NCBI GenBank assembly: GCA_029098265.1
Contig: JAQXNZ010000051.1
Span: 1 to 47,215, forward strand
Direction: 5' to 3'
DNA: 47,215 nt
Source of the DNA: Clostridia bacterium
GTDB taxonomy: Bacteria; Bacillota; Clostridia; Lachnospirales; Anaerotignaceae
Shown here: piece by piece, positions 1 through 47,215 of the stretch
Layout of the letters: every line of letters starts with the position of its first letter
Numbering within the stretch: position 1 is the first letter of the stretch
The notes under the pieces: model-generated
Told to the model about the DNA's origin: nothing
Database searches by the model: none
The model's input: the letters and a program-made list of their open reading frames with translations, nothing else
Made by a program: the position numbers and the translations under genes

Positions 1-357
1 CAGCAGGCAGCTCAGCAGCTTTGCTCAGAGGTTGATGCAATATTTGTTCCCAATGACGCTGTTATCCAGAGTGCAATGCCTGTTGTTGCCGCAGCTGCAA
101 GAGAAGCAAAGATTCCCGTATACGGCAGCTCAGCTGTAATGGTAGCCGAGGGTGCTTTCGCAACACTTGCCATCAGCGATACAGAAATCGGTGCAATCAG
201 TGCAGATATGGCTATTGAAATACTTAACGGCAAGACTCCCGCTGAAATCCCTGCTGTTGAAGTAGAGGCAACTGAGGTTGTAATAAACAAAACAACAATG
301 GCGGCTATCGGAGCGGCTGTTGAAGCAGCAGACGGTATAATATTTGTAGAGGACTGA
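1..357 (+). CDS. ABC transporter substrate-binding protein, C-terminal part (5' truncated by window)
   Basis: Frame 1 is open from base 1 (QQAAQQLCSEVDAIFVPNDAVIQSAMPVVAAAAREAKIPVYGSS...); followed by permease and ATPase genes. Resembles the ABC_sub_bind (TrpX-like) family. Confidence 0.8.
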   Translation, partial: QQAAQQLCSEVDAIFVPNDAVIQSAMPVVAAAAREAKIPVYGSSAVMVAEGAFATLAISDTEIGAISADMAIEILNGKTPAEIPAVEVEATEVVINKTTMAAIGAAVEAADGIIFVED

Positions 358-417
358 TAAAGAATTGAGCATAGCCCTATTAATGGGGCTATGTACTGTA
401 TATTGGAGGAAGGTTTT

Positions 418-1320
418 ATGACGCTGTTTCTTGGTTCACTGCAGCTTGGACTGCTGTACGGCATACTCGCCATCGGCGTGTACATATCATTCAGAATATT
501 AAATATACCCGACCTTACTACCGAGGGAAGCTTTACTTTCGGACTGGCGGCATCGGCTATGTGTGCTGTGAACGGTCACTATATGCTCGGAATAATAATG
601 GCAATAGCGGCAGGAGCAGCGGCGGGTACCGTTACAGGTCTGCTTCAGACAAAATGCGGAATACACCCGGTGCTTTCGGGAATAATCACTTCCAGCGGAC
701 TTTATACAATAAATCTTGCGGTAATGAAAAATGCCGTAAACATTTCTCTCATAGGAAAAAACGAAATATTCTCAGCGGCTATGGCGGCTCTTCCGGAGCT
801 CAGCAGAGACACTGTAAAGTGCATAATAACGCTGATATTTGCGGCAATCGTATGCATTATTATAGTAGTATTTTTCAAAACGCACCTGGGACTTTGCATA
901 AGGGCAACGGGCGACAACGAGGCTATGGTATCTTCATCATCAATCAATGTTGATGCTACAAAAGTTATTTCACTGGCTGCTTCCAACGGCTGTGTAGCTC
1001 TTTCGGGCGGTATACTTGCCCAGTATCAGGGCTTTGCCGATATAAATTCAGGCTCCGGCATACTTGTTGTCGGTCTTGCGTCAGTCATAATCGGTGAGGT
1101 TGTTATGGGTAAACGCGGAGTTACGGTAGGTATCATTTCCGCTGTTGTAGGCTCCATAATCTACAGATATATACTGGCAGTTGCCACATCAACACATATA
1201 TTCCCTGCAACGGCGCTTAAGCTTATATCCGCAGTAATTGTTGCTGTTGCACTGTCCATACCGATGATAAAGAAGAATATAGCAATATCAAAGACAAAGG
1301 GGGCGCACAAGCATGCTTAA
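418..1320 (+). CDS. ABC transporter permease (TrpY-like)
   Basis: Hydrophobic multi-TM protein; start refined to MTLFLGSLQLG after GGAGGAAGG RBS; lies between binding protein and ATPase. Confidence 0.85.
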   Translation: MTLFLGSLQLGLLYGILAIGVYISFRILNIPDLTTEGSFTFGLAASAMCAVNGHYMLGIIMAIAAGAAAGTVTGLLQTKCGIHPVLSGIITSSGLYTINLAVMKNAVNISLIGKNEIFSAAMAALPELSRDTVKCIITLIFAAIVCIIIVVFFKTHLGLCIRATGDNEAMVSSSSINVDATKVISLAASNGCVALSGGILAQYQGFADINSGSGILVVGLASVIIGEVVMGKRGVTVGIISAVVGSIIYRYILAVATSTHIFPATALKLISAVIVAVALSIPMIKKNIAISKTKGAHKHA

Positions 1321-2107
1321 AGTTGATAACGCAGTGAAAATATTTTCACAGGGAACACCCAATGAGCATAAGGCCCTCAACAGCCTGAGCATACATCTTG
1401 AAAAAGGCGAATTTGTCACCATAGTAGGCTCCAACGGAGCAGGCAAATCAACGCTTTTCAACGCAATATGCGGAAACTTCCTGCTAGACAGCGGAAGTAT
1501 AGTGGTTGACGGAAAAGATATAACATTTATGAAGGAGTATAAAAGAGCCAGCTTCATAGGCCGTGTTTTCCAGGACCCCATGAAGGGAACAGCTCCCAAT
1601 ATGACAATAGAGGAAAACCTTGCACTGGCATATTCCAGAAGCCGCAGCGGCCCCTTCGGCATAGCCGTAAGAAAAAAGGACCATGACATGTTTGCCGAGG
1701 CGCTTTCGGAGTTCGGCATGGGACTTGAGGACAGAATGAAAACAAAGGTCGGTCTGCTCTCGGGCGGACAGAGACAGGTAGTTACGCTTCTGATGTGTAC
1801 GCTTGTTACACCGAAGCTTCTGCTTCTGGATGAACATACGGCGGCTCTTGACCCTGCAACAGCCGAAAAGGTTATGGAGATAACGAACAAAATCGTATCA
1901 AGAAACAACATCACAACGATGATGATAACCCATAACATGAATTCAGCCCTTAAGACAGGTACAAGAACCATAATGATGGACTCGGGTGAAATAATACTTG
2001 ATACATCGGGAGAGGAAAGGGCAAAGATGACCCTTGACGACCTGCTCCAGCTCTATTCACTCAAAAAGAAGGAAGCCTTTGCCAACGACAGAATGCTTCT
2101 TAACTGA
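1313..2107 (+). CDS. ABC transporter ATP-binding protein
   Basis: Walker A GSNGAGKST, signature LSGGQRQ, Walker B LLLLDEHTAALD; overlaps permease stop. Confidence 0.95.
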   Translation: MLKVDNAVKIFSQGTPNEHKALNSLSIHLEKGEFVTIVGSNGAGKSTLFNAICGNFLLDSGSIVVDGKDITFMKEYKRASFIGRVFQDPMKGTAPNMTIEENLALAYSRSRSGPFGIAVRKKDHDMFAEALSEFGMGLEDRMKTKVGLLSGGQRQVVTLLMCTLVTPKLLLLDEHTAALDPATAEKVMEITNKIVSRNNITTMMITHNMNSALKTGTRTIMMDSGEIILDTSGEERAKMTLDDLLQLYSLKKKEAFANDRMLLN

Positions 2108-2117
2108 TGACAGCAAT

Positions 2118-2163
2118 AAAAATCTCCTTATTATCAGAATGATGACAATAAGGAGATTTTTTG
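2118..2163. terminator. Bidirectional intrinsic terminator
   Basis: AAAATCTCCTTATT ... AATAAGGAGATTTTTT between convergent genes. Confidence 0.85.
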
Positions 2164-3120
2164 TTAACTATCCGATTCATTTTCCTTTAATTCCACGCCC
2201 AACTCGTCTGCCAATGTATCAACGGTAAACTCACGGTCAGGCTCAATACCCTTGCCGTGTATGGCTTCACCTGACGGCGTTTCCCATGTGAACATGGTGG
2301 CAATTAAATAATAATCATTTTTCAGAGGCATGGTATACTGTCCTATGCCCTTGCCGTAGGTGGTTTCGCCCAAAAGCACCACGTTGTCAAGGTTGTCCCT
2401 CAGGGCGCCTATGAGTATTTCCGCCGATGAAGCCGTATTTTTGTCCTGCAGTATTATTATTTTATCAAAGTCAAATACGGGTGCACTTTTGGATTTTATT
2501 GTATCCGACAGGAATGACATTTTTGCTTTTTCGTTGGCTATTACGGCTCCCTTTTCAAGGAACATGTCGGCTATCTTCTCAACTGCGGATACATATCCGC
2601 CGGGATTTCCCCTAAGGTCAAGTATAAGTGTATTGTATTCGGATATATCGGCGGCATTTTCCTTAACAAAGCCGTAGGATTCATCGGTGAAGTTGGTTAT
2701 GCCCAGGTAGGCCGAATTATCCGTAAAGGGGAACCATTGACAGCTGTTTCCCTCCTCCTTCTCACTTTCTATTCTTGCCGTATATTCAACGGGGAGATAT
2801 ATGTGGGTATATCTGTCGCCGCTGTATTCATAAAGCTTTTCGGTAAAAATACTTATTACTGTATCGTCAAAGCTTTGTGATATATCACTGTCGGTCTGTT
2901 CCAGTTCCTCGTCTATCAGCTCCCGCAGGCTGTCCTCATAGACGTAGCCTCTTGTCATAACTGTCTTAAAGACAATATAATCGTAATTGCTGTATATTAT
3001 ATATCCCAATGCCGCCGCCGTGAGCGCCAGAAGAACAGAAAGTATTATAATGGCATATTTCTGCTTTCTGACAGTATTTTCTGGTGTGATTGGTGTATTT
3101 TTGTTTTCGCTGTTTTCCAT
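2164..3120 (-). CDS. S41 family C-terminal processing peptidase, membrane anchored
   Basis: N-terminal TM helix; LILDLRGNPGGYVSAVEKIADMF and ILQDKNTASSAEILIGALRDN..GETTYGKG motifs; start refined to MENSENK. Confidence 0.9.
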   Translation of the reverse strand: MENSENKNTPITPENTVRKQKYAIIILSVLLALTAAALGYIIYSNYDYIVFKTVMTRGYVYEDSLRELIDEELEQTDSDISQSFDDTVISIFTEKLYEYSGDRYTHIYLPVEYTARIESEKEEGNSCQWFPFTDNSAYLGITNFTDESYGFVKENAADISEYNTLILDLRGNPGGYVSAVEKIADMFLEKGAVIANEKAKMSFLSDTIKSKSAPVFDFDKIIILQDKNTASSAEILIGALRDNLDNVVLLGETTYGKGIGQYTMPLKNDYYLIATMFTWETPSGEAIHGKGIEPDREFTVDTLADELGVELKENESDS

Positions 3121-3249
3121 GACATTCACCGCCTTAATATATGAATTAATGACAGTATATCATCTGAAACGACTTTTTGCATTAGAAATATGTGCTGTCG
3201 AAAGCTTATTATGCCAATGAATTTCTATTGCCAAAAGAACACTAAAAAA

Positions 3250-3268
3250 GCCGGTCTGAATGACCGGC
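3250..3268 (-). terminator. Intrinsic terminator of the aro/SGNH operon
   Basis: GCCGGTCA-TTCA-GACCGGC followed by a T tract on the minus strand. Confidence 0.75.
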
Positions 3269-3273
3269 AAAAA

Positions 3274-3897
3274 TTATTTTTTATTTATTATATCCTCTAT
3301 TACAGGCTTGGCTGTTTTGTATACCTCATTGAAGAAAAGCTCATAGCCCTCGGTGCTTATATGCTGTCCGTCCCATTGAAGCAGGGGCTTAAGTCCGCCG
3401 GGCTGACTGTTGAATACACTGTTCATGTCTATTAAGGGCAGACCGTATTTTCCGGCCTTTTCCTTTATCAGCTCGCAGTATTTTACAAGAACGGAGTTTT
3501 CTATAAATGGCATGTCCTCTTCCTCAATAACGGGGGTAGGGGTGATAAGTATCATTTTTGAACCTGACTGAAGGGAACGCTCGATTATTCTGTCATAATT
3601 GAACGAAAATTCCTCAAGACCAACATGGTACCATGCGCTGTAGGCGCCGTCATTGGAACCGAAAAGCATTATTATAAGGTCGGGATTGTAGCTTTTAAGC
3701 TCATCATCAATACGCTTGAGACCCGCTCTTGAGCTCTCTCCGTTGACGCCTCGGTTTTTAATGGCTATTGGTACGTCGGGGAAATCCTCTTTTACCTTTG
3801 CTCTGAACAGCGAAACATAGTCCTTGCCGTATTCTGCGCAGTAGCCGTAGGTTATGCTGTCTCCGAAGCATACTATGGTTATGCCGTCCATTTTCAT
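3274..3897 (-). CDS. SGNH/GDSL hydrolase family protein
   Basis: FGDSITYGY block I, LFGSNDGA block, D..H (WDGQHIS) catalytic end. Confidence 0.88.
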   Translation of the reverse strand: MKMDGITIVCFGDSITYGYCAEYGKDYVSLFRAKVKEDFPDVPIAIKNRGVNGESSRAGLKRIDDELKSYNPDLIIMLFGSNDGAYSAWYHVGLEEFSFNYDRIIERSLQSGSKMILITPTPVIEEEDMPFIENSVLVKYCELIKEKAGKYGLPLIDMNSVFNSQPGGLKPLLQWDGQHISTEGYELFFNEVYKTAKPVIEDIINKK

Positions 3898-5189
3898 TCC
3901 TCCCTCATATTGTCAAGCATGGAGAAAAATCCGGGGAAGGATATGTCTACACATTCTGAATTATTTATAACGGTTTCACCCTCTGCGCCCAGTGCCGCAA
4001 CGGCAACACTCATAGCAACACGATGGTCATCATAGCTTTCGCATACGGTGCCCTTAAGGGGTCTGCCGCCTCTTATTATCATTCCGTCATCGGTCTCCGT
4101 TATGTCGGCACCCATTTTTCTAAGCTCCGAAGCCATAGTTTTTATACGGTCGGATTCCTTTACCTTAAGCTCCTGGGCGTCCGCAATGACTGTTTCGCCG
4201 TCGGCGTAGCAGGCCGCTGCGGAAATGACGGGTATCTCATCAATAAGCTTGGGTATTATATCGCCCTTTATGACAGTGCCGTGCAGTCTGCATGACTTTG
4301 TTTTTATATCGGCTACAGCCTCGCCGCATACCGTTCTTTCGTTAAGCAGCTCTATATCGGCACCCATTGCTCTGAAGGCTGTAATTATTCCTGTTCTTGT
4401 GGGGTTTATACCTACATTTTTTACAATTACTTCCGAATCGGCACATATAAGCGCCGCCGCAATGAAATAGGCCGCCGAGGAAATATCTCCGGGTACGGAA
4501 ATATCCCTTGCGGTAAGCTCCTCAACGGGAGTAACTACTATTGTGTTTCCTTCTTTTTTAATATTGGCTCCGAGATAATTGAGCATAATCTCGGTATGGT
4601 CTCTGGTGGCTTCGGGTTCTGTTATTCTTGTTACACCATCGGCATACAGACCTGCAAGTATAATGGCGCTCTTTACCTGGGCGCTGGCAACGGGCAGTGT
4701 ATAGTCAACGGCCTTAAGTTCTGCACCCTCAATAGTCAGGGGAGCCGTAAGCTTTTCGCCGTCGGAGGTTATTTTTCCGCCCATAAGTCCCAGTGGCATG
4801 GCTACACGTCCCATAGGTCTTTTTTGTATGGATTTGTCGCCTGTTATATGTGTTGTGAAGGGCTGTGCCGCAAGCAGACCGCTCATCAGGCGGAGAGTTG
4901 TTCCGCTGTTGCCCACATCAAGGGGCTCGGACGGTGCGGAAAGACCGTGAAGTCCCTTGCCGTGTACAGTTACGTTTGTTCCGTCAAGCTCTATATCCAC
5001 ACCGAGCTTTTTAAAACAGCTTATGGTTGACAGACAGTCCTCACCCGTAAGAAAGCCGCTGACATGGGTGTCGCCCTTGGCTATGGAGCCGAGCATCACC
5101 GAGCGGTGGGATATGGATTTGTCACCGGGCACTGTTACCTCGGCATGTACTCTTTTTGCAGACTTTATTGCTGCGTTCATATATATCAT
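3894..5189 (-). CDS. aroA: 3-phosphoshikimate 1-carboxyvinyltransferase (EPSP synthase)
   Basis: GDKSISHRSVMLGSIAKG, GNSGTTLRLMSG, KESDRIKTMASELRKMG motifs. Confidence 0.96.
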   Translation of the reverse strand: MIYMNAAIKSAKRVHAEVTVPGDKSISHRSVMLGSIAKGDTHVSGFLTGEDCLSTISCFKKLGVDIELDGTNVTVHGKGLHGLSAPSEPLDVGNSGTTLRLMSGLLAAQPFTTHITGDKSIQKRPMGRVAMPLGLMGGKITSDGEKLTAPLTIEGAELKAVDYTLPVASAQVKSAIILAGLYADGVTRITEPEATRDHTEIMLNYLGANIKKEGNTIVVTPVEELTARDISVPGDISSAAYFIAAALICADSEVIVKNVGINPTRTGIITAFRAMGADIELLNERTVCGEAVADIKTKSCRLHGTVIKGDIIPKLIDEIPVISAAACYADGETVIADAQELKVKESDRIKTMASELRKMGADITETDDGMIIRGGRPLKGTVCESYDDHRVAMSVAVAALGAEGETVINNSECVDISFPGFFSMLDNMREE

Positions 5190-6283
5190 TCCTTTACGGT
5201 TACTTCATAGTTCATATCACGGAGAAGTTCAACGCTTCGCTGACGGTCCTCCTCGGAGTCAAAGGCGAAGGTAAGGGCGCCGCTGTTGTTTTCACGGCTG
5301 TTAACAATTCCCATGTTTTTAATGTTGATGCCGTTGCTGGAGAAAAGAACGGCGATAATGGCAATACTGCCGGGACGGTCAAGCACATCGACGTCTATCT
5401 CGTAGCGTTTTACAAAGGCCTTTGGCGTAGTTGTGTTGAAGGAATTCCTGTACTGCTGGGCATCATGGAAATAATCATATACATCCTCGTGCCTGTCGTT
5501 TACAATGGAGTCCTTTATGCCGCTTATTACGTCCGAAAGGGAGTCCAGAACGGATATTATATCTTCCTTGTTCTCAAACATTATGCTTTCCCACATATCG
5601 GCACTGGAGGACGCAATTCTTGTTATGTCCTTAAATCCGCCTGCCGCCAGAAGATGCATATATCCCTTGTCGGAGTCCAGCTTCTTTACGTTGTTAACGA
5701 GGGCGGCGGCAATAATATGGGGAACATGGCTGATTGAAGCCACGGCATAGTCATGCTCGTAGGGCGAGATGATAATGGGGATAGCTCCTATTTTTTCGGT
5801 CATTTCCTTAAATTCGGCAGTCTTTTCCTCAGGAACTGTTTCACCCGGAGTAATTATATAGTAGGCATTTTCAAACAGGTGCTCCTTGGATGCGTTGTAT
5901 CTGAAACGCTCTGAGCCTGCCATAGGGTGTCCGCCGATATAGGTTATGGAATCTTCAATGGTCTTCATATCGTCATATATATGCGCCTTTGTACTGCCCA
6001 CATCCGATATTACACAGTCCTTGCCGACTATGGGTGCCAGCTGTTTTGCGTAATCGAATATTTTATCAACGGGCGTGCATATAAACACTATATCACAGCC
6101 CCCGAATATATTCGAAACTCCCAAAGAGTACTCGTCAATGATACCCTCGGCCTTGGCTGTTATAAGAACATCCTCGCTTCTGTTGGCGGCAACAATGGTT
6201 TCGGCACCGTAGCGGTTTCTAAGGGCCTTGCAGAGAGAGCCTCCTATTAGACCCAGTCCGACAACGCCGACTTTTTTATACAT
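5186..6283 (-). CDS. tyrA: Prephenate dehydrogenase with C-terminal ACT domain
   Basis: GLGLIGGSLCKALR NAD-binding motif, GGHPMAGSE, C-terminal ACT-like region (VDVLDRPGSIAIIAVLFSSNGINIKN). Confidence 0.93.
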   Translation of the reverse strand: MYKKVGVVGLGLIGGSLCKALRNRYGAETIVAANRSEDVLITAKAEGIIDEYSLGVSNIFGGCDIVFICTPVDKIFDYAKQLAPIVGKDCVISDVGSTKAHIYDDMKTIEDSITYIGGHPMAGSERFRYNASKEHLFENAYYIITPGETVPEEKTAEFKEMTEKIGAIPIIISPYEHDYAVASISHVPHIIAAALVNNVKKLDSDKGYMHLLAAGGFKDITRIASSSADMWESIMFENKEDIISVLDSLSDVISGIKDSIVNDRHEDVYDYFHDAQQYRNSFNTTTPKAFVKRYEIDVDVLDRPGSIAIIAVLFSSNGINIKNMGIVNSRENNSGALTFAFDSEEDRQRSVELLRDMNYEVTVKE

Positions 6284-7296
6284 CAGAATTTCCTCCCAGC
6301 AAGCTCAATGAAAGGACGAAGCTCATCTGTAAGAGCTTTGAAATCCTCAGCGTTAAGGCTCTGCGCTCCGTCGGAAAGAGCCTTTTCGGGGCAGGGATGT
6401 ACCTCTATCATAAGTCCGTCTGCGCCTACTGCTACAGCGGCTTTGCTGAGAGGTGAGATGTATGCCCTTACGCCTGATGCATGGCTGGGGTCAACTATTA
6501 TGGGAAGATGAGTTTTTGACCTGAGTACGGGTACAGCGCTTATATCAAGGGTATTTCTTGTGCTGGTTTCAAAGGTTCTGATACCTCTTTCGCAGAGGAT
6601 AACGTCCTCATTGCCCTCGCTCATAATGTACTCTGCGGCGTTAAGCCACTCATCAATGGTAGCCGCAAGACCTCTCTTAAGCATAACGGGTTTGTTTATT
6701 CTTCCTGCTTCCTTAAGAAGCTCAAAGTTCTGCATGTTTCTTGCACCTATCTGGATAATGTCCACATAGTTTACAGCGGCCTCAAGGGCATGCTCGCTTG
6801 TAACCTCTGTGATTATCTTAAGGCCTGTTGCCTCTCTTGCCTCTGCCATGTACTTAAGGCCTTCCACCTCAAGACCCTGGAAAGAGTAGGGTGATGTACG
6901 GGGTTTGTATGCGCCGCCTCTGAGTATCTGTGCTCCGCCTGCCTTTGCGGCTTCTGCCGTAGCGATAAGCTGGTCATGGCTTTCAACGGCACAGGGGCCT
7001 GCCATAATAACAAAGTTGTCTCCGCCTATTTTTACGCCGTCAACATCAATGACAGTGGGTTCTGTTTTGAATTTTTTGTTGGCAAGTTTGTATGTCTCGC
7101 TGACCTGGATTATGCGGTCAACATCGGGAAGAAGCTCGGGATTTTTTTCAAGAAGCTTTCTCTTATCACCTACAACGCCGATAAGGGTTGTATTTTCACC
7201 CCTTGAAAGGTGGGCTGTAAGGCCGAGACCCTCAATGGTCTTTATTACATTACCGAGATTGTCCTCGGAAAATTTCGGTTTCATTACTATAATCAT
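6283..7296 (-). CDS. aroF: 3-deoxy-7-phosphoheptulonate synthase
   Basis: MAGPCAVES, RGGAYKPRTSPYSFQG, IVDPSHASG motifs with N-terminal ferredoxin-like extension. Confidence 0.95.
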   Translation of the reverse strand: MIIVMKPKFSEDNLGNVIKTIEGLGLTAHLSRGENTTLIGVVGDKRKLLEKNPELLPDVDRIIQVSETYKLANKKFKTEPTVIDVDGVKIGGDNFVIMAGPCAVESHDQLIATAEAAKAGGAQILRGGAYKPRTSPYSFQGLEVEGLKYMAEAREATGLKIITEVTSEHALEAAVNYVDIIQIGARNMQNFELLKEAGRINKPVMLKRGLAATIDEWLNAAEYIMSEGNEDVILCERGIRTFETSTRNTLDISAVPVLRSKTHLPIIVDPSHASGVRAYISPLSKAAVAVGADGLMIEVHPCPEKALSDGAQSLNAEDFKALTDELRPFIELAGRKF

Positions 7297-7330
7297 TTGG
7301 TTTTCCTCCGTTTCAGCATATATCTTTTTT

Positions 7331-7381
7331 TACTGTCCGTGTACAGGGGCAGACAGAGTCTGCGCATGTACACGGACGGTA
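7331..7381 (-). promoter_or_regulatory. Long nested hairpin in the 5' leader of the aroF-tyrA-aroA operon
   Basis: Outer arms TACTGTCCGTGTACA / TGTACACGGACGGTA (14 of 15 complementary) enclose an inner GCAGAC-AGA-GTCTGC hairpin; located 34 bp upstream of aroF ATG, without a T tract. Confidence 0.6.
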
Positions 7382-7542
7382 CCTTTACATGCTTATAATC
7401 ATATAACAACAGCAGGATAAAATCAATAATAATTTTTGAATGCAAAGTGCTAAAGTGGGAAAAATGTCAGCATAAATTTTTTTCGGCAAGTCATTAAAGC
7501 GGCAGGTCATAAATACTATTAATTTAGAACGGAGGATGAGAC

Positions 7543-8451
7543 ATGCTTAAAAGAAACGTGACGGATTGTTTCGGTCCGAGGATAAGGGAACTGCTGACGA
7601 CCTATGACTGGCAGGACATCAGCGAAATAAGGCTTAGAACAGGCAGACCGCTGATATTAAGAAGCGGAGCAAAGGAATATTTTGTCGGAAGCGGCGGACT
7701 GCCCACAGGCGGCATACAAAATGCCTATAGGGCGTCGCAAAGCGATTTAAAAGAAACGGTAAATATGATAAGCAACTATTCACTTTACGCCGTTCAGGAA
7801 CAGCTGAAATTCGGCTACATAACCGTGGAGGGCGGACACAGGGCGGCTCTTGGCGGCAGTACCGTATGCGAAAACGGAAAAATAACCTGCATTAAAAATA
7901 TAAGCTCCGTATCCATGCGTGTGGCCTGTGAAAGAAAGGGCTGCGCCGCTGAGGCCGTAAAATATGTCATCGGTGAGCCGATAAAGAATACGCTTATCGT
8001 ATCGCCTGTCTGCGGAGGAAAAACCACCATGCTTCGGGACATGTTAAGGATACTCAGTGACGGCGGACTTACTGTAGGCATATCCGACGAGAGAGGTGAG
8101 ATAGCCGCCTGCTATGAGGGGATGCCGCAGTTAGACGTGGGGGAAAGGACGGATGTACTGGACTGCTGTCCCAAGGCAGAGGGCATGTCGATGCTTGTAA
8201 GAAATATGTCTCCAGACATAGCGGCGGCGGACGAGATAGGCTCAAAGGAGGACATACGGGCCATGAGAGAAGCGGCCCTTTCGGGTACGGCGGTAATATG
8301 TACAGCCCACGGTACGGGCTTTGACGATATTATAAAAAGACTGCCCGAAGTGGCGGATTTTTTTGACGTTTTCATAATTCTCGAGGGAAGAAATTCACCG
8401 GGGAAAATAAAGAAGATTTTAAACAGCAGGGGGGAAGCGCTGTGCTTATAA
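7543..8451 (+). CDS. spoIIIAA: Stage III sporulation protein AA (ATPase)
   Basis: P-loop SPVCGGKTTMLRDMLRIL, SDERGEIAACYEG; first gene of an eight-gene spoIIIA operon. Confidence 0.95.
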   Translation: MLKRNVTDCFGPRIRELLTTYDWQDISEIRLRTGRPLILRSGAKEYFVGSGGLPTGGIQNAYRASQSDLKETVNMISNYSLYAVQEQLKFGYITVEGGHRAALGGSTVCENGKITCIKNISSVSMRVACERKGCAAEAVKYVIGEPIKNTLIVSPVCGGKTTMLRDMLRILSDGGLTVGISDERGEIAACYEGMPQLDVGERTDVLDCCPKAEGMSMLVRNMSPDIAAADEIGSKEDIRAMREAALSGTAVICTAHGTGFDDIIKRLPEVADFFDVFIILEGRNSPGKIKKILNSRGEALCL

Positions 8452-8963
8452 AAATGATAGGTTCTGCCATTGTTCTCTTTTCCTGCACGGCGGCAGGCAT
8501 ATATATGGCTTCAAAGGACAAGTACAGGGCCGAGGAACTTATGGAGATGAAAAGGGGACTGTGTATGCTCAAAAGCGAGATATGCCATAACTCCAGACCG
8601 CTGTATGAAGCCATGATAGATATAAGCCAAATGCTGGAGGATACGGTTTCCGAAATATTCGAGGACAGCGGCAGAATGCTGAAGGCGAGAAAAGCTGCGT
8701 CAGCCTCGGAGGCGTGGGAAAAGACCCTTAAGGAAAGCAGGGGAAGGACTTTTTTCAAAAAGGAGGATATAGATGCCTTCATATCCTTCGGACAGGCTTT
8801 GGGCGGCATTGACAGGGATGGGCAGACGGCAAATATAGATATTGCTCTGGAATACATAGACAGAAAATCGGATGAGCTGATAAAAAAATACGCCAAGGAC
8901 GGCAGGCTTTTCAGAAGCATGGGTGTCATGGGCGGAATACTTATAGTTGTCGTACTGTTTTGA
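8442..8963 (+). CDS. spoIIIAB: Stage III sporulation protein AB
   Basis: Position in operon; MKRGLCMLKSEICHNSRPLYEAM...; C-terminal TM; probable GTG start. Confidence 0.93.
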   Translation: MLIKMIGSAIVLFSCTAAGIYMASKDKYRAEELMEMKRGLCMLKSEICHNSRPLYEAMIDISQMLEDTVSEIFEDSGRMLKARKAASASEAWEKTLKESRGRTFFKKEDIDAFISFGQALGGIDRDGQTANIDIALEYIDRKSDELIKKYAKDGRLFRSMGVMGGILIVVVLF

Positions 8964-8980
8964 CGGCGGAGGTGTAAAGA

Positions 8981-9175
8981 ATGGATATTAATATAGTTTT
9001 CAGAATAGCGGCGGTAGGCATACTGGTGGCGGTGCTAAATCAGGTGCTTGCAAGAGCAGGCAGGGACGACCAGGCAATGCTGACCACACTGGCGGGACTG
9101 ATAGTTGTGCTGTACTGGATAATTGAATACATAAGCGAGCTGTTCAACACAATACAGACGCTTTTCCGTTTTTGA
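8981..9175 (+). CDS. spoIIIAC: Stage III sporulation protein AC
   Basis: 64 aa, two TM helices, typical size and position. Confidence 0.93.
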   Translation: MDINIVFRIAAVGILVAVLNQVLARAGRDDQAMLTTLAGLIVVLYWIIEYISELFNTIQTLFRF

Positions 9176-9186
9176 GGTGATGTGCT

Positions 9187-9576
9187 GTGGAGCTCATTGT
9201 AAAGATTGCGGCGGCGGGACTGACGGGCACGCTTCTTGCCGTAACCGTAAAGGAGTATAAAAAGGAATTCGCACTGCTTATAGGTATGGGAACGGGAACT
9301 GTGATTATATGGCTGCTGCTGGACAGTCTGACAAGGATAAAGGAACTGCTGGCGGCGATGGTTACGGAAGCGGGCATAAACGGTGAATATATTTCAATTT
9401 TGATAAAAGTCATCGTTATTGCCTATATATGCGAATTTGCGGTGCAGTTCTGTGCCGATGCCGGTGAAAAGGCCATCGGGGCAAAAATAGAATTGGCAGG
9501 ACGGGTGCTGATACTCGCTGCTTCACTGCCCATATTGGAAAACCTGTTGAGACTCATAGTAAATCTTGCTGTATGA
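9187..9576 (+). CDS. spoIIIAD: Stage III sporulation protein AD
   Basis: 129 aa multi-TM; operon position. Confidence 0.92.
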   Translation: MELIVKIAAAGLTGTLLAVTVKEYKKEFALLIGMGTGTVIIWLLLDSLTRIKELLAAMVTEAGINGEYISILIKVIVIAYICEFAVQFCADAGEKAIGAKIELAGRVLILAASLPILENLLRLIVNLAV

Positions 9577-10730
9577 GGGTGATGCTTATGATAAAGAGGA
9601 CAGCCGCCGTTATAACGGTGATATTATCGCTGGCTGTACCGTTTGGAGTATATGCGGCGGAAAAGGGCGGCTCTGAAACAACAATAGAGGATGTTGCTGA
9701 TATGTTCGGACTGTCCGAGGCTGACAGCGGACTGGAGTCAATAGCCGATGAATACGGTCTGGAGGATTTCAGTCTGAGGGAAACAGCGCTGGATATAGTC
9801 AGCGGCAATTATGATTTCAGTGTGAAAAACATAGTTGGAACCATATTTAAGGCCGCACTGGGACAGGCGGGCGGCGTACTTCACACGATGAAAAGAATAA
9901 TGGTGCTGGTGCTTCTGGCGGCGGTAACGGAAATGCTGTCGTCATCATTTTCATCGGGAGGAGTGAGCAAGCTCGGCCAGTATGTGTGCTCGGCTGTGCT
10001 TGTTATGACTGTCATGCAGTCCTTTTACTATGCGGCGGAGACTGTGACCGATGCCGTACAGAATATTTCCGATGCGTCAAAAACACTTCAGCCCGTATAT
10101 ATGCTCATTATGACGGCGAGCGGACGGGCGGCAAAAATGTCTGCGGCTGTTCCTGTGCTGTATGCTTCGGCTTCGGTGCTGAATTTCATTGTGGGGCGGC
10201 TGGTTGTACCGGGAATACTTTTTGCGGCACTTATTACATTTATAAACTGTATGTCCGAAAGGGACATGCTTATGGAACTGGCTGACCTCATGGGCTTTAT
10301 ATGCAAATGGAGTGTAAAGCTGTGTGCAGGTGCCTTTGTGTTTGTCATGTCCCTAATAAAAATCGGCGTGCCCGATGTGGCGGTCATAGCGGGCAAGTCC
10401 ATAAAGACTGCGGCAGAGGCGGTGCCCGTTGTGGGAAGCCTTATGTCATCGGCGGCGGAGACTGCGGCGGCTGTGACGGGAGCAATGGGAAACTCCGTAA
10501 CAGCGGCGCTGATGATATTCATTGTGCTTGTAAGCATAATGCCTGTCATAAGGCTGGCGCTTATAATGCTTGTCTATAAGCTGACGGCGGCGCTGACAGA
10601 GCCTGTTGCGCCCAAAAGGATAGTGAAATGCATATCCAAGGCGGCGGACTATACGGCGGTGCTGACGGGTGTGGTGTTTACGGCGGAAATAATGTTTATA
10701 ACGGTGACGGCACTTATGCTGTCAGTATGA
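9573..10730 (+). CDS. spoIIIAE: Stage III sporulation protein AE
   Basis: 385 aa multi-TM with signal peptide; operon position. Confidence 0.93.
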   Translation: MRVMLMIKRTAAVITVILSLAVPFGVYAAEKGGSETTIEDVADMFGLSEADSGLESIADEYGLEDFSLRETALDIVSGNYDFSVKNIVGTIFKAALGQAGGVLHTMKRIMVLVLLAAVTEMLSSSFSSGGVSKLGQYVCSAVLVMTVMQSFYYAAETVTDAVQNISDASKTLQPVYMLIMTASGRAAKMSAAVPVLYASASVLNFIVGRLVVPGILFAALITFINCMSERDMLMELADLMGFICKWSVKLCAGAFVFVMSLIKIGVPDVAVIAGKSIKTAAEAVPVVGSLMSSAAETAAAVTGAMGNSVTAALMIFIVLVSIMPVIRLALIMLVYKLTAALTEPVAPKRIVKCISKAADYTAVLTGVVFTAEIMFITVTALMLSV

Positions 10731-10734
10731 ACAG

Positions 10735-11127
10735 ATGAAAGGATTTGACGGTATGTTTACGGCTTTGGACGCATATATAAAAAATATAGCCTTGCTTATG
10801 CTTCTGGCAATTTTTGCAGAGATGCTTCTGCCCGATGCTAAAATAAAAAAGTATGTTTCCGTTATAGTCGGGATAATGCTTATATTTACCGTAACGGGCA
10901 GGCTTGAAAGGCTGGCGGACTCCATAGAAAACGAGGACATATCACTGCCTGCCTTTGAAGAAAAGCAGGCGGAGAAAACAGAAAACGTCAGGGACAGACT
11001 GACGGATATATTATATGAAGAAATGAACGAAGTGGAGAATGAAAACGAAATTAACGGTGGACTTGACATTCATGTGGAGAGAGTAAAAGCTTTTGAAGAA
11101 AATACAAGGGGTGAAGTGGCACAATGA
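10735..11127 (+). CDS. spoIIIAF: Stage III sporulation protein AF
   Basis: Two N-terminal TM segments; operon position. Confidence 0.88.
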   Translation: MKGFDGMFTALDAYIKNIALLMLLAIFAEMLLPDAKIKKYVSVIVGIMLIFTVTGRLERLADSIENEDISLPAFEEKQAEKTENVRDRLTDILYEEMNEVENENEINGGLDIHVERVKAFEENTRGEVAQ

Positions 11128-11681
11128 CACTTAAAGATGCATTTAAGGACAGGAAGGGCAGGCTGACGGGCGATATACTTGCCGCCGTGGTATTCGGAGC
11201 AGTACTTATACTTGCCGGTGATATGCTTTTTGATAAGGGGCAGAAGCAGGAAACCGAAAATACGGCAGAGGCCGCAGAGCCTGCGGACTATGTATCCGAA
11301 CTTGAAGAAAAGACCGAGAAACTGCTGTCTCAGGTGGAGGGTGCGGGCAATGTGGACGTTATGATAACCCTTAAGTCAGGCGCTGAGACCGTATATGCCG
11401 AGGAAAACAAGAAAAGCACGTCCGAGACCGAGGAAAACGCCTCACAGGGCGACAGCAGAGGAATATTATCCGAAACGGAGGAAAGCACCGTCATGACCAT
11501 AAGCAACGGGGACGGAAGCACTTCTCCGGTAATAATAAAGGAGATGACGGCGGATATTTCCGGAATAGTAATCGTTGCGGAGGGTGGTGACAGCATAATA
11601 GTCAAGGATTCGCTCATACGGGCGGCGCAGGCGCTTTTTGATGTGCCTGCCAATAAGGTGGAAGTATTCAAAATGAAATAA
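11124..11681 (+). CDS. spoIIIAG: Stage III sporulation protein AG
   Basis: Single TM, VEGAGNVDVMITLKSGAETVYAEE, VIVAEGGDS motifs. Confidence 0.93.
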   Translation: MTLKDAFKDRKGRLTGDILAAVVFGAVLILAGDMLFDKGQKQETENTAEAAEPADYVSELEEKTEKLLSQVEGAGNVDVMITLKSGAETVYAEENKKSTSETEENASQGDSRGILSETEESTVMTISNGDGSTSPVIIKEMTADISGIVIVAEGGDSIIVKDSLIRAAQALFDVPANKVEVFKMK

Positions 11682-11699
11682 TATGGGAGGGCTTTACAT

Positions 11700-12359
11700 A
11701 TGTTTGCAGTTAAAAGAAATCAGGTGGTCGTTACGGCATTGGCGGTAATGATTGCCGTTGCGGGCTATCTTAACTTTACCGAAAGCAAATCGTCAGGCGA
11801 TATTGAAAAGGTTGATTTGAACGACCCAACCAGCTATGAGGCGCTTCTCAATGACGACGGCTCCATATCTACCGTTGCCGATGACAGCGACGGTCTGGAA
11901 TTTGCTTTGGGCGGCGGAACAGAGGAGACGGGCAGTCAGGTGTATGATGATACGGGCGCCGCAATATATGTCAGCACCACCGCCGACACATATTTCGTGC
12001 AGGCCAAGCTGGAAAGGGAACAGGCCAGAGCCAGCCAGAAGGATATGCTGACTGAAATGATAAACAATAATAATGTAGACGAAGCAAAAAAACAGGAGTG
12101 TGCCGACAACCTTCTTGAGATACAGCAGAGAATAGAAAAGGAGACTGCCGCCGAGGCAATGATTGAGTCCAAAGGCTTTGACGAGGTATATGTAAGAATA
12201 GACGACGATACCGTTGATGTAGTTGTCAATAAAAGTGAGCTGACAGATTCGGAACTTGCCCAAATAATGGACATAGTAACAAGAAAAACGGGCATGAAGG
12301 AAAGTCAGGTAAGAATAAGCCCGCTGAAAAGCAGTACGACAAATAAAAAAGATAAATAA
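11700..12359 (+). CDS. spoIIIAH: Stage III sporulation protein AH
   Basis: Single TM plus ring-forming YscJ/FliF-like C-terminal region; last gene of spoIIIA operon. Confidence 0.93.
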   Translation: MFAVKRNQVVVTALAVMIAVAGYLNFTESKSSGDIEKVDLNDPTSYEALLNDDGSISTVADDSDGLEFALGGGTEETGSQVYDDTGAAIYVSTTADTYFVQAKLEREQARASQKDMLTEMINNNNVDEAKKQECADNLLEIQQRIEKETAAEAMIESKGFDEVYVRIDDDTVDVVVNKSELTDSELAQIMDIVTRKTGMKESQVRISPLKSSTTNKKDK

Positions 12360-12370
12360 AGGCATTGAGC

Positions 12371-12409
12371 AAATGCGGAGCAAAAAATATTTATGCTCCG
12401 CATTTTTTA
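12371..12409. terminator. Bidirectional intrinsic terminator
   Basis: AAATGCGGAGCA ... TGCTCCGCATTTTTT. Confidence 0.85.
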
Positions 12410-12415
12410 GAAATC

Positions 12416-12922
12416 TCAGCCGATTATCTTTTTGATTTCCTCAGACCAAATACTTATGAGCTTTTCAAGAGAAAAAGCGGCATTGGCGGGACTTGTGGAG
12501 GGCAGCTTAACTGCTTCGGTATGAGTATCGGGATAGCAGTATTTCATATAAAGTTTATGGGAGGCTGCACCGTTGCAGAACACTGCCTTTATGTCTGCGG
12601 CATTGAGCACCATATTTATATCGGTTGGTACCACATTTTTAATACTGCTGTCGCTGGAGCCTATTATGTCGCAGCTGTTGATGGTATCCCAAAGGGCAAT
12701 GCGGTTTGAGAGAACAAATTCTGTCTTTTCCTCTATGGTAGAGGGTGTAGGGCAGCCGTATACGGCACTGATGACCTTCCAGAAGCGGTTCTGCGGGTGA
12801 CCGTAGAAAAAGTTTGCTTCCCTGGACTTGACGGAGGGGAAGGAGCCCAGTATAAGTATCTGAGAATTGCTGTCGTATAAGGGGCCGAAGGTGCGCTTTA
12901 GATGCTGATATCTTGAATCCAT
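12416..12922 (-). CDS. Uracil-DNA glycosylase superfamily (DNA-deoxyinosine glycosylase-like)
   Basis: ILILGSFPSVKSREANFFYGHPQNRFWKV and LPSTSPANA motifs typical of UDG family 6/HDG. Confidence 0.85.
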   Translation of the reverse strand: MDSRYQHLKRTFGPLYDSNSQILILGSFPSVKSREANFFYGHPQNRFWKVISAVYGCPTPSTIEEKTEFVLSNRIALWDTINSCDIIGSSDSSIKNVVPTDINMVLNAADIKAVFCNGAASHKLYMKYCYPDTHTEAVKLPSTSPANAAFSLEKLISIWSEEIKKIIG

Positions 12923-12989
12923 ATAATTTCCTGCTTTCTTAAAAAAATATTGATTTTTGGCTTTGGATATGGTATTATAATTGACGCTT

Positions 12990-13062
12990 GCTAAAGTGGC
13001 TCAGTTGGTAGAGCAGCTGATTCGTAATCAGCAGGTCGTGGGTTCGAGTCCCATCTTTAGCT
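12990..13062 (+). tRNA. tRNA-Thr (anticodon CGT)
   Basis: GCTAAAG/CTTTAGC acceptor, GCTC-AGTTGGTA-GAGC D arm, anticodon loop TTCGTAA, GTGGG-TTCGAGT-CCCAT T arm; no encoded CCA. Confidence 0.95.
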
Positions 13063-13063
13063 T

Positions 13064-13095
13064 AGACCTTATCGTTTCGATAGGGTCTTTTTTAT
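13064..13095 (+). terminator. Intrinsic terminator after tRNA-Thr
   Basis: AGACCTTATCGTTTCGATAGGGTCTTTTTT. Confidence 0.85.
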
Positions 13096-13429
13096 TTGTG
13101 AAAAACGCTGTATTTATCTAATTTTTAAGCCTTAAATGACATTACTTACATAAAATGATAATACTTTTTTTACACTTTGTATATGTACTTTTCACACTAA
13201 TTTATCTATAATACATATTGAACAATAAAATTGAATTAAAAAATTTGTTTTTATGTAAGATATTAATATAAAATCGGATATATTCGATTTTATTTCAATA
13301 ATCTACAAAAATATTTTTTTTATCTCTGAAAAAAGGAAATTTCGCACAAACGGTGAACTTTATTATTATAAACAGTTTTTTTATGACAATAGCGCTAAGA
13401 GGCGGTATAAATAAAGGAGGAATGGTTTT

Positions 13430-15508
13430 ATGAAAAGCTACACATCTAAAGAAATCAGAAATGTCGTTATGCTGGGTCACAGTGGTTCCGGTAAGACAAC
13501 AATAACGGAATCGTGCCTTTTTAAATCAGGTGCAACAAAGAGATTTGGCAAAGTTGACGAGGGCAACACCGTCAGCGACTATGACCCGGAGGAAATCAAA
13601 CGCCATGTTTCTATAAATACATCAATTCTTCCCGTTGAGTGGAAAGGAACAAAAATAAACTTCATTGATACTCCCGGTTATTTCGATTTCGCAGGCGAGG
13701 TTATGCTTTCAACAAAGGTTGCAGACGCAGCGGTTATCGTTGTATCAGGAAAAGCGGGTGTTGAAGTCGGCACAGAAAAGGCTTGGGAATATGTTGAGAA
13801 ATTTGAAACGCCCAGAATGTTCTTTATGAACTTCATGGACGATGAACATGCCGACTATGAGAGAGTTCTCGGAGAGCTTCGTGAGCATTTCGGAAAAACA
13901 GTTGCTCCCGTTCAGATACCCTTCTATGAGGGTGAGAAAATCCGTGGTTTCATCGACGTTATAACAAGAGAGCCTAAATATCTTGATGCTTCAAGAACAG
14001 GCTTCGAGCCCGGACCCTTCCCCGAGGATATGAGAGACGAGGTTGAAAGTCTCAGACAGATGATTATCGAAGTAGCCGCAGAAAGTGTTGATGAACTGCT
14101 TGAAAAATATTTTGCCGACGAAGAGCTTACAATTGAGGAAATATATGAAGGCCTCAATGTCGGTGTAAAGGAGAGAAAGATTGCTCCTCTTTTCACAGGC
14201 GCCGCAAATTACGGTCTCGGTATCATGATTCTTATGAATTCAATTAAAAACTTCCTTCCTCCTTCAGTAGAGTGCAAGCCTGAGTTTGAGTGTACAGACC
14301 TCAAGACAGGCGAGACTGTTATCAGAAAGAATGATGAGAGCGACCATTTCGCGGCATATGTATTCAAAACAATTTCAGACCCGTATATCGGACGTCTTAA
14401 TATATTCCGTGTTCTTTCCGGTAAGCTTACAAAGGATAAGCTCATATACAACCCTGAAAGGGATACAGAGGAAAAGATTGCCCATATCTATGTAATAAGA
14501 GGTAAAGAGCAGATAGAGGTAGACGAGCTTGATGCCGGCGATATCGGCGCCCTTGCAAAGCTCCAGAACACGGCTACACAGGATACGCTCTGCTCAAGCG
14601 TTAACCCTGTACAGGTAAGCAAGATTGAGCTTCCCGCTTCCGTATATTCACGCGCTATCGTTCCCAAGACAAAGGGCGATGACGATAAGGTTGCGGCTGC
14701 CCTTGTTAAACTCAGAGAAGAAGACCCTACTATCAAGGTAGAGGTAAACAAGGAAACAAAGCAGACACTTCTTTACGGTGTAGGCGACCAGCAGCTTGAT
14801 GTACTTATGAGCAAGCTGAAAACAAAATATAAGACAGATGCCGAGCTTATTGACGTTATAATCCCCTACAGAGAGACTATAAAGTCTAAAGTTAAGGTTC
14901 AGGGTAAATATAAGAAACAGTCAGGCGGACACGGTCAGTTCGGTGACGTATGGATGGAATTCGAGCCCTCAGGCGATATGAGCAAGCCTTATGTATTTGA
15001 AGAAAAGATATTCGGCGGCTCCGTACCCAAACAGTACTTCCCTGCAGTTGAAAAGGGACTTCAGGAGTGCGTAAACACAGGCGTACTTGCAGGCTATCCT
15101 GTAGTAGGTCTTAAGGCAACCCTTGTTGACGGTTCATATCACCCTGTAGACTCATCGGAAATGGCATTCAAGATGGCTACATCACTTGCTTTCAAAGACG
15201 GATGCTCAAAGGCTAAACCTACTATCCTTGAACCCATTGCACACATGGAAGTAGTTGTTCCCGAAAGATACATGGGAGATATCATGGGCGATATCAATAA
15301 GCGCCGCGGCAGAATACTCAGCATGGATTCAATTGACGGCGGAAAGAAATGCATCGTTGCGGAAGTACCTCTTTCAGAGATATCCAAGTACAGCATTGAC
15401 CTCCGTTCAATGACACAGGGCAGAGGCAGCTTCTCCTTCTACTTCGAGCGCTATGAGGAGGCTCCCGGAGATGTTCAGCAGAAGGTTATTGCTGACAGAG
15501 CAAAATAA
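13430..15508 (+). CDS. Elongation factor G-like translational GTPase
   Basis: GHSGSGKTTITES G1, DTPGYFDF G3, EF-G domain IV-like GGHGQFGDVWMEFEP; 692 aa. Divergence from canonical EF-G suggests an EF-G paralogue (FusA2 type). Confidence 0.9.
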   Translation: MKSYTSKEIRNVVMLGHSGSGKTTITESCLFKSGATKRFGKVDEGNTVSDYDPEEIKRHVSINTSILPVEWKGTKINFIDTPGYFDFAGEVMLSTKVADAAVIVVSGKAGVEVGTEKAWEYVEKFETPRMFFMNFMDDEHADYERVLGELREHFGKTVAPVQIPFYEGEKIRGFIDVITREPKYLDASRTGFEPGPFPEDMRDEVESLRQMIIEVAAESVDELLEKYFADEELTIEEIYEGLNVGVKERKIAPLFTGAANYGLGIMILMNSIKNFLPPSVECKPEFECTDLKTGETVIRKNDESDHFAAYVFKTISDPYIGRLNIFRVLSGKLTKDKLIYNPERDTEEKIAHIYVIRGKEQIEVDELDAGDIGALAKLQNTATQDTLCSSVNPVQVSKIELPASVYSRAIVPKTKGDDDKVAAALVKLREEDPTIKVEVNKETKQTLLYGVGDQQLDVLMSKLKTKYKTDAELIDVIIPYRETIKSKVKVQGKYKKQSGGHGQFGDVWMEFEPSGDMSKPYVFEEKIFGGSVPKQYFPAVEKGLQECVNTGVLAGYPVVGLKATLVDGSYHPVDSSEMAFKMATSLAFKDGCSKAKPTILEPIAHMEVVVPERYMGDIMGDINKRRGRILSMDSIDGGKKCIVAEVPLSEISKYSIDLRSMTQGRGSFSFYFERYEEAPGDVQQKVIADRAK

Positions 15509-15536
15509 ATATAAATTCAAATAAATTTATATACAG

Positions 15537-15567
15537 TCGGCTGTGCGTATGCACAGCCGATATTTTT
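15537..15567 (+). terminator. Intrinsic terminator after EF-G-like gene
   Basis: CGGCTGTGC-GTAT-GCACAGCCGATATTTTT. Confidence 0.85.
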
Positions 15568-15574
15568 GCACAAA

Positions 15575-15602
15575 AAAGTACCGAGCCGAAAACCTCGGTA
15601 CT
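15575..15602 (-). terminator. Intrinsic terminator of peptide locus A
   Basis: Minus strand AGTACCGAG-GTTTTCGG-CTCGGTACTTTTTT. Confidence 0.8.
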
Positions 15603-15610
15603 CAGTACTG

Positions 15611-15660
15611 AAAAGCTTTGCTTTCTCCGTTTGGGGAGAGCGGAGAAATTATTTATGGAT
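15611..15660 (-). ncRNA. Conserved 3' hairpin element of peptide locus A
   Basis: Minus strand ATCCATAAATAATTTCTCCG-CTCTCCCCAAA-CGGAGAAAGCAAAGCTT; related to 20172-20220 with different but compensating stem bases and a conserved CTMTCCCCAA loop. Confidence 0.55.
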
Positions 15661-15676
15661 ACTGCAAAACTTTATT

Positions 15677-15796
15677 TTATATGATAAGGGATATGAATTT
15701 TGCTGCTGCAGCGGCCGCTATACATATCAGGAGTGCTCCGTACACATATCCGGCAAGGCGGTTTGTCAAATCATATTCAGGTATATTGTTTTTCAT
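15677..15796 (-). CDS. Putative 39-aa single-transmembrane peptide
   Basis: MKNNIPEYDLTNRLAGYVYGALLICIAAAAAAKFISLII; RBS-like AAAGGGAGTG; 31 bp downstream of peptide A; below ORF-track length cutoff. Confidence 0.6.
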   Translation of the reverse strand: MKNNIPEYDLTNRLAGYVYGALLICIAAAAAAKFISLII

Positions 15797-15827
15797 AGTT
15801 ACACTCCCTTTCTGCGGCTGCATACTG

Positions 15828-15971
15828 TTATTTTTCAGTTATGTCTTTTACGTCAAATACAGCTTCGTTGCTGAAATCATGCTCTTTGTGATTTTTTCTT
15901 TTATCTTTTTTGCTGATACCGTTTAATAAATAGCTGACATCGAATGTAGTTGAATTTGTAAAGTGTCTCAT
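15828..15971 (-). CDS. Putative 47-aa small protein, paralogue A
   Basis: MRHFTNSTTFDVSYLLNGISKKDKRKNHKEHDFSNEAVFDVKDITEK; same length as, and 31/47 identical to, paralogue B; RBS AGAGGGGG. Confidence 0.8.
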   Translation of the reverse strand: MRHFTNSTTFDVSYLLNGISKKDKRKNHKEHDFSNEAVFDVKDITEK

Positions 15972-15991
15972 TGTGAATGCCCCCTCTGACC

Positions 15992-16050
15992 ATTGGTTCT
16001 ACCAATCCTTGTCTTGACTAAATGGTACTACCAATACGCTTATTTGTCAA
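15992..16050 (-). promoter_or_regulatory. Promoter of peptide locus A with tandem FadR/GntR-like operators
   Basis: TTGACA at 16045-16050, 17-nt spacer, TACCAT; palindromes ATTGGTAGTACCATT (16021-16035) and ATTGGTAGAACCAAT (15992-16006). Confidence 0.7.
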
Positions 16051-16095
16051 TAGCTTTTTTTAAATTTTTTAAAAATTTTTTCGTAAAAGGGCAAA

Positions 16096-16128
16096 ATAAA
16101 AAAAGTCCGGCTTAAAACAACGGACTTT
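16096..16128 (-). terminator. Intrinsic terminator downstream of thi cluster / candidate ncRNA
   Basis: Minus strand AAAGTCCG-TTGTTTTAAGC-CGGACTTTTTTT. Confidence 0.8.
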
Positions 16129-16412
16129 ACTGCTTTCGTAGGTCAACAGTATAAACAAAAAACATCATAGCTATGCTGTAAGGCTTTTTCTCAATACTGT
16201 TATCGGCAATCATAATGAAATGGGAGAACGAGTCCCAAACAGCGTTCTCCCGAAAATTCTAAGACCTCCAAAGGGTCATTTTCATAAAAATTCGGTCGAA
16301 ACTTCATGGTCTCCTCTCACGCCGGAACACGGCTTCCCATCGCTGTTTGTTTCCGCAGAGCCCAAGGCGCTCCCCTTTTGCCCTCCTGACTTAAGCAGGC
16401 ATATATAAATAT
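16096..16412 (-). ncRNA. Candidate structured non-coding RNA, about 300 nt
   Basis: Dense complementary segments: AACAGTAT..ATACTGTT enclosing CATAGCTATG; GGGAGAACG..CGTTCTCCC; AGACC..GGTCT; GGAAGCCGTGTTCC; GCGCC..GGCGT; ends in an intrinsic terminator; no convincing ORF on the minus strand. Confidence 0.55.
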
Positions 16413-16432
16413 TGTCGGAAAACTCATTGATA

Positions 16433-17032
16433 TTATTTGTTTACTTTAAGTTCCTTCATCATTGCTTTTACATCGCTGCATTTCATAAAGCCGCTCATTA
16501 TGCAGGCACCTTTCGCACCGGCATCAATTACCTCGGCTATATTTCTTTCGCTTATGCCGCCAATGGCATAGACGGGTATTGAAACACTTTTACACACATT
16601 CCGTAAAAAATCCAGACCTCTGGGGGCCACGCCTTTTTTGCAGTCCGTGGCAAAAACATGTCCTGCTGTAATATATGTACATCCGAGACTTTCGGCTTCT
16701 TTTGCTTCATCGACAGAATGGCAGGACGCACCGACGATTTTAAAATTCTTTTTCTTATTCTCGTCCATGCTTCTTAACACATGCATGGGAAGATGTATTG
16801 CCTCTGCTTTCAGTTGAATGGATGTCTCAATAAAGCTGTGGAGTATGCAGGTCACATCGTATTTACTGCATATACCGATAGCTTGGGCGGCAAGAGCCCT
16901 GTATTTGGCTTCCTCCATGTCTTTTTCTCTGAGGATTATTCCCTTTGGGCGGCAGGACGCAATTTTTTCTATTCTTTCAAGAAAATCATCTTCGCAGAGA
17001 GCACGGTTTGTTACGCATATAATATCAGACAT
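16433..17032 (-). CDS. thiE: Thiamine phosphate synthase / TenI-like
   Basis: CxVTNRxLC N-terminus, HLPMHV, GHVFATDCKKGVAPRGL, VYAIGGISERN; last gene of thi cluster; start refined to MSDIICVTN. Confidence 0.82.
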   Translation of the reverse strand: MSDIICVTNRALCEDDFLERIEKIASCRPKGIILREKDMEEAKYRALAAQAIGICSKYDVTCILHSFIETSIQLKAEAIHLPMHVLRSMDENKKKNFKIVGASCHSVDEAKEAESLGCTYITAGHVFATDCKKGVAPRGLDFLRNVCKSVSIPVYAIGGISERNIAEVIDAGAKGACIMSGFMKCSDVKAMMKELKVNK

Positions 17033-18278
17033 AAAGATAATCATTCAGTACAGGCTGCAGACCTTCTGCCGACATGTCCTCATACATTTTGTTGAAGCTC
17101 CTGCTGTCGTTTATCTCGAACTGCTCATCGCCCTCCGTACCGTCTGCCTCCTTTCCGGTGTACTTGCTTTCGTGGTCACCGATACCTGTCGAAACGCCTG
17201 CCGATACTTTTGTGGCTGCTATTTTGGCAATGCCGTCTCGGAACGATGCGCTTTCCCTTGAGGACACCGTTATACCTACATAGGGCAGGAAAATACGGTA
17301 TGCGCATATAATCTGACAAAGCTGTTTTTCGCCTACGTCCAGAGGATTTATCTTTTCGTTATTTATGATAGGCCTCAGTCTGGGGCAGGACAGTGACATT
17401 TCGGCATGGGGATATTTTCTCTGGAGATAATATACATGCAGTGCACTTGCCAATGCGTCCTTTCTGAAATCCGAAAGACCGAGAAGGGCGGAAAATGCTA
17501 CGCCTCTCATACCGCCTCTGAGCGCTCTCTCCTGGGCGTCGAAACGGTAGGGCCATACACGCTTATGTCCCATAAGGTGCAGAGTTTCATACTTGTCTGT
17601 ATCGTAGGTTTCCTGGAATACGGTAACATAGTCTGCGCCGCATTCGTGCAGATAACGGTATTCGTCAGTGTTTACGGGATATATTTCAAGACCTACCATA
17701 CGGAAGTATTTTCTTGCCAGCTTGCATGCCTCGCCGATATATTCAACATTGCTCATGGAACGGCTTTCGCCCGTAAGAATAAGTATTTCCTCCATGCCGC
17801 TGTCGGCGATGACCTTCATTTCCTTTTCTATCTGTTCCATACTGAGCTTCATTCTGTTTATATGGTTGTAGCAGTTGAAGCCGCAGTATACGCAGTAGTT
17901 CTCACAGTAGTTGGCTATGTATAACGGTGTGAAAAGATATACAGTGTTGCCGAAGTGCTTGCTTGTTTCCATTCTTGCTCTCTGGGCCATCATTTCAAGG
18001 AAAGGCTCGGCGGCGGGGGAGAGCAGTGCTTTAAAATCCTCTATTGAGCATGTCTCATGTTCCAAAGCCGCTATAACGTCCTTGGCTGTATACTTTGAAT
18101 AGTCGAAGCTGTTCATCTGATCCATAACGGTTTTGCATACGTCGGACTCTATTATTTCCATGCCGGGCATATACTCCATGTGGTTCTTTCTGACAGCCGG
18201 ATTTGTTTCAAGCTCATGCTTTTTGGCAAGGGCCGCCGGAGAAAGATATTCGGAGTCTACAAAAAACTGATTTTCCAT
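17025..18278 (-). CDS. thiH: 2-iminoacetate synthase ThiH (radical SAM)
   Basis: CxxxCxYCGF (CENYCVYCGFNCYN) radical SAM motif, ILILTGES; cluster context; start refined to MENQFF. Confidence 0.93.
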   Translation of the reverse strand: MENQFFVDSEYLSPAALAKKHELETNPAVRKNHMEYMPGMEIIESDVCKTVMDQMNSFDYSKYTAKDVIAALEHETCSIEDFKALLSPAAEPFLEMMAQRARMETSKHFGNTVYLFTPLYIANYCENYCVYCGFNCYNHINRMKLSMEQIEKEMKVIADSGMEEILILTGESRSMSNVEYIGEACKLARKYFRMVGLEIYPVNTDEYRYLHECGADYVTVFQETYDTDKYETLHLMGHKRVWPYRFDAQERALRGGMRGVAFSALLGLSDFRKDALASALHVYYLQRKYPHAEMSLSCPRLRPIINNEKINPLDVGEKQLCQIICAYRIFLPYVGITVSSRESASFRDGIAKIAATKVSAGVSTGIGDHESKYTGKEADGTEGDEQFEINDSRSFNKMYEDMSAEGLQPVLNDYLYV

Positions 18279-18290
18279 TTCTATCACCCC

Positions 18291-19067
18291 TTAGTCATGC
18301 AAAAAGCCTGTCAGAGGGTCGGAAGCGGAAGCGCCTCTTACAAGTACACGGCCTATACCCGAAAGATATGCCTTTCTGCCTGCTTCAATGGCCTGACGGA
18401 ATGCCGATGCCATAAGAGGAAGATTGCCTGCTGTTGCAAGGGCAGTGTTTGCCATAATAGCCGCAGCACCCATTTCCATTGCTTCGCATGCCTGCGATGG
18501 TCTGCCGATACCTGCATCTACGATAATGGGCAGGTCAATTTCATCTATAAGTATCTGTATAAATTCCTTTGTAGCCAGACCTTTGTTGGAGCCTATGGGT
18601 GAGGCAAGGGGCATAACTGCCGCCGCACCTGCGTTTACAAGGTCACGGGCAACGTTAAGGTCGGGATACATATAGGGCATTACTACAAAGCCTTCCTTGG
18701 CAAGTATTTCTGTGGCCTTTATTGTCTCATAGTTGTCGGGAAGAAGATATTTGCTGTCTCTCATTATCTCTATCTTGACAAAATCACCACAGCCCAGCTC
18801 CCTTGCAAGACGGGCAATACGAACGGCCTCCTCGGCATTTCTTGCACCCGATGTGTTGGGGAGAAGTGTAACTCCCTTGGGTATGTAGTCCAGTATGCTT
18901 TCGTTGTCCTTGGTGTTTGCACGGCGGACAGCGAGGGTAATAATTTCAGCGCCTGCGTCTCTAACGGCAGACTCTATAAGCTTAAGTGAATATTTTCCGG
19001 AGCCGAGTATAAATCTTGAGTTAAACTCGTGGCCTCCGATTATGAGTTTGTCATCATTGTTGTTCAT
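18291..19067 (-). CDS. thiG: Thiazole synthase
   Basis: [42 protein letters not shown] motifs. Confidence 0.96.
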
Positions 19068-19085
19068 AAAATGCCTTCTTTCTTT

Positions 19086-19724
19086 TTATGGTTCCTGATT
19101 TCCGGAAAGGAGCCTTATGACCATCAGAGCCTCATGGGCGGCACAAATCATTACACGGGGAGCAACAAGGCTTATATTATTAGCCACATCGCTTACACCG
19201 TCTCCGCACAGATAAAAATTCTTTGTTATCCTTTTTGTGCTTATGGTGTTTGCGGAGTCCAATCCTGCCATACCGGAAGCTGCAACGAGATATTTTGTAT
19301 TCAGTTTTTCCAATACGCCGTTTACAAGCATTGCTTTGGCTTCGGCATTGTCAAAGGCCTCACATATTACATCCGCCTCTGACAGCAGCTCTTCAAAGTT
19401 GTCATCGGTTATTTTGACTGTATGGGTCTTAAGCTCAACATAGGGGGCAATCTCTTTCAGGTTTTCTGCAAGAGCTTCTGTTTTATACATGCCTATCTGT
19501 GACGCCTTGTACTGCTGACGGTGAAGATTGGTGATGGCCACTCTGTCATAGTCAATCAGTATCAGCTTTCCTATGCCTGCTCTGGACAGGGCAATTGATA
19601 TGTTGGAGCCCAGTCCGCCAAGACCGCATACAGCAACGGTGCTGTTTTCAAGCTTTTCCTGAAGGTCCTTTCCCTGGCGCTTTATGAGCGCTTGCTGCAT
19701 TTCTTCTTTCGAGGGAATTCCCAT
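19086..19724 (-). CDS. thiF: Sulfur carrier protein ThiS adenylyltransferase
   Basis: GLGGLGSNISIALSRAGIGKLILIDYDRV, E1-like family; adjacent to thiS. Confidence 0.93.
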   Translation of the reverse strand: MGIPSKEEMQQALIKRQGKDLQEKLENSTVAVCGLGGLGSNISIALSRAGIGKLILIDYDRVAITNLHRQQYKASQIGMYKTEALAENLKEIAPYVELKTHTVKITDDNFEELLSEADVICEAFDNAEAKAMLVNGVLEKLNTKYLVAASGMAGLDSANTISTKRITKNFYLCGDGVSDVANNISLVAPRVMICAAHEALMVIRLLSGNQEP

Positions 19725-19725
19725 A

Positions 19726-19920
19726 TCAGCCGCCTCCTACAAAGCTTACTACTTCAACCGTATCCTCATCGTTTAAAACAGTTTTGCCATACTCGGCCTT
19801 CGGTACAATCTCGCCGTTGCGCTCAACTGCTATACGTTTGGGGTCATAGGACGTAGTCTCAAGATATTCTGCCAGTGTCTTTCCTGCGATATCATATTCT
19901 GTCCCGTTGATTTTAACCAT
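19726..19920 (-). CDS. thiS: Sulfur carrier protein ThiS
   Basis: 64 aa ending in VSFVGGG (C-terminal GG). Confidence 0.93.
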
Positions 19921-19941
19921 GTTTTCACCTCCTCAGCAACT

Positions 19942-19972
19942 AAAAAAGGAACCGCCTTGATTTGGCAGTTCC
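19942..19972 (-). terminator. Riboswitch expression-platform terminator
   Basis: Minus strand GGAACTGCC-AAATCAA-GGCGGTTCCTTTTTTAG between TPP aptamer and thiS. Confidence 0.85.
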
Positions 19973-19984
19973 TATGCTTTCTTT

Positions 19985-20085
19985 GATTCCAGGCATTCCT
20001 ACGTTGGCATTATCCAAATCAGGTTAAATGGGTCGAAGGTCATACCTTCCTCTCAGCCTGTAACACAAGCCCCCCCGCTGTTTTA
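19985..20085 (-). promoter_or_regulatory. TPP riboswitch (THI box)
   Basis: Minus strand GGCTGAGAGG...GACCC..TTAACCTGATTTGGATAATGCCAACGTAGGAA. Confidence 0.95.
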
Positions 20086-20140
20086 TTAAGTTGCAAGTAT
20101 TATTATATAACCGGTTTCGTCAAAATACAAGGTTTTTGTA

Positions 20141-20173
20141 AATTAAAATGCCGGCTGTCAGCCGGCATTTAAG
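20141..20173 (-). terminator. Intrinsic terminator of peptide locus B/C
   Basis: AAATGCCGGCTG-ACAGCCGGCATTTTAATTT on the minus strand. Confidence 0.7.
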
Positions 20174-20220
20174 CTTTGTGCCTTTCTGTTGGGGATAGCA
20201 GAAAGAATTATTCATAGATT
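20172..20220 (-). ncRNA. Conserved 3' hairpin element of peptide locus B/C
   Basis: Minus strand ATCTATGAATAATTCTTTCTG-CTATCCCCAA-CAGAAAGGCACAAAGCTT; counterpart of 15611-15660. Confidence 0.55.
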
Positions 20221-20264
20221 TATAACTTTACATAAGTAAGTATTATCTGATATTGCACCAAATA

Positions 20265-20408
20265 TTATTTGTTCATCATATCTTTAACATCGAACATTGC
20301 TTCGTTGGAGAAGCTGTGGTCTTTATGATGATGTTTTGTTTCTCTCTTATTATCACCGTTAAATAAGTAGTTAACGTCAAAAGTTGTTGAATTTGTAAAA
20401 TGTCTCAT
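20265..20408 (-). CDS. Putative 47-aa small protein, paralogue B
   Basis: MRHFTNSTTFDVNYLFNGDNKRETKHHHKDHSFSNEAMFDVKDMMNK; RBS AAAGGCGG; 35/47 identical to paralogue C. Confidence 0.8.
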   Translation of the reverse strand: MRHFTNSTTFDVNYLFNGDNKRETKHHHKDHSFSNEAMFDVKDMMNK

Positions 20409-20463
20409 ATGGATACCGCCTTTCATAAAATCGAATTAAAAAACTACAGTTAACACGATTAAA

Positions 20464-20607
20464 TTATTTGCCCATCATATCCTTAATATCGAACATTGCC
20501 TCGTTTGAGAAGCTATGCTCTTTGTGGTTTTGTCTTTTTTCTCTCTTGTTGGCGCCATTGAATAAGCAGTCGACGTCGAATGTGTTTGATTTAGTAAAAT
20601 GTCTCAT
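20464..20607 (-). CDS. Putative 47-aa small protein, paralogue C
   Basis: MRHFTKSNTFDVDCLFNGANKREKRQNHKEHSFSNEAMFDIKDMMGK; RBS AAAGGCGG. Confidence 0.8.
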   Translation of the reverse strand: MRHFTKSNTFDVDCLFNGANKREKRQNHKEHSFSNEAMFDIKDMMGK

Positions 20608-20633
20608 ATAAATGCCGCCTTTCTATATTATTT

Positions 20634-20692
20634 ATTGGTTCTACCAATTCTTATCTTGAATATATGGTACTACCAATCTATATATTTGTCAA
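20634..20692 (-). promoter_or_regulatory. Promoter of peptide locus B/C with tandem FadR/GntR-like operators
   Basis: TTGACA (20687-20692), 17-nt spacer, TACCAT; ATTGGTAGTACCATA (20663-20677) and ATTGGTAGAACCAAT (20634-20648); same architecture and 29-bp centre spacing as locus A. Confidence 0.7.
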
Positions 20693-20784
20693 TACTTTTT
20701 TAGAAGTTTTTTTAAAATTTTTTCGACAGTTAAAAATAGGCATATAAGTATGGAAACAGGGCAGGGAAAGCGGCTCTAAACACA

Positions 20785-20814
20785 AAAAGGCACGGAAATC
20801 AGTTCCGTGCCTTA
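20785..20814 (-). terminator. Intrinsic terminator of yebC-like gene
   Basis: Minus strand AAGGCACGGAACTGATTTCCGTGCCTTTTTG. Confidence 0.85.
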
Positions 20815-20831
20815 GCAAGAATTATATTTAA

Positions 20832-21560
20832 TTATTCATCCCAGTTGTGGTATACATTCTTAACGTCATCGTCATCATCAAGCATATCCAGAAGCTTGTT
20901 CATCTTTTTGATATCTTCATCGCTGTTAAGAACTGTGTATGTCTGAGGAACCATTGTAACCTCTGCACTTGCCATAGGGATTCCGGCAGCCTCAAGAGCC
21001 TCTCTTACGGCCTCGAAATCATCGGGAGCAGTTGTTATCTCATAGCTGTCCTCCTCAACACCAAAGTCCTCGGCACCTGCTTCAACAGCTGTCATCATAA
21101 GCTCGTCCTCGTCCATATCGACTTCTTCCTTATCGATAACTATAAGACCCTTTTCATCAAACATGAAAGATACACAGCCGCTTGTTCCCATATTTCCGCC
21201 GCCCTTTGTGAAAGCGTTTCTTACGTTTGCCGCAGCTCTGTTTCTGTTGTCTGTAAGAACCTCAACAATAATTGCAACGCCGTTGGGGCCGTATCCTTCG
21301 TAGGTGATTGATTCATAAGTAACGCCGTCGCCTGCGCCTGCAGCTTTTTTGATGCTTCTGTCGATAGTATCATTGGGCATGTTGTTGGCCTTTGCCTTGG
21401 CGATAACCTCACGAAGCTTACCGTTGTTATTGGGATCGGGACCGCCTGCTTTTACTGCAACAGCGATTTCACGGCCTATCATAGTGAATATTTTTCCCTT
21501 AGCCGCATCGTTTTTCTCTTTTTTATGCTTAATATTAGCAAACTTTGAATGTCCGGACAT
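20832..21560 (-). CDS. YebC/PmpR family regulatory/translation protein
   Basis: [26 protein letters not shown], conserved YebC N-terminus. Confidence 0.96.
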
Positions 21561-21644
21561 TAAAGTTACCCCCTAAAAATTTTAAATTACAAAATATTTT
21601 AGCATTTTTTTTGCGGCAGTTCAAGAAAAATTTATCTGCATATA

Positions 21645-22802
21645 TCATAAATTGTTGATAAACTCGGCATATATCCTGAATGCTTCCTTTATTTTTTCCA
21701 CACTGCAGTGCTCGTCTCTCATGTGTGCCAGCTTATATTCACCGGGGCCGAAGCCTATTGTCGGCACACCCATAGCAACGGGCGTAATGGCATTTGTGCC
21801 GAAATCCCAAAAATCAAACTCTGTGGGATAGCTTCCGCGGACGGTTTTGCAGGCCTCCTTTAAAGCCTCAGTTATGGGTGCATCCTCGGCTGTTATCCAG
21901 GGGTCATGCATGGGCTCATAGTCCAGCTTTCCGCCGTTCCATGAGGTGTGATGCAGTGCGCCCACCTCCCAGTAGGCATCCTTGCCTGCAACCAGCCCGT
22001 CCATTTCCGTTTTCACTTTGTCAAGGGTCTCTCCGAGAACAAGACGGCGGTCAAGATATATCTCGCATCTGCTGGGTACGGCGTTGAGCGAAGCACTGAC
22101 ACAGCTGATGTCGGAAAGCACTATTGTTCCGTGTACGGCACCCTCGGCGGAGAGCTTTTCATTCAGCTTTTCGACCCTCTCTATTATTTCAGCCATTTCG
22201 TATACGGCATTTTTACCCTTTTCGGGAGCGGAGCCATGGGCCGATATTCCGTTTGTTATTATTCTTATCTGGGCCTTGCCCTTATGACCGAGGGTTATTA
22301 TATTATCGCAGGGCTCGCAGATTACACAGAAGTCGGGCTTCAGGTCAAATTCCTTATAAAGGTGTTTGAGGTTAACGCCGTCGCAGTATTCCTCGCAAAC
22401 GGTGCCCGTTACATAGACGGTTTTATCCTTTATGTAGCCCATGTCTCTGGCGTATGCCGCCGCATATACGGAGGCACAGAGGGCTGACTTCATATCTACC
22501 GAGCCCCGTCCCCATATACTTCCGTCAACGATTTCTCCCGAAAAAGGAGGCACCTGCCATTCGGCTTCATCGTTTACCTTTACCGTATCCATGTGACCGT
22601 CAAAATGTATCTTTTTGCTTCCGTTTCCTATTCTGCCTATGACGTTGCCGACGGAGTCTATCTTTACCTCGTCATAGCCCAGCTCCTCCATTGTATTTTT
22701 GAGCAGTGCAGCCATAGCGCCTTCTTCATCGGAATAGCTTCTTGTCCTGACAGCCTGCTGTATTGTTTTTATAAGATTATTTTCATAGCTTTCAAAATCC
22801 AT
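21645..22802 (-). CDS. M20 family metallopeptidase (YgeY-like)
   Basis: HFDGHMDTV, GRGSVDMKSALCA, CEEYCDG, CEP..HKGKAQIRI motifs. Confidence 0.9.
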   Translation of the reverse strand: MDFESYENNLIKTIQQAVRTRSYSDEEGAMAALLKNTMEELGYDEVKIDSVGNVIGRIGNGSKKIHFDGHMDTVKVNDEAEWQVPPFSGEIVDGSIWGRGSVDMKSALCASVYAAAYARDMGYIKDKTVYVTGTVCEEYCDGVNLKHLYKEFDLKPDFCVICEPCDNIITLGHKGKAQIRIITNGISAHGSAPEKGKNAVYEMAEIIERVEKLNEKLSAEGAVHGTIVLSDISCVSASLNAVPSRCEIYLDRRLVLGETLDKVKTEMDGLVAGKDAYWEVGALHHTSWNGGKLDYEPMHDPWITAEDAPITEALKEACKTVRGSYPTEFDFWDFGTNAITPVAMGVPTIGFGPGEYKLAHMRDEHCSVEKIKEAFRIYAEFINNL

Positions 22803-22904
22803 TTATTATCGCTCCTTATATATGTTTGTTTATAATTATATTGATTTTTTTGATTAATAATATAATAATATAAATAAAAAATATCGTAATATTGAGGTAT
22901 TGCC

Positions 22905-23780
22905 ATGCAGGTATATGATATAGACATAAATGAGAATAAAATGGAGACCACTCCGCACGGAACCGATGATTTTCCCATTGCCGTATATGATACGATATTG
23001 AGTCGAAACGTGCTTGGCTTTGTGGATTGGCACTGGCACAGTGAGCTTCAGTTTTGCTGTGTTACTGCGGGCAGAGTGCTGTTTAAGATAAACGGAAGCT
23101 CCGAAGAAATAGGCGAGGGCGGAGGAATATTTGTCAACAGCGGCATACTGCATTCGGCAAGACCGCTGACCGAGGATGCCTCCTATATATGTATAGATGC
23201 TTCTCCCGAAATAATAGGAGGATTTAAAAACAGCGCCGTCCGCACAAAGTATGTTGAGCCCTTTGTAAATGATTCCGCTTTTTCCTACGTTCTCTTTGAC
23301 GGCAGAAACGGCATGACAGACAGACTTCGTACGGTATATAGGTTGGTCACGGAAAAGCCCTTTGCATACGAAGCGGAAACAACGGCACAGCTTATAATGT
23401 GCTGGAAGGAAATAATAAGCCGAAGCTGTCAGGAACACAGCCAAGGCGGCGACTATGCGAGGCTGAAGGAAATACTATCCTATATACACAGCCGCTACAG
23501 GGAAAAAATAGTGCTTAAGGACCTGTCGGAGCAGATACATGTATGTCCCAGTGAATGCTGCCGATATTTCAAAAAGCACATGGGCTGTACCATATTTGAA
23601 TATATAAATAATTACAGAATAAACAGAAGCACTGAGGCTCTGCTTGCGGACGAGGGAATATCGGTCAGCCGCATTGCCTATGAATACGGATTTGGCAGCA
23701 CCAGCTACTATATAGAAAAGTTCCGCAAAAAGACCGGTATGACACCTCTTGCCTACAGACGGGCAAACAGATGCATATAA
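22905..23780 (+). CDS. AraC family transcriptional regulator with N-terminal cupin
   Basis: C-terminal HTH AraC: IVLKDLSEQIHVCPSECCRYFKKHMGCTIFEYINNYRI...SVSRIAYEYGFGSTSYYIEKFRKKTGMTPLAYR. Confidence 0.95.
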   Translation: MQVYDIDINENKMETTPHGTDDFPIAVYDTILSRNVLGFVDWHWHSELQFCCVTAGRVLFKINGSSEEIGEGGGIFVNSGILHSARPLTEDASYICIDASPEIIGGFKNSAVRTKYVEPFVNDSAFSYVLFDGRNGMTDRLRTVYRLVTEKPFAYEAETTAQLIMCWKEIISRSCQEHSQGGDYARLKEILSYIHSRYREKIVLKDLSEQIHVCPSECCRYFKKHMGCTIFEYINNYRINRSTEALLADEGISVSRIAYEYGFGSTSYYIEKFRKKTGMTPLAYRRANRCI

Positions 23781-23832
23781 ATAACAGCCTGTAGACAAAC
23801 TCAACTAATTATTTGAAATCACCCGTTATTAG

Positions 23833-24018
23833 CGATGATAACCGGGAAAGGTTCGGAAAACCGGGAAGGTTTTCTGAGGCTTTAAACCGAGTCGGAGACC
23901 GCGCTCTTCGACTCGGAGAAGTCCTTAGACACAAGCCGTGCGCAGTGTCAGGACTTCATACATTAATTTAATTAAGTCGAAAACAGGTTTTCGACTTAGT
24001 GTCGACTTTGTCGACACT
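23833..24018 (+). repeat. Dispersed multi-hairpin element, copy 1
   Basis: GGAAAACC..GGTTTTC, CCGAGTC-GGAGACCGCGCTCTTC-GACTCGG, GTCCTtagACACaagccgtgcgcaGTGTcAGGAC, TAAGTCGAAAAC-AG-GTTTTCGACTTA, AGTGTCGAC-TTT-GTCGACACT; matches copy 2 in inverse orientation. Confidence 0.75.
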
Positions 24019-24023
24019 CAAAC

Positions 24024-24051
24024 AGCCTGACCGTTTATCGGTCAGGCTGTA
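24024..24051 (-). terminator. Intrinsic terminator of degV
   Basis: ACAGCCTGACCGATAAACGGTCAGGCTGTTT on the minus strand. Confidence 0.75.
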
Positions 24052-24064
24052 AGTCTCTTTGCGT

Positions 24065-24910
24065 TTATTTTTTTACATATACTATTCCCGTTGCGCCTAC
24101 GCCGACGTATGTGCCGATAGTAGGGCCGATGTTTCTCATTTTGTCCTCGCCTATGACTATACCCTTGTTAGCAATCTTTTCGAGCATTATTTTGCAGTTT
24201 ACCGGGTCGCCGGAATAGATAGGAAATACGGGATAATTTTCGTCTATCTGTTCTTCTGCCACCATCTGAGCCATATATTCTATACTGTGTTTGATGCCTA
24301 CACCCTTGTGGCATACATATACCTCACCGTCGCCGTTTATAGAAATGACGGGTTTGATACGGGCAATGGCTGCCGCTGTGGCTTCAAAATGGGAAAGCCT
24401 TCCGCCTTTTACGAGATACTTGAGAGTAGGGAATGTGGCATAGAGACGTATTCTCTTTTTAAGAGCCTCGGTTGCCTCATATATTTCCTTGGCTGTCTTT
24501 CCTTCATCTCTGAGCCTGACAGCGTTGTCCACGAGAAGTCTCTGGCCTGCCGTAGCGTTTACGGAGTCGATGACATATACGTTTTCATATCCGACGGTAT
24601 CCCTGCACATAAATACGGTTTGTACCATGCCGCTTAAGGAGCCGGATATGATTATAGCTATGACGTCGTCGCCGTTCTTTTTGGCTTCTTCAAAATAATC
24701 TATATATACCTGCGGAGAAGGCTGTGCCGTTTTAGGGAAAGAACAGCCGTTTTCAAGCATTTGAAAAAACTCATTCTTACTGAGGTTAAGTCCGGACAGA
24801 TATTCGTGTCCGTCAATCTCTATGGGAATGGGGAGCACATCTATATTTTTTTCTTTTATCTCGTACTGTTCATAATCAGTACCCGAATCTGTGAATATCT
24901 TTATAGCCAT
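24065..24910 (-). CDS. DegV family protein (fatty-acid binding)
   Basis: MAIKIFTDSGTDYE, IIISGSLSGMVQTV, RLYATFPTLKYLVKGGRLS. Confidence 0.95.
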   Translation of the reverse strand: MAIKIFTDSGTDYEQYEIKEKNIDVLPIPIEIDGHEYLSGLNLSKNEFFQMLENGCSFPKTAQPSPQVYIDYFEEAKKNGDDVIAIIISGSLSGMVQTVFMCRDTVGYENVYVIDSVNATAGQRLLVDNAVRLRDEGKTAKEIYEATEALKKRIRLYATFPTLKYLVKGGRLSHFEATAAAIARIKPVISINGDGEVYVCHKGVGIKHSIEYMAQMVAEEQIDENYPVFPIYSGDPVNCKIMLEKIANKGIVIGEDKMRNIGPTIGTYVGVGATGIVYVKK

Positions 24911-25080
24911 TGGTATTCCTCCAAATAAATTGTCAGTATAGAAATTCTACTATTTTGAGAGAAAACAGTCAAGTCATAAAGTTGATTATGATACACAATG
25001 TTGATTAAAATGTTATAAGATATATCGTACGATATGGCAAATTATCTTTTTTTATGACGGCTTTTGTGGTAAAGTAATAT

Positions 25081-25380
25081 AGTGCCGACAAAGTCGACAC
25101 TAAGTATAGTCAGTATTTTGCTAAAGCAAAACCGCTTTGCGGCCGCACATCTTTGCGGTACTAGAAAACAGACTTGCTTAAATTAAGGCATGAAGTCTGG
25201 CAGGTTCTCAAATTCCCTACGGGAACGCCTACGGCGCCGCGGCTTTCACGCGGTTTGCACTTTACACTGCGCACGGCTTGTGTATTCGGACTTCTCCTCG
25301 ACGAAGAGCGCGGTCTCCGCCGAGGATTCCACTTGGAAAACCCTTCGTTTTCCAAACCTTTCCGCCAGAAAATTTATTTT
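25081..25380 (-). repeat. Dispersed multi-hairpin element, copy 2 (inverted relative to copy 1)
   Basis: Minus strand TTGGAAAAC..GTTTTCCAA, CCTCGGC-GGAGACCGCGCTCTTC-GTCGAGG, ACACAAGCCGTGCGCAGTGT, AGACTT..AAGTCT, AGTGTCGAC-TTT-GTCGGCACT, plus extra small hairpins absent from copy 1. Confidence 0.75.
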
Positions 25381-25417
25381 ATATATGTTCTTATTAAATT
25401 ATTTTCGGAGGTATGCT

Positions 25418-26251
25418 GTGAAAAATATAAAAATGATAGCTACGGACCTTGACGGAACGCTGTTTACCGATGACAAAAAAATATCGGCGGGCAACCTTAA
25501 GGCGATAAGCGAAGCGGTAAAAGCCGGTGTGCACTTTGTTCCTGCCACGGGTAGAGCGCTTTATACCATGCCGCAGGATATGAAGGAACTGGAATATGCC
25601 GATTATGCCGTGACCTCCAACGGGGCGGCAGTAATAGATATGAAAAGCAGAAAGCCCATATATAAAAAGCAGATAGACTTGGAAACTGCCCGGTCGGTGC
25701 TTTCCCATGCGGCGAAAATAGGAATAATGGTTGAGATATTTGTTGATGGCAGGGCCTATACGCTGGAAAAATATATGAATGATTTGGTGGGCTACGGAGT
25801 TAATCCGAGATTTGTAAAATGGTATACGGATACGAGGATTGTGGTTGACAAATACGATAATATATTAAAAAAAGACACTACGGTGGAAAATATAAATATG
25901 ATTTTCACTGATAATGATGTAAGAGTGGAGACTTATAAATATCTTACGGAGCATGAGAACGTAGAGGTGACCAATTCCATCGGCAACAATCTGGAGGCAG
26001 GTGCCAAGGGCTGTTCCAAGGGAGAGGCGGTTGCTTTTCTTGCCGAAAGGCTCGGAATTACTATGGATAACGTCATGTGCCTGGGTGATAATTATAATGA
26101 TATGGACATGATAAAAAGGGCAGGCATCGGAATTGCGGTGGCAAACGGTGAGGACAATATAAAGTCTGCGGCTGATTATGTGGCAAAAAGCAATAATGAT
26201 GACGGCTTTGCAGAGGCGGTATATAAATTCGTACTTAACAGAAGGGAGTAA
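25418..26251 (+). CDS. Cof-type HAD-IIB family phosphatase
   Basis: IATDLDGTLFTDDKKIS, CLGDNYNDMDMI; GTG start refined after TCGGAGGT RBS; track ORF starting at 25190 extends into repeat sequence. Confidence 0.92.
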   Translation: MKNIKMIATDLDGTLFTDDKKISAGNLKAISEAVKAGVHFVPATGRALYTMPQDMKELEYADYAVTSNGAAVIDMKSRKPIYKKQIDLETARSVLSHAAKIGIMVEIFVDGRAYTLEKYMNDLVGYGVNPRFVKWYTDTRIVVDKYDNILKKDTTVENINMIFTDNDVRVETYKYLTEHENVEVTNSIGNNLEAGAKGCSKGEAVAFLAERLGITMDNVMCLGDNYNDMDMIKRAGIGIAVANGEDNIKSAADYVAKSNNDDGFAEAVYKFVLNRRE

Positions 26252-26257
26252 GACACT

Positions 26258-27544
26258 ATGGGAATTATAAAAGCATTTACAGGTGCGGTAGGCGGCGGTC
26301 TTGCCGACCAGTGGCTTGAGGTGATAGAAGCGGGAGAAATGAGCGATTCTGTCGTATTTACTTCGGGCGTAAAGGTTCGTAAGGACGATAAAAGAAACAG
26401 CAATAAAAAGGGAACTGAGGATTTTGTAACTGACGGTTCAATAATACATGTTTATCCCAATCAGTTTATGATACTGACCGACGGAGGAAAGGTAATCGAC
26501 TATACGGCGGAGGAGGGCTACTATAAGGTTAGCAACTCATCGGCGCCCTCACTTTTCAACGGCTCCTTCGGCGATGCTCTTAAGGAGTCCTTCGGACGTA
26601 TAAAGTTTGGCGGAGTTACACCCCAGAAACAGAGGGTATTCTATATCAATCTTCAGGAGATTAAGGGAATAAAATTCGGCACAAGAACGCCTGTGAACTA
26701 CTTTGACAACTTTTATAATGCTGAGCTGTTCCTCAGAGCCCACGGAACCTACAGCATAAAGATAACAGACCCCCTGCTTTTCTATAAGGAAGCAGTGCCT
26801 AAAAATAAGGACAGGGTTGATATAAACGATATAAACGAGCAGTATCTGAATGAGTTCCTTGAGGCTATACAGGCGGCTATAAACCAGATGTCTGCGGACG
26901 GTATGAGGATTTCCTATGTCCCCAGCAAGGGCAGAGAGCTTTCAAAATATATGTCTGAAATACTTGACCCGGACTGGAAGGTAAACCGTGGTATGGAGAT
27001 ACAGTCCGTAGGTATTGCCAGCATATCCTATGATGAGGAAAGCACAAAGCTTATAAATATGAGGAACCAGGGCGCAATGCTCGGAGACCCTACTGTCAGA
27101 GAGGGCTATGTTCAGGGTTCCGTTGCGAGAGGACTGGAGGCCGCAGGCAGCAACGCCAATGGCTCTATGGCAGGCTTTATGGGCATGGGCGTCGGCATGA
27201 ATGCCACAGGCGGCTTTATGGGTGCCGCTTCGGCTTCCAATACAAGACAGATGGAAATGCAGAACGCAGGCAGACAAAACTCGGCGGACAGCTGGACATG
27301 CAGCTGCGGTGCAGTATGCACGGGACGCTTCTGCTCCGAATGCGGTAAGGAAAGACCCGTAAAAAATGAGTGGGTATGCGAGTGCGGACATGTGAACACA
27401 GGCAATTTCTGTTCCGAGTGCGGCAGAAAACGTGCTGTAAAAATCGTATGCGACAAGTGCGGATATGTATGGGACGGAAACGGAACACAGCCCAAGTTCT
27501 GCCCCGAGTGCGGAGACCCCGTAAACGAAAAGGATATGAAATAA
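26258..27544 (+). CDS. SPFH-domain protein with C-terminal zinc ribbons (YdjI-like)
   Basis: MGIIKAFTGAVGGGLADQWLEVIEAGEMSDSVVF; C-terminal CxCG..CxxCG repeats. Confidence 0.85.
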   Translation: MGIIKAFTGAVGGGLADQWLEVIEAGEMSDSVVFTSGVKVRKDDKRNSNKKGTEDFVTDGSIIHVYPNQFMILTDGGKVIDYTAEEGYYKVSNSSAPSLFNGSFGDALKESFGRIKFGGVTPQKQRVFYINLQEIKGIKFGTRTPVNYFDNFYNAELFLRAHGTYSIKITDPLLFYKEAVPKNKDRVDINDINEQYLNEFLEAIQAAINQMSADGMRISYVPSKGRELSKYMSEILDPDWKVNRGMEIQSVGIASISYDEESTKLINMRNQGAMLGDPTVREGYVQGSVARGLEAAGSNANGSMAGFMGMGVGMNATGGFMGAASASNTRQMEMQNAGRQNSADSWTCSCGAVCTGRFCSECGKERPVKNEWVCECGHVNTGNFCSECGRKRAVKIVCDKCGYVWDGNGTQPKFCPECGDPVNEKDMK

Positions 27545-27556
27545 AGCAGGAGGGCT

Positions 27557-28621
27557 TTGATGGATACCTATATGTATAAATGCCCCAACTGCGGCAGCGG
27601 TCTGGAATATGATGCGGGTACGCATATATTTCACTGCGAGTACTGTCTCAGCGATTTTACCGCAGAGGAGCTGGAGGAGAAAAAAAGAAAAGCCGATGAA
27701 GCGCTTAAGGGAGAGAAAAGGACTGAAAAAGACCCGGAATTCGAGGAGCATGCGGTGCTTTATAACTGTCCCAGCTGCGGAGCGGAAATAATTACCGACG
27801 AAAATACGGCAGCAACCTTCTGCTATTACTGCCATAACCCTGTTGTGCTCAGCGGAAGACTGTCGGGAGACATGGAGCCGGACTGTATAATTCCTTTTAA
27901 GATAGACAGGCAGGAGGCCGAAAAAAGATTTTTTGAGTGGGCAAAGCGAAAGAGATTCCTGCCGGGGGATTTTATAAATAAAAAATCCGTGGAAAAGCTC
28001 TGCGGAGTGTATTTTCCCTATTGGATGACCGATGTGACCGCCGGCGGAATGTATACCGCTACGGGCAAAAATCTGCGTGTATGGATAGCGGGAGACTTGG
28101 AGTATACCGAAACAAAGGTATACGATATAAGAAGAGGCGGAACCATAGACTTTAAGGGCATAAGAAATTTTGCCATGAAAAAGGACGAAAGAATGAAGCT
28201 GGCAACGGCTGTCCAGCCCTTCAAAGATGAGGAGCTTGAGGATTTCAAAATGGCATATCTTTCGGGCTTTATGGCCGAAAAAAGAAATATGGATACGGAT
28301 GAAATGTCCGATACCGTAAAGGAACAGGTCAGAAAGTATTCCGCAAGACTGCTGGAGGACAGCGTGGGCGGATATAATATGCTTTCCGATAAAAAGATAA
28401 ACACAGATATAATCAGTGCCAAATGGAAATATGTTCTTTTGCCCGTTTGGGTGCTTACATACGTTTCGGGAGGAAAAACCTATTATTATGCCCTTAACGG
28501 CCAGACAGGAAAGGCCGTAGGCGAGCTGCCTGTCAGCAAAAAGAAGCTGGCACTGCTGGCTGTAGGAGTATTTCTGCTGTTCTTCATTATAGTACTTGCG
28601 ATAGGAGGGCTTGTGATTTGA
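27557..28621 (+). CDS. Double zinc-ribbon protein with C-terminal TM helix
   Basis: CPNCGSGLEYDAGTHIFHCEYC and CPSCGAEIITDENTAATFCYYC; hydrophobic C-terminus. Confidence 0.8.
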   Translation: MMDTYMYKCPNCGSGLEYDAGTHIFHCEYCLSDFTAEELEEKKRKADEALKGEKRTEKDPEFEEHAVLYNCPSCGAEIITDENTAATFCYYCHNPVVLSGRLSGDMEPDCIIPFKIDRQEAEKRFFEWAKRKRFLPGDFINKKSVEKLCGVYFPYWMTDVTAGGMYTATGKNLRVWIAGDLEYTETKVYDIRRGGTIDFKGIRNFAMKKDERMKLATAVQPFKDEELEDFKMAYLSGFMAEKRNMDTDEMSDTVKEQVRKYSARLLEDSVGGYNMLSDKKINTDIISAKWKYVLLPVWVLTYVSGGKTYYYALNGQTGKAVGELPVSKKKLALLAVGVFLLFFIIVLAIGGLVI

Positions 28622-29397
28622 TTAAGAAAAAAGCTTTGATACTAATATCGCTTGTATTTACGGCGGTCTTTTCGTTGAGCGCCTTTGCGGCTTCGGGTGT
28701 ATACGATGATGCAGGGCTGTTCTATGATACGGAGGTAACAACACTGCAGATGGAGCTTGATGACCTGTGCTCCCAGACGGGCTGGGATGCTGCGGTGGTC
28801 ACTACCGATGATGCAGTCGGCGTGTCCTCAACGGTATATGCCGATGATTTCTATGATAATTTAGGCTTCGGCGATGACGGCATACTCTATCTGCTGGATA
28901 TGGATAACAGGGAGATATATATTTCCACAGCGGGCGAGGCGGCAGAATATCTTACCGACAGCAGGATAGACAATATGCTTGACAGCGCTGTGGAATATGC
29001 TTCAAACGGAAGCTACTATGACGCCATGTATACGCAGATAACAATGACTGTGGATTATTATAATGCAGGCATACCTGTTGACAGCTCTGCTGCGGCGGCA
29101 AAGATAACCGTTTTGGTTGCGGCGGTACTGATAGGTGTTATTGCAGCGGTATCAGCGGTATTTTCGGTTAAAAAGTCATACGGCTTTAAGGATACGGGCT
29201 ATGTATACGAATACAGCTCAAAAAGCCGTCTCAACCTGACGACAAACACCGACAGTCTTATCAATTCATTCGTTACTACGAGGATAAGACCCAGACCCAA
29301 GAATAACTCCGGAGGCAGAAGCGGCAGGAGCGGCGGAAGCTCCATGCATACGTCCTCAAGCGGAAGGTCTCACGGTGGCGGAGGAAGAAGTTTTTAA
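28618..29397 (+). CDS. TPM-domain membrane protein with Gly/Ser-rich tail
   Basis: Signal peptide, YDDAGLFYDTEVTTLQMELDDLCSQTGWDAAVVTTDD (TPM domain), C-terminal SGGRSGRSGGSS..GGGGRSF; TTG start. Confidence 0.82.
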   Translation: MIKKKALILISLVFTAVFSLSAFAASGVYDDAGLFYDTEVTTLQMELDDLCSQTGWDAAVVTTDDAVGVSSTVYADDFYDNLGFGDDGILYLLDMDNREIYISTAGEAAEYLTDSRIDNMLDSAVEYASNGSYYDAMYTQITMTVDYYNAGIPVDSSAAAAKITVLVAAVLIGVIAAVSAVFSVKKSYGFKDTGYVYEYSSKSRLNLTTNTDSLINSFVTTRIRPRPKNNSGGRSGRSGGSSMHTSSSGRSHGGGGRSF

Positions 29398-29570
29398 AAA
29401 TCAGGCTGTCTTTTTGCGGAAATTATTGTTCTGAAAAGATATTTGAATGCCTTTGTGCTGAAAAAATGATTTTTCGGATAATGCAGGTTTCTGCGGAAAG
29501 ACAGCATTTTTATGGTCTTTTTGTTGAATTAGGTTAACGTAAAATTAGAATTATTAGATTTATGTTAACT

Positions 29571-29613
29571 TTAGCACTCATCTATTGACAGTGCTAACAA
29601 CGGGATATATAAT
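29571..29613 (+). promoter_or_regulatory. CIRCE element overlapping a sigma-A promoter
   Basis: TTAGCACTC-N9-CAGTGCTAA (one mismatch to consensus CIRCE); TTGACA (29585-29590), 17 nt, TATAAT (29608-29613). Confidence 0.9.
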
Positions 29614-29694
29614 GCAGACAGAATCAAGGAAGCAATGAAACTACTCCCCAATTCTTATAATAATAATTATGGATTTTGAATGGAGGAATTGATT

Positions 29695-30102
29695 ATGTTA
29701 GTACCAAGCATTTTAGGAGAAAGATTATTTGATGACTTTATGGGACATTCTGTTGACCACTCAAGAGTGATGAGAACAGACGTTAAGGAAACAGACAACT
29801 GTTATGAATTGGACATTGACCTGCCTGGATATAAAAAGGAAGATGTTAAAATACAGTACAAGGACGGCTATGTAAATATTACAGCATCCCAGAATGTAAG
29901 CAACGATGAACAGGACAAGGAAGGCAGATATATCAGAAGAGAACGCTTCTCTGGAACAATGAGCAGAAGCTTCTATGTAGGTAATGAAAAGATAGATGAA
30001 AAAGGCATTCACGCAAAGTTTGAGGACGGTATACTTAAGATAACTCTTCCCAAACCCGTGTCACAGAGAATAGAGGAAGGAAACTACATCAGCATCGAAT
30101 AA
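29695..30102 (+). CDS. Hsp20/alpha-crystallin family small heat shock protein
   Basis: DVKETDNCYELDIDLPGYKKEDVKIQYKDGYVNITA, GILKITLPK; CIRCE upstream. Confidence 0.95.
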   Translation: MLVPSILGERLFDDFMGHSVDHSRVMRTDVKETDNCYELDIDLPGYKKEDVKIQYKDGYVNITASQNVSNDEQDKEGRYIRRERFSGTMSRSFYVGNEKIDEKGIHAKFEDGILKITLPKPVSQRIEEGNYISIE

Positions 30103-30115
30103 TGACGAATAAACA

Positions 30116-30152
30116 AAAATCCGCCGTTTCTTAAGAAACGGCGGATTTTTTG
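30116..30152. terminator. Bidirectional intrinsic terminator
   Basis: AAAATCCGCCGTTTCTTAAGAAACGGCGGATTTTTTG. Confidence 0.9.
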
Positions 30153-30842
30153 TCAAAACATCGCAAATATGTTGCAGAGTATCGGCGCTACGGCGATGGC
30201 AGGAAGCATATTGGCTATTTTAAGCTTCGTTATGTCCAGCAGATTGAGACCGAGACCGATTATCATTACCGAGCCTGCGCATATCATTTCGGCAATGGCT
30301 GCTTCCGTAAGTATGGGCGCCAGCAGACCTGCAAGAAGCACAATAGCACCCTGGAAAACGAATACAAAGGCGGCGGCAAGCATTACGCCTATACCGAGGC
30401 TGACCGAAAGCATTGCCGAGGAGAAAAGGTCAAGGGTTGATTTGGTAAAAAGCATTTCGTTGTCACCCGTAAGACCTGCGTTAAGGGAGCCGACTATTGT
30501 CATTGAACCTACGCAGAACAGCAGTGAAGCCGTTACAAAGCCCTTGCTTATGGATACCTTTTCATCGCCCCTGTTGAATTTTTTCTCAACATAACCGCCG
30601 AGACGGTTTATTTTATCATCTATATCTATAAGTGTGCCTATGGCAATGCCTATTACCATTGAAATTATAAGCACCAGTGTGTTTTCACCCTTAAGTGAAC
30701 CTGAAAAGCCTATGTACAGGGTACAAAGTCCTATGCCCTTCATTATGGCGGAGGAAACTCGTTCGGGTATTCCCTTTTTGAACAGCAGACCTATGGCACT
30801 GCCTATTATGACCGTTATTGTATTTACTATTACTCCTATCAT
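30153..30842 (-). CDS. DUF554 family membrane protein
   Basis: MIGVIVNTITVIIGSAIGLLFKKGIPE; multi-TM. Confidence 0.9.
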   Translation of the reverse strand: MIGVIVNTITVIIGSAIGLLFKKGIPERVSSAIMKGIGLCTLYIGFSGSLKGENTLVLIISMVIGIAIGTLIDIDDKINRLGGYVEKKFNRGDEKVSISKGFVTASLLFCVGSMTIVGSLNAGLTGDNEMLFTKSTLDLFSSAMLSVSLGIGVMLAAAFVFVFQGAIVLLAGLLAPILTEAAIAEMICAGSVMIIGLGLNLLDITKLKIANMLPAIAVAPILCNIFAMF

Positions 30843-30963
30843 TTTGACTGCCTCCAAATTAGTTATCCTGTATATTTTATCAGAATACTTTTTCGATGTA
30901 AACCGCTAAAACGATAAAAATAAAATATTCCGGCCATGAATTAATCAAAGCCGGAAGTTTTGC

Positions 30964-32559
30964 TTATTTCTTTTTTGCAATTTCAATATTTACCTTTTTA
31001 TTCTTAATGCGGTTGTTTTTCATGGCGACCATTATGTCCTTGGCATATTCGGCAGGTACGTCTACAAATGTATAGTCATCATATATGTCGATATGTCCGA
31101 TAACATTGCCGGGAATGCCTGCTTCGCCTGCAAAGGCGCCGACAATATCCTTGGCTCGTATTTTGTTTTTCTTGCCTGCATTGATGAAAAGTCTTACGGT
31201 ATCATCGCCGGAGTCGCCGTAAATTTCCGTTCCGCCTAAATTAATATCGTCCATATCTGTAGAGATAAGGTCGCTGAGGCTTATTTTAAGCAGTGCGGCA
31301 GCTATATCAGTGGCGGCAACATCCTCGTCGTTGACCATGTTTGTGATTATATCCACATATTTGCCCAGACCGCCCTCGTCAATGACATCCTTGACGTTTT
31401 CGAGAAAGTTGGCTGTCTTTATTTCCTCTATATCGCTGAGGGTGGGGAGCTTCTGCTGTACAATCTTTGTTTTTGTATAGCGCATTATGTCACGAAGCTT
31501 GTATATTTCCTTGCCCACAACAAAGGTGAAGGCTTTGCCGCTTTTTCCCGCACGTCCCGTTCTGCCTATACGGTGAACATAGTATTCATCGTCCTGGGGT
31601 ACGTCGTAGTTGAAAACGATGTCAACGTCATCAACGTCTATACCTCTGGCGGCAACGTCTGTGGCAACAAGTATTTCTATTGTTCCGTTTCTGAACTTCT
31701 GCATTACTTTGTCACGCTGGGGCTGTTTGAGGTCGCCATGGAGTGCCTCGGCAAAGTAGCCTCTGCCCTGAAGCTGTTCCACAACCTCATCGACACGCTT
31801 TTTGGTGTTGCAGAAAACTATGGACAGCTTGGGTCCGTACATATCGATAACACGGCAGAGGGCATCAAGCTTTGTTTTTTCCTTTACGTCAAAATATACC
31901 TGCTCAATGCTGGGAACCGTAAGCTCCTTCCTTGTTACCTTGATATATTCGGGGTCATTCATGTAGCGTTTGGAAAGGTCGAGTATATCCTGGCTCATGG
32001 TAGCCGAGAACATGACCGTCTGACGTTCTTCGGGAATTTTGAGCATTATTGCTTCTATATCGTCCCTGAAGCCCATGTCAAGCATTTCGTCTGCCTCGTC
32101 AAGAACTACATATTTAACTGTACCCATTTTGAGAGTGTGGCGTCTCATATGGTCCATTACACGTCCTGGAGTACCGATTATTACCTGCACACCCTTTTTG
32201 AGAGCCGCTATCTGTCTGTCTATGGGCTGTCCTCCGTATATGGGCAGTACCTTTATATTTTCCTTGTACTTGAGAAACTTTCTGAATTCTTCACTGACCT
32301 GTATTGCCAGCTCTCTTGTGGGGCAGAGTATAAGCGCCTGAAGCCCCTTGTCGTCGGGGTCGAGCATTTCAAGGCAGGGCAGTCCGAAGGCCGCCGTTTT
32401 TCCTGTTCCTGTCTGTGACTGACCTATTATATCCCTGCCTTCCATTATAATAGATATGGCCTGGGACTGTATGGGAGTGGCTTCCTCAAAGCCCATGTCC
32501 CTTACCGCACGAACAAGCTCGTCCGACAAATTCATTTCTTCAAATTTAAGATTTTCCAT
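30964..32559 (-). CDS. DEAD-box ATP-dependent RNA helicase with C-terminal DbpA-type RNA-binding domain
   Basis: SQTGTGKTAA, DEADEMLD, SAT, HRIGRTGRAG; start refined to MENLKFEEM. Confidence 0.95.
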   Translation of the reverse strand: MENLKFEEMNLSDELVRAVRDMGFEEATPIQSQAISIIMEGRDIIGQSQTGTGKTAAFGLPCLEMLDPDDKGLQALILCPTRELAIQVSEEFRKFLKYKENIKVLPIYGGQPIDRQIAALKKGVQVIIGTPGRVMDHMRRHTLKMGTVKYVVLDEADEMLDMGFRDDIEAIMLKIPEERQTVMFSATMSQDILDLSKRYMNDPEYIKVTRKELTVPSIEQVYFDVKEKTKLDALCRVIDMYGPKLSIVFCNTKKRVDEVVEQLQGRGYFAEALHGDLKQPQRDKVMQKFRNGTIEILVATDVAARGIDVDDVDIVFNYDVPQDDEYYVHRIGRTGRAGKSGKAFTFVVGKEIYKLRDIMRYTKTKIVQQKLPTLSDIEEIKTANFLENVKDVIDEGGLGKYVDIITNMVNDEDVAATDIAAALLKISLSDLISTDMDDINLGGTEIYGDSGDDTVRLFINAGKKNKIRAKDIVGAFAGEAGIPGNVIGHIDIYDDYTFVDVPAEYAKDIMVAMKNNRIKNKKVNIEIAKKK

Positions 32560-32773
32560 AGTTATCCTTTCTTTTATTATATACCGTAAGCCGACAAAGA
32601 CCGTAAAGTCTTGCGGACAATTAACCGACCTGTCAAATGAACCTATTATATCAGCCAAACAGGCCGTTTGCAAGCAAAAGATTTGCATATATTCGATTTA
32701 TGGGGTATAATGTTTTGGAATAAATTTCTTTTATGCTTTTTTTGACTAAAAATAACAGAATGGAGCAATGTAC

Positions 32774-33571
32774 ATGCAGGTTTTAAAAGCTATGCTTCTC
32801 GGTCTGATACAGGGCTTTGCGGAATTTTTTCCGGTCAGCAGTTCGGGAAGTCTTATCTTTTTCAGCAATCTTTTTAATATTGACGCCTACACGCTTTCCT
32901 TTGATATACTTCTGCACGCAGCAAGCCTTGCGGCGCTTGTGTTCATTTACTACAGGGATATAGTTATGATGATTAAAGAGCCGCACTCAAAAATAAGCAG
33001 ATGCACATTGCTCGGCGTAATTCCGATTTTTGCAGTGACAGTTCTGGCTCAGAGCAGGATAGATTCGTTTTTTATGGGCTCAAAGGTGCTGGGTCTCTGT
33101 TTTATTTTTTCCGGAGCTGTGCTTTTTTATGAAACGATGTATGCACCCGGAAAAAAGCGCTTTAAAAATATGAAGCCGAAGGACGCCCTTATTATAGGCT
33201 GTTTTCAGGCAGTGGGAGCCATACCGGGTGTGTCAAGAAGCGGTCTGGCCGTAAGCGGTGCGCTTCAGAGGGGCTTTGACGGCAGAACAGCCGTAAAGTA
33301 TGCATATCTTATGTCCATACCCGCAATGTTCGGCAGAATAGCCGCCGACCTTCTGCAGATATATGGCTCAACGGGAGAAGCGGTAACGGACGTATTCGGA
33401 TTTTTCTCCATGCTCTGCGCATTTGTCGTTGCCTTTGCCGCTTCGGTGACAGCCATAAGGCTTATGCAGAAAATAGCGGTCAAAGGAAAGTTTCGACTCT
33501 TTGCCTATTATATGTGGGCAATAGGCTTAATCACGCTTATAGACATGCTTGCGCTCAATAAGATATTCTGA
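32774..33571 (+). CDS. uppP: Undecaprenyl-diphosphate phosphatase
   Basis: LGLIQGFAEFFPVSSSGSL and GVSRSGLAVSGAL motifs. Confidence 0.95.
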   Translation: MQVLKAMLLGLIQGFAEFFPVSSSGSLIFFSNLFNIDAYTLSFDILLHAASLAALVFIYYRDIVMMIKEPHSKISRCTLLGVIPIFAVTVLAQSRIDSFFMGSKVLGLCFIFSGAVLFYETMYAPGKKRFKNMKPKDALIIGCFQAVGAIPGVSRSGLAVSGALQRGFDGRTAVKYAYLMSIPAMFGRIAADLLQIYGSTGEAVTDVFGFFSMLCAFVVAFAASVTAIRLMQKIAVKGKFRLFAYYMWAIGLITLIDMLALNKIF

Positions 33572-33645
33572 CATGGTATTTAAACTAGATTTTTCTTGAC
33601 AATACCGATAAATGTGCTAAAATTATGTCATTGTTTATAATAACC

Positions 33646-33929
33646 AACAGCTGTGATGGCGAAAAGTAGTCATAAGCTCCTTCCCAGAGAGAGGACGTCA
33701 CCGCATTCGGCGGCGGCTGAAATCGTCCTTGCTGCAGAGATTATGATGAAGTTCCCGCCGGAGCTTGTCGGCTGAACCGTTCTGATGTGAACCAGTAGGC
33801 TGATACGTTATCCGCACGTTACGCGGACGCACTGTGAAAGCAGTGTTGCTGAGAGCCTGCCTTGTGCGGGAATCAGGGTGGTCCCGCGGATTTATGCTCC
33901 GTCCCTATTCGGGACGGAGCTTTTTTGTT
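33646..33929 (+). promoter_or_regulatory. T-box leader, Phe specifier (TTC), with terminator
   Basis: GGGTGGTCCCGCGG T-box sequence, GAAGTTC specifier context, terminator GCTCCGTCCC-TATTC-GGGACGGAGCTTTTTT; directly upstream of pheS. Confidence 0.93.
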
Positions 33930-33961
33930 TGCAGCTGAAAAACTGAAAGGAGCTATTTTAA

Positions 33962-34981
33962 ATGAAGGAACAGCTTAACGCAATCTATGAAAAAGCCGTT
34001 GAAAGCATTAAAAATGCCGAGCAGATGAAGGACATCGATGACATTAAGGTCAAAATACTCGGCAAAAAGGGTGAGCTTACCGGAATACTTAAGGGCATGG
34101 GAAAACTTTCTCCCGAGGAAAGACCTGTTATCGGCGAGCTTGCAAACCGTATCAGAACAGATATAGAAAACATGATGGACGAGGCCAAAAAGGACTTCGC
34201 CAGAAAAGAGCAGGAGCTCAAGCTTAAATCAGAGACAATAGACGTTACAATGCCCGGCAAAAAATGCGAGTGCGGGCATAAACACCCCATGAGCATTGTT
34301 ATTGACGAAATAAGTGACATATTCATCGGCATGGGCTATGAAATAGTAGAGGGACCTGAAGTAGAGCTTGACTACTACAACTTCGAGGCTCTCAATATTC
34401 CCGCCGACCACCCCGCAAAGGATGAACAGGATACTTTCTATATTAATGGAGATATTCTTTTAAGAACACAGACTTCACCCGTACAGGTAAGAACTATGGA
34501 AAGAGGCAAGCTCCCTATCAGAGCCGTATGCCCTGGTACAGTTTACCGTGCAGATGAGGTTGACGCCACACATTCACCCGTATTCCACCAGTGCGAGGGA
34601 CTTGTTGTAGACAAGGGTATCACTATGGGCGACCTTAAGGGAGCGCTTGAGGTATTTGCCAAGGAGCTTTTCGGAAAAGATATTAAAGTACGTTTCAGAC
34701 CCCATCACTTCCCCTTCACAGAACCCTCTGCGGAAATGGACGTTACATGCTTCGCATGCGGCGGAAAGGGCTGCCGTGTATGTAAGGGCGAGGGCTATAT
34801 CGAGGTTCTCGGCTGCGGTATGGTACACCCTAAGGTACTCAAAATGTCAGGCATCGACCCTGAGGTATACAGCGGCTTTGCCTTCGGCATGGGTCTTGAG
34901 CGTGTTGCCATGCAGCGTTACGGAATAACAGACCTCCGTCTGCTTTTCGAAAATGATACCAAGTTCCTTAAACAGTTCTGA
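33962..34981 (+). CDS. pheS: Phenylalanine--tRNA ligase alpha subunit
   Basis: [42 protein letters not shown]. Confidence 0.97.
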
Positions 34982-35003
34982 TTGAGAGGGAGAGTGAAAA
35001 TAA

Positions 35004-37400
35004 ATGGATTTATCAATGTCTTGGTTAAAGGACTATACAGACGTAGATGCGGACATTAAGGATTTCGTTGAAGATATTACGCTTACAGGCTCAAAGGTTG
35101 AGGGTTGGAGCGAAATGGGCGGAGAGATATCCAATGTCGTTACAGGTAAAATAACAGAGATAACAAAGCACCCCAATGCCGACAGGCTTGTAATATGTAA
35201 GGTAGATGTAGGCGCAGAAATGCCCCTTACAATTGTAACCCATGCACCCAACGTATTCGAGGGAGCCTATGTATGCGTAGCTCTCAAGGGCGCAACACTG
35301 GCAGGCGGAGTTGTTATTGATGACACCGATTTCAGAGGCGTTATGTCCTACGGAATGATGTGCTCAGTTGAGGAGCTGGGCTTTGACCGCCATGACTTCC
35401 CCGAAGCACCCGAGGATGGAATTTATATTTTCCCCGAATCCGTTGAACTCGGTCAGGACGTGTGTGATGTGCTTGATATCAGAGATAAGGTAGTTGAGTT
35501 TGAGATTACATCAAACCGTGTTGACTGCTACAGCACAGTAGGTCTTGCAAGGGAAGCTGCCGCAACATACGACAAGGAATTCAGATATCCCAAAATCGAG
35601 GTAAAAGAAGAAGCCGACGGCGATATCAACGAAATGATACAGGTAGAGATTAAAAATCCCGAGCTTTGCCCTAGATATACAGCAAGGGTAGTGAAAAATG
35701 TAAAGATTGAGCCTTCACCCAGATGGATGAGAAAAAGACTCCGTGCCAACGGCGTAAGACCCATTAACAACATTGTCGATATAACAAACTATGTTATGCT
35801 TGAGCTTGGTCAGCCCATGCATGCCTTCACAATCGGCAATATTGACGGCAGCAAAATAATAGTAAGAAACGCCGAGGAGGGCGAACAGATTACAACCCTT
35901 GACGGAACGGTAAGACAGCTTGACCCCTCAATGCTTGTTATTGCCGACGTAAACAAGGCAGTAGCCGTTGCGGGTGTAATGGGTGGAGAAAACTCCAAGG
36001 TAAACGGAAGCACAGATACAATTCTTTTTGAGTCAGCCAACTTCAACGGCCCCAATATCCGTAAGACAGCCAAAAAGCTCGGCTTAAGAACGGACGCTTC
36101 TGCAAAATACGAAAAGGGCATAGACCCCAACCTTACAATGGATGCCGTAAACAGAGCGGTACAGCTTGTTGAAATGCTCGGCTGCGGCGAGGTTGTAAAG
36201 GGCTGCGTAGACTGCTATCCCAATGTAAGGGAGCCCTGGACACTGGAATACAGCCCTGAAAAGATAAACAAGCTTCTCGGCACAGACGTTTCCGAGGACG
36301 AAATGATAAGAATATTCAAGAAGATAGAGCTTGAGCCCGATAAGGCCACAAGAACCGTTAAAATACCTACTTTCCGCCCTGACCTTGAAAGCATGGCGGA
36401 CTTAGCAGAGGAAGTTGCAAGATTCTACGGCTATGACAAGATTAAGCCTACACTTGCATCAGGCACACCTACCGTCGGCAAGAGAACCTATGCCCAGAAC
36501 ATCACCGCTATGATTAAGAACTCTCTTATATCAAACGGTCTCTGCGAGGCTATGACATATTCATTTGAGAGCCCAAAGGTATTTGACAAGCTCAATATAC
36601 CAGAGGATGATGAGCTGAGAAAGACAGTAGTAATAGCAAACCCTCTCGGTGAGGACTTCAGCATAATGAGAACAACAACTCTCAACGGTATGCTTACTTC
36701 ACTTACCACAAACTACAACAGAAGAAACGAAAGCGCAGGTCTCTTTGAGATAGCCAAGGTTTATATTCCCAAGGCAGTACCCGTTATAGAGCTGCCCGAT
36801 GAGCCGGTTAAGGTAACAATCGGCATGTACGGCAATATGGATTTCTTTACCATAAAGGGTATTGTTGAGCACCTTATCGACACACTGGGAATAAAGAATG
36901 CGGAATTCCTGCCCAAAACAGATATATGCTGGATGCACCCCGGAAGAACGGCAGAGCTTGTTATCGACGGCAGGTACGCAGGCTATGTGGGCGAGCTTCA
37001 CCCCCAGGTGGCAAAGAACTACGGCATAGGCGCAAGGGTATATATTGCCGTGCTTGATGAGGCAGCTCTTATTGAGGCTTCCGACCTTGTAAGCACATAC
37101 AAGCCCCTGCCTAAATATCCCGCTATGGTTCGTGACATATCAATGCTTGTAAAGGACAGCGTATATGTGCGTGACATAGAGAAGGAGATTGAGAAGAAGG
37201 GCGGCAGTCTTTTAGAGAATATCCAGCTGTTTGACGTATATAAAGGCGGACAGATAGCAGAGGGATACAAGTCCGTTTCATTCTCAATTACATTCAGAGC
37301 CGATGACAGAACCCTTGTAGATGATGAGGTAAATGCGGCTATGGCAGAGATACTTTCAGGTCTTGAAGAAGCATTCGGAGCTGTTTTAAGGGATAAATAA
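35004..37400 (+). CDS. pheT: Phenylalanine--tRNA ligase beta subunit
   Basis: 798 aa; N-terminal tRNA-binding domain, B3/B5 domains, C-terminal FDX-ACB domain. Confidence 0.97.
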   Translation: MDLSMSWLKDYTDVDADIKDFVEDITLTGSKVEGWSEMGGEISNVVTGKITEITKHPNADRLVICKVDVGAEMPLTIVTHAPNVFEGAYVCVALKGATLAGGVVIDDTDFRGVMSYGMMCSVEELGFDRHDFPEAPEDGIYIFPESVELGQDVCDVLDIRDKVVEFEITSNRVDCYSTVGLAREAAATYDKEFRYPKIEVKEEADGDINEMIQVEIKNPELCPRYTARVVKNVKIEPSPRWMRKRLRANGVRPINNIVDITNYVMLELGQPMHAFTIGNIDGSKIIVRNAEEGEQITTLDGTVRQLDPSMLVIADVNKAVAVAGVMGGENSKVNGSTDTILFESANFNGPNIRKTAKKLGLRTDASAKYEKGIDPNLTMDAVNRAVQLVEMLGCGEVVKGCVDCYPNVREPWTLEYSPEKINKLLGTDVSEDEMIRIFKKIELEPDKATRTVKIPTFRPDLESMADLAEEVARFYGYDKIKPTLASGTPTVGKRTYAQNITAMIKNSLISNGLCEAMTYSFESPKVFDKLNIPEDDELRKTVVIANPLGEDFSIMRTTTLNGMLTSLTTNYNRRNESAGLFEIAKVYIPKAVPVIELPDEPVKVTIGMYGNMDFFTIKGIVEHLIDTLGIKNAEFLPKTDICWMHPGRTAELVIDGRYAGYVGELHPQVAKNYGIGARVYIAVLDEAALIEASDLVSTYKPLPKYPAMVRDISMLVKDSVYVRDIEKEIEKKGGSLLENIQLFDVYKGGQIAEGYKSVSFSITFRADDRTLVDDEVNAAMAEILSGLEEAFGAVLRDK

Positions 37401-37480
37401 AAATAGCAAAAGTCACGATTTTTTTCGACTTTAATTAATTAAAAAGTAGTAGAAATATATTTTTAAGAACTGAAAAACAG

Positions 37481-37521
37481 AAAAACGGAGGGAACAAAAC
37501 CAAAATTATCCCTCCGTTTTT
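37481..37521. terminator. Intrinsic terminator after pheT
   Basis: AAAAACGGAGGGA ... TCCCTCCGTTTTT. Confidence 0.85.
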
Positions 37522-37801
37522 ATTTCCAAAACTGAAAAATAGTGCAATATTACACGAGTGTTGTAAGACAAGCAAGGGTTGAAGCTGCTTATTTGCAGCC
37601 GAAATGTAATGACATTTGCCCTTGAAATGCTGAAAATCGGCGTTTATGTTGTATGACAAGGTTCTAAAATTGGGGCTGAACGGCATCTTTAGAAAGCTTG
37701 CATAAAACAATTTAATAATATGAATTGTGCAATTTACATAATGAATGGCTCTAATATACCTATTTGGGTGTAATATCCAACAATGATTTTGCAAAAAAAA
37801 C

Positions 37802-37829
37802 TTGAAATTAATAATAAATGATGTATAAT
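37802..37829 (+). promoter_or_regulatory. Putative sigma-A promoter of oxidoreductase operon
   Basis: TTGAAA-16 nt-TATAAT. Confidence 0.55.
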
Positions 37830-37923
37830 GTAATAGTGTTGTAATGTTAGATAAATGTTTCCTGACGTTTAATATTTGGCATATAGACTATGCGGTAATT
37901 TTGTCGCGGAGGGAGAATAAGAA

Positions 37924-38616
37924 ATGTTTAAAGACGATAAACGTATTAGAATGTTCTGCGGTCATTACGGCAGCGGAAAAACAGAATTTGCAGTTAACTA
38001 TGTAACTAAGCTTAAGGAAGAAGTAGGACCCGACAGAAAGGTCGTTATTTCGGATATGGATATAGTAAATCCCTATTTCCGCTCCAGAGAGAAAAAGGCG
38101 GAGCTTGAGGATAAGGGGATCGTTGTTTACGGTTCATCATACAATAATGATGCGGACATACCTGCTGTGCCTGCCGAAATGATGGGTCCGTTCATTGACA
38201 AAAAATGTGAATATGTCATTGACCTCGGAGGAAATGATGTTGGAACCATAGTTTTGGGAAGATATAAAGAGCATTATGACCCTGAGGAAATAGATGTATT
38301 TATGGTTATAAATACCTATAGACCCGATACCTATGACGCAGACCTCTGTATCGAACAGATGCATGAGCTTGAAGCGGGAATAGGCCTTAAGGTTACAGGA
38401 TTTGTAAACAATACTAACCTTGTAAGAGAAACAACAGCCGCTGACCTTATCAGAGGCGAGGAAATAATCTCCGAGGTTAGCAAGCGTACGGGGGTTCCTA
38501 TCAGGTACACAACCTACGTTAAGGAAGTTGTTAAAGACATGACTCCGGAAATAGAAGCAAAGCTTTCCGGTACGGTTGTGCCTATGACATATTATATGAG
38601 AGCATCATGGATGTAA
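37924..38616 (+). CDS. P-loop ATPase associated with 2-oxoacid:ferredoxin oxidoreductase operon
   Basis: CGHYGSGKTEFAVNYV Walker A, DLGGNDVG; next to oxidoreductase genes. Confidence 0.75.
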   Translation: MFKDDKRIRMFCGHYGSGKTEFAVNYVTKLKEEVGPDRKVVISDMDIVNPYFRSREKKAELEDKGIVVYGSSYNNDADIPAVPAEMMGPFIDKKCEYVIDLGGNDVGTIVLGRYKEHYDPEEIDVFMVINTYRPDTYDADLCIEQMHELEAGIGLKVTGFVNNTNLVRETTAADLIRGEEIISEVSKRTGVPIRYTTYVKEVVKDMTPEIEAKLSGTVVPMTYYMRASWM

Positions 38617-38649
38617 TCTATCTAAATAAATAAGGAGGTGCACTTCAAA

Positions 38650-38868
38650 ATGGCAAAATTCACATTAACATTCAACAAAGAAAACTGCAAGGGCTGCGAA
38701 CTCTGTGTTGCTGCATGTCCCAAAGGTCTTCTTGCACTCGACAAGGAAGCTACAAACGACGCCGGCTACTATCCTGCAGGCATTACCGATCAGGAAGCAT
38801 GCATAGGATGCCAGAGCTGCGCTAGAATGTGTCCCGATTGCATAATCACAATCGTAAAAAATGATTGA
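38650..38868 (+). CDS. 2-oxoacid:ferredoxin oxidoreductase delta-type 4Fe-4S subunit
   Basis: CKGCELCVAACPKG and CIGCQSCARMCPD cluster motifs. Confidence 0.9.
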   Translation: MAKFTLTFNKENCKGCELCVAACPKGLLALDKEATNDAGYYPAGITDQEACIGCQSCARMCPDCIITIVKND

Positions 38869-38890
38869 TTAAGAGAGGAGGATAAGAATA

Positions 38891-39952
38891 ATGGCTAAAG
38901 TTATTATGAAAGGCAACGAAGCTATCGCTAAGGCAGCTATCGTTGGCGGATGCAGATATTTCATGGGCTACCCTATAACACCCCAGAATGAAGTACCTGA
39001 GTATTTATCAAGAGAATTACCCAAAGTTGGCGGAACATTTATTCAGGCTGAATCAGAAGTTGCTGCTATAAATATGGTTTACGGTGCAGGCGCTTCCGGA
39101 GCAAGAGTTATGACATCATCATCTTCACCCGGAATTGCTCTTAAACAGGAAGGTATCGGTTACCTTATCCACGGCGAGGTTCCCGCAGTTATCGTATCAA
39201 TGATGCGTGGCGGCCCGGCCCTTGGTACAATCCAGCCCGCACAGAGCGACTATTTACAGGCTAAATACGGCGGATCAAACGGCGATAAGCATCTCCCCGT
39301 TCTTCTTCCCGGCAACATCCAGGAAGCAGTTGACGCTGTTAAATATGCATTTGAAATGGCTGACCACTACAGACATCCCGTAATCGTTTGCTGCGACGGT
39401 CTTATCGGCCAGATGATGGAGCCCGTTGAGTTCGATCATCCCGTTGAAGTTAAATCTAAACCCGATCCCGCAGACTGGGCACTCGGCTGCTCAAGACCCG
39501 GCGAAAGAAACTTCATCTATGGTATTTCCGATGACGCTCCCGACTGTGAGAGAAGAAATATCAGAAACTTCGAAGGCAAATACGCTGAGATGGCTGCTAC
39601 AGAGGCTAGATATGAAGAATTCATGATGGACGACGCTGAGTACGCAATGGTTGGCTACGGCACAACATCTCGTATCCTCAGAACAGCTGTTATGGAACTC
39701 AGAAAAGAAGGAATCAAGATTGGCTTAATCAGACCTAAGACAGCTTGGCCTTTCCCTGAAGCTCCTTTCCAGAACAAGAATATCAAGAAATTTATCGTTG
39801 GTGAGATGAGCATGGGTCAGATGGTTGACGACGTTATTCTCGCTTGCGGAGACAAGACAAAAGTAACTTTCTACGGCAGATGCGGCGGCGTTATTCCTAC
39901 ACCTGAGGAATACATTGACTATGCTAAGAAAGTAATAGGAGGTGCAGAATAA
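38891..39952 (+). CDS. 2-oxoacid:ferredoxin oxidoreductase alpha subunit (VorB/KorA-like)
   Basis: MKGNEAIAKAAIVGGCRYFMGYPITPQNEVPEYLS. Confidence 0.92.
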   Translation: MAKVIMKGNEAIAKAAIVGGCRYFMGYPITPQNEVPEYLSRELPKVGGTFIQAESEVAAINMVYGAGASGARVMTSSSSPGIALKQEGIGYLIHGEVPAVIVSMMRGGPALGTIQPAQSDYLQAKYGGSNGDKHLPVLLPGNIQEAVDAVKYAFEMADHYRHPVIVCCDGLIGQMMEPVEFDHPVEVKSKPDPADWALGCSRPGERNFIYGISDDAPDCERRNIRNFEGKYAEMAATEARYEEFMMDDAEYAMVGYGTTSRILRTAVMELRKEGIKIGLIRPKTAWPFPEAPFQNKNIKKFIVGEMSMGQMVDDVILACGDKTKVTFYGRCGGVIPTPEEYIDYAKKVIGGAE

Positions 39953-40704
39953 TGTCTACTGTATTATTCAAGAAACCGGAAGGTATGTCCGACCGTAAAT
40001 TACATTACTGCCCTGGCTGTGCTCACGGTATTGTACACAGACTTGTAGCAGAATGCGTTGCTGAACTCGGACAGGTTGACAACACTATTATCACAGCTCC
40101 CGTTGGCTGTTCAGTATTTATTCCCAACTACTTCAACTACGACACAATTCACTGTGCTCACGGACGTGCTCCCGCTACTGCAACAGGTATCAAGAGAGTA
40201 CATCCCGATAAGCTCGTTATTACATATCAGGGCGACGGCGACCTTGCATCTATCGGTACAGCAGAAATCATCCACTGTGCAGCCAGAGGCGAGAAGATTA
40301 CAACAGTCTTCATCAACAATGGTATTTACGGTATGACAGGCGGCCAGATGGCTCCTACAACACTTCCCGGCATGAAGGCTACAACATGTCAGTCAGGCCG
40401 TGACGTTAAAGTAAACGGTAACCCCATCCGTGTATGCGAGATGCTTGCAACACTTGACGGTCCCGTTTATATCGAGCGTGTATCTGTTGATTCAGCTCCT
40501 AACGTAATCAAGGCTAAAAAGGCTATCAAGAAGGCTCTTGAGTGCCAGATGAAGGGCTTAGGCTACTCATTTGTTGAGGTTGTTTCAAGCTGTCCTACAA
40601 ACTGGGGCATGACACCTGTTAAGGCTATGGAATTCGTTAGAGAAAGCATGATTCCTTACTATCCACTCGGAGTATACAAAGATCTTACAGAGGAGGCTAA
40701 ATAA
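39952..40704 (+). CDS. 2-oxoacid:ferredoxin oxidoreductase beta subunit (TPP-binding)
   Basis: CPGCAHGIVHRLVAE, GDGDLASIGTAEIIHCAARGEKITTVFINNGIYGMTGGQ. Confidence 0.93.
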   Translation: MSTVLFKKPEGMSDRKLHYCPGCAHGIVHRLVAECVAELGQVDNTIITAPVGCSVFIPNYFNYDTIHCAHGRAPATATGIKRVHPDKLVITYQGDGDLASIGTAEIIHCAARGEKITTVFINNGIYGMTGGQMAPTTLPGMKATTCQSGRDVKVNGNPIRVCEMLATLDGPVYIERVSVDSAPNVIKAKKAIKKALECQMKGLGYSFVEVVSSCPTNWGMTPVKAMEFVRESMIPYYPLGVYKDLTEEAK

Positions 40705-40706
40705 TT

Positions 40707-41267
40707 ATGGGAAAAACATATAAAATTAGCTGCGCTGGTTTCGGTGGACAGGGCGTTATGACAATGGGTGAGCTTATAACTTTTGCCGGCATGGAAGAAG
40801 GCAAGGAAGTTGCATGGGTTCCTTCATACGGTCCTGAAATGCGTGGCGGTACAGCTAACTGCTCAGTAACTGTTTCAGACGATCCCATCGGATCACCCGT
40901 ATTCGAGAACAACATCGACATCGTTATCGCCATGAACGTTCCTTCATACCTCAAGTATGTTGATAAAGTTGCACCCGGCGGATGTCTCTTCCTCAACTCT
41001 TCAATCATCAATGAAGAAGTAAAAAGAACAGATATCAACGTTTACAGAGTACCCGTAAATGACATCGCTGACGAGCTTGGCAACCAGAAGCTTGTTAACA
41101 TCATTATGCTTGGTGCCGTTGTAGAAGTAACTAAGATCGTTTCTCCCGAAACTATTCTTGGTTCAGCTTTCATCAAACTTTTCGGTGAAGCTAAAAAGAA
41201 ATTAATCCCTGCCAACACAGTAGCTCTTGGCAAGGGTGCAGATTCTGTTAAGGATCAGATTAAGTAA
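40707..41267 (+). CDS. 2-oxoacid:ferredoxin oxidoreductase gamma subunit
   Basis: CAGFGGQGVMTMGELITFAG, SYGPEMRGGTANCSV. Confidence 0.94.
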   Translation: MGKTYKISCAGFGGQGVMTMGELITFAGMEEGKEVAWVPSYGPEMRGGTANCSVTVSDDPIGSPVFENNIDIVIAMNVPSYLKYVDKVAPGGCLFLNSSIINEEVKRTDINVYRVPVNDIADELGNQKLVNIIMLGAVVEVTKIVSPETILGSAFIKLFGEAKKKLIPANTVALGKGADSVKDQIK

Positions 41268-41298
41268 GCGTGAATTTTGCTTATGCACTTTAAATATG

Positions 41299-41330
41299 GG
41301 TACAGGCCTTCGGGTCTGTACCTTTCCTTT
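41299..41330 (+). terminator. Intrinsic terminator after oxidoreductase operon
   Basis: GTACAGGCC-TTCG-GGTCTGTACCTTTCCTTTTT. Confidence 0.8.
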
Positions 41331-41432
41331 TTATTGTCTTACAATAAAGGTCAGCACCGGTGGCATTTTATGTAATATTACGGTGCAAATAAATACTTTT
41401 TGGGGATATATCCCAATGGCTGAGAATATATG

Positions 41433-41528
41433 TTGATTTATTTATATATTTGTTATATAATAATATCAGCCTCTATAGATAAGAGTGCTGTTTTATTTTA
41501 ATTATCGGCGCTTTTTTCTATAGAGGCC
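41433..41528 (+). promoter_or_regulatory. Promoter plus long imperfect leader hairpin of secreted protein gene
   Basis: TTGATT-17-TATAAT (41433-41461); CCTCTATAGAtaagagtgctg ... cggcgcttttttCTATAGAGG (41471-41528). Confidence 0.6.
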
Positions 41529-41560
41529 GACGGTTTTTATTTATTTAAGGAGGAGATTTT

Positions 41561-42376
41561 ATGAAAAAGAAACTTGCGGTTTTACTCGTTGCAGCTATGA
41601 CACTTTCAACAGCAGTTCCCGCATTTGCACATCAGGTAGTAGTAAAAGGACCCGCTGAAGAAACAGTTAAGGAAGAAGTAGTTAAGGAAGAAGCACCCGC
41701 TGAGGAAGCTGCTGCTCCCGATGAAACAACAGCAGTAGAAAAGGCTGAACCCTTTGTTACATCACCCAATAAAGAAAGCGACCGTACTGTAATCACAGAG
41801 GACGGTGCTTCAACAACATTCAAGAAACCCAAAGAGCCCAAGACTATTTACAACACAGCACCTTCAGCTCAGCATCCCTTCATCGACCTTACAGGCGCAA
41901 ATGAAGATTACGGCAGAGCAGCATTCGCTCTCGGCATGACATGGGGCGTTACAAAGGACGCTTATTTCAGCCCTGACACAACGCTTTCAACAGAGGATGC
42001 TGTTACATTCCTTTACAGACTTAAGGGCGGCGAAGGCAAAAACGGCATTATCCTTGCCAAGATTTCAGAGGCAAACGGCTATGCTGTAAATCCCCTTACA
42101 TGGGCAGCAGGTCTCGGTCTTGTTGACAAGAGCGTAGAGCCTAAAAAGGCTATCACAGTATCAGAGCTTAAGGATATGATTGAAAAGCTCGGCTATAAGA
42201 CTAACATTGTAGGCACAGACAACAGCATGACAAGAATTGACGGACTTAAGTTAATCCTTGACTCTATCGTTGGTGAGCTTGATAAGGTTAATGTCACAAA
42301 GAGTGTTATTACAACCATAGGCGGAGGCTCTACAACGGATAAAGTAAATGAAGATCAACCGAGAGCAGAGAGGTAA
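41561..42376 (+). CDS. Secreted protein with divergent SLH-like repeats
   Basis: Signal peptide MKKKLAVLLVAAMTLSTAVPAFA; Glu/Pro/Ala-rich linker; YGRAAFALGMTWGVTKDAYFSPDTTLSTEDAVTFLYRLKG resembles SLH domains. Confidence 0.7.
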   Translation: MKKKLAVLLVAAMTLSTAVPAFAHQVVVKGPAEETVKEEVVKEEAPAEEAAAPDETTAVEKAEPFVTSPNKESDRTVITEDGASTTFKKPKEPKTIYNTAPSAQHPFIDLTGANEDYGRAAFALGMTWGVTKDAYFSPDTTLSTEDAVTFLYRLKGGEGKNGIILAKISEANGYAVNPLTWAAGLGLVDKSVEPKKAITVSELKDMIEKLGYKTNIVGTDNSMTRIDGLKLILDSIVGELDKVNVTKSVITTIGGGSTTDKVNEDQPRAER

Positions 42377-42401
42377 TAACTAAGTTAATAGACATCAAAT
42401 A

Positions 42402-42432
42402 TAAATACGGGTCTTGCGGCCCGTATTTTTTT
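42402..42432 (+). terminator. Intrinsic terminator
   Basis: AATACGGGTC-TTGC-GGCCCGTATTTTTTT. Confidence 0.85.
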
Positions 42433-42454
42433 ATGCCTGTTCGCATATTTTATA

Positions 42455-42510
42455 TTGACAAAAGATCTGTATACATATAGAATTTAGTTGTTACCTTAGA
42501 CTAACAAATT
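42455..42510 (+). promoter_or_regulatory. feo promoter with overlapping imperfect palindrome
   Basis: TTGACA-17-TAGAAT followed by AATTTAGTTGTTACCTTAGACTAACAAATT with GTTA-N8-TAAC core. Confidence 0.5.
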
Positions 42511-42530
42511 TATGCTTAGAGGTGTTTCTT

Positions 42531-42764
42531 ATGACTCTTAACGAGCTTAAAATAGGTGAGGCCGGAGTGATAACAACGGTCGGCGGACAAGGCGCTCTCC
42601 GCAGGAGACTGCTTGATATGGGTCTCACCCCGAAAACAAGAGTAATGGTGAGAAAGGTTGCGCCTATGGGCGACCCGATAGAGCTTCATCTTAGGGGCTA
42701 TGAGCTTACCATTCGAGTAGACGACGCCAAAAATATTGAAGTGGAAAGGGAAGATAAACAATGA
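42531..42764 (+). CDS. feoA: Ferrous iron transport protein A
   Basis: FeoA/SH3-like: GEAGVITTVGGQGALRRRLLDMGLTPKTRVMVRKVAPMGDPIELHLRGYELTIR; upstream of feoB. Confidence 0.93.
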   Translation: MTLNELKIGEAGVITTVGGQGALRRRLLDMGLTPKTRVMVRKVAPMGDPIELHLRGYELTIRVDDAKNIEVEREDKQ

Positions 42765-44752
42765 TATTCGCACTTGGAGGAAACCAGAACTGCGGAAAGA
42801 CCACATTGTTTAATCAGCTTACGGGCTCCAACCAGCATGTAGGCAACTTTCCGGGAGTAACGGTAGAAGGTAAATCGGGAACGGTAAAGGGTCATCCTGA
42901 TGTAACGGTTGTTGACCTGCCGGGCATATACTCTCTTTCACCCTATACGTCGGAGGAAATTGTAACAAGGGATTACCTTATAAATGAGAAAATCGACTGT
43001 ATAATCAACATTACGGACGCCACAAATATCGAACGAAATCTGTATCTGTCCCTACAGCTGATGGAGCTTGATATACCTATGGTTATAGCCCTCAACATGA
43101 TGGACGAGATGAGGGAAAACGGCAATACAATAAAGATAAAGCAGTTTTCCGAGGATTTGGGCGTTCCCGTTGTGCCGCTGGCGGCAGTAAGGAACGAGGG
43201 TGTTGATGAGCTTATAGATATAGCCATAAAGACTGCACAGGAAAGGAAAAGACCTTCTAAAAAGGACTTTTGCTCCGGTGCGGTACATAGGGCGATACAC
43301 TCGGTTGCCCACCTTGTGGAGGACCATGCGGACAGGATAAATGTGCCGCCGAGGTTTGCCGCAACAAAGCTTATAGAAGGCGATGAACCGATGATGAACT
43401 CTCTGGCCCTTTCCGATAACGAGAAGGACATGCTGGAGCATATCGTAACGGAAATGGAGTCGGAGACAGGTACGGACAGAGAAGCCGCCCTTGCCGATAT
43501 GAGATACAATTTCATAGAGGACGTATGCTCCAGGTCGGTAATCAAAAACGGAGAGTCCAAGGCTCACGCAAGAAGTGTAAAAATAGACAGCATACTTACC
43601 CACAGAATATGGGCAATACCCATATTTATCGGCATTATGGGAATAATATTCTGGCTGACCTTCGGAGTCATCGGTGCGGCTCTTTCGGACGGCTTCACAA
43701 TGATAATAGACGGCATTATAGGCTTAATAGACAGAGGACTCACATCCTACGGAATAAATCCGGTAGTTCACAGCCTCGTTGTTGACGGCGTATGTGCGGG
43801 TGTCGGAAGCGTTCTTTCCTTCCTGCCCACAATCGTTGTGCTGTTCTTCTTCCTTTCCATGCTGGAGGACAGCGGATATATGGCAAGGGTGGCCTTTGTT
43901 ATGGACAAGGCTCTCAGAAAAATAGGACTTTCGGGACGTTCCTTTGTTCCGATGATAATCGGCTTCGGCTGTTCCGTTCCCGCTATTATGGCCAGCAGAA
44001 CACTGCCCTCTGACCGAGACAGAAAGATGACCATAATGCTTACGCCGTTTATGAGCTGTTCTGCGAAGCTGCCCATATATACGGTGTTTGTACAGCTTTT
44101 CTTTGCACCGCAGTACAGGGCGCTTGCGATGATTTGCCTGTATGTATTCGGTATGGTAATGGGTGTTGTTGTAGGACTTATACTTAAAAAGACGGCTTTC
44201 CACGGAGAACCCGTTCCCTTCGTTATGGAGCTTCCCAACTATCGTATGCCCGGCCTTAAATCGGTTTTTATGCTTATATGGGATAAGGCAAAGGACTTTA
44301 TAACAAAGGCATTTACCGTAATATTTACGGCATCGGTAATAATCTGGTTCCTCCAGACCTTTGATACGAGGTTCAATGTTGTTGCAAACAGCGCCGACAG
44401 TATGCTTGCCCTTGTGGGACAGTTTATATCGCCCGTATTCAGACCGCTGGGCTTCGGCGACTGGAGAGCGGCTACTGCTCTTATAACGGGCTTCTCGGCA
44501 AAGGAGGCAGTAATAAGCACGCTGACGGTATTGATGAACGGAGACGTGGCGGCGGTAGCAAGTCTGTTTACGGTACAGGCGGCCATTGCGTTCCTTGTTT
44601 TCACACTGCTTTACACGCCCTGTGTTGCAGCTATAGCCGCAGTAAAAAGGGAACTGAAAAGCGGCAAATGGGCAATTGCCATAGCCTTCGGACAGACGGC
44701 CTTTGCATGGGTAGTGGCCTGTATTGTTTATCAGATAATAACGCTGTTCTAA
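42761..44752 (+). CDS. feoB: Ferrous iron transport protein B
   Basis: GNQNCGKTTLFNQLTGSNQHVGNFPGVTVE, DLPGIYSLSPYTSEE, FeoB gate motifs. Confidence 0.97.
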   Translation: MIFALGGNQNCGKTTLFNQLTGSNQHVGNFPGVTVEGKSGTVKGHPDVTVVDLPGIYSLSPYTSEEIVTRDYLINEKIDCIINITDATNIERNLYLSLQLMELDIPMVIALNMMDEMRENGNTIKIKQFSEDLGVPVVPLAAVRNEGVDELIDIAIKTAQERKRPSKKDFCSGAVHRAIHSVAHLVEDHADRINVPPRFAATKLIEGDEPMMNSLALSDNEKDMLEHIVTEMESETGTDREAALADMRYNFIEDVCSRSVIKNGESKAHARSVKIDSILTHRIWAIPIFIGIMGIIFWLTFGVIGAALSDGFTMIIDGIIGLIDRGLTSYGINPVVHSLVVDGVCAGVGSVLSFLPTIVVLFFFLSMLEDSGYMARVAFVMDKALRKIGLSGRSFVPMIIGFGCSVPAIMASRTLPSDRDRKMTIMLTPFMSCSAKLPIYTVFVQLFFAPQYRALAMICLYVFGMVMGVVVGLILKKTAFHGEPVPFVMELPNYRMPGLKSVFMLIWDKAKDFITKAFTVIFTASVIIWFLQTFDTRFNVVANSADSMLALVGQFISPVFRPLGFGDWRAATALITGFSAKEAVISTLTVLMNGDVAAVASLFTVQAAIAFLVFTLLYTPCVAAIAAVKRELKSGKWAIAIAFGQTAFAWVVACIVYQIITLF

Positions 44753-44764
44753 AAGGAGTATAAA

Positions 44765-44935
44765 ATGAGCACTCTTGACTGGCTGCTGATTGCGGCTGTT
44801 ATAATCGGATTATTTTTTGCGGTGCGCTATATGATTAGGCACAGAGGAAGCTGTTCCTGCGGCGGCGGATGCTGTCACGACTGTGCCTCATGCCATAATG
44901 TATGCGCCCATAAACACAGCGAAAATAATAAGTAA
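44765..44935 (+). CDS. FeoB-associated Cys-rich membrane protein (56 aa)
   Basis: MSTLDWLLIAAVIIGLFFAVRYMIRHRGSCSCGGGCCHDCASCHNVCAHKHSENNK directly downstream of feoB; missing from ORF track by length. Confidence 0.9.
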   Translation: MSTLDWLLIAAVIIGLFFAVRYMIRHRGSCSCGGGCCHDCASCHNVCAHKHSENNK

Positions 44936-44942
44936 AATAAAG

Positions 44943-44970
44943 GCCTCGGATAGTTGGTTGTCCGAGGCTT
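44943..44970. terminator. Bidirectional intrinsic terminator
   Basis: GCCTCGGA-TAGTTGGTTG-TCCGAGGC. Confidence 0.75.
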
Positions 44971-45367
44971 ATTTTAATCGCTTCAATATTTTTTTTCTTA
45001 CAAAAAGAGGCAGAAGAATGAATACGGCGCAGAAAACAAACGCTATAACGGAGGCTGCTGTGTCGCCCTCCAATATAAGCATAACGCCTGCGGCGAAAAA
45101 CATTATTGCCCAAAAGCCGAATATCACCTGTACAATAGTAATGATTATTTTTGCCGCCGTATGGACATTTCTGCTGTTTACGGGTATAGGCTCCGTAAAG
45201 GATATTTTCTGACGGCCTTTGTTCTCCTGTTCTATATGTACACCGTAACAGCTGTCATCTTCAATTTTTATTGTGGAAAGACAGTATTCGCATTTTGCCT
45301 GTCTTGCATTCTCATCAAAATTCAGTTCAGCGCCGCAGTTGGGACAGCGTATGGTTTTCAGCTTCAT
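44969..45367 (-). CDS. Zinc-ribbon membrane protein
   Basis: CPNCGAELNFDENARQAKCEYC and two C-terminal TM segments. Confidence 0.75.
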   Translation of the reverse strand: MKLKTIRCPNCGAELNFDENARQAKCEYCLSTIKIEDDSCYGVHIEQENKGRQKISFTEPIPVNSRNVHTAAKIIITIVQVIFGFWAIMFFAAGVMLILEGDTAASVIAFVFCAVFILLPLFVRKKILKRLK

Positions 45368-45438
45368 TGCAGTACCCCTCTGATAAAATACTTTACTGTA
45401 TTATTTTATCATTTTATGGGATTTGTTTCAATGCAATA

Positions 45439-45567
45439 TTACAGCTGTATTTTTTTCTCATAAAAGGGACAGGGCGAACAGCCTGTTATTTGTCTTCTTC
45501 CCAGGGATTTTATGCGGCACACGCCGTTTTGCTGGTGCATGCAGTTCTGTCTGCATTCAAGCTTCAT
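45439..45567 (-). CDS. Small Cys-rich protein (42 aa)
   Basis: MKLECRQNCMHQQNGVCRIKSLGRRQITGCSPCPFYEKKIQL with GGAGATG RBS; resembles small Cys-rich clostridial proteins. Confidence 0.65.
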   Translation of the reverse strand: MKLECRQNCMHQQNGVCRIKSLGRRQITGCSPCPFYEKKIQL

Positions 45568-45743
45568 AATAATCATCTCCGATTAAAGGATTTCTCGATT
45601 TTATAATATTTAATCGGGAATATTTACCCAATATTTTTAAAATTTTTTTAAGATTTTATTTTTTCGGTCAAGAAATATGAAAAAAACTGATTTTTATGCT
45701 ATAATTGTCAAATGACTGACTGATAATTATCCGAGGTGTTATT

Positions 45744-47215
45744 ATGAAAAAATTCAAGCTTATTTTTATTACGCTTTTAATTACATTGCTTATGTGTACA
45801 GGCGCTTTTGCCGAAACAATAAAATCTGTAAAGCTCAATCTTACCTACGACGGTAAAACTGTGGAGTACAGAGCCAAGGAGGTTCATGTATTTGTGGACG
45901 GAACGGAGCTTACGGATTTGGACATGCCTGCCGTTATTATTGAGGACAGAACCCTTGTGCCGCTGAGAGCGATATTTGAGGCTATGGGCGCCAAGGTTTC
46001 ATGGGATTCGAAGCTTCAGAAAATAACGGCGGAGTTTGATACCAAAACAATAATAATGTTTATAAACAATAAAGCAGGCACTGTAAACGGAAATGCCTTC
46101 AACATGGACGTTGCTCCTAAAATCATAAATGACAGAACAATGGTGCCCGTAAGAGCCATTGCCGAGGCTGTAGGCGCCACGGTGTCATGGGATGATGCTT
46201 CAAGAACGGTTGATATCCGCTCCTATGTTATAGGCGGTGACGATACATCACAGCCCGAGGTTCCGCAGAAACCCACAGAGCCTGAAAAACCTGCCGATAA
46301 CAATACATCAAATGAATCCGATCCTCAGAAGGTAACGGACCTTTCTCATGTTGACACGTCGGAAATAGATGTTGAAGCCGTAACCAATTCAAGCAATGAA
46401 GTAAGAGTTACGGATATAGTTTCAAACGGCAATGACAGCTATACAATAAAGACATCGGGAAAAATATGGCAGTACAAGTATGCCACTGTACTGAAAACAA
46501 AGGTAGCTGTTGATATTTACGGCGGTTCCATTGCGGTTTCATCGACAAACATACCCGTAAACGATGAGCCTGTGGAAAGAATAAGGGTAGCCCAGAATGC
46601 CATTGAGCCCTATAAAATAGTCAGGGTTGTATTCGACCTGACGGGTGAGGCGGGAGATTATACCGTTTCCAAGTCCGCCGACGGAACGAGCCTTGTTGTG
46701 AACTTCGGAAAGGGCGGAAGTACACCGATTGTTCCCACGGAGCCTGATAATAACGATAATCCCGTTATCGGAGAGGACGGAAATACTCCTGAGCTTCCCG
46801 AAGAATTTGATGACGGTCTCAACGGCATAAATCTCATAAGGCTGAGCAGTGATGACAGCAGTGATACGGTAATGATATACGGCGAGAGCGAGCTTGACAG
46901 CAGCGTATTCACTCTTTCCAATCCTTACAGGATAGTGGTGGATATAAGCACCGCAAGCAAGGAAATAAATTCGCTGCCGGATCTTTCGTATGCGAATTTT
47001 GTTAAGAACATAAGAGTAAGCCAGTTTACAGAAAAGAGTGTAAGAGTTGTAATAGACCTTAAGGACGGCGTTGAATATTCAAGCTCCAATGGCATAAACA
47101 GCATAAAAATAAAGATTACAAAGCCGCCTGTAAGTGTCAGCGAAAGCCTTATAAATGACGGAAAGACCATAAGATTTACAAAGACAAGCGGACTTAAGGC
47201 CTCCGACATAACTAA
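45744..47215 (+). CDS. Secreted protein with copper-amine-oxidase-N-like domain and AMIN-like repeats (3' truncated by window)
   Basis: MKKFKLIFITLLITLLMCTGAFAETIKSVKLNLTYDGK; VIIEDRTLVPLRAIFEAMGAKVSWD, DRTMVPVRAIAEAVGATVSWDD; open to window end. Confidence 0.85.
   Translation, partial: MKKFKLIFITLLITLLMCTGAFAETIKSVKLNLTYDGKTVEYRAKEVHVFVDGTELTDLDMPAVIIEDRTLVPLRAIFEAMGAKVSWDSKLQKITAEFDTKTIIMFINNKAGTVNGNAFNMDVAPKIINDRTMVPVRAIAEAVGATVSWDDASRTVDIRSYVIGGDDTSQPEVPQKPTEPEKPADNNTSNESDPQKVTDLSHVDTSEIDVEAVTNSSNEVRVTDIVSNGNDSYTIKTSGKIWQYKYATVLKTKVAVDIYGGSIAVSSTNIPVNDEPVERIRVAQNAIEPYKIVRVVFDLTGEAGDYTVSKSADGTSLVVNFGKGGSTPIVPTEPDNNDNPVIGEDGNTPELPEEFDDGLNGINLIRLSSDDSSDTVMIYGESELDSSVFTLSNPYRIVVDISTASKEINSLPDLSYANFVKNIRVSQFTEKSVRVVIDLKDGVEYSSSNGINSIKIKITKPPVSVSESLINDGKTIRFTKTSGLKASDIT

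Follow-up and report, generated by a model that had tools for sequence, protein, structure and literature searches.

What is controlled by a pair of FadR-type operators embedded in a promoter, when the surrounding DNA encodes no regulator to read them? The question is raised by locus A, on the minus strand of the 47,215-nucleotide (nt) stretch analysed here (the window; contig C51 of genome G000, 2.14 Mb). The original prediction gave this promoter a TTGACA-N17-TACCAT core, one palindrome over the −10 element and a second downstream, both of the FadR-subfamily type. We found these elements as described: TTGACA at 16050–16045 and TACCAT at 16027–16022 (promoter 16022–16050), ATTGGTAGTACCATT across the −10 (operator 1, 16035–16021) and, 29 bp downstream of it, ATTGGTAGAACCAAT (operator 2, 16006–15992). 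Motif searches confirmed that the operators conform to a TNGT-N3-ACNA palindrome. The FadR-subfamily consensus reads TKGT/ACMA, the gap being 3 nt in the case of LldR and PdhR, and the FadR-subfamily operators used for comparison also include TNGTNNNACNA.

Tandem operators and a genus-restricted regulon

The window holds a second, near-identical promoter/operator unit, absent from the original prediction, at 20634–20692 on the minus strand (locus B). Here a pattern search placed TTGACA-N17-TACCAT at 20664–20692, and motif searches placed operator 1, ATTGGTAGTACCATA, at 20663–20677 and operator 2, again ATTGGTAGAACCAAT, at 20634–20648. The sequence TGGTNNNACCA occurs four times in the window, as two pairs, against 0.63 occurrences expected, a count reached in 0 of 100 shuffles; allowing up to two mismatches, the motif gives seven matches (both strands of four sites) against 0.48 expected. 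Predicted FadR-type operators lying across the −10 fit with repression. Upstream of locus A, the intergenic region at 16205–16425 (minus strand) has no Rfam match, and a structured RNA there was rejected because the region folds no better than its shuffles (z-score 0.00).

We compared G000 with three congeners: G042 (Candidatus Metalachnospira gallinarum), G043 and G044 (Anaerotignum sp. MSJ-24). Genome-wide, TTGACA-N8-12-TGGTNNNACCAT has four matches in G000, three in G042 and two in G044. Reversed-pattern controls have none in the searched genomes, and neither does G043, the fourth congener, which lacks an orthologue of the regulator described below. The genome scan proposed with the original prediction therefore yields a non-random distribution of the operator–promoter unit; a random one had been named there as speaking against it. 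All nine promoters of the three genomes share one register, with a second operator 25–31 bp further on, a variable spacing that suggests two separately bound dimers and not one rigid assembly. Short open reading frames (ORFs) lie downstream of all nine. Judged from sequence comparison, these operators are real and part of a small regulon found in a single gut-bacterial genus, Anaerotignum/Metalachnospira. Single sites away from the peptide loci, such as C85:3567 and C87:13055, have no TTGACA in register and were left out of the regulon. A third, apparently decayed promoter/operator unit, AATGGAAGTACCATT, is found in G042 at about L071:5163–5195 (minus strand), with no obvious ORF downstream.

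Short peptides and a candidate GntR regulator

Both window loci encode short predicted peptides on the minus strand. At locus A, ORF A1 (15828–15971) specifies a 47-residue peptide, MRHFTNSTTFDVSYLLNG...FDVKDITEK, with paralogues and orthologues under the same promoter type, and ORF A2 (15677–15796) a 39-residue hydrophobic one, probably a single-helix membrane peptide, whose only relatives are in G042 and G044, behind promoters of the same kind. Locus B carries two further 47-residue relatives of A1, B1 (20464–20607) and B2 (20265–20408). Members of this FDV family have about 47 residues, two FDV motifs and almost no cysteines; those of the hydrophobic family have 34–42 residues. The ratio pN/pS is 0.16–0.24 among A1, B1 and B2 (0.16 for B2 against B1), with silent sites near-saturated, and 0.23–0.50 for A1 against its paralogues and orthologue; other pairs reach 0.92. 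The low ratios point to purifying selection on the FDV peptides. The evidence that the FDV frames are coding is thus good within A1/B1/B2 and weaker across other pairs, and we predict that they are translated. No peptide scored above cut-off against Pfam or NCBIfam. Among 392 genomes of the order, both families were found in the three operator-bearing genomes only, apart from one marginal FDV match (E 8.6e-4) inside a long open frame.

Other features lie around these loci. Short peptides with a TEQPKERRY motif are present in the clusters of G000 contig C22 (L024:10016–10192 and 10665–10808, minus strand), under the same operators, and of G044 (an orthologue in L035). A MATE-like transporter gene, identified by eye, is divergent from the peptide cluster in each case (L024 from about 11280 and L035 from about 7520, both plus strand). 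In the window, the peptide loci flank a stretch with apparently thiamine-type genes and a TPP riboswitch (19977–20086, minus strand); elsewhere it contains a T-box leader (33644–33909) and a tRNA-Thr gene (12990–13062), both on the plus strand.

In agreement with the original prediction, we found no GntR regulator in the window: the regulator search gave 13 matches in G000 and none on contig C51. The GntR/FadR gene that it proposed to look for was found on another contig, next to a paralogous operator/peptide cluster. There, on C22 (L024:8724–9443), a 239-residue GntR-FCD protein adjoins two operator/peptide units. Its N terminus is a GntR helix–turn–helix (PF00392, 1.1e-18, 67 bits against a cut-off of 27) and its C terminus an FCD ligand domain (PF07729, 6.2e-14, 52.9 bits against 24.3). 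Residues D159, H163, H209 and H231, which we take to be metal ligands, are invariant in three orthologues. The orthologues in G044 and G042 match at 58–61%, against only 28% for the best match in G043 (distant paralogues); that of G044 lies beside the orthologous peptide cluster and that of G042 on another contig. The nearest solved structure is 2di3 (E 1e-19), which is LldR of C. glutamicum (PMC4494728). Because the protein falls below the NCBIfam LldR equivalog cut-off (74.8 bits against 311), we call it LldR-like and do not class it as LldR. We infer from this protein's position and domains that it binds the operators, and from its relatedness to LldR and PdhR that its ligand would be lactate, pyruvate or a related carboxylate. 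A weak site, ATTTGTAGCACCAAT, upstream of the GntR gene in G000 is compatible with autoregulation. Genes for a radical SAM protein (L024:7181–8080, minus strand) and an HxlR-type regulator (L024:8203–8553, plus strand) lie near the GntR gene, and the same contig carries a 6S RNA gene (L024:3909–4099, plus strand).

3′UTR segments antisense to a lactate-permease start

On comparison of the peptide 3′UTRs, we noticed a common ATCCATGAATAATT-like stretch. Searched exactly and genome-wide, the pattern derived from it has one place in G000 and in G044, and in G042 one besides the UTR; in each of the three genomes, this place is the start of one permease gene, in antisense. As the pattern came from the UTRs, their own matches hold by construction and the permease start is the new information, with the qualification that the three permease matches are not independent, the permease leaders being orthologous. 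A wobble-tolerant target pattern likewise has one perfect match per genome in the three genomes, the permease start. The ranking of targets across the genome rests on these pattern searches and on 93 gene starts; a 14-mer search with two mismatches, AT-rich, was uninformative.

The permease belongs to Pfam Lactate_perm (254.7 bits against a cut-off of 27); its substrate is presumed, because it misses the curated cut-off of NCBIfam LctP (TIGR00795; 249 bits against 341). Its leaders carry hairpins with GGGG loops and have an identical GGAGGAATTATTCATGGATAT and an invariant TTTGGGGA loop in all three genomes, the stems being altered on both sides (14 predicted pairs with double-sided changes). 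In G000 only, a TGTGGTAATACCACA palindrome at L101:2083, between the permease gene and a divergent peptidase-like gene, is a possible direct GntR site.

In total, the 3′UTRs of five operator-driven transcripts carry 12–24 nt antisense to the Shine–Dalgarno/start region of this gene. The locus A segment, AGUAUCCAUAAAUAAUUUCUCC (15642–15663, minus strand), pairs over 22 nt with one mismatch (−28.6 kcal/mol), and that of locus B, AUCUAUGAAUAAUUCUUUCU (20200–20219, minus strand), over 20 nt with no mismatch and three G–U pairs (−28.2 kcal/mol). Ungapped pairing reaches −32.2 kcal/mol for C22a of G000 and −30.9 kcal/mol for C23a of G042. For each of these four, 0 of 1,000 shuffles did as well, and 0 of 93 other gene starts pair as well with the segments. 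The segment of G044 has 12 nt only and −18.8 kcal/mol, equalled by 3 of 1,000 shuffles and 1 of 93 other gene starts. Significant pairing to the permease start was not found in four other 3′UTRs (C22b of G000, G044_b, and C13 and C23b of G042). In some transcripts, part of the anti-start segment lies within a fold, with an opening cost of 1–11 kcal/mol, and accessibility-corrected pairing totals −8.7 to −15.2 kcal/mol. Complementarity to the ribosome-binding site of a trans target beyond chance, as demanded of a dual-function RNA, is thus found here, and these RNAs are predicted to pair in the cell.

A second match accompanies the first. In four of the five transcripts (A, B, C22a and G044), the antisense segment is followed by a hairpin with a CCCCAA loop; C23a of G042 has the segment without this loop. 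At locus A, the C-rich loop CUCUCCCCAAA (hairpin 15622–15648) matches the GGGG-loop hairpin of the permease leader, and locus B has a predicted hairpin with the C-rich loop GCUAUCCCCAA (20182–20205). Transcripts would end at an intrinsic-terminator-like hairpin with a T run, identified by a terminator scan at locus A (15576–15603), and at a terminator-like hairpin recognized by its sequence and not flagged by the scan at locus B (20146–20170); all four features are on the minus strand. The CCCCAA hairpins have 8–9-bp stems of differing sequence, a length attained by shuffled flanks in 69–95 of 5,000 trials. Statistical support for the loop contact is modest: in G000 the loops add 10–13 nt of pairing with the leader and 6–12 of 500 shuffles are as good; for G044 the figure is 46 of 500. 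The C13 transcript of G042 pairs instead with G-rich sequence farther upstream in the leader (1 of 500 shuffles).

Predicted control of lactate uptake and its alternatives

We propose that a FadR-subfamily, LldR/PdhR-like GntR repressor, whose gene lies outside the window, occupies the tandem TGGT-N3-ACCA operators and stands in the way of RNA polymerase at the locus A, locus B and paralogous promoters. It would be released by a ligand, for which lactate, pyruvate or a related carboxylate is the likeliest candidate, and derepression would yield short mRNAs encoding one or a few peptides of about 30–60 residues. In most of these transcripts the 3′UTR would pair in trans with the LctP-family permease mRNA, a AUCCAUGAAUAA-type segment covering the Shine–Dalgarno sequence and start codon, and, again in most, the C-rich hairpin loop would contact the G-rich loop of the permease leader. 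With the Shine–Dalgarno sequence and AUG both covered, translation of the permease is predicted to be repressed when the peptide genes are derepressed, which would limit carboxylate import; the sign of regulation is thus a prediction, as would be any role of the peptides. Feedback limiting lactate or a related acid would be the simplest reading. That an LldR/PdhR-like repressor controls dual-function mRNAs, specifying small peptides and trans antisense RNAs against lactate uptake, seems to us reasonably likely. The fuller version, in which multicopy GntR-repressed mRNAs silence the permease through both the anti-start segment and the C-rich loop and the peptides work on that same step of uptake or fermentation, we offer tentatively, at somewhat less than even chances.

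The loci might instead be ordinary small-peptide operons, their UTR match the non-functional relic of an inverted permease-leader copy later duplicated with the peptide genes. An inverted copy should resemble the leader antisense in two places, and the UTRs do so, at the hairpin and at the ribosome-binding site. Yet the two matches are adjacent in the UTR and tens of nucleotides apart in the leader, the UTR stems are wholly different although the anti-start segment and CCCCAA loop have been kept, many of the changes within the segment leave it paired through G–U, and no permease coding sequence was seen beside the UTRs; we judge such an origin unlikely. Another possibility is that the peptides are the point, as exported signals, bacteriocins or unmodified precursors that would leave the cell through the divergent MATE-like transporter. 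They are multicopy, the transporter gene is divergent from the cluster in both G000 and G044, and in G000 the radical SAM gene is about 1.8 kb away from the peptide cluster. However, they display no obvious leader/core pattern, no family match and, in the FDV family, almost no cysteines; no such transporter was seen immediately beside loci A and B in the window, and the antisense tails would go unexplained, so that we give this quite a small probability.

The 13 regulator matches in G000 leave room for a GntR paralogue other than the one adjoining the C22 cluster to read the operators, but only the C22-adjacent orthologue group both adjoins clusters and occurs in precisely those three genomes that have the operators and the peptides, which makes a different reader distinctly improbable. 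Least probable, in our estimation, is action in the reverse sense, with the permease mRNA titrating the peptide transcripts, or with pairing stabilizing or activating the permease mRNA: pairing by itself is directionless and the permease leader is itself strongly structured, whereas covering the Shine–Dalgarno sequence and start codon is the classic layout of translational repression (SgrS/ptsG). At the thresholds used, G043 (83% complete) yielded neither the peptides nor the GntR orthologue nor the permease; with four genomes compared, their co-occurrence is only suggestive.

The proposed repressor-controlled, dual-function arrangement has parallels elsewhere. Enteric SgrS/SgrT combines an ORF for a peptide of ~40 residues, a pre-terminator segment complementary to the ribosome-binding site of a carbon-uptake gene, and a dedicated regulator (PMC4021124). 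Peptide ORF upstream, anti-RBS segment before the terminator and a (predicted) dedicated regulator recur here, but in a different phylum, with no sequence relationship detected, a predicted GntR-type repressor in place of SgrR-type activation, several paralogous transcripts and a second, loop–loop match. The SgrS RNA family has no match in the window at the gathering threshold and, within positions 15500–21000, none even with E allowed to reach 1, so that the likeness is one of workings only. In Vibrio cholerae, the dual-function RNA VcdRP encodes a 29-residue protein and inhibits carbon-transport mRNAs through a base-pairing part that needs a run of four cytosines (PMC8672173); it is CRP-repressed with PTS targets, whereas here the main match is to the Shine–Dalgarno/start region and the CCCC, in a hairpin loop, is a second site. 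FarS, also of V. cholerae, is a 3′UTR-encoded small RNA from a FadR-family-controlled transcript that represses a metabolic target (PMC9438474). It shares with our prediction a 3′UTR RNA under a FadR-family GntR regulator, but RNase E releases it from the fabB mRNA, and fabB is activated by FadR, whereas we predict repression of very short mRNAs. For RoxS and FsrA of Bacillus subtilis, the available portion of the published account describes C-rich single-stranded regions that bind Shine–Dalgarno sequences, a lowering of LutP (lactate permease) protein on RoxS overexpression, and lutABC as a predicted target (PMC10433868). The pairing predicted here is long and specific to one gene, and that portion mentions neither peptide families nor GntR operators. 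The FadR-type GntR regulators LldR and GdhR control lactate-permease genes, GdhR binding just downstream of the lctP start site (PMC6957213); they act at the permease promoter, whereas the route predicted here runs through RNA.

Processed 3′UTR-derived small RNAs are fewer in Gram-positive bacteria, according to a review (PMC9438474). Within the openly available literature, covered in part, we found no comparable system in Firmicutes. Dual-function RNAs are, to our knowledge, few, and the best-known examples that serve here for comparison are gammaproteobacterial. Close relatives of the genus include the lactate fermenters of Anaerotignum that use the acrylate pathway. If our reading is true, these loci would form a natural series of dual-function mRNAs, paralogous as well as orthologous, that share one predicted target in lactate uptake, one member of the series being from a named isolate open to experiment, and short ORFs that match neither Pfam nor NCBIfam would gain a plausible role.
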